Part shown: positions 1 through 33,918 of the stretch, in pieces
Position numbering within the stretch: the first letter of the stretch is position 1
How the letters are laid out: each line of letters starts with the position of its first letter
Assembly: GCA_938042355.1 (NCBI GenBank)
Contig: CALIRD010000052.1
Span: 1-33,918 of the forward strand
DNA: 33,918 bases
Direction: 5' to 3'
Source of the DNA: an uncultured Thiotrichales bacterium
GTDB lineage: Bacteria > Pseudomonadota > Gammaproteobacteria > CAZUMV01
Program-made: the position numbers and the translations under genes
The notes under the pieces: generated by a model
Databases searched by the model: none
The model's input: only the letters and a program-made list of their open reading frames with translations
Told to the model about the DNA's origin: nothing

Positions 1-351
1 TCTCGCGATATTGGAGTAATAACGATCGCCGATAAATTCCGGTACGGTGTACTTCCCGTACTTACGCAAGTAGGGTGCAAGCAGCAAGGCGAGAATAACG
101 TAACCACCGGTCCAGCCCATTAAAAAGACCGAGCCACCGTAACCCATGAAAGCGATTAACCCTGCCATGGATATAAATGATGCAGCCGACATCCAGTCAG
201 CTGCGGTTGCCATGCCGTTTGCAACCGGGTTAATGCCGCCACCAGCAATATAGAACTCTTTGGTGGTACTGGCGCGTGCCCAGATAGCAATGCCAATGTA
301 CAAGGCAAAGGTCAGGCCTACGATGATGAAAGTGAGTGTGCGCAGGTCCAT
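1..351 (-). CDS. Sodium/solute symporter large subunit (SSS family), partial
   Basis: This is the first 117 residues of a sodium:solute symporter; the rest lies beyond the left edge. The reading frame is open from the ATG at 351 to base 1. The N-terminus ([20 protein letters not shown]) is a membrane helix. It is followed by an [14 protein letters not shown] stretch and [17 protein letters not shown], the signature of the SSS group related to acetate permease ActP (the VC_2705-type large subunit). Its start lies 1 bp after the stop of the DUF4212 gene, so the two are translated from one transcript. Members import acetate or similar small carboxylates with sodium across the inner membrane. The substrate cannot be read from this fragment. 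Confidence 0.88.
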
Positions 352-352
352 A

Positions 353-610
353 CTATTCACCTGACCCGAATTGTTGGTCAAGTTTTTTCATTTTGTGCGC
401 ATAAACAAAGATCAAAACAACAAAGGTGTAGATGGAACCCTGTTGGGCAAACCAGAACCCGAGCTTATAGCCACCAAGGCGAAATTGATTCAGAAAATCT
501 ACCAGCACAATGCCACAAAGAAATGAAACGATAAACCAGATGCACAAGAGGATTGATACTAACTTTAGATTGGCTTGCCAATAAGTATTGGCTTTGTTGT
601 TATTACTCAC
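353..610 (-). CDS. DUF4212 small subunit of a sodium/solute symporter
   Basis: An 85-residue protein with two membrane helices (about residues 13-38 and 52-72). It matches the DUF4212 / putative solute symporter small subunit family, which is nearly always encoded directly before a VC_2705-type SSS large subunit, as here. It begins with GTG at 610, preceded by a good ribosome site (AGGAGAGAG). The stop is separated by one base from the ATG of the large subunit. The family is thought to be an accessory subunit of the symporter; its exact role is not established. Family assignment is strong from the sequence pattern and the context. Confidence 0.88.
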
Positions 611-647
611 GTCTCTCTCCTGCGCTATTTTCTTGATAATAACACTG

Positions 648-676
648 CTTTAGTGCATTCGCTGAGTCTGTATAAT
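648..676 (+). promoter_or_regulatory. Probable sigma-70 promoter of the MFS gene at 705
   Basis: A consensus -10 hexamer TATAAT lies at 671-676. A weak -35 (TTTAGT, 649-654) sits 16 bases upstream. The expected start of transcription is near 683, leaving a 5' leader of about 22 bases before the ATG at 705. The same 94-bp gap must also carry the promoter for the minus-strand symporter pair. Confidence 0.45.
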
Positions 677-704
677 CGATCTTGATTTCATCAGGCACAT
701 CTCC

Positions 705-1949
705 ATGTCAAATAACACACAAACGGCAACTTTCAGCCGGCCAAAAATTCTGATTATTTGTTTTATTGCCTGGACCCTGACCAACATGGATCAGGCCTTT
801 TTCGGGTATGCCTTGCCGGGAATTTTGACTGAATTTGATCTGCCGCTTCAGGCGGCGGGTACAATACTGACTATCTCGTTTGTTCTGTCAGCTATTTTAA
901 TGTTGTTCGTTGGAGCCGCCGCGGACCGATTCGGCCGTGGGCCCCTATTGTGTTTGTTGCTCGGTGTTTCAGCACTGCTTGTGGGTTTGCAGGGACTGGC
1001 CGGCGGAATTGTTTTGTTGACGCTGTTCAGAGCCATGGGCTTTGGTTTGAGTAACGGTTTGTCGCCCATCACCAATGCTTATGTGGTCGAAAATGTGCAA
1101 CCACGATTACGGGGCATGGCCATGGGCGTGTTGCAGTGCGGTTATCCACTCGGTTGGTTTTTAGCCTCTATCATCGCCGCCCCTTTACTGACTCATTATA
1201 GCTGGCGTGAAATTTGTATGGCGGCTTTTCTGGTAATTCCGATCGCGATTTTGTTTTGGTGGATGTTGCGCGATGAAACAGGTGCGTTAGAGATGCCAGA
1301 AGATAACCCGATGGCAAAGGGATCTATCGGTGATCTCTTCAGCCCAAAGTATCGTACCTACAGCATCGCTTCCATCATTACCTATTTTGCTTTCGGTGGT
1401 GCCTATGCCGGTACTGCGTTCTACTTTCCTTCCTATTTCGGAGAGGTGCGTGGGTATACCCCGGCTGAAGCGACCACTCTGGTTGGTTATTCCTACGGTA
1501 TAGCGATTGTGGGTTATCTGGCGGCAGCCTATATCGGAGACTTTATCACCAGTCGTCGTAATGTCTATGTAATCTGGGTACTCGGCGGAGCATTGGCGTT
1601 GCTGGGGTTGATGTGGATCCCGGATACCCGCACAGAAGATTTATTGATGTTCGCTTTGATGACGGCTTTATTTTATGGCTCAATTGCTGTGCTGCCGGTG
1701 TTAATCGCCGAGATTTATGAAGACAAATTACGAGCGTCCGGCTTAGCCGTGTGTGCTTCAGCGCCACTGAGCCTGGGCTTTGCTGTGTTCCCGATGATCG
1801 TACCCATATTTGTCAAATCAATGGGCTGGCAGATGGCATTTAGTGTGGTTGTCGTACCTTTGCTGATCATTGCCGCGCTTGCCGCCATGTTCTTGCCAAA
1901 TATCAAGTCAGGACAAGAGTTGGCTGATACAGCAGTTACCGATGGTTAG
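705..1949 (+). CDS. MFS transporter (aromatic-acid/anion-symporter-like)
   Basis: A 414-residue, 12-helix major facilitator. The N-terminal domain carries an NMDQ motif in helix 1 (Asp29), typical of the ACS/AAHS organic-anion carriers, and the loop 2-3 signature G-AAADRFGR (about residues 70-78). A second short motif, PRLRGMAMG, follows helix 4. Members carry carboxylates such as aromatic acids with protons across the inner membrane, but the substrate here is unknown. It is divergent from the sodium symporter pair and 121 bp upstream of the DUF1499 gene, so it could be transcribed alone or read into the next genes; no strong terminator is visible between them. Confidence 0.85.
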   Translation: MSNNTQTATFSRPKILIICFIAWTLTNMDQAFFGYALPGILTEFDLPLQAAGTILTISFVLSAILMLFVGAAADRFGRGPLLCLLLGVSALLVGLQGLAGGIVLLTLFRAMGFGLSNGLSPITNAYVVENVQPRLRGMAMGVLQCGYPLGWFLASIIAAPLLTHYSWREICMAAFLVIPIAILFWWMLRDETGALEMPEDNPMAKGSIGDLFSPKYRTYSIASIITYFAFGGAYAGTAFYFPSYFGEVRGYTPAEATTLVGYSYGIAIVGYLAAAYIGDFITSRRNVYVIWVLGGALALLGLMWIPDTRTEDLLMFALMTALFYGSIAVLPVLIAEIYEDKLRASGLAVCASAPLSLGFAVFPMIVPIFVKSMGWQMAFSVVVVPLLIIAALAAMFLPNIKSGQELADTAVTDG

Positions 1950-2070
1950 TGATGACATCATGGTTCTGCTCAAAAGAATTTAATGCCCTCTATCTCATTC
2001 TGGGAAATGCCATAGCTGGTAGCAGTTCAGTACATAACGTATGCTCATCTCATGAAATATTGGGGTTGTT

Positions 2071-2841
2071 ATGAGTAAAATGCGATTAAAAAATATCCTG
2101 ATTAAACTGAGTATTACACTCTCACTTTTACTTCCTGTGTGGTTTGCATTGGCAGCAAAAGGCTCTACCTGGGGATGGTGGAGCTGGCAAACGGGCCTGC
2201 TGAAGTTGACTATGGGGTGGGGTATCAAGCTGATGATGGTGGCGGCAATACTGGCGCTGTTAGCACTTCTTGCTTCAATTATTGTGAAGCCGCGCAATGG
2301 GATAATGATCGCTGTTATTGCCTTATTAATACCTGTTGCAGGCACGGTCTATGGCAAACAAATACGTACCAAAGCGGCTGGTTTGCCCTTTATTCATGAT
2401 GTGAGCACCGACACTAACAACCCACCCGAGTTCAGTAATACGATTCTGACAGCACGCGGCTCCGAGAGTAATCCGGCGCACTATATTGGAAAAAAAGTAC
2501 CCCGTGGAGAACAGTTGGTGGCTGATGCACAGCGTGAGGGTTATCCTGATCTGACAACTGTGAATGTAAATTCAAATATTATTGAGGTGTATGGCAGAAC
2601 GCTCTCAGCTATTGCTTCAATGGGTTGGGAAATTCATACCGAAGATCAGGTCAACGGTATTATTGAAGCTACCGACACCACATTCTGGTACGGTTTCAAG
2701 GATGATGTAATAGTCAGATTGACAGCGGTTGATGACACTACCACGGCAATGGATGTGCGTTCGCTAAGTCGCGTAGGTGGTTCCGATATTGGCAAGAATG
2801 CTGACCGTATTAAGCAGTTAATAAACGCTGTTAATCAATAG
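2071..2841 (+). CDS. DUF1499 membrane protein
   Basis: A 256-residue protein with three predicted N-terminal membrane helices (about residues 8-29, 48-70 and 77-93). A soluble domain follows, opening with PFIHDVSTDTNNPPEF (about 106-121), the hallmark of DUF1499. The domain contains the usual SIASMGWEI and FWYGFKDDVIVRL stretches. The biochemical role of DUF1499 is unknown. The gene ends 16 bp before the Bcr/CflA-type MFS gene and is probably the first gene of the run extending to the molybdenum hydroxylase. The N-terminal membrane anchor places the domain at the inner membrane. Confidence 0.85.
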   Translation: MSKMRLKNILIKLSITLSLLLPVWFALAAKGSTWGWWSWQTGLLKLTMGWGIKLMMVAAILALLALLASIIVKPRNGIMIAVIALLIPVAGTVYGKQIRTKAAGLPFIHDVSTDTNNPPEFSNTILTARGSESNPAHYIGKKVPRGEQLVADAQREGYPDLTTVNVNSNIIEVYGRTLSAIASMGWEIHTEDQVNGIIEATDTTFWYGFKDDVIVRLTAVDDTTTAMDVRSLSRVGGSDIGKNADRIKQLINAVNQ

Positions 2842-2857
2842 CCCTCTTCATCAAGAA

Positions 2858-4078
2858 ATGACTGAATTACGCACAATGAGCTGGCGCAGCAGAATGATTT
2901 TGCTGTCGGTTATCTGTGCCTTATCCCCCTTCGGTATGTCGGTGATTGTCCCGTCTTTTCCTGGTATGTCAGAAGCATTCTCTGTGGACGCTGCCGGTAT
3001 TCAATATATGGTCTCGGCGTACTTACTGGGTCTGGGCTTGGCACAACCTGTATTAGGAATTTTCTCTGATCGTTATGGTCGTCGAATCGTATTGCTGTGC
3101 GGCTTTGCAGTGTTTTTCCTCGCGAGTTTAGCCAGCGTGTTAGTCAATGACTGGCATTTGTTAGTAGTATGTCGTTGTCTACAGGGTATGGGCGTAAGCG
3201 CTGGAACGGTTACCAGTCGCGCCATGATTACTGACTCGCAAGAACGCGAAGCGGCAGCCGCCAGTTATACCTATCTGGCACTGGCGATGATGATTGGCCC
3301 TCTCGCCGGTCCGTTGGCTGGTGCATTTCTGGATGCACAATTTGGCTGGCGCGGTATTTTTGCCAGCTGCGCGACTATGGCATTGATCATCTGGGTATTA
3401 GCATATATCCACTTACGTGAAACATTATCCCCGGAAACACTGGCTACTCGTCGAATCAACTTCAAGGTGCTCAAGACGGGTTATGGAAGACTACTCAGCT
3501 CGCCAGGTTTTATAGGCTACACGCTGATTTTTGCATTCTGTCAGGGTACATTCTTTTGTTTTTTGCCGATCGGGCCGGATATTTTCATCAACCAGCTCGG
3601 GTTTGATAATAATCTGTTTTTGATTTACTGGCTGGCAACCATTCTGGTGTATTTGACAGGCACAGTACTCAATACATTCTTGCTAAAACAGATGAATGCC
3701 GACGCGGTGATGAATGTCGCCTGTCTTGGTATGCTGGCAGCCGGAATATTTACGGTCATCGCGCTCTTGATGAATACCGCGACATCCTTGTTACCACTGT
3801 GGGTATTATTGTTTTCGATGTTTTTTACGGGCATGGCAACACCACTTGCTCTGAACGGTGCGATCAGTGCCAATCCTGACATAGCGGGTCTGGGTTCTGG
3901 CTTATCCAGCGCGCTGGGTATGAGCATAGGTGGTGTATTCTCGATATTTTCAGGTATCTGGTACGATCTCAGTATGACTCCAATGTTATTCCTGATCGCA
4001 ATTTGTACTTTTGGTACCTACCTGGCGTTCAAGCTCGCGAAGCGTCAGTCATTACCCGCACAACCGGAGTTAGTATGA
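2858..4078 (+). CDS. Bcr/CflA-family drug-resistance-type MFS transporter
   Basis: A 406-residue, 12-helix major facilitator of the DHA1 Bcr/CflA type. Helix 1 runs into VPSFPGMSEAF, the loop 2-3 motif is G-IFSDRYGRR (about residues 67-76), and a GPLAGPLAGAFL motif C-like stretch lies in helix 5, a sign of an antiporter. Such proteins export drugs or small metabolites against protons. Its stop overlaps the start of the next gene (ATGA at 4075-4078), so it is translationally coupled to the MDR-type reductase. That coupling suggests the exported or imported compound is also handled by the downstream enzymes. The ribosome site before 2858 is weak. Confidence 0.87.
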   Translation: MTELRTMSWRSRMILLSVICALSPFGMSVIVPSFPGMSEAFSVDAAGIQYMVSAYLLGLGLAQPVLGIFSDRYGRRIVLLCGFAVFFLASLASVLVNDWHLLVVCRCLQGMGVSAGTVTSRAMITDSQEREAAAASYTYLALAMMIGPLAGPLAGAFLDAQFGWRGIFASCATMALIIWVLAYIHLRETLSPETLATRRINFKVLKTGYGRLLSSPGFIGYTLIFAFCQGTFFCFLPIGPDIFINQLGFDNNLFLIYWLATILVYLTGTVLNTFLLKQMNADAVMNVACLGMLAAGIFTVIALLMNTATSLLPLWVLLFSMFFTGMATPLALNGAISANPDIAGLGSGLSSALGMSIGGVFSIFSGIWYDLSMTPMLFLIAICTFGTYLAFKLAKRQSLPAQPELV

Positions 4079-5148
4079 GTACAGTAAACCGTCAGTGGTT
4101 ATTTCGTGACTTTGTAGAGCCTGATGAACTCCCAGGCCCGAATAACTTTGAAATGGTTGAGGGTGAACGCCCAGAGATCACAGCAGGACAAATATTGGTA
4201 CGAGTGATTTTGCTGGGTACCAGCCCGGCACAAAGAATGTACATCAGTGCCGAGCGTGAATTTCATATAGTGGTAGAAAAGGGCGAAGTCATGCAAGGGC
4301 GTGCGATTGGTGAGGTGATTGAATCGCAGCATGCAGATTATGAAGTGGGCGACGTTATTCAGGCGGGTATGTCTTGGCAAGATTATGTGGTGTTGAGCCC
4401 CGATGAAACAGACGAACATGGCAAGCATGTCGTAGAGATAGAAAAGTTCGAAAACCCCACCAGACCACTGACTACCACGCTGGGATTGTTTGGTCAGTTA
4501 GGCTGCAGTGCGTGGGTAAGCATGATTGAAATTGCTCAGGTAAAAGCAGGAGACTCGGTTTTGATTTCAGCGGCAGCAGGCGGGGTAGGTTCTATTGCCT
4601 GTCAACTGGCGCGTGTTCAGGGTGCCAAACGAGTGGTTGGCATTGCGGGTGGTCCAGACAAAACCCAATGGCTGCTGGATAAGGGGCTTTGTGATGCGGC
4701 AATAGATTACAAAAACGAAAATCTCGCCGAAGCCATTCCACGTGAGTTTCCGGATGATATCGATGTGTTTCTCGACAATGTAGGTGGTGAAACCCTGGAT
4801 CTGGCGTTAAAGCACATCGCTGTCGGCGGCCGTCTGGCGATTTGCGGCAGCATCTCAACCGAGTATCAGCGACCACGTCCACCGGGCCCGACGCACTACT
4901 ATAACCTGATCTATCGTCGTGCGCGCATGGAAGGATTTTTTGTGTTCGATTATCTGGAACGCTGGCCCGAATTTATTGCGCAAATGCAAACCTGGTACCA
5001 GGAGGGTAAGTTACAACTGACCGACCATGTCTTTGATGGGCTGGAGCATGCTCCAGAAGCATTGGGTAGTTTGTTCAGCGGTGGCAATACAGGGGGGTGT
5101 GTGATCAGAGTGTCGCCTGACCCGGTAAGTTTGCCAGCGCTCGATTAA
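4075..5148 (+). CDS. NADP-dependent oxidoreductase, zinc-free MDR family
   Basis: A 357-residue enzyme of the medium-chain dehydrogenase/reductase superfamily, of the leukotriene B4 12-hydroxydehydrogenase / prostaglandin reductase-like group. The N-terminal domain begins NRQWLFRDF and contains LLGTSPAQRMYI. The cofactor-binding loop AAAGGVGS is at about 166-173, and LDNVGG at about 233-238. No zinc-ligand motif is seen. These enzymes reduce alpha,beta-unsaturated carbonyls or quinones using NADPH. I chose the ATG at 4075 because it overlaps the upstream stop as ATGA; a longer frame to 4003 would lie inside the MFS gene. The glutathione S-transferase follows after 13 bp, consistent with a detoxification operon. 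Confidence 0.88.
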   Translation: MSTVNRQWLFRDFVEPDELPGPNNFEMVEGERPEITAGQILVRVILLGTSPAQRMYISAEREFHIVVEKGEVMQGRAIGEVIESQHADYEVGDVIQAGMSWQDYVVLSPDETDEHGKHVVEIEKFENPTRPLTTTLGLFGQLGCSAWVSMIEIAQVKAGDSVLISAAAGGVGSIACQLARVQGAKRVVGIAGGPDKTQWLLDKGLCDAAIDYKNENLAEAIPREFPDDIDVFLDNVGGETLDLALKHIAVGGRLAICGSISTEYQRPRPPGPTHYYNLIYRRARMEGFFVFDYLERWPEFIAQMQTWYQEGKLQLTDHVFDGLEHAPEALGSLFSGGNTGGCVIRVSPDPVSLPALD

Positions 5149-5161
5149 ACAAGGAGCACAA

Positions 5162-5788
5162 ATGTCAGAATTCATTTTGTATGTAAGTAATACGGCTAAT
5201 GGTTACAAGTCACTTATCCCGTTGGAAGAATTTGCATGCGATTATGAAATGAAAACGCTTGATTTACCGGCCGGTGAACAATATCAGCCCAAGTTCATGA
5301 AACTATCGCCGTTGGGAAGAATCCCGGTTCTCGAGACTTCGACTGATGGGTCAGTACAGACGATTTATGGCACCGAGGCTATTGCAATATTTCTGGCTGA
5401 GCGTTACGGAAAATTTCTCGAGCCTGTCGGTGAAGAACGTTACAAAACGCTGGAAATGACCAGCATGATTACCTCGGACATTGCCTTGCCTATGGCGGTA
5501 CAATTTCAGGTCGATATTCTGGTCGAAGGTGAACATCCAGCCGTGATTGAGTATTTTTCAGATCAAGCCAGAAGACTCTACGGCAACCTTGATTCAATCA
5601 TGCAAGAGCGACCCTGGCTGGCAGGTGATGACTATACTATCGCCGATATGCTGGCCTATCCCGCCGTCGCGATTTCAGCCTTGAGAATTCCGGGCATGCT
5701 GAATGAGATGCATGCGCTAAACGCCTGGGCTGAAAAAGTCGGCGCACGGCCAGCCGTTAAAGCCGCCATGGCTCAATTGACGCAATAA
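5162..5788 (+). CDS. Glutathione S-transferase family protein
   Basis: A 208-residue protein with the two GST domains. The N-terminal thioredoxin fold has the cis-proline segment LSPLGRIPVLE (about 48-58) and the glutathione-contact stretch YGTEAIAIFLAERYG (about 69-83), where the usual Glu-Ser pair reads Glu-Ala. The C-terminal helical domain has the RPWLAGDDYTIADMLAYP capping motif. A strong AAGGAG ribosome site precedes the ATG. GSTs conjugate glutathione to electrophiles or reduce peroxides in the cytoplasm. It sits between the MDR reductase and the molybdenum hydroxylase in one direction with short gaps. Its substrate is not known. Confidence 0.88.
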   Translation: MSEFILYVSNTANGYKSLIPLEEFACDYEMKTLDLPAGEQYQPKFMKLSPLGRIPVLETSTDGSVQTIYGTEAIAIFLAERYGKFLEPVGEERYKTLEMTSMITSDIALPMAVQFQVDILVEGEHPAVIEYFSDQARRLYGNLDSIMQERPWLAGDDYTIADMLAYPAVAISALRIPGMLNEMHALNAWAEKVGARPAVKAAMAQLTQ

Positions 5789-5837
5789 ACTGGATTGGTC
5801 TACTCTGGACTAATACGGCAAGAATTCAGGAGCAAAT

Positions 5838-6317
5838 ATGACAGATATAACCCTCAGTGTGAATGGCGAGTCCAGGACTCTCAAAGACATCGACCCGGAA
5901 ATGCCCTTGCTATGGGCCTTGCGTGATGAGTTGAAGCTGGTTGGTACCAAGTATGGTTGTGGCATAGCACAGTGTGGTGCTTGTACCGTGCATTTTGAAG
6001 GTAATCCGGTACGTTCCTGTTCCTTACCTGTCTCGGCAGCAGCCGGTAAAAATATTATTACCGTCGAAGGTCTTGCAAAAGACGATCAACTCACTGCTTT
6101 ACAACAAGCTTGGGTAGAACTGGATGTGCCCCAGTGTGGTTATTGCCAGGCGGGTCAGCTGATGAGTGCAACAGCTTTGCTCGAACAAAATTCCAACCCG
6201 ACCGATGATGATATTGATGCTGCCATGGCTGGGAATATTTGCCGTTGTGGGACTTATGTGAGAATCCGTGCGGCAATCAAGCAAGCTGCCAAGGTCAAGC
6301 GTGGAGGTGCAGCATGA
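5838..6317 (+). CDS. [2Fe-2S] subunit of an isoquinoline 1-oxidoreductase-type molybdenum hydroxylase
   Basis: A 159-residue iron-sulfur subunit of the xanthine-oxidase family (IorA type). The plant-ferredoxin-like cluster ligands are Cys41, Cys46, Cys49 and Cys61. The second, helical cluster domain uses Cys100, Cys103, Cys135 and Cys137 (CGYC...CRC). It passes electrons from the molybdenum subunit to an acceptor. It has no signal peptide; in the known family the large subunit carries the TAT signal and exports the pair. An AGGAG site precedes the ATG. The stop overlaps the start of the large-subunit gene (ATGA, 6314-6317), giving tight coupling. Confidence 0.92.
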
Positions 6318-8557
6318 AGAAGCAACCTAGCAACACAATAAATTTGAACCGTAGACATTTTCTGGGTAGTGGTAGTGCCTTGATACTCGGCTTTACTATG
6401 GGGTGTAAGCAGGAAGCTTCTGAGGTCGCTGTAAGCTCGATAAAAAATGTGTCGGCCGAAGTAACCAAGGGATCTGATGAACCATTTATATCGACCCTCT
6501 TTAATGCCTGGTTGAGTATTAATAACAATGGCACCGTAACCATTCTCGCCAGCAACCCGGAAATCGGGCAAGGCGTTAAAACCGCCTTACCAATGATAGT
6601 TGCTGAAGAACTGGATTTCCCGTGGGAGAAAGTCATTGTTGAGCAAGCGCCGGTAGACCCGGTTGTGTATGAAAGACAAGTAGCGGGTGGTTCATTTTCT
6701 GTACGTTCGTTATGGGACCCTCTGCGTCAGGCGGGTGCCACGGCGCGTGCTATGTTAACCAGGGCCGCGGCAGATGGTTGGGGGGTAAATGTTTCTGACT
6801 GTACGGCAACACAAGGGTTGGTGACCAATACCGTTACCGGTGATTCGCTGGATTATGGCTCATTGGCAATCAAGGCCGCGCAATTACCGGTACCTGCATT
6901 AGACAGTCTTACACTTAAATCCGCGGCAAATTTCAGTCTGTTGGGTAAACGTATTTCAGGTGTTGATAACAGAGCTATTGTTACCGGGCAGCCTTTGTAT
7001 GGGATCGATGCCAACGTCGAAAACTTACACTTTGCCACCTACACCAGTTGCCCAAATGTTGGTGGCACTCTGCGTAGCAGTAACCTTGACCACATCAAAA
7101 ACCTCAAGGGCGTAAAGCAGGCTTTTGTTGTTAAAGGCAAGGGTGGTTATGGTGAGCTGCGTGAGGGGGTGGCAATCGTTGCAACTTCAACATGGGCGGC
7201 AATTTCAGCGAAGAAGCGACTGGAGATAGAGTGGGATACCAGTGCTGCATCCAGCGATGACTGGTCAGAAATGCATGAGCGAGCTAAACAGATAATCAGT
7301 GAAACTGAGGGCGAGTTATTGCATAGCGACGGTGATGCTGATGCAGCGTTGGCAAAAGCCAGTACAACAATAGAAGGCACTTACAGTTACCCTTTCGTTA
7401 GCCACGCTCCACTAGAACCTCAAAATTGTACCGTTAGCGTTGCTGAAGGCAAAGTGAATATCTGGGCACCAACACAAGTACCAGCGCGCGCGATGCAAGC
7501 GGCCGCCAAGATGTTTAATCTGGACCCAGCCAGCGTCACTGTGCATCAGCTTCGAGCAGGAGGCGGATTTGGACGTCGTTTATATAATGATTACTTCCTC
7601 GAAGCGGTAGCGATTGCACTGGAAGCTGCTGTCCCGGTTAAACTGCAATGGACTCGCGAAGACGACATGGCTCACGACTATTATCGTCCGGCAGGCACTC
7701 ACGGCTTGCAAGCCGGTCTTGACGATCAAGGTAAATTAACAGCCTGGAAAAATCACTATGTGACTTACAGTGAAGACGGTAAAGAACCCGTGCGCTGGGG
7801 TGCCTATATGGAGAGCACTTTTCCACGCCAGTTGGTAAATAATTATCAGGTTAATCAATCACTGCAACGTCAAACGATTCCTACCGGTGCCTGGCGCGCG
7901 CCTATCTCTTGTGCTTTTGGATTTGTCATTAATGGTTTTATTCATGAAGTGGCCACTGCAGCCGGCAAAGATCATCGTGATTTCATGCTCGAGCTACTTG
8001 AGAAGGATGATCAGATAGCAAGCTTGTTTGGTGACCCGTTTATACCCGCTAGGGCACGCGATACGATTACTGAAGTATGTAAGCGTGCTGGTTGGGGCAA
8101 TCAATCAATCAAGAATCGTGCTCTAGGACTGGCGTTTTATTTTTCACATAACGCGTACGTTGCTGAAGTGGCAGATGTTGAGGTAATGGCGGGTAATAAG
8201 GTGAAGATTCACAAGGTTTATATCGTCACCGATGTTGGCCCGATAGTGAATATGAGTATGGCTGAGAACATTTGTGAGGGCGGTATTATCGATGGGCTAA
8301 GCACGATGGCCAGACTGGAGCTGGATGCCAAAGCCGGTGCTGTAGTTGAATCTAACTTCGATCAGTACCAAATGTTACGGATGCCCGAAGCTCCTGAAAT
8401 CGATGTGCATTTCCTGCAAACGGATAATATTCCGGCTGGACTAGGCGAGCCTACCTTACCGCCAATTGCCGGGGCGGTGGTTAATGCCATATTCGCCGCT
8501 AGTGGAGAACGGGTGCGCGAATTACCACTGAGTCGCTCAGGATTTACACTGGCCTGA
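6314..8557 (+). CDS. Molybdopterin-binding large subunit, isoquinoline 1-oxidoreductase beta type
   Basis: A 747-residue molybdenum-cofactor subunit (IorB type, xanthine dehydrogenase family). The N-terminus has a twin-arginine signal (NRRHFLGSG, Arg13-Arg14), so the folded complex should go to the periplasm. A cysteine at 31 after TMG could be lipidated, but the lipobox is weak. Cofactor motifs include GGGFGRR, GAWRAP and, near the end, GLGEP with the predicted catalytic Glu712. Relatives oxidise N-heteroaromatics or aldehydes with water as oxygen source. The start at 6314 is set by the ATGA overlap with the small subunit. The cytochrome c gene 190 bp downstream is a likely electron acceptor. 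No cofactor-maturation gene is in the window. Confidence 0.9.
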
Positions 8558-8699
8558 ATGGCGTCATAATTGGGCGTAATATGGGCGATATACTGCTCTA
8601 AATTGGATAAATATCGATGGTTCAAATCTCGAGGTCACAAAATTTAATGTGATTGTCTGCATGCGTGTTTTTGGCGTGGTTTATAGAGAGAAATTTGCA

Positions 8700-8705
8700 T
8701 ATAAT
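8700..8705 (+). promoter_or_regulatory. -10 element of the cytochrome c promoter
   Basis: A perfect TATAAT lies 43 bases upstream of the GTG start at 8748, in the 190-bp gap after the molybdenum hydroxylase. The -35 region (near 8677-8682, TGGTTT) is poor, so an activator may be needed. The cytochrome can therefore be expressed apart from the upstream operon. Confidence 0.45.
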
Positions 8706-8747
8706 GCGCACGCTTGAACGTTTCACAGCACAGTCAGAGGGCAAAGA

Positions 8748-9533
8748 GTGAATAGAACGGATCGTACAGTAGTATTTCAAATCGGGCTCACCATCGCAGT
8801 CCTGGTATTAATTGCCATTCTTATCGGCTGGTTGGCGGGTCGCTATGCAAGTAATGCCAGTGAGCTTGTCAAGGGTACTAAAACAGATACAGAGATGCTG
8901 GATGCCAAAGCAACAATGCGAATATTGCCAGTCGGGCATGTCATTACGCAAAGCATGGTCGATGCCAACCCAGAGCTCGCGAAAGGTGCGGTTGAGGCCG
9001 AGGTAGCGATCGTGGTTCGCACCGGTGATGAAGTCGTTGATTACCTGTGTGCCAGTTGTCATACCGCCGGTGTTGGTGGCGCGCCAAAACTGGATGATGC
9101 GGCTGATTGGGGTACGCGCTATGCCCAGGGTATGAATACCTTGATGGACATCGGTATCAACGGTAAAGCCGGAACAACAATGATGCCTCGTGGAGGAGAC
9201 CCGTCGCTCTCCGATGATGATATCTGGAACAGTATTGTCGCCATGCTCAAGCGCGCCGGCGTTAGTATTAGTGAGAGTGAGCGAACTGCAGATGTTGAGG
9301 CGGAAGACTCAGACGCAGGCACAGAAGCCGCGCAAGCTCCCGCGCTCGAAGCGGCAGTAGAAACGGTCAGCGAAAGTGTGGAGTCAGCCGTTGATGCCGC
9401 CGCCGGGAATGTAGAAGCGGTGATTGATCAAGCTGAAGCAACCGTGAAAAGTATGACTACCGGAGCAGGTGACATGGTTGTGGACAAGGTTGGTGAAGTC
9501 GTTAAACCAGCAATGGATACAGTCACAGAGTAA
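8748..9533 (+). CDS. Membrane-anchored c-type cytochrome with long acidic/alanine-rich tail
   Basis: A 261-residue protein starting with GTG. One N-terminal membrane helix (about 9-30) anchors it. A single haem-attachment site CASCH is at 101-105, and the likely axial methionine is Met145 or Met146 in a TTMMPRGG loop; this is the small cytochrome c5-like fold. From about residue 175 to the end, roughly 85 residues form a Glu/Ala/Val-rich tail with repeated VESAVDAA- and VEAVIDQA-like stretches, probably a long amphipathic helix. The cytochrome should face the periplasm and accept electrons from the upstream hydroxylase. The tail is not part of the cytochrome domain and its role is unknown. 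Confidence 0.87.
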   Translation: MNRTDRTVVFQIGLTIAVLVLIAILIGWLAGRYASNASELVKGTKTDTEMLDAKATMRILPVGHVITQSMVDANPELAKGAVEAEVAIVVRTGDEVVDYLCASCHTAGVGGAPKLDDAADWGTRYAQGMNTLMDIGINGKAGTTMMPRGGDPSLSDDDIWNSIVAMLKRAGVSISESERTADVEAEDSDAGTEAAQAPALEAAVETVSESVESAVDAAAGNVEAVIDQAEATVKSMTTGAGDMVVDKVGEVVKPAMDTVTE

Positions 9534-9552
9534 AGTCTGGAAATATTTTATC

Positions 9553-9582
9553 GAAAGGGTGCCTCTGGCACCCTTTTTTTTT
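9553..9582 (+). terminator. Rho-independent terminator after cytochrome c
   Basis: A 9-bp perfect stem (AAGGGTGCC / GGCACCCTT, 9555-9575) with a TCT loop runs into an unbroken run of T to 9582. It lies 20 bases after the cytochrome stop and separates this unit from the gene at 9657. Confidence 0.92.
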
Positions 9583-9656
9583 ACTCAGGAAAATGTCTTA
9601 ATCACCTGCATTACCAGATACTCACTGCTATTATCTGAGTTGCTATGGAGGGAACA

Positions 9657-10097
9657 ATGGAAATTAAAAAAGTAAATGAAAGCATGGCTGTTTCTCCACA
9701 AATACAGCCGGAAGACATTGAGGCTATCAAGTCTGCAGGATATAAAGTTATCGTTAACAATCGCCCGGATGGTGAGGTTGCTGGTCAGCCACTGAGTAAC
9801 GAGATTGAAGCGCTCTCCGTTGAGGCCGATATTGATTATCACTACATACCGATGATCCCGGGTGAGCTCAGACAAGATATGATTGATGAACTGAATGAAG
9901 TGCTGGATAACGCAGCCGGTCCTGTATTTGCATATTGTCGTTCTGGAACGCGTTCGATAACGCTTTGGTCATTGAGTCAAGCTGGCAAAATTTCAACCGA
10001 TGAAATTATTGCTGCAGGCAGTGCCAATGGCTACGATCTATCACCCATGCGACCCACCATTGAAGCGTTGGCGGCTCAACATACTCCTGCCGACTAA
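9657..10097 (+). CDS. DUF442 / TIGR01244-type sulfurtransferase-phosphatase-like protein
   Basis: A 146-residue protein of the TIGR01244 (DUF442, Blh N-domain-like) family. It has the opening VSPQIQPEDIEAIKSAGYK, the NNRPDGE motif and the active loop YCRSGTRS with nucleophile Cys94, resembling the rhodanese and tyrosine-phosphatase cysteine loop. Relatives are linked to sulfide oxidation or persulfide chemistry, though activity differs between members. I chose the ATG at 9657 because GGAGGG lies 5 bases upstream; the ATG at 9645 would overlap that site. It begins after a terminator and is followed by the exported glutaredoxin, so the two may share a thiol-related role. Confidence 0.85.
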   Translation: MEIKKVNESMAVSPQIQPEDIEAIKSAGYKVIVNNRPDGEVAGQPLSNEIEALSVEADIDYHYIPMIPGELRQDMIDELNEVLDNAAGPVFAYCRSGTRSITLWSLSQAGKISTDEIIAAGSANGYDLSPMRPTIEALAAQHTPAD

Positions 10098-10107
10098 CAA
10101 CAATTCA

Positions 10108-10140
10108 CAACAACCCGAATGCATTACGTTAAGGTTGTTG
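10108..10140 (+). repeat. 8-bp inverted repeat between the DUF442 and glutaredoxin genes
   Basis: CAACAACC at 10108-10115 pairs perfectly with GGTTGTTG at 10133-10140 around a 17-base loop. No T-run follows, so it is not a standard terminator. It could be an RNA stem ahead of the glutaredoxin gene or a processing site; its function is not shown. Confidence 0.4.
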
Positions 10141-10162
10141 GCAAAACGCTTGCGAGAACATT

Positions 10163-10486
10163 ATGAAAAAATTAATTCTGGTCGCTATCTTTTGCTTGCT
10201 GTCTTCACTAAGCCTCAATCTCATAGCTGAAGATGACGCTCTGGTAAAAGTCTACGGTCACACGGATTGTCCATGGACGGTTAAGACACTGAAATATCTG
10301 GATAAGGAAAATATAAATTACAGCTTGCTCGATGTGAAGAATGATGTCGCTGCAAACCGTGACTTTTATGACCGCGGCTATAAGAAAATCCCACAAGTAA
10401 TCGTTGGCGAGAAGGATGAGGTGAGTGGCTGGCGTAAAGGCACCCTCAAGAAATTACTGATCAAGCATGCATTGCTATCTGAGTAA
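10163..10486 (+). CDS. Exported glutaredoxin-family protein with monothiol CPWT site
   Basis: A 107-residue protein. Residues 1-22 form a signal peptide (MKKLILVAIFC then a hydrophobic core to about IAEDD). The remaining 85 residues are a glutaredoxin fold: VKVYGHTDCPWTVKTLKYL with Cys36, the cis-proline segment KIPQV (Pro77) and a C-terminal KKLL helix. The active site reads CPWT rather than CPYC, leaving a single cysteine there. Glutaredoxins normally work in the cytoplasm with glutathione, so an exported monothiol form is unusual. Its stop codon directly abuts the stop of the convergent MFS gene at 10487. Confidence 0.85.
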   Translation: MKKLILVAIFCLLSSLSLNLIAEDDALVKVYGHTDCPWTVKTLKYLDKENINYSLLDVKNDVAANRDFYDRGYKKIPQVIVGEKDEVSGWRKGTLKKLLIKHALLSE

Positions 10487-11704
10487 TCAGGTGGTTACTG
10501 ATTTATTCACAAGCACAACGGTCAGCGCACTAGCAGTCAGTATTGCAGCTACATAGAACGGTGCGCCAGGTAAATAACACACTGCTTCCGGCGCCGAATA
10601 ACGGTAGAATAATTGCGTCATTAGTACCGGGCTGAACATCGCCGTCAGGCTATATACACTGGTCAATATTCCCTGAATATCACCCTGTTCTTCATCACTG
10701 GTCAGTCGCGTAATCAAGGACTGCAATGCTGGCAGGGTAAGACCACTGAATGACCATATTGGAATAATCAGTAGCAACATCAGACCACTGGTGGCTGCTG
10801 CAAACCCAATACAACCTATCGTTGTCATCACCAGCCCCGCAATTAAAGTCTTACGTTCGCCAAAACGTTGTACGATTTTGCCAACAAAGACGGCCTGCAC
10901 CAGAGCTACAAAGAAACCGATCACCGCAAAGGATATTCCGATTTGAGCCTGTGACCACTGGAATTTTTCTATGGTGTAGTAACTCCACACTGCCGGGTTG
11001 GCATGAAAGGCAAATTGATGCAGAAACAATACGAGCAACATGAGATGAATTTCCGGTCGTCGTAAAATTTGTTGTAGTGCGCCAAAAGCATTGGCACGAG
11101 CCCAGGAAAAGGCGCGACGCTTTTCAGGAGATAGTGATTCGGGCAGGATAAAGTAACCATAGATACAATTAAGTAGTGCCAGCACTGCAGCAACTTTGAA
11201 AGGCAGGCGACTGTCAACTTCCCCAAGCATGCCGCCCAATACCGGACCAAGGATAAACCCCAATCCAAAAGCGCCACCGGTCAGGCCGAAGCCATGGGCA
11301 CGATTCTCGGCAGTGGTAACATCGGCTATGTAGGCATTCGCCGTAGAGAAGCTCGCTCCAAATAGTCCACCCAAAAAACGACCCACAAAAAGTAGCAGTA
11401 GTGATCCAGCGAACATCAGGATCACGTAGTCAACAAACAAACCAAACATAGAGATTAATAAAATTGGTCGGCGACCAAAGCGGTCACTTAAATTCCCCAG
11501 AACCGGAGCACAGAAAAATTGCATCGTAGCGTACACAAACATCATCCAGCCACCGTAAAACGCGGCTCGACTAACATCCTCGCCACTTATTTCCATGATC
11601 AGTTCTGGCATAACCGGCATGATAAGACCCAGACCCAGACAATCAATAAAAATGACTACCAGAACAAAATAGACACCTTTGATCCCGGTGACAGATGAAT
11701 TCAC
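10487..11704 (-). CDS. Tet/TCR-type MFS transporter
   Basis: A 405-residue, 12-helix major facilitator of the TetA-like group. Helix 1 has FIDCLGLGLIMPVMPEL with Asp21, and the loop 2-3 motif is GNLSDRFGRRP (about residues 70-80). A second-half repeat is visible at VGKIVQRFGERKTL. Such carriers exchange protons for drugs or metabolites; no specific substrate can be assigned. It starts with GTG, which overlaps the stop of comM (GTGA, 11701-11704), so the two are translationally coupled. Its stop abuts that of the convergent glutaredoxin gene with no base between. Confidence 0.87.
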   Translation of the reverse strand: MNSSVTGIKGVYFVLVVIFIDCLGLGLIMPVMPELIMEISGEDVSRAAFYGGWMMFVYATMQFFCAPVLGNLSDRFGRRPILLISMFGLFVDYVILMFAGSLLLLFVGRFLGGLFGASFSTANAYIADVTTAENRAHGFGLTGGAFGLGFILGPVLGGMLGEVDSRLPFKVAAVLALLNCIYGYFILPESLSPEKRRAFSWARANAFGALQQILRRPEIHLMLLVLFLHQFAFHANPAVWSYYTIEKFQWSQAQIGISFAVIGFFVALVQAVFVGKIVQRFGERKTLIAGLVMTTIGCIGFAAATSGLMLLLIIPIWSFSGLTLPALQSLITRLTSDEEQGDIQGILTSVYSLTAMFSPVLMTQLFYRYSAPEAVCYLPGAPFYVAAILTASALTVVLVNKSVTT

Positions 11705-13215
11705 AGTTGGCCCGCTTGCCAGCGGTCCATCGCTCGATAGTTGAGCGCTTCTCCAATATGGGTCGGGGTGATCGAATCGCTGTCAGCCAGGTCAGCGATG
11801 GTACGTGCAACTTTTAAAATGCGGTGATAGGCACGCGCAGATAGTCTGAATTTATCCATGGCAGAGTCGAGTAATTGCTGACCTGATTGATCCAGCTTAC
11901 AGTGCAGGTCGATCTCTTTATTATTCATCGCAGCATTGATCTTGTCACTGCGTTTTAATTGACGTTCTCGTGCAGCGATCACCCGTGCTCGAATGCTTTC
12001 ACTGTCCTCACTTTCGCTATCAGAACGCAATGCCTCTTTGGCTAGTTTCGGTACCTCGATTTGTAAGTCAATTCGATCCAGCATCGGTGCGGAAATTCGT
12101 GCACGATGTTTCCGTTGTTGTTCAGGGGTACAACGGCAATTGTGGCGAAGATCACAATCGTAACCTTGTGGGCAAGGGTTCATTGCAGCAATTAATTGAA
12201 AGCGAGCCGGAAAATCCGCTTGCCTGGCGGCACGCGAAATAGTGATTTCACCATTTTCTAGAGGTTCTCTGAGCACCTCTAACACGCGTCGATCAAACTC
12301 GGTTAATTCATCCAGAAAAAGTATGCCATGATGCGCCAGCGAAATTTCGCCTGGCCGTGGAATTGAACCACCACCCACTAAAGCTACGCCGGACGACGTG
12401 TGGTGGGGTTTACGCACGGTTCGTTTTTTCCAGTGGATTGGATTAAAGCCGCTCAAACTGATGGATTGCAGGGTTGCACTCTCGATCGCTTCCTCATCGG
12501 TCATGGGTGGCATGATGGTGGGAATTCTATCCGCCAGCATGGTCTTGCCAGTTCCGGGGGGGCCAACCATCATCATATGGTGCCCACCAGCCGCGGCGAT
12601 TTCCAGTGCTCGCCTGGCCTGACTTTGGCCCTTCACTTCCGACATATCTATGTTGTAGCTAGCCTCATGGGCAGTTTGTTGATGTTGATACTCAGGCAAA
12701 CTCGTGCCAGTGACCAGGTGTTGAGTAACATCCAGTAGGTGACCGGCAGCTCTGATAGTTTGCCCACTTACGAGTGCCGCTTCAGCAGCACTTTCCAGTG
12801 GTAGAATCAGTTCACGTTTAGCTCTGGCGCACGCCAGGGCTGTAGGCAATACACCGCGTCCACCACGTAATTCGCCAGCTAATGAGAGTTCGCCAATACA
12901 CTCATAGATATCCAGACTATTTACTGGTATCTGGCCAGATGCCGCCAGTATTCCCAGAGCTATCGGTAAATCAAATCGTCCACCTTCCTTGGGTAAGTCA
13001 GCTGGAGCCAGGTTAATAGTGATGCGTCGATTGGGAAATTCAAAATTGGAATTGATGATCGCCGCCCGGACCCGGTCTTTACTTTCTTTGACGGCGGTTT
13101 CCGGCATGCCGACAATTGAAATAGAGGGCAGGCCATTGGCGAGATGAACTTCGACTTCAACCGCAGGCGAGTCAATTCCGACCTGTGCGCGTGAATGCAC
13201 CAGAGCCAGGCTCAT
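11701..13215 (-). CDS. comM: ComM/YifB-type Mg-chelatase-like AAA+ ATPase
   Basis: A 504-residue protein of the ComM (YifB) family, at its usual length. The N-terminal ChlI-like domain begins MSLALVHSRA and contains VEVHLANGLPS and GLP-IVGMPETAVKESKDRVRAA signatures. Walker A is GPPGTGKT (218-225) and Walker B is HGILFLDELTEF, and an arginine-rich sensor region follows. A cysteine cluster lies in the NPCPQGYDCDLRHNCRC region. ComM is a hexameric helicase that promotes branch migration and integration of DNA during natural transformation. It is downstream of ubiK, as in many Gammaproteobacteria, but here two secreted-protein genes lie between them. Confidence 0.93.
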   Translation of the reverse strand: MSLALVHSRAQVGIDSPAVEVEVHLANGLPSISIVGMPETAVKESKDRVRAAIINSNFEFPNRRITINLAPADLPKEGGRFDLPIALGILAASGQIPVNSLDIYECIGELSLAGELRGGRGVLPTALACARAKRELILPLESAAEAALVSGQTIRAAGHLLDVTQHLVTGTSLPEYQHQQTAHEASYNIDMSEVKGQSQARRALEIAAAGGHHMMMVGPPGTGKTMLADRIPTIMPPMTDEEAIESATLQSISLSGFNPIHWKKRTVRKPHHTSSGVALVGGGSIPRPGEISLAHHGILFLDELTEFDRRVLEVLREPLENGEITISRAARQADFPARFQLIAAMNPCPQGYDCDLRHNCRCTPEQQRKHRARISAPMLDRIDLQIEVPKLAKEALRSDSESEDSESIRARVIAARERQLKRSDKINAAMNNKEIDLHCKLDQSGQQLLDSAMDKFRLSARAYHRILKVARTIADLADSDSITPTHIGEALNYRAMDRWQAGQL

Positions 13216-13367
13216 CAGAAGTATTCCATTACATGTTGATCGCTGCCCTGGTGTAATTTATTAGAATCAGGCATCAACAGATTGTAGCCTGCTTTAAGGT
13301 TGTCAGGTACCCATAATTAGTATGATTGATTCCTGAGTCGAGAATCAGTTGCTACGGGCTTGACCAA

Positions 13368-14720
13368 TTAACTAAAGAGCCCGATATCTCGTTGGTTAAA
13401 ATTAGTCAGATTTGGAAATATTGTATCGAGATCATTGTCTGCGACACCCAGCCATTTAGCCAGCGTCGCACCGTATTGATCAACAGATAACGTGGGTATG
13501 ATGCGTCCACGGCCAGTGTCCTGTGGGCCATCAATCACCAGAGGTGGCATCTCACCATGAATGTGCTGTCCATTCACAGCGCCACCCATGATCAAGTGGT
13601 GGCTACCCCAACCATGGTCGCTGCCATCGCCGTTGCTGGTCAGGGTGCGGCCGAAATCAGAGGCGGTAAAGGTGGTGACACTATTGTGACAACCAATTGC
13701 CACCATTTCTTGTTGAAACTCGGTTAAACCGGCATCCAGTTCTTCTAGCAGACCGGCATGTCTATTCAAATGGGTGTCGTGAGTATCAAAACCGCCAAAG
13801 CCGACAAAGAATACCTGTCGATTCATCTTTAGTTCATTGCGTGCTGCAATCATGTGAGCAACAGCTTTCAGGTTTGCAGATAACTTGCTGTCAGTGAAGG
13901 TCGTAGCAGGTGCGGGTGTGTTTTCCAGTGCAACACTTAATTCTTCTGAATAACTTATAGAACGATCCAAGGTTTCTGAAAATGCAGTTTCAAATAAATG
14001 AGACTTGTTTTCAGTATAGATTGAACGTACCAGATCACGACGTCGATCGCGCCAGAAACCGGCGTAATCTATCGCTCCGTTGCTACTGGTATTAAATGAT
14101 GTGGTATTGGAGCCTACCTGTAACAGATTTGAACCACTCAACGATATATTCAAGGGAAGCAGGGCATCTGGGTTAACAGTATTGAGTATGTCAGCCATGC
14201 GGCCACCCCAACCAATTTTCTGGGCTTCAAAGGCCTCTACGCTTTGCCAGAAATTTTGTTGGCTGTTATGCGAAAACAAATTGGGTGGCAAGGCAACACT
14301 GGAATTGACATAGTCGTTTCGAGTGGTGGGAGCTACCAGAGCACCCACATTAGCGGAAAAGGCAATATCGCCATTATTAAATAAACTCTGGATGCCCGGC
14401 ATGCCCGGATGAAGACCATAGCTGGCACCGTCATTGTTAAGAGGACTGATCGGTAACAAGTCGGCTTGAGCAAGCGCTAGATTTTGGCGTGCTGCAGCAT
14501 ATTCGTTATATTCTGCTGTACTGGTCGGTACCAGTGTATTAAAACCGTCATTACCTCCTAACATGAAAATACAGACCAGCGATTTATAGTCATCGGCATC
14601 GGCGGCCAAAACACGGCTGGCGCCTAGAGAACCCAGAGTGGCGTATAAGGCACTACCTGAAATACTGGCACCGACAACACTCTGGATGAAACTACGACGA
14701 CTGAGTTTTTTATTTTTCAT
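13368..14720 (-). CDS. DUF1501 secreted protein (TAT substrate)
   Basis: A 450-residue DUF1501 protein. A twin-arginine signal (SRRSFIQS, Arg8-Arg9, followed by a hydrophobic stretch and SRVLAADA) indicates export of a folded protein. The mature part starts with LVCIFMLGGNDGFNTLVP and ends with a FGRTLTSNGDGSDHGWGSHHLIMGG segment, the sulfatase/alkaline-phosphatase-like signature of the family. The gene begins 8 bp after the stop of the DUF1800 gene, the standard pairing. The pair is common in Planctomycetes, Myxococcota and Gammaproteobacteria; the molecular function is not known, although the fold suggests a metal-dependent hydrolase. Confidence 0.92.
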   Translation of the reverse strand: MKNKKLSRRSFIQSVVGASISGSALYATLGSLGASRVLAADADDYKSLVCIFMLGGNDGFNTLVPTSTAEYNEYAAARQNLALAQADLLPISPLNNDGASYGLHPGMPGIQSLFNNGDIAFSANVGALVAPTTRNDYVNSSVALPPNLFSHNSQQNFWQSVEAFEAQKIGWGGRMADILNTVNPDALLPLNISLSGSNLLQVGSNTTSFNTSSNGAIDYAGFWRDRRRDLVRSIYTENKSHLFETAFSETLDRSISYSEELSVALENTPAPATTFTDSKLSANLKAVAHMIAARNELKMNRQVFFVGFGGFDTHDTHLNRHAGLLEELDAGLTEFQQEMVAIGCHNSVTTFTASDFGRTLTSNGDGSDHGWGSHHLIMGGAVNGQHIHGEMPPLVIDGPQDTGRGRIIPTLSVDQYGATLAKWLGVADNDLDTIFPNLTNFNQRDIGLFS

Positions 14721-14728
14721 GAGGATCT

Positions 14729-16873
14729 CTATCGTTGTACGGCATATTCGGGTGTGGACATGATCAGGTAGATGGCGTCCTCAACCCGTTCTTCGTCATT
14801 GTCACTATTGATGGTCCCGAGGTATTCCACCATCGAGTCTCGTACTTCACCTTGCAGCGCATAGCCGAGTAATTTATTCGAAACATGATCCAGTAGTTGT
14901 GATGGATCATCGGCGATGGTTTTTTCATATTCAATATCGAGAACGATACGATTTTTGTTGTAATCGGGATTGTCTGTTCGCCAGTCAACTGAAATGGAGG
15001 AATAACGCATCTCATTGTGCATATTGACAGCAGTCGACTCATCCAGAATCTGAAATTCCGGCGACAATAAATTTGCATCGCGTATCGCACCTGGTTGGCT
15101 AAAACCTGGTTGGAAAAAGTTGAAGACGGAAGGCGAGCGCATATGTTCCTGACCAAAGTCACTTAAAGTGCCCGAAAAACGAAACCGATCAGGCACCACA
15201 GGCTGTGCCTCAAACGCGCGCCACAGAGCAATCAGTTTTATCAGTGGTTCTTTGAGTTTGCCGAAGGTGGTGGGTTGTTCGATATGGCCAAGCAAGGCTT
15301 CCGGATCCATTAATACTGCCTTGACCACGGCGGCAAGATCACCACGCACGCCAGCGCCATTGTCATTGAAAGTGCGAGTGACTCGCGCAATGTATTCGGG
15401 TGAAGGGTTGCTGGTGACCAGTTTTTGTATGAGTTGTTTGCCAATGAAGGGTCCAACATTTGGGTGGTTGAATAGATTGTCGAGCGCAATCTCCAGATCT
15501 TCAGCTGCACTTTTGCCGCCCTCAACCTGGACATTCCGTAATAGTGTTTTAGCATCGGTATCATGGTAATCCTCGAAGGCTGTCATTGGTATCAATTCAC
15601 TTTGCAAGGTACGAGAATTGGTGCGTAGTCGATCCGCATCACCATAATTCCAGCCAGTAAAGACGCGCGCAAAATTTAAAATATCTTGTTGTGTATAGGC
15701 TGGTATTGCCTGCCCTGCGCTATTGGTCTGAACGCTCCCATCTTCATTTAAGAGGTCCAGTCCGATTGTGAACAACTGCATTACTTCACGTGCATAGTTT
15801 TCATCGGGTTGAATATTTTTATCCGGGTCTGCTTTTTCGTTACGACGCATGCTCAGGTAAATACCCATCAGCGGGTTTAGTGTTACTTCTTCAAGCAAGT
15901 CGCGAAAGTTTCCGAAAGTCTGATTAACCAGAATGTCATTGTAGTTGGCGACACCCTGAGGACGCTGTTGTAGTTGATCGTCATTCCAGGAAATAACAAA
16001 AATCTGACTCAGGGCAAATGCAACACGTTGGCGTAGTTGGTCAGGTTGATTGACGACCGCATCAAACCAGGCATCTTCTCGTAATAATTGCACCTGATAG
16101 CCAAAGGCAGGATCCTGAACATCGGTAGTTTGAAACCCTCGTCCCTCCATGTAGGTGAGCAGTTTGGGTAATTGCAGACTGGGCGCCATTGCAATCTGGT
16201 CATCCAGCCAGGTTTGATAGCCATCGTCCAGCAGTGCATCCACTTCATTTTCGGTAGCACCAAAACCGATACGCTGTAAAAAACGCGCCGCATCTTGCCT
16301 GGTTTCTGGTTCAGCATCTCTTACTAAGACTGAACGAGAGACGTTGCTTTGTGCTCCTTCAGAATCCGTGACGCGATAGGTGATTTCATATTCACCGGGA
16401 AAGCGCGTATCCAGTACAGACTCAACCACAACCGCGGCCGTTAAATCACCATCTTCCTCATCACTGGCAGTAAAGCCGGGTTCGGTATAGCTAGAGCCAA
16501 ATGCGGTGGTATCGTTTTTATCACCATTCAAGATGATTTCAGGAGCGCGATTACCAGCATTTCCCGTGATCGTAATTGTGCGCGTGATCGAGCTGCTATT
16601 ACCGGCTGAATCAGTGACCGAATAAGTGATCTCGTATTCACCGACCGCAAATACATCGAGATTTGATTCAACGGTAATTGAACTGGAAAGGTCTCCATCT
16701 TCCTCGTCATTGGCGACTGCGCCCGGGTCTGAAAATTCAGTACCCTGAGTCAGAGAGATTTCTGCATTGCCGTTTAGTGAAATGACCGGAGACAGGTCAA
16801 GCGTATCGACTTCACTGGAGCCACCACAGGCGGAAATCAGGGCTATCAGAAAAAGAGTGAGAATCAGGCGCAT
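14729..16873 (-). CDS. DUF1800 lipoprotein with two DUF5011 immunoglobulin-like domains
   Basis: A 714-residue protein. A lipoprotein signal ends in ISAC with Cys16. Two tandem DUF5011 (Ig-like) domains follow at about 30-104 and 111-185; they share SDPGA/TEPGF, a DEEDGDL calcium-like loop and GEYEITY-VTDS. The DUF1800 domain starts near 193 (AARFLQRIGFGAT) and includes RQRVAFALSQIFVIS, NYAREVMQLFTIG and a conserved FTGWNYGDA stretch. It is probably anchored to the cell surface or periplasmic face. DUF1800 is always found with DUF1501, encoded here 8 bp downstream. Its role is unknown; the Ig-like repeats suggest binding to a surface partner or polysaccharide. Confidence 0.92.
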   Translation of the reverse strand: MRLILTLFLIALISACGGSSEVDTLDLSPVISLNGNAEISLTQGTEFSDPGAVANDEEDGDLSSSITVESNLDVFAVGEYEITYSVTDSAGNSSSITRTITITGNAGNRAPEIILNGDKNDTTAFGSSYTEPGFTASDEEDGDLTAAVVVESVLDTRFPGEYEITYRVTDSEGAQSNVSRSVLVRDAEPETRQDAARFLQRIGFGATENEVDALLDDGYQTWLDDQIAMAPSLQLPKLLTYMEGRGFQTTDVQDPAFGYQVQLLREDAWFDAVVNQPDQLRQRVAFALSQIFVISWNDDQLQQRPQGVANYNDILVNQTFGNFRDLLEEVTLNPLMGIYLSMRRNEKADPDKNIQPDENYAREVMQLFTIGLDLLNEDGSVQTNSAGQAIPAYTQQDILNFARVFTGWNYGDADRLRTNSRTLQSELIPMTAFEDYHDTDAKTLLRNVQVEGGKSAAEDLEIALDNLFNHPNVGPFIGKQLIQKLVTSNPSPEYIARVTRTFNDNGAGVRGDLAAVVKAVLMDPEALLGHIEQPTTFGKLKEPLIKLIALWRAFEAQPVVPDRFRFSGTLSDFGQEHMRSPSVFNFFQPGFSQPGAIRDANLLSPEFQILDESTAVNMHNEMRYSSISVDWRTDNPDYNKNRIVLDIEYEKTIADDPSQLLDHVSNKLLGYALQGEVRDSMVEYLGTINSDNDEERVEDAIYLIMSTPEYAVQR

Positions 16874-16978
16874 AGAGATTTATGTAGTCAGCTTATGAAC
16901 AACATACCTTTTCAGTACTCATATTCTAGCGCTTGTCGGATAGCCGGTGTAAATATTACGATTAAGACGCGAGCCTGG

Positions 16979-17215
16979 TCACGACTCTAATTCGGCAAGT
17001 CTTTGCTCCAATTTGTCCAGTTTTTCGCGCGTTCTGGTCAGTATTTCCCGCTGTACCTCATATTCTTCGCGGGTGACCAGATCCATTTTTTGCACCACGC
17101 CTTGTAGTCCGGCTTTCATGTTTTTTTCTATCTCACTTTGCATCTGGCTGGCGGATTCAGGCAGCAAGTCACCCAGGCGTTTGGCAAATTCATCGAGCTT
17201 TTGTGGATTCAACAT
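16979..17215 (-). CDS. ubiK: UbiK, ubiquinone biosynthesis accessory factor
   Basis: A 78-residue protein of the UbiK (YqiC/BMFP) family. The N-terminal helix LNPQKLDEFAKRLGDLLPESA is typical, and a C-terminal coiled coil (from about 47, REEYEVQREILTRTREKLDKL) drives trimerisation. UbiK interacts with UbiJ in the soluble Ubi complex that makes ubiquinone under aerobic conditions. I chose the ATG at 17215 because AAGGAAG lies 7 bases upstream; a longer frame to 17245 lacks a ribosome site and is not seen in the family. Divergent from the torF-like/glnK/amtB unit, with the NtrC-like boxes lying just upstream. Confidence 0.9.
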   Translation of the reverse strand: MLNPQKLDEFAKRLGDLLPESASQMQSEIEKNMKAGLQGVVQKMDLVTREEYEVQREILTRTREKLDKLEQRLAELES

Positions 17216-17256
17216 AGTGTCTTCCTTTGATATCAATACATTCATTATAGATCAGC

Positions 17257-17273
17257 TGCACTGCATTGGGACA
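17257..17273 (+). promoter_or_regulatory. Distal NtrC-like box (weaker)
   Basis: TGCACTGCATTGGGACA resembles the NtrC consensus TGCAC-Y-A-N3-TGGTGCA: the left half is TGCAC and the right half keeps TGG..CA. Its centre is 32 bp from the centre of the stronger box at 17289-17305, the same distance as the two enhancer sites upstream of E. coli glnA. It is about 158 bp upstream of the predicted transcription start. Confidence 0.5.
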
Positions 17274-17288
17274 GCAATTGAGGTTTAA

Positions 17289-17305
17289 CGCACCACCCTA
17301 GTGCG
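17289..17305 (+). promoter_or_regulatory. Proximal NtrC-like box (strong)
   Basis: CGCACCACCCTAGTGCG is nearly symmetric and sits in a longer inverted repeat AACGCAC / GTGCGTT (17287-17307). It matches GCACCA-N3-T.GTGC of the NtrC consensus with a single internal mismatch. It is about 126 bp upstream of the predicted sigma-54 start, a normal enhancer distance. Confidence 0.7.
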
Positions 17306-17396
17306 TTGAAATTCAGGAAAGGTTTTCGCTACCGCATAATCAGGAAAGCGAGTTATTAAGTATCTGTATTTACTCTATTTTAAGCAGATCTAAAAG

Positions 17397-17413
17397 TTGG
17401 CACGATATCTGTA
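17397..17413 (+). promoter_or_regulatory. Sigma-54 (-24/-12) promoter of the porin-glnK-amtB unit
   Basis: TTGGCACGATATCTGTA carries a perfect -24 element (TTGGCACG) and the required GG-N10-G spacing. The -12 element reads TGT instead of TGC, so it is slightly weakened. The predicted transcription start is near 17424, about 40 bases before the ATG at 17463. Together with the two NtrC-like boxes it makes a full nitrogen-regulated promoter layout. Confidence 0.72.
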
Positions 17414-17462
17414 AGAACATTCCTGAACACCATAACCACACATAAAGTTTCAGGAGATAAAC

Positions 17463-18466
<1,004 letters not shown>

Positions 18467-18476
18467 GGAGAACACT

Positions 18477-19727
18477 ATGGAAATGACAGAACTAACATCA
18501 GGCGTTGTTCAACTACAGTATGCGTTGGATACATTTTACTTTCTAATTTGCGGTGCCCTGGTTATGTGGATGGCGGCAGGTTTTGCCATGCTCGAAGCCG
18601 GTCTCGTTCGCACTAAAAATACCACTGAAATACTGACCAAGAATGTAGCTCTATACGCTATTGCTTGTACCATGTATTTAATTTGTGGCTATACCATTAT
18701 GTATGGCTCAGCAGGTTGGCTACTTTCCGGTATTACCGGTGATGGTTTTACAGGTGCTGCTGAGCCAGCCACCTATGCGCCATCAGCAGACTTTTTCTTC
18801 CAGGTTGTATTTGTTGCAACGGCTATGTCGATTGTTTCCGGCGCTGTCGCAGAACGCATGAAGCTCTGGGCGTTTCTGGCTTTCGCGGTGGTGATGACAG
18901 GATTTATCTACCCCATGGAAGGATCATGGACCTGGGGCGGTAATGCGGTCTTTGGTATGTACACCCTCGGTGATCTGGGATTCTCAGATTTTGCCGGTTC
19001 AGGCATAGTGCATATGGCCGGTGCAGCAGCAGCCTTGTCGGGTGTGTTGTTACTGGGCGCACGAAAGGGTAAGTACGATGAAAAAGGTAAAGCCAAGGCA
19101 TTACCTGGTGCAAACTTGCCGTTAGCCACACTCGGTACCTTCATACTATGGATGGGTTGGTTTGGATTCAATGGTGGCTCGGTATTGGCTACCTCGAACG
19201 TCGAGAATTCAAATGCAGTTGCTGTCGTGTTTATGAACACAAATGCGGCGGCAGCAGGTGGCTTGATCGCAGCGTTGATCTTGTCGCAAATCATGTTCAA
19301 AAAAGCGGATCTGACCATGGCATTGAACGGAGCACTGGCTGGACTGGTAGCCATCACGGCAGAACCATCAACACCAACCGCATTACAGGCAACCTTGTTT
19401 GGTGCTATGGGTGGTTTGTTAGTGGTCTTCAGCATCATCACGCTCGACAAAATCAAAATTGATGACCCGGTTGGTGCGATTTCAGTGCATGGTGTCGTCG
19501 GTCTGTTAGGCTTGTTGTTGGTACCTTTGACCAATGATGGTTCTACCTTCGTTGGACAGATTATCGGTGCTGTCACGATTTTTGGCTGGGTGTTTATCAC
19601 CAGTGGCATCGTCTGGTTCGTACTCAAGAAGATTATGGGTATCAGAGTCAGCGAAGAAGTCGAATACGAAGGCGTGGATTTCCATGAATGTGGAATGGAA
19701 GCCTATCCGGAATTTGTAAATAACTAA
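18477..19727 (+). CDS. amtB: AmtB ammonium transporter
   Basis: A 416-residue Amt/Rh/MEP channel with 11 membrane helices. The twin-histidine pore pair is His179 (IVHMAGAAAALSG) and His338 (ISVHGVVGLLG). Other family stretches include FAMLEAGLVRTKN, GFIYPMEGSWTWGG and the C-terminal GMEAYPEF tail that contacts GlnK. It starts at the ATG at 18477 after AAGGAG; a longer frame would run back into glnK. It lacks the cleaved signal peptide found in E. coli AmtB. It takes up ammonium at the inner membrane under nitrogen limitation and is gated by GlnK from the same operon. Confidence 0.95.
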   Translation: MEMTELTSGVVQLQYALDTFYFLICGALVMWMAAGFAMLEAGLVRTKNTTEILTKNVALYAIACTMYLICGYTIMYGSAGWLLSGITGDGFTGAAEPATYAPSADFFFQVVFVATAMSIVSGAVAERMKLWAFLAFAVVMTGFIYPMEGSWTWGGNAVFGMYTLGDLGFSDFAGSGIVHMAGAAAALSGVLLLGARKGKYDEKGKAKALPGANLPLATLGTFILWMGWFGFNGGSVLATSNVENSNAVAVVFMNTNAAAAGGLIAALILSQIMFKKADLTMALNGALAGLVAITAEPSTPTALQATLFGAMGGLLVVFSIITLDKIKIDDPVGAISVHGVVGLLGLLLVPLTNDGSTFVGQIIGAVTIFGWVFITSGIVWFVLKKIMGIRVSEEVEYEGVDFHECGMEAYPEFVNN

Positions 19728-19770
19728 TTTACCCCTCTGACTTAAACGATTCATTAAAAACCCTCCTCAT

Positions 19771-19796
19771 TAGGGCGCTTCGGCGCCCTTTTTTAT
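19771..19796 (+). terminator. Rho-independent terminator after amtB
   Basis: AGGGCGC (19772-19778) pairs with GCGCCCT (19783-19789) around a TTCG tetraloop, followed by a T-run (19789-19794). It closes the porin-glnK-amtB unit. Confidence 0.92.
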
Positions 19797-19797
19797 C

Positions 19798-19975
19798 TCC
19801 ATGGATGGAGTGTATGCTGCGAGAGGCATGGATGCCGGAGCAGTATTAGCACGCACAGGGATGTGTGGGATGTCGGAAATGCAGGAACATTTTTCGACTA
19901 TCTCCTTAGACTTCGGTACCGCTTGTAGGTTGCGCGAAGGAGCGGCGTGTATCAGCTATCCGTGGATAGCAACAC
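19798..19975. repeat. ATGGATG-rich intergenic segment with short palindromes
   Basis: This segment contains CCATGGATGG, the inverted repeat GGCAT-GG-ATGCC, ACAGGGATGTGTGGGATG and the hairpin CTATCC-GT-GGATAG near 19957-19970. The style resembles dispersed ATGGATG-type intergenic elements seen in several Gammaproteobacteria. A frame is open at 19801-19983 but its composition does not look like a protein. I see only one copy in the window, so repeat status is inferred. Confidence 0.3.
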
Positions 19976-19997
19976 TGAATTAGTCCACAATGACAAC

Positions 19998-20624
19998 ATG
20001 AATGGATTCAATTGTCCTTTGTGTGGAGCTATCGGTGAAATATTTCACCAACATTATCAGCACTGCCAGAAATGTGACTTGATTGCAGCTCACCCCAACC
20101 AGCATTTGTCGACGGTAGAAGAAAAAGCACAGTACGACTTACATCAAAATTCACCGGATGATCTTGCCTACCGTGAGTTTCTCAACCAGTTGTGTCTACC
20201 TCTCATGAACTTAAAACCAGCGCCAGCGAGACTGCTCGATTTTGGTTCGGGTCCGGGTCCAACGTTGTCGCTGATGATGGAAGAACAGGGCTATTTGGCA
20301 AGTAATTATGATGTGTTTTATGCACCTGACAAAGAGGTGCTGAAAAACCGGTATGACATTGTCACTATGACAGAAGTGCTGGAGCATCTATCGCAACCAT
20401 TGGTTGAAGTGAAGAAGTTGGTAAAACAGTTAACCAAGGGTGGATTACTTGGTGTCATGACGGCTTTACACAGTGGTAGAGAAACCTTTCCAGATTGGCA
20501 CTATAAAAATGATCCTACCCATATCTGTTTTTATTCCAGACAGAGTATTGAATGGTTAGTAAAAAAGCTGGGATTGCGGCTTGAGCTTGTAACGTCGCGA
20601 GTGATGATTTTTAGAAAGCGCTAG
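19998..20624 (+). CDS. Zinc-ribbon class I SAM-dependent methyltransferase
   Basis: A 208-residue methyltransferase. An N-terminal zinc ribbon (CPLC...CQKC) is followed by the class I fold: motif I LLDFGSGPGPTLSLM, an acidic TEVLEHL stretch typical of PF13489-like enzymes, and HICFYSRQSIEWL. It transfers a methyl group from SAM to an unknown acceptor in the cytoplasm. I prefer the ATG at 19998 because the zinc ribbon begins three residues later; the alternative GTG at 19947 has a GAAGGAG site 4 bases upstream but lies in the repeat-like segment. Its TAG overlaps the convergent kinase stop (CTAG, 20621-20624). Confidence 0.8.
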   Translation: MNGFNCPLCGAIGEIFHQHYQHCQKCDLIAAHPNQHLSTVEEKAQYDLHQNSPDDLAYREFLNQLCLPLMNLKPAPARLLDFGSGPGPTLSLMMEEQGYLASNYDVFYAPDKEVLKNRYDIVTMTEVLEHLSQPLVEVKKLVKQLTKGGLLGVMTALHSGRETFPDWHYKNDPTHICFYSRQSIEWLVKKLGLRLELVTSRVMIFRKR

Positions 20625-21538
20625 TCATCAAAGGTTTGCCGCTGATATCGTAATTCATCAATATTATGTTCTTTATTGAGTTTGATCACACAGTCAGCAA
20701 GGCTGGGCATAATCTTTAGATTCAATTCGGTAATGCGTTGGAACAGTTGTATAAAGCGCGCTATTTCTGCCGGCCCCATGATTTCGCTGGTTTCGTCATT
20801 ACTGATATCGGCTAGTTTGGTTTCCTGCTCGAGGCGCCAGTCGAATACTGTGTCAAAGTCTGGCACCTGCATAAAAACCAACAAATCAAGAAAATCGAAT
20901 AATTTTTGATATTCGTTTTCAAGCTGGGCATTCACGTAGTGTCGCCAAATCCCTCGGCGATCAGCTTTTTCTTCCAACTCGTTGATAGGATCATGGAGCA
21001 ATAGTTCTGAATCCGGGAATGATCCAACACACCAGCCTTCCATGATTATCACATCGATAGGGCCATCAATCTCAACCCAGTTTTCTGCGGGTGCTCGATC
21101 ATCTTTGGCTTTGTCGAATACAGGAATACGATAACTCTCGCCCGCTTTGAGGTTTTGCAAGGAGTTGATGACATCAATACCCAGTTGTATGTCATGAGTG
21201 CCAGGCACTCCTCGAGTAGCGAGTAAGGGGTGAACCCGGCTCGACAACACCTTGCGCTCTTCTTTGGTTAAATAAATATCATCAATAGAGAAAGTCGCAA
21301 CCCGAATACCCGGGTCAGTATGCAGGTGTAATGCAAGGAAATCTGCCAGAGTACTTTTACCGGTTCCCTGCGCACCGTTAATGCCGACTATTAGCGTTTC
21401 ATCAGGTTTACGCTGATCATTTATCCACTCGGCCAAGGGCACGTAATAATCTTCCAACAGCTTTTCAAAATTTGCTGGAAGACGGTTAAACAAAGTGAAT
21501 TGTGTAGTGAGTGTTGTCAATATCTGGGTCTTTAACAC
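20621..21538 (-). CDS. D-glycerate 3-kinase-like P-loop kinase
   Basis: A 305-residue kinase starting with GTG. Walker A is NGAQGTGKST (about 54-63). The SIDDIYLTKEER segment (about 84-95) and RGVPGTHD are the hallmarks of the plant/cyanobacterial D-glycerate 3-kinase (GLYK) and YggC-related group. IIMEGWCVGS is the Walker B-like strand. The family phosphorylates D-glycerate or a similar small acid, or pantothenate-like substrates in distant members. It stands alone between a methyltransferase (convergent) and a TauE/SafE permease, with no glyoxylate or glycerate genes nearby, so the substrate is inferred from family only. Confidence 0.78.
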   Translation of the reverse strand: MLKTQILTTLTTQFTLFNRLPANFEKLLEDYYVPLAEWINDQRKPDETLIVGINGAQGTGKSTLADFLALHLHTDPGIRVATFSIDDIYLTKEERKVLSSRVHPLLATRGVPGTHDIQLGIDVINSLQNLKAGESYRIPVFDKAKDDRAPAENWVEIDGPIDVIIMEGWCVGSFPDSELLLHDPINELEEKADRRGIWRHYVNAQLENEYQKLFDFLDLLVFMQVPDFDTVFDWRLEQETKLADISNDETSEIMGPAEIARFIQLFQRITELNLKIMPSLADCVIKLNKEHNIDELRYQRQTFDD

Positions 21539-21585
21539 ACGGGTTTATGCACTAAGGATACCCTTTTTCTAACGGTCTGTGGATA

Positions 21586-21732
21586 TTAATAAATCGAGAC
21601 TCTGACAAAATTCAAAAATGTGTAAGTACGGTTGGAGAAGACAGGCAACTGCATCATAGTCAGATTTTCACGTATCCAGCCATTATCGAGAGTGTATTGT
21701 AGCTTGAGATCAAAACCAGCTAGTGCATGCAT
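21586..21732 (-). pseudogene. Possible remnant of an outer-membrane beta-barrel C-terminus
   Basis: A 48-residue frame, out of frame with the end of the permease gene, reads as alternating beta-strands (FDLKLQYTLDNGWIREN, then YTFLNFVRVSIY) and stops after a terminal Tyr, the usual barrel-assembly signal. No ribosome site or signal peptide is present and the 5' part overlaps the permease. It could be the tail of a lost porin-like gene or a chance frame. I cannot name a family. Confidence 0.25.
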
Positions 21733-22468
21733 CGAATAACAGTTTAATTCCAACCATAAATAAAAATATATAACTGATGCGATAAAAAACAGTCTGCTCT
21801 ACGCGGCGTGTCAGCCAGCTACCGAGCCATACGCCAATAGGCGCCATAGGCAAGAGGATCAGTGAAATTTTCAGCTGTGAAAATTGCAATAAACCCAGTG
21901 AGTAATAGGGCAACAGCTTGCTGTAGTTGATAACGATAAAAAACAGAACCATGGTGCCGGCAAAAACCCGCTTGTCCAGATGCTGGGGTAGCAGGTAAAC
22001 CGATAAGGGTGGCCCGCCAGCATGCGCAACACAACTGGTAAAGCCGGCAATTGTGCCCCAAACAGAACCGCTTATGGTATTCACGGGTCTGCTTACTGGC
22101 GCTGTCTGTTTACGCTGGTTATAAAAATAGTTAATCACAAAGTGAATCGCGATCACGCCAATGATCAATTTGATCATTGCAACATTCATCAACTGAAACG
22201 TGATCGCGCCAAGAAATACCCCCACTAAACCCGCAGGTATCAAAATCCGGAGATTGGCTCGATGGTACTCACCACGGTAACTATGCACCGCGAATAAATC
22301 CATCACACAGATAATGGGTAACATGATAGCAGCGGCAATTCTCGGGTCGATCACCAGCGCGAGTATCGGCACTGACAAGGAACCAACTCCTCCGGCAAAT
22401 CCACCTTTAGCTACTCCCACAAGCAACACGACCATTATCGCTAATGGATAAAACCAGATAGAGTCCAT
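21710..22468 (-). CDS. TauE/SafE (TSUP) family permease
   Basis: A 252-residue membrane protein with about eight helices. It has the TSUP signatures: GVAKGGFAGGVGSLSVPILAL in helix 1-2, a repeat-related GFTSCVAHAGGPPLSVYLLP in the second half, and LPMAPIGVWLGSWLTRRV. TSUP proteins move organosulfonates, sulfite, or other small anions across the inner membrane. No sulfur gene is adjacent, so the substrate is open. It is divergent from the methyltransferase at 22583, with 114 bp between. Confidence 0.85.
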   Translation of the reverse strand: MDSIWFYPLAIMVVLLVGVAKGGFAGGVGSLSVPILALVIDPRIAAAIMLPIICVMDLFAVHSYRGEYHRANLRILIPAGLVGVFLGAITFQLMNVAMIKLIIGVIAIHFVINYFYNQRKQTAPVSRPVNTISGSVWGTIAGFTSCVAHAGGPPLSVYLLPQHLDKRVFAGTMVLFFIVINYSKLLPYYSLGLLQFSQLKISLILLPMAPIGVWLGSWLTRRVEQTVFYRISYIFLFMVGIKLLFDACTSWF

Positions 22469-22582
22469 AAATTAATCAACAGGTCCGATTAAATGCCATT
22501 GGACTGGCACAAATGTGTGGTGGAACAACGAATAGATCATCATAGCGTTTATAATTTTCGTTGACTACACAAGCGACGTAAC

Positions 22583-23455
22583 ATGAATCTGGGAATCATA
22601 AAAAAAGCCCTGCCCTGGTGGGCGAAAATAGCCGCAAAAATAGTGTTGGCACGCTTGCCGCTTGGTTATGGTTTATGGAAAAGGCTGGGGTTATTTGAAC
22701 ACGGTCAAATGCAATCTATAGACTATGCACAAAGAATATTTCAGGAGCACTACCGACGGGTAAATCCGCCGGATGGTTTTGTCGGTCTGGAATTAGGGCC
22801 GGGGGATTCATTGTTGTCTGCCATCGTAGCTAACAAGTCTGGCGCCGCTAAAACCTGGATGGTGGATGCCGGAAATTTTGCCAATCAGGATATCGAGATG
22901 TATCAGCTGGCGGATAAACATCTTGCAGCAACAAAGGGTGGAGATTTACTGCTCGAAAATGTTCAGACTCTCCCGCAAGTATTACAGGTTTACAATGCGG
23001 CCTATCTGACCGAAGGTCTGGCATCGCTGAAAACGATAGCAAGCAACAGCGTTGATTTTGTCTGGTCGCAAGCGGTGCTTGAGCATGTGCGCGAGCATGA
23101 GTTTCTTGATTCGATGAAAGAAATCCATCGCATACTAAAAGCAGACGGTAAATGTTCACACAGTATCGATTTAAAGGATCACTTGGGTGGTGCATTAAAT
23201 AATTTGAGGTTTTCAGATAAAGTTTGGGAATCGAATTTTATGACCTCCTCCGGTTTTTATACCAACCGCATTCGTTACTCGGAAATGAACAACTTGTTTA
23301 AAGAGGCGGGTTTTGAAGTAGATGTCCTTGAGCAAAGTAACTGGGAAAAACTACCTACCGCACTTAATAAAATAGATAAGAAGTATAGAGAGTTGGGAGA
23401 GAAAGAATTACTGATACAGGGTTTTACTGTGATACTCACACCGGTTAAAGTCTAG
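22583..23455 (+). CDS. Class I SAM-dependent methyltransferase
   Basis: A 290-residue protein. Motif I is VGLELGPGDSLLSA (about 67-80), the acidic end of strand 2 is near Asp95 (MVDAGNF), and SVDFVWSQAVLEHVREHEF is the motif typical of Methyltransf_11 enzymes. An N-terminal basic, hydrophobic helix (ALPWWAKIAAKIVLARLPLGYG) may bind membrane, as in methyltransferases acting on lipids or surface sugars. The acceptor is unknown. The pilin-like gene starts 22 bp downstream in the same direction, so they may be co-transcribed. Confidence 0.8.
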   Translation: MNLGIIKKALPWWAKIAAKIVLARLPLGYGLWKRLGLFEHGQMQSIDYAQRIFQEHYRRVNPPDGFVGLELGPGDSLLSAIVANKSGAAKTWMVDAGNFANQDIEMYQLADKHLAATKGGDLLLENVQTLPQVLQVYNAAYLTEGLASLKTIASNSVDFVWSQAVLEHVREHEFLDSMKEIHRILKADGKCSHSIDLKDHLGGALNNLRFSDKVWESNFMTSSGFYTNRIRYSEMNNLFKEAGFEVDVLEQSNWEKLPTALNKIDKKYRELGEKELLIQGFTVILTPVKV

Positions 23456-23477
23456 TCTTGGTTATATAGATCACCTC

Positions 23478-23924
23478 ATGTCAACAAGCACACAGCAAAA
23501 CCATATTTCGATCAGAGCAAAAACGTGTTGGTTGCTTATTCTGGCTGGAGTGGTTTTTGCTGTTTTGTGTTATCCGTTATATCAAAACAAAGTAGAGCGC
23601 CAAACTCATAAAGAAGCTGTGAGAGCACTCAACAAGGCTGCAAATTTACAAGCAGGCTATTTCAACAAGAACGGCATTTACACAGACCAGGTCAAAGAGC
23701 TCGGCCTGCCTTCGAGTGGTGGTGTTTCTTCATTCATGTCAGGTAACTGGCAGTATCGAGTCAAGATCGAGCTGAGCGACAGAAATGGAAAACCACACTA
23801 TGTGCTAACGACAGTGCCTTATGGTGTCGGTGCTGATAAACGTACAATCTACACACTGGAGTCTGATGGAACAAGGTTTCATCAATTACCCGGCCAGGCA
23901 ATTGTTTCGGGCTGGGATGTCTAG
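23478..23924 (+). CDS. Orphan type IV pilin-like protein without prepilin site
   Basis: A 148-residue protein with one N-terminal membrane helix (about 15-33) and a small soluble domain. The stretch AVRALNKAANLQAGYFNKNGIYTDQVKELGLP and the end RTIYTLESDGTRFHQ resemble the post-helix part of PilE-like minor pilins. The usual G-FTLIE prepilin peptidase site is absent, and the N-terminus has 14 residues before the helix. It may be an inner-membrane protein derived from a pilin. There are no pilus genes in the window. No function can be assigned. Confidence 0.6.
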   Translation: MSTSTQQNHISIRAKTCWLLILAGVVFAVLCYPLYQNKVERQTHKEAVRALNKAANLQAGYFNKNGIYTDQVKELGLPSSGGVSSFMSGNWQYRVKIELSDRNGKPHYVLTTVPYGVGADKRTIYTLESDGTRFHQLPGQAIVSGWDV

Positions 23925-23975
23925 AGCTCTCCGCATTAAAGGTTATAGCGATGTTGTCTCAGGATTTTTACTCTC

Positions 23976-25319
23976 CTAAACCTTGCCCAGGATTATGCCG
24001 CTATTGTGTCCGCCAAAGGCGAATGAGTGGCTGAGTACATGGTCTACTTTCTGTTTTCGTCGTTCGGTGACAAAGTCCAGGTCAGCAATGGGGTTCTCCA
24101 GATTCAGGCTCGGGTGTAGTTCCTGATCTCTGATACTTAATGCGCTGACGATAGCTTCAATAGCGCCACATGCACCGAACGTATGTCCAAGCAATGATTT
24201 TGTTGAGTTAAGTGCAGCATTCTTACCAAATATTTTATCCAGTATTTCAGATTCTGTTTTGTCGTTTGCGATTGTGCTCGTGCCATGTGTGTTAACGTAG
24301 TCAATATTCTCAGGTTCAAGCTTCGCATTAGCAATGACACTTTTTATCAAGCGTTCAATTTGTGCCCCCTCTGGATCAGGAATCATAATAGAATGAGCAT
24401 CAAATGTTTCCATGCAGGCTTTTAGTTCAGCGAGAGGCCTTACTTTTCTGTGCTCAAGATGCGCTTCAGATTCAAGAATCAAGGTGCCAGAACCTCCTTG
24501 TGAAAATAAAAAACCATTTCGATTTTCGTCAAATGGTTGATTAATTTTATCTACAGGGGAGCCTGCTTTTGCTTTGGTTAACGCACCTGCAACATCAAAG
24601 CTACGCATAACTGCTCCGTATGCATCGTTATAACATTCTGCGCCACCTGCAATTACCAGATCTGCTGCTCCAGATTGTATCAACTCCCAACCTTGGACAA
24701 TTGCAGTTGTGCCGCTTGAGCATGCCTGAGTTACAGATCTGACTGGGCCTTTAGTAGAGTATTTAATTCCTGTTGCTGCAGCTATCGTGTTAGTAATCAC
24801 TTTTGACACAGTAAAAGGAGAAAAACGTTTTGCAAATTGTAGTGAGTTTAAACACGATTCAATTTCTGAATTATTATTGCTAAGGCGCAGTACCTCTTTT
24901 TTTACGTTTCCAAAAACATGTAGGCCGATATTCGCGAGGTATGAGTCCAAACCACCTGCGGCTGTTCCAAATGCGATCCCCAGTCTTTGTTCATCGGTTG
25001 CATTAACTTTGTATTGGTTGTTTTTCTTGCTAATTTGTTCAAGATCAAACTCAGCATTTACCAATGCTTCATGTGATGAGAGATTGGCTAATAAGGTGGC
25101 TGGGTCTTTCTGGGTAATCTCATTACGAGTAAAGTGTAATTCTGAAAAATCAAAATCAGGTAGTGGGCTGTAATAGTGTGAAGTGAAATTGCTAAAGTTA
25201 TACCAATCAGAAGGGATTGGGTGAATATTGGTTTCACCATTCAACATCCGTTGCCAGTTGTGTTCTGCGCCAATACCTAAAGGACTGACCATGCCTACAC
25301 CCGTTACAAATACACGCAA
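23976..25319 (-). CDS. Beta-ketoacyl-ACP synthase (FabF-like) of the DSF locus
   Basis: A 447-residue ketosynthase with the thiolase fold. The catalytic triad is intact: Cys200 (VTQACSSGTTA), His345 (VNTHGTST) and His379 (SLLGHTFGACGA). It elongates acyl-ACP with malonyl-ACP. It starts with TTG at 25319 after GAGGA. It is about 35 residues longer than E. coli FabF, and the stretch 24841-24900 counts 33% GC versus 50% for 18901-18960, so it is more A/T-rich than the neighbours. The acyl carrier protein gene is 62 bp upstream in the same direction; together they are a small acyl-synthesis pair next to rpfF. A housekeeping FabF is expected elsewhere in the genome. Confidence 0.9.
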   Translation of the reverse strand: MRVFVTGVGMVSPLGIGAEHNWQRMLNGETNIHPIPSDWYNFSNFTSHYYSPLPDFDFSELHFTRNEITQKDPATLLANLSSHEALVNAEFDLEQISKKNNQYKVNATDEQRLGIAFGTAAGGLDSYLANIGLHVFGNVKKEVLRLSNNNSEIESCLNSLQFAKRFSPFTVSKVITNTIAAATGIKYSTKGPVRSVTQACSSGTTAIVQGWELIQSGAADLVIAGGAECYNDAYGAVMRSFDVAGALTKAKAGSPVDKINQPFDENRNGFLFSQGGSGTLILESEAHLEHRKVRPLAELKACMETFDAHSIMIPDPEGAQIERLIKSVIANAKLEPENIDYVNTHGTSTIANDKTESEILDKIFGKNAALNSTKSLLGHTFGACGAIEAIVSALSIRDQELHPSLNLENPIADLDFVTERRKQKVDHVLSHSFAFGGHNSGIILGKV

Positions 25320-25381
25320 GTTAAATCCTCAGTAACAACTGCTTGTATCTTACAAGAAAAATCGAACGGGCGTGATCAGGA

Positions 25382-25630
25382 TTATGTGGCAGGTAGTGTG
25401 TTGATCAATTCAATAATGTCGGCCGGTGTTTTAATCTCGGCAAGCAGGCTTTCGTCAATGGTGTCTTGTTCTGCAAACTCATCCTGCAACGTGACAATCA
25501 GTGTTGCCATATCGATGGAGTCTGCCCCGAGCTCTTTGAAGGTTTGCTCGGGCGTAACCGATTGATCAAGACCCAGGCATTCTGCCACGATGTCACAGAT
25601 TTGACGTTCCAGATTTACGTTATCCAGCAT
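25382..25630 (-). CDS. Acyl carrier protein of the DSF locus
   Basis: An 82-residue acyl carrier protein. The phosphopantetheine attachment site is Ser38 in the ELGADSIDM motif (the usual DSL reads DSI). Flanking helices 1 and 3 are as in AcpP, and the surface is acidic. It carries growing acyl chains to the ketosynthase encoded 62 bp downstream. Separate from the main fatty-acid cluster, it is probably a specialised carrier. RpfF is known to act on 3-hydroxyacyl-ACP, which makes this protein a candidate donor to the divergent rpfF. The promoter must lie in the 358-bp gap with rpfF. Confidence 0.9.
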   Translation of the reverse strand: MLDNVNLERQICDIVAECLGLDQSVTPEQTFKELGADSIDMATLIVTLQDEFAEQDTIDESLLAEIKTPADIIELINTLPAT

Positions 25631-25676
25631 GGGCTCTTTCTTTCCTCAGGAGTGTCATTATTTTAAGTTATAACTC

Positions 25677-25690
25677 GTCATCAGGATGAC
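25677..25690. promoter_or_regulatory. Perfect inverted repeat upstream of the ACP gene
   Basis: GTCATC-AG-GATGAC is a 6-2-6 perfect palindromic repeat 47-60 bases upstream of the ACP start, overlapping the -35/-10 spacer of a candidate promoter (TTTTTG-N17-TATAAC on the minus strand). It is a reasonable operator, with no protein assigned. Confidence 0.4.
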
Positions 25691-25790
25691 AAAAAGTTGT
25701 GATTTGATGCAAAGTTTTAAAGCGCGCATCTCAATCGAGCATAGAGGATTCTAAACCTTGCGCACCATCAAATTCTGGATAAATGGTAGC

Positions 25791-25806
25791 TTTTCACTGC
25801 TGAAAA
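25791..25806. promoter_or_regulatory. Perfect inverted repeat in mid-gap
   Basis: TTTTCA-CTGC-TGAAAA is a perfect 6-4-6 inverted repeat between the ACP and rpfF promoters. It could be an operator serving both directions; no regulator can be named. Confidence 0.35.
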
Positions 25807-25884
25807 ACACGATAATCCTACAAAAACAAAGTGTTATGTAGTCTTTTAACAGTTGTGGTAAGCTCGCGGAACAGTGAATAAAAG

Positions 25885-25900
25885 TGTGATGAACATCACA
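25885..25900. promoter_or_regulatory. CRP/Clp-type binding site upstream of rpfF
   Basis: TGTGATGAACATCACA is a perfect TGTGA-N6-TCACA palindrome, with the extra inner T/A pair (TGTGAT-N4-ATCACA) of the strongest CRP sites. Its centre is 96 bases before the rpfF ATG. Relative to a start near 25934 it would be at the class II position (-41.5). In Xanthomonas the CRP-like protein Clp is inhibited by cyclic di-GMP and acts downstream of RpfG. Confidence 0.7.
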
Positions 25901-25988
25901 GAGCTATTTTGGAACAGAAAAACTTAAACCATCTATAAAACCGAGCATTAAAAAAACTATTTAATAACATAATCAAGAGAATTAAATC

Positions 25989-26861
25989 ATGTCAGCCAAT
26001 ATCAGTTATATTCCACGCAAGAAAGATCATCACAGCAGTCATATATCCACCTTCTTTGACAAAAAGCACGGTGTTCATTGGGCAATCCTGAATAAAGACG
26101 CGCCTAAACGAATTACATTGGAAATGCTGAATGATTTACAGCAGGTCCAGAATGAAGTTAAAGACCATATTGATCAGCAAGGTGATCTTAACTACCAGAT
26201 TTTCACCTCCGCAATTCCCGGTATTTTTAGTTTGGGTGGCGATCTTGGTTTATTCTCACAGTGTTCAGTAACGCACGATCGTGCGACTCTGGAAAAATAT
26301 GCCCGAGTCTCAACAGACTTCGTCTATAACGGTGCGGTCAACTATCATAAGCCCATCACGACGATTTCAATTGTTAAGGGTGCGGCTTTTGGTGGTGGCT
26401 TTGAGGGCGCGCTCGGCGCCAATGTTGTCATCGCTGAAAAACAATCTTTGTTCTCGTTTCCTGAAACCCGATTTGGCATGTTCCCGGGTATGGGTGCTTT
26501 TACCTTGCTTAAACGCCGGGTGCCTGTGCACGTGGCGGAAGAAATTATTTTTTCAGCAAAAATCTATACAGCAGAACAACTGCATGACATGGGTGTGGTG
26601 GATATCGTCTGTGAAGAGGGTGAGGGTGACAGTACCGCCTCTGCCTTTATTGCCAAACGTCACCGACAAAAGAAGGGTATCGATACCATGCGCAGTATGG
26701 TGGAGCAGTTTGCGCCGGTAGACCGTGAAGAAATGTATGCCATTACTGATCGCTGGGTGGATTCAGCGCTGGATCTTGGTGAGAAAGAGCGGCGGATTAT
26801 TGAGGTGTTGATGAAGAAGAATGATCTTCGGACACTACAAGATCTGCTAGATACTGATTAA
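25989..26861 (+). CDS. rpfF: RpfF-like DSF synthase (crotonase fold)
   Basis: A 290-residue crotonase-family enzyme of the RpfF type, at the length of the Xanthomonas protein. The oxyanion-hole segment SLGGDLGLF (about 81-89), GGGFEGAL with Glu139 and FPETRFGMFPGMGA with Glu159 match the positions of the two catalytic glutamates known in RpfF (Glu141 and Glu161). The end WVDSALDLGEKERR also fits. RpfF dehydrates 3-hydroxyacyl-ACP to the cis-2-enoyl form and then hydrolyses the thioester, releasing the fatty-acid signal DSF. It is convergent with rpfC, and the two reading frames overlap by 65 bp. Plain enoyl-CoA hydratase is less likely given the motifs and neighbours. Confidence 0.88.
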   Translation: MSANISYIPRKKDHHSSHISTFFDKKHGVHWAILNKDAPKRITLEMLNDLQQVQNEVKDHIDQQGDLNYQIFTSAIPGIFSLGGDLGLFSQCSVTHDRATLEKYARVSTDFVYNGAVNYHKPITTISIVKGAAFGGGFEGALGANVVIAEKQSLFSFPETRFGMFPGMGAFTLLKRRVPVHVAEEIIFSAKIYTAEQLHDMGVVDIVCEEGEGDSTASAFIAKRHRQKKGIDTMRSMVEQFAPVDREEMYAITDRWVDSALDLGEKERRIIEVLMKKNDLRTLQDLLDTD

Positions 26862-29337
26862 ATTCTTCGATAGTACAGCTATAAATTTCTTGCAATTGCT
26901 GTTGTAACTCAGAGCAGTACGCTGGTGTGAAATCGATGCGTGCAATCAGCCGTAAATCGTTACAAAACTCCGCCAGTATGGGGGCACCAATTTGTAGTGA
27001 GCTACCTTTCAGGGCGTGAGCGGCTTCCAGTGTTTGCCCGTAGTCTTGCTCAGAAAAACCCTGGGTAAGTTCTTCAAGCATGGCTGTTGCATCCTTCAGA
27101 AAAGAATTCACCATGCGCTCAATGAATGTGTTGCCGTCTGGTGCCATATCGCCAAGGTTGTCCAATACCGCGTAATCGATATAGATCTTTGAAACTGTTT
27201 TGGTATTGTCTACCGCAAGTGCAATCGCTTGCTCACCGTCTACTTTCCGATGTTCTTCAACAAATAAATCGGGATACAGGCGTTGTATTTCAACACTAAT
27301 ATCTTTACCAATAAGTGGTTTGGTTAAAAAGCCGTCCATACCAGCTTCAAAAGCCGCAAGCCGGGTTTCTTCGGTGGCATCAGCTGTAATTAACAGAAAT
27401 TTGGTTGTGTTATTGCGACGCCAGGTATTGGATACACGATGGGTTTTGAGTACGTTGATGCCATCCATACCCGGCATGTTGCGATCCAGTATGACCAGTT
27501 CATAGTTTGCATCGGAATGGCTCAGTTGCTCCATTGCCTCCAGACCGTCATTGACCAGAGTAACGTGATGACCCTGTTTTTCCAGCATCATGCTCAGTAT
27601 GTCACGGTTGGTTTTGGCATCATCCGCCACCAGAATATTCAGCGGGCGCAAGGGTTTCAGTTTTTCACTGGCAATCGGTTGATGCAGATAGCTGCTTAGT
27701 ATCTGGTTAATGGTGTTCGTGCTGGTACTAGTTGTTGTCCATAATTCCAGAGATTTCTGGTTATTGGTAAAGCTGATGCGGTACAGGCCTTTGTCCTGCC
27801 CCATGCGAATGATTGGAGTATTCCCCAGTTTATGCTTTGTCAGAGTAGCCGAGATTTGTTCGCAACGGTGATTACTCAGGTCTTTACCGGTGAGTAGTAT
27901 CGGTTGCTCCGAATTTTTGAGTCGTTGTATGGCTTGCTCTGGTTTACTGAAATCCAGTTGGGTGATCACAGTGTCACTAAAGACGGACTTAATTTTGCGT
28001 TTTTCTTCATCTATCAATGCCACAGAGAACAAGCGTGAGGTGTTAATAGGTGAGGTATTGATTTCATTTTGCGTATAACTGACCGGGATTTTAAACCAAA
28101 ACGTGGAGCCTTGTTCCAACGTACTATCTACACCAATAAAGCCATTCATCTTGTTGACAAATTCTTTACAAATCGCCGTGCCTAGACCAGTTCCACCAAA
28201 TTGTCGGGTGATGCCGGAGTCGGCCTGCACAAAGGGGTCAAAAATGGTCTCGATAGACGCTTCATCAATACCGATGCCAGTATCCTGAACTTCAAAGCGC
28301 CAGCCAGGTTTGCCGTCCAGATCTTCACTGGTACCACGCAAGGTGATATTGCCCATCTGGGTAAATTTGATGGCATTACCCACCAGATTTATCAGTATTT
28401 GCTGCAGTTCAACCGGCGCAAATTCAGCTTGCTGGAACATCTCCGGATCCATTTCCACTATGTAGTCCAGACCCTTACGTTGTGCTTGCGGTGCCATCAG
28501 GCTTTTAACGTTTTTGAGTACGGTCAATAGTTCAGCTTCTTCAACATTCAATTCGAGTCGACCGGACTCAACTTTGGAGACGTCCAGTACATCACCAATC
28601 ATCGACATCAGGGTGTTGGCTGACTCGCTGATCATATTTACTTTGTTTCTGATTTCGCCTTCCAGCTCTTCATCCTTGAGCATATCTGCTGAAGCGACAA
28701 TACCCGTTAGAGGTGTGCGTAATTCATGACTCATGTTGGCCAAAAATTGAGATTTAACCATGTTGGCTTCGTTAGCGTGTTCCAATGCATGGTTTAGTCT
28801 GGTTATTAGCTTGGCGAGGTATAAAGGTATAATGGTTAAAGACAGAATTAGCCCAAGACTTAGTATGATGTTGTTTTGCCAATAGGCAGTTGTACTAATC
28901 ACATAACAAAAGCTGACTAAACAGGTTATTGCCATCAATTTTAAGTAAGTTACTCCGAAGCGAATTCCATAACCTACAATTTGCCAGAGATAGAAAACAA
29001 AAAATATACTGCCACTGTAGCCGAGAATGATAAGTAAACTTGATATGATCGCAGCGTCAGCGAACACACTCGATACTTTCAGAATAGTGGTGTTGATTTT
29101 AAACCAAAGTGCAGTTTGAACGGCAAGTGAGAATAACGTGATTAAACTCACTGCCATAGCTGTGTTAACAGCAGCTTGGCTAAGTTCCTTTGAATACCAC
29201 AAGTACAATAAATAGATGATACTTCCAGCAATGATCACATATCTGTTGAAGAGTTGTTGTTGTAACTCGCCAGCATCAGATTTACTTTGCTGATCAATAT
29301 ATTGTTTGATATTCAGCTTTGATTTCAAGAAAGACAT
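26797..29337 (-). CDS. rpfC: RpfC-like hybrid sensor histidine kinase for DSF
   Basis: An 846-residue membrane kinase. The N-terminal sensor has about five to six helices (31-175) with WQIVGYGIRFGVTYLK, close in layout to Xanthomonas RpfC. The dimerisation domain has His204 (FLANMSHELRTPL). The ATPase domain has the N box NLVGNAIKF (318-326), DTGIG (352-356) and GGTGLGTAI. Residues about 435-555 look like a degenerate receiver with no phospho-Asp. A true receiver follows with Asp572/573, Asp618 and Lys673, and a C-terminal HPt domain has His774 (AAHALKGSS). The length exceeds Xcc RpfC (726) by the extra receiver-like region. It should pass phosphate to RpfG. Confidence 0.9.
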   Translation of the reverse strand: MSFLKSKLNIKQYIDQQSKSDAGELQQQLFNRYVIIAGSIIYLLYLWYSKELSQAAVNTAMAVSLITLFSLAVQTALWFKINTTILKVSSVFADAAIISSLLIILGYSGSIFFVFYLWQIVGYGIRFGVTYLKLMAITCLVSFCYVISTTAYWQNNIILSLGLILSLTIIPLYLAKLITRLNHALEHANEANMVKSQFLANMSHELRTPLTGIVASADMLKDEELEGEIRNKVNMISESANTLMSMIGDVLDVSKVESGRLELNVEEAELLTVLKNVKSLMAPQAQRKGLDYIVEMDPEMFQQAEFAPVELQQILINLVGNAIKFTQMGNITLRGTSEDLDGKPGWRFEVQDTGIGIDEASIETIFDPFVQADSGITRQFGGTGLGTAICKEFVNKMNGFIGVDSTLEQGSTFWFKIPVSYTQNEINTSPINTSRLFSVALIDEEKRKIKSVFSDTVITQLDFSKPEQAIQRLKNSEQPILLTGKDLSNHRCEQISATLTKHKLGNTPIIRMGQDKGLYRISFTNNQKSLELWTTTSTSTNTINQILSSYLHQPIASEKLKPLRPLNILVADDAKTNRDILSMMLEKQGHHVTLVNDGLEAMEQLSHSDANYELVILDRNMPGMDGINVLKTHRVSNTWRRNNTTKFLLITADATEETRLAAFEAGMDGFLTKPLIGKDISVEIQRLYPDLFVEEHRKVDGEQAIALAVDNTKTVSKIYIDYAVLDNLGDMAPDGNTFIERMVNSFLKDATAMLEELTQGFSEQDYGQTLEAAHALKGSSLQIGAPILAEFCNDLRLIARIDFTPAYCSELQQQLQEIYSCTIEEFNQYLADLVVSEDHSSSSTPQ

Positions 29338-29536
29338 TTAATATGTTGTTGTAATAAAGATAGCCCTGAATTGTTGGAATATTTTATCCCTTCACTAACT
29401 GTTTAAAAAATATACAATGTGACGCAGTTCACCTTTTATAGGGCTGTAAAGTACTGAAAAGACAGGCGGTCTATTCTGACAGGAAATTGTGCGCTATTTC
29501 GCATTCGGGTTTGTAGAAACCCCATAAGGGCGCGCT

Positions 29537-30643
29537 TTAGTCTTCGAACGCCTTTTCGATTTTTTGAATGGTGCCTATGCACAACATAAAGGCATTGACG
29601 CAGTTGGGGTCAAAGTGTTTCCCAGACTCTCCTTCAATGTAGGCGATAGTTTTTTCAAGCGGCCAGGCTTCTTTGTAGGGTCGTTTGGAGCGTAGTGCAT
29701 CGTAGACATCGGCAATCGCAACCAGACGAGCTGCCATGGGGATATCTTCACCTTTGACGCCAAACGGATAACCTTTGCCGTCCCATCTTTCATGGTGGTA
29801 GAGCGCAATGTTGGCGCCTAGTTTGACGTATTTGGATTCACTGCCTGAGAGGATCTCATAACCAATACGGGTGTGGTTATGCATCATAGTGGCTTCTTCA
29901 CGGGTCAGACCGGATTGTTTATTGAGGATGGTATCGCTGATGCCGATTTTACCGACGTCGTGCATCGGTGCTGCCATTTCTATGGCTTCACATTCTTCTT
30001 GATCCAGACCGAGTTGTTCAGCAATGGTGCGGCAGTATTTCGCCATGCGTATCACATGATTACCGGTGTCTTCATCGCGGTATTCACCCGCGCGGGCCAA
30101 ACGGAAAATGGTTTCTTTTTCACGCGCACGTATTTCTCGAGTGGCTTCAGCAATTTCATGTTCGAGTTGGTCTGCGCGGCTACGTAAAGCCAGTTGCTGA
30201 TTACGGAGTTTAATCAGGTTCAGGCAACGCGCTTTAGCTTCTACTTCATCAATCGGGCGGGTGAGAAAATCACTGGCGCCTGCTTGCAGACATTTGTAGC
30301 GAGTGTTCTTATGACCATCGATGGTGATCACCAGAACCGGTATGTCTTCGCAATTGGGTTGTTTGCGAAATGCTTTGATAAATTGCTCGCCGTTCATTTG
30401 CGGCATGCGGAAGTCGGTTAAGACAAGGTCCGGGATTTCCTCTTCAAGCATATCCAGCACATATTCCGGGTTATCGAAGGCGCGTACTGTTAGCCCCGGA
30501 TCGATGCTTTCGATCAGCATTTTGAGTAGCTCTCGCCCGGTTGACATATCATCGATGACATAAACAGTCGAAGCCGTCGCAAGAATGCTGTCCTTGAACT
30601 CGCTGGTTGGGTCTATTTCAAATTCGATGTCAGATTCTTCCAT
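29537..30643 (-). CDS. rpfG: RpfG-like response regulator with HD-GYP phosphodiesterase
   Basis: A 368-residue regulator, near the length of Xanthomonas RpfG. The receiver has Asp31/32 and phospho-acceptor Asp77 (LVLTDFRMPQMNG). The conserved Lys that usually precedes Pro reads Arg129 (FLTRPID). A linker coiled coil (about 145-175) leads to an HD-GYP domain with HD at 228-229 (MHDVGKIGI), the second metal cluster HHERWDGKGYP (283-293) and a helix-flanked DVYDALRSKRPYK. HD-GYP domains cleave cyclic di-GMP. It is upstream of rpfC in the same direction with a 199-bp gap. Confidence 0.92.
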   Translation of the reverse strand: MEESDIEFEIDPTSEFKDSILATASTVYVIDDMSTGRELLKMLIESIDPGLTVRAFDNPEYVLDMLEEEIPDLVLTDFRMPQMNGEQFIKAFRKQPNCEDIPVLVITIDGHKNTRYKCLQAGASDFLTRPIDEVEAKARCLNLIKLRNQQLALRSRADQLEHEIAEATREIRAREKETIFRLARAGEYRDEDTGNHVIRMAKYCRTIAEQLGLDQEECEAIEMAAPMHDVGKIGISDTILNKQSGLTREEATMMHNHTRIGYEILSGSESKYVKLGANIALYHHERWDGKGYPFGVKGEDIPMAARLVAIADVYDALRSKRPYKEAWPLEKTIAYIEGESGKHFDPNCVNAFMLCIGTIQKIEKAFED

Positions 30644-30843
30644 GCTTCAATGTCGATTTTTAATTCGTTCTGGGCGATATTATTGGTGTTTAATCAACAA
30701 TAATATAGAGATACGCTTTGTAAATTTGTGCAGTTAGTATCAGAAAGTTATAAAAAGCCTGACTTTCCTTGTTTAATCTATAATTCTAACACTAAATTCG
30801 TTGCACAGCTGGACCTGAATTGTGACAAACGTGAAATTGAGTG

Positions 30844-31959
30844 TTAGCCGGGTCTCGTATTCAGATACGCTCGTTCAGAGATATTTGACCACTGAACCGC
30901 ACCCTCATAAAAGTCCGAATACGACTTGTGTATGCGGGTAGCAAGCGGAGAACTGTTGGCCATTTCATCGATGATTTCTGCAGCATAACCCCTCAGATTT
31001 TCCAATACTTCGGTGGGTAAGGGTTGTGGCGTTATGCTGTGATCGTTTTTCAGTTGTGCCAGCGCATCTTTGTTGCGCGCATTGTATTCAGCCAGCATGT
31101 ACTCATTGGCACTACTGGCTGCCGCTTTAACGATGGCTTTAAGATCATCGGGCAGGGCGTTATAGGCTTTTTGGTTAACCATGCATTCCAGCGTAGGCCC
31201 CGGCTCATGCCAGCCCGGGTAATAGTAGTGTTTGGCAACCTTGTGCAACCCAAACGCCAGATCGTTATACGGCCCGACCCATTCCGTCGCGTCGATAATG
31301 CCTTGCGACATGGAGGTGTAGATTTCGCCACCGGGAATATTGACCGGCGTACCGCCGGCACGTTCCAGTGCCTCACCGCCTAGTCCGGGTATACGCATTT
31401 TCAGACCCTTGAGATCAGCCACAGAGTTGATTTCTTTATTAAACCAGCCTGCCATTTGGACCCCGGTATTACCCGCCGCCATCGGAACCAGTCCGAAGCG
31501 TTCGTAGGCTTCTGCCCAGAGTTCCAGACCACCACCATGCAATAGCCAGGCATTCATTTCGGTTGCGGTCATGCCAAAGGGCAGTGCCGCAAAATATTGC
31601 AGTGCGGGATCTTTACCTTTCCAGTAATAGGTAGCGCCATGACCCATTTCTGCGGTACCGGTGGTGACCGTATCAAAGACTTCAAAGGCAGGTACCAGTT
31701 CCCCTGCACCATAGACTTTGACCGTCATTCTGCCACCGGACATCTCGCCGATTTTCTCAGCCAGATGATTGGCGCCGGTGCCGAGACCGGGAAAATTCAT
31801 CGGCCAGGTAGTCACCATTTTCCAGGTAATTTTTTTACCGCTGGCTACGGCGGGCGCAGCGGCGGTCGAGTCGCTTGCTTTACTGCAGCCACTTGCCAGT
31901 GCCGCACCGGCTACGATGGTGCCTGCGCTGGCCTTTTTTATAAAATCGCGACGTTTCAT
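30844..31959 (-). CDS. TRAP-type substrate-binding protein (TakP-like DctP)
   Basis: A 371-residue periplasmic binding protein of the DctP/TakP group. The signal is twin-arginine (KRRDFIKKA) and Cys25 in ASGC may be lipidated. Mature segments WKMVTTWPMNFPGLGTGANHL, GNTGVQMAGWFNKEI and LKMRIPGLGGEAL (the conserved Arg that holds the carboxylate) are typical of the keto-acid/lactate-binding branch. It feeds a sodium-driven TRAP permease. No DctQ or DctM gene is in the window: rpfG lies downstream and the fusion gene is divergent. Either the partner is elsewhere or the protein now serves another role. Confidence 0.88.
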   Translation of the reverse strand: MKRRDFIKKASAGTIVAGAALASGCSKASDSTAAAPAVASGKKITWKMVTTWPMNFPGLGTGANHLAEKIGEMSGGRMTVKVYGAGELVPAFEVFDTVTTGTAEMGHGATYYWKGKDPALQYFAALPFGMTATEMNAWLLHGGGLELWAEAYERFGLVPMAAGNTGVQMAGWFNKEINSVADLKGLKMRIPGLGGEALERAGGTPVNIPGGEIYTSMSQGIIDATEWVGPYNDLAFGLHKVAKHYYYPGWHEPGPTLECMVNQKAYNALPDDLKAIVKAAASSANEYMLAEYNARNKDALAQLKNDHSITPQPLPTEVLENLRGYAAEIIDEMANSSPLATRIHKSYSDFYEGAVQWSNISERAYLNTRPG

Positions 31960-32089
31960 GCCTTACTCCAGTATTCTCGAATGCTACGCCGTAGTGTACG
32001 TTAAATACGTTAGTTTGCCGACCGTATATAGACGGTGAAATCTACTCGCGAGTACGGCAGAATGCTTATTCGGTTCTGGATGGTAAATA
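31960..32089. promoter_or_regulatory. Divergent control region with several short repeats
   Basis: This 130-bp gap contains a direct repeat TACGTTA-AA-TACGTTA (31997-32012), an inverted repeat ACCGT-N6-ACGGT (32021-32036) and a perfect 12-bp palindrome TACTCGCGAGTA (32043-32054). They are good candidate operators between the TRAP protein and the fusion kinase. No regulator gene is adjacent within the window. Confidence 0.45.
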
Positions 32090-33918
32090 ATGGATTATTA
32101 CATCGCAATTGATCAGGGTACGCATGCCACTCGTGCTCTGTTATACGACCAGCATGGCAATCAGGTAGAGAGTAAATGGACCAAGGTCCAGCTGGAACGT
32201 GTACAAGATGGCTGGATAGAACAAGACAGTCAGGAATTGCTCGACTCTGTGCTTGGCACGGTGCAGCGTTTACTCGATAGTCTAACCGACGAACAGCGTG
32301 GTTCAGTGCGTGCCGCCGGTATTGCTACCCAGCGTTCCTCAGTATTGCTCATGGATCAGGACGGAAATGCCGTCAGCCCGATTTTGAGTTGGCAGGATGT
32401 ACGCGCCGCCGATTTTTTAAAAACGATCAGTCATCAACATCAGGCAATCACCTCAATCACGGGTTTACCGGTCTCGGCACACTATGGTGCGAGTAAATTA
32501 CGCTGGTTGGTAGACCAACATAAACCCGATAAAAATACAGTCATGCTGGCGCCATTGGTGTCGTATTACTTGTTTCATTTGTTGGGTAAAAAGCGTTTTT
32601 GTGTTGATCACAGTAACGCTCAGCGTACCCAGTTATTTGATCTGGATACACTGGATTGGTCTCCTGAATTAGTAAAGCTCTATGGACTTGAGGGATATCG
32701 CTTGCCCGAATGTCTACCGATGGCTGCCGAGTATGGGGAGCTACTCGATACTGGTATTCCCTTCATGGCTAGTGGTGGCGATCAAAATGCAGCGATCCAT
32801 GGCGCGGGACGTTTGCCGGATGATACGGCCTTGATGAATCTGGGCAGCGGTGCTTTTGTGATGCGACCGATGCAGCAGCGGCAAAGCGGTAATGGTCTGC
32901 TCAGTAGTGTGGCGTACTCTGATCAACAGTCCACCAGATACTTGCGCGAAGGTACCGTGAATGGCTCGGGCACGGCATTGAGCTGGGCAACAAAAGAGTG
33001 GGATCTACCCGATACCCGTGAACATCTGTCTGACTGGTGTGACGAGATTTCCGAACCTCCTGTTTTTATTAACAGTGTCGGAGGCTTGGGCAGCCCCTGG
33101 TGGCGACGGGATGTTGATCCGGAGATACTGGCAGAAGATAAAAAAATCAGTAAGGCCGGCAAGGCTGTTGCAGTAGCCGAAAGTATTTTGTTTTTGCTCA
33201 ATACCAATCTGGAGTTAATGCGCCGTGAATTGCCGATCAATCGCCTGCGCTTGAGTGGTGGTCTGAGCCAGCAACACGCGGTTTGTCAAAAGCTGGCTAA
33301 CCTGACCGGCCTGCCAGTGGAAAGAGTGGATAACCCGGAAGCAACCGCCCGGGGTATTGCCTGGTTGGCTGCCGGGCAACCAGACGGGTGGCAAAACATT
33401 ACCATGAAGTCCTTTACGCCTCAGGCTGATCGTTCTATCCGGGAACGCTACTGGCTGTACTTCGACTTTTTACGCACCTTGCCGCCACCAGCTGGATCTG
33501 TGCCAGCGTTAGTCGGTCATCGTGGTTTAATGGAGCACTATCCTGAAAATACCCTGTCGTCGATTGCAGCAGCAGTAGGCGCCGGTGCACCGCATATCGA
33601 ATTTGATGTGCAGATGGCGGCGGATGGAGAGTTGGTAGTCATACACGATGACACGATAGATAGAACCTGCGATGAAAAAGGCAGTATCTTTTCAAAAACC
33701 AGTGTTGAACTAACCGCACTAAGCGCGCACTACCCGAAAAAATTCAAACAGGACTTCTATCCCGAACCGGTACCCTTGCTCACCGAGGTATTGGATTATC
33801 TGGATGGCTACCCGCAGGTAACGTCGTATGTCGAAATCAAGGAAGAGTCTATGACTCGGTTCGGCTTGGACAAGGTGATGGATAAATTGATCGCGGTGCT
33901 GTCACAGCATCGTGCACC
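32090..33918 (+). CDS. FGGY carbohydrate kinase fused to glycerophosphodiester phosphodiesterase, partial
   Basis: The frame from the ATG at 32090 is open to the window end (609 residues). Residues 1 to about 465 are an FGGY kinase of glycerol-kinase type: IDQGTHATRALLYD, ASGGDQNAAIHGAG (Asp231) and LMNLGSGAF. At the sugar-binding site Arg82 is kept, but the Glu that follows in GlpK is Ser83; Trp101 and Tyr132 are kept. From about 472 a glycerophosphodiester phosphodiesterase begins: GHRG (His477, Arg478), PENTLSSI, IEFDVQ (Glu504, Asp506) and IHDDTIDRT (His519). Both catalytic parts look intact. Together they would make glycerol-3-phosphate or a related polyol phosphate from two sources. The 3' end is missing. 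Confidence 0.85.
   Translation, partial: MDYYIAIDQGTHATRALLYDQHGNQVESKWTKVQLERVQDGWIEQDSQELLDSVLGTVQRLLDSLTDEQRGSVRAAGIATQRSSVLLMDQDGNAVSPILSWQDVRAADFLKTISHQHQAITSITGLPVSAHYGASKLRWLVDQHKPDKNTVMLAPLVSYYLFHLLGKKRFCVDHSNAQRTQLFDLDTLDWSPELVKLYGLEGYRLPECLPMAAEYGELLDTGIPFMASGGDQNAAIHGAGRLPDDTALMNLGSGAFVMRPMQQRQSGNGLLSSVAYSDQQSTRYLREGTVNGSGTALSWATKEWDLPDTREHLSDWCDEISEPPVFINSVGGLGSPWWRRDVDPEILAEDKKISKAGKAVAVAESILFLLNTNLELMRRELPINRLRLSGGLSQQHAVCQKLANLTGLPVERVDNPEATARGIAWLAAGQPDGWQNITMKSFTPQADRSIRERYWLYFDFLRTLPPPAGSVPALVGHRGLMEHYPENTLSSIAAAVGAGAPHIEFDVQMAADGELVVIHDDTIDRTCDEKGSIFSKTSVELTALSAHYPKKFKQDFYPEPVPLLTEVLDYLDGYPQVTSYVEIKEESMTRFGLDKVMDKLIAVLSQHRA

Follow-up and report, generated by a model that had tools for sequence, protein, structure and literature searches.

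In Mycoplasma pneumoniae, GlpQ, GlpK and GlpD form a pathway of separate proteins, in which glpQ (MPN420) does not lie beside glpK and glpD (MPN050/051) and the last enzyme is an H2O2-forming oxidase (PMC3178575). Glycerol kinases are defined by five positions, R83, E84, Y135, D245 and F270 in the numbering of E. coli GlpK (PMC3245297), and a published study of a Marinobacter glycerophosphodiester phosphodiesterase (GDPD) concerns a secreted GlpQ-like protein (PMC7824750). Here we describe a gene of an uncultured Thiotrichales bacterium in which an FGGY kinase and a GDPD are joined in one frame. The first-pass annotation, made from the sequence alone, knew of no such fusion as a described enzyme, and no description of it was found in the open literature that we searched.

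The window, that is, the whole stretch of DNA analysed (33,918 nucleotides), is one of 197 contigs of a genome (G000) that is 72% complete. An open frame on the forward strand (32090..33916) runs without a stop up to the window end. The last 141 bases (33778..33918) are identical to the end of another contig of the same genome, C65, and this overlap lets the gene be completed: the window carries the 5' 609 codons (32090..33918, forward strand), and the rest lies on C65 (locus L003, minus strand, to base 8202). Joining the two contigs at the exact match gives a stop after 718 amino acids, so that looking beyond the window, as had been advised, supplied the end of the gene. In the protein, an FGGY kinase is followed by a linker of about 16 residues and then by the GDPD. 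FGGY_N (32096..32797, residues 3-236) contains D8, T11, R15, Q81, R82, the catalytic-base equivalent D231, and Q232, and FGGY_C (32831..33373) covers residues 248-428; their scores of 151.6 and 77.5 bits against gathering thresholds of 28.8 and 27 place the protein among the FGGY kinases (PF00370/PF02782). At the junction (33455..33502, residues 456-471) there is no stop, and the C-terminal helix of the kinase passes almost straight into the GDPD. The first part of the GDPD (33503..33918, from residue 472, the remainder being on C65) carries HRG at 477-479, PEN, E504/D506, H519 and E582/K584. The Pfam GDPD match (PF03009) begins at residue 477 and scores 84.6 bits for the truncated window frame and 87.4 bits for the complete protein of a related genome, against a gathering threshold of 23.6. 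The domain limits first proposed, about 465 for the end of the kinase and about 472 for the start of the GDPD, were right within a few residues.

The related genome (G001) is an uncultured Thiotrichales metagenome-assembled genome of the same genus, and it encodes the whole fusion in one frame on a single contig (CALISW010000147.1; 717 amino acids, 90% amino acid identity). This contig aligned to our joined sequence without a break over about 7.1 kb across the join. The two reading frames differ at 384 nucleotides, of which 287 are third codon positions; no stop interrupts either frame, and their lengths differ by one codon only. The dN/dS ratio between them was 0.043 for the kinase, 0.044 for the linker and 0.063 for the GDPD, with a dS of about 1.2 and a dN of 0.06; the junction is thus under purifying selection like the domains on either side. 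Because the differences are rich in third positions, no stop intervenes and dN/dS is low, the two genomes and the collinear contig exclude both a sequencing or assembly error and a frame left open by chance. Neither genome has a frameshift between the domains or a stop there, which the first-pass annotation had named as refuting, and the in-frame fusion proposed from the window alone is borne out. From the single-contig frame in the second genome, the collinearity and the dN/dS values, we therefore conclude that the fusion is a real protein under selection. Upstream, a gene for a DctP TRAP transporter substrate-binding protein (30844-31959, minus strand) diverges from the fusion gene at a distance of 130 bases, an arrangement that is likewise present in G001. 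Farther upstream (25989-30643), genes are arranged like an rpf diffusible-signal system: a crotonase-like one that resembles RpfF but scores under the RpfF cut-off, one for a hybrid sensor kinase, and one for a response regulator that matches a family of c-di-GMP phosphodiesterases.

The kinase half departs from the glycerol kinase signature at two positions. R82, D231 and F256 are present, and Ser83 (32336..32338, forward strand) and His131 (32480..32482, forward strand) replace the Glu84 and Tyr135 of E. coli GlpK, the former a glycerol-contact position. Among 137 members of the same kinase subfamily, 128 have Ser and none has Glu at the first position, and 126 have His at the second. In the alignment, the equivalents of the E. 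coli ATP and catalytic residues D10, R83, D245, Q246 and F270 are conserved, as is that of Q82. Against TIGR01311, the GlpK equivalog family, the kinase scores 243.6 bits, below the cut-off of 590.35 (E. coli GlpK scores 765.8), and the tree sets its subfamily deeply apart from five canonical GlpKs. All of the best family and fold matches of the kinase are glycerol kinases. An AlphaFold model of the window fusion (pLDDT 94.5, pTM 0.88) matched solved structures of glycerol kinases along the full length of its kinase half (TM to target mostly 0.8-0.87, with a best E of about 1e-38), and a second, independently arisen fusion gave a comparable model (pLDDT 94.1, pTM 0.87) in which the linker is one long helix. 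Judged by its sequence, the kinase is a member of a divergent GlpK-type subfamily, distinct from canonical GlpK. Automated annotation would name it 'glycerol kinase' despite the two differing substrate-contact residues. In the GDPD half, the HRG, E, D, H and ExK residues align with H12, E39, D41, H54, E114 and K116 of E. coli UgpQ and are 100% conserved in 91 sequences, six fused ones included. The earlier impression that both active sites look intact accordingly holds for the GDPD and has to be qualified for the kinase, which lacks two of the five signature residues and reaches 244 bits where 590 are required.

The next reading frame, of 387 amino acids, overlaps the fusion gene by 11 bases and encodes a GlpD-like glycerol-3-phosphate (G3P) dehydrogenase. 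It scores 289.6 bits against the 360 of the aerobic GlpD equivalog (NF008899), and the match stops at profile position 393 of 508. In related Gammaproteobacteria, separate genes, usually adjacent and often overlapping, encode the same kinase, GDPD and short GlpD. In the closest relatives, the stop of the kinase gene and the start of the GDPD gene overlap or lie within a few bases of each other in a different frame, and therefore one small indel would fuse them. At three loci (L228, L229, L230) the GDPD and short GlpD genes adjoin without a kinase, which suggests that these two form the core of the module. One cluster (L227, genome G012, contig C21, 2505-5965) consists of GDPD, short GlpD and a canonical GlpK that carries the E. 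coli signature (QRET, PYFSATK), a natural swap in the kinase slot. Elsewhere (L066 in G186, L115 in G066) the kinase is decayed or internally shortened with the adjoining GDPD still open, and in G186 the GlpD is shortened too. Beyond the three genes, no widespread conserved neighbour was seen within 3.5 kb of 70 loci. Five loci, among them L085 (7142-9001), have a further gene on the strand of the cluster and no more than 160 bases behind it; by inspection its product resembles a class II aldolase/short-chain dehydrogenase protein.

Kinases of this subfamily were found in 72 of 369 genomes of the class. Combining the loci from these genomes with a scan of GTDB genomes, we classified 138 non-redundant kinases: 6 are fused to a GDPD, 64 have a GDPD directly downstream and 19 have one upstream, often with the short GlpD in between. 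In the remainder, the GDPD is on the other strand, farther away or absent from the stretch fetched, some of these kinases being at contig ends. Further candidate fusions suggested by long open frames (G138, G207, G270, G338, G180, G083) turned out to be separate genes. On several contigs labelled Phycisphaerales, Acidobacteriota or Chloroflexota (L161, L190, L145, L159, L160) the same kinase occurs, at some of them with the cluster, which reflects either horizontal transfer or misbinned contigs.

The six fused proteins fall into three groups, namely the window with G001, G332 with G373 and the metagenome-assembled L187, and G090. The junction in G373 is intact, with the kinase part upstream of it broken into two frames. 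In a kinase tree of 50 rows the starred branches require the fused label to change three times, and a GDPD tree of 43 sequences returns the same three groups. A single fused group appeared in 0 of 200 bootstraps of either tree, so a single origin was rejected on both, and a quick tree of 142 rows agrees with the three groups. Since both half-trees put the fused proteins in three groups, and dozens of unfused lineages lie between them, about three independent origins appear far simpler than one gain followed by losses. The linkers also differ among the groups, from a short end-to-end join in the window group to a longer one in the G332 group. Such repeated merging suggests a working pair of enzymes. 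Production of a separate GDPD from an internal start appears unlikely for the window gene. Its possible starts lie ahead of the catalytic His, a GTG by 6 codons and a TTG by 13; of these the TTG alone is common to the window and G001, and no ribosome site is evident at it on inspection of the sequence. At the linker of the G332 group there is no start codon within 30 codons.

The distribution of the kinase bears on its substrate. Canonical GlpK above the cut-off was found in 3 of the 72 genomes that have the subfamily kinase and in 93 of the 297 that lack it (Fisher p = 1.8e-7, with no correction for relatedness). The two kinases are almost mutually exclusive among genomes, which is the pattern that replacement of one by the other would give. 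G001 is an exception, with a canonical GlpK on contig C158 (L204); none was seen in the window's genome, itself only 72% complete. Full-length GlpD above the cut-off was present in 2 of 72 genomes with the subfamily kinase versus 32 of 72 with canonical GlpK, and GlpF-like porins were rarer as well (8 of 72 versus 22 of 72 comparison genomes). The scarcity of these channels would fit glycerol being made inside the cell, for example by a GDPD acting on glycerophosphoglycerol. Because of the near-exclusivity with GlpK, the canonical GlpK in the kinase slot of G012 and the GlpD-like downstream enzyme, glycerol is the probable substrate of the kinase.

Taken together, we consider it reasonably probable that the protein is a bifunctional cytoplasmic enzyme of lipid head-group salvage that makes G3P for the downstream dehydrogenase. 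The C-terminal GDPD would hydrolyse glycerophosphodiesters from deacylated phospholipids to sn-glycerol-3-phosphate and an alcohol; the N-terminal kinase would phosphorylate glycerol with ATP to G3P, including glycerol freed by the GDPD from glycerophosphoglycerol; and the overlapping short GlpD-like FAD dehydrogenase would oxidise G3P to dihydroxyacetone phosphate. With these predicted substrates, the convergence on G3P of a glycerol-kinase-like enzyme and a GDPD, as originally read from the window, is taken as right. The fusion itself probably arose from an ancestral pair of overlapping kinase and GDPD genes through loss of the kinase stop, and it could bring co-expression, a fixed 1:1 ratio or hand-over of glycerol. 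The gene structure, the domains, the selection, the conserved catalytic residues, the gene cluster and the repeated fusion are observed; the substrates, the way the flux runs and any advantage of being fused are what we infer. A bolder version, which we regard as rather doubtful, is a self-contained enzyme for the phosphatidylglycerol head group: glycerophosphoglycerol would be split to G3P and glycerol, the kinase would capture the glycerol before it diffuses away, and two G3P per substrate would reach the short GlpD, with the Ser83/His131 pocket marking a separate glycerol-kinase class that displaces GlpK in many Gammaproteobacteria.

Several observations pull against the salvage reading. 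The E84S and Y135H changes leave specificity for glycerol uncertain, the kinase scores far short of the GlpK cut-off, and G001 has a canonical GlpK as well. The kinase might instead act on another small polyol or sugar, which the GDPD releases or the cell imports, and the fusion would then process a specific glycerophospho-polyol or -sugar. The near-uniform change of two of the five defining positions and the deep separation from the five canonical GlpKs speak for such a substrate. However, R83, D245, Q246 and F270 are kept, the nearest families and folds are glycerol kinases, the next gene is G3P-dehydrogenase-like, and both the near-exclusive distribution and the occurrence of a canonical GlpK in the same slot in G012 point back to glycerol, so that we hold another substrate to be unlikely.

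That the fusion brings no gain and came about neutrally, by loss of a stop between overlapping genes, is quite possible, if not the account we favour, and it is compatible with the activities proposed under the salvage reading, since each enzyme would function as its unfused counterpart does. Where the genes are unfused they already share a few bases, so that a small indel is enough to join them; fusions are rare (6 of 138 non-redundant kinases); and the linkers of the three groups are unlike one another. Against neutrality stand the three apparent independent origins, the retention of the fusion across the divergence of G332, G373 and L187, and the purifying selection on the linker and both domains; the confident models of two independent fusions also count here, although they are no proof of contact between the sites. 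It is scarcely conceivable, finally, that a sequencing or assembly artefact joined two genes: the gene does cross a contig end in the window's genome and needs a join for its completion, but the kinase-GDPD junction is followed by about 400 further bases of the window contig, an independent genome with dS above 1 has the same frame on one contig, and fusions are present in other lineages too.

That the same two genes merged repeatedly is strong evidence, at the genomic level, that their enzymes belong together. It points to an alternative module for glycerol/G3P salvage, made up of divergent kinase, GDPD and short GlpD. Across a large set of Gammaproteobacteria this module seems to stand in for canonical GlpK, and several of its hosts belong to genera named for sulfur oxidisers. 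Compared with GlpK (TIGR01311; E. coli b3926), the fusion kinase shares the FGGY fold and the equivalents of D245/Q246, R83, F270 and D10, but it is shorter (about 460 versus 500 residues), forms a separate clade, is fused to a GDPD and carries Glu84 to Ser and Tyr135 to His changes. The GDPD shares with UgpQ (E. coli b3449; NF006989) the PF03009 domain and its HRG, PEN, E, D, H and ExK residues. It differs from UgpQ in its score (73 bits for the partial window frame against a cut-off of 264), in a C-terminal part with W.W..Y where UgpQ has its YTVN region, and in being joined to a kinase, with no adjoining Ugp transporter. The downstream protein has the FAD-dependent DAO domain, and its closest solved structure is GlpD (E. 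coli b3426; 2QCU), whereas its 387 residues, compared with 501, leave out the C-terminal part of GlpD. As in the M. pneumoniae pathway, the same three activities, here predicted, would converge on dihydroxyacetone phosphate. The catalytic domains and the pathway are known ones; what is new, and apparently undescribed, is their recurring covalent arrangement together with a kinase subfamily that has an altered substrate pocket.
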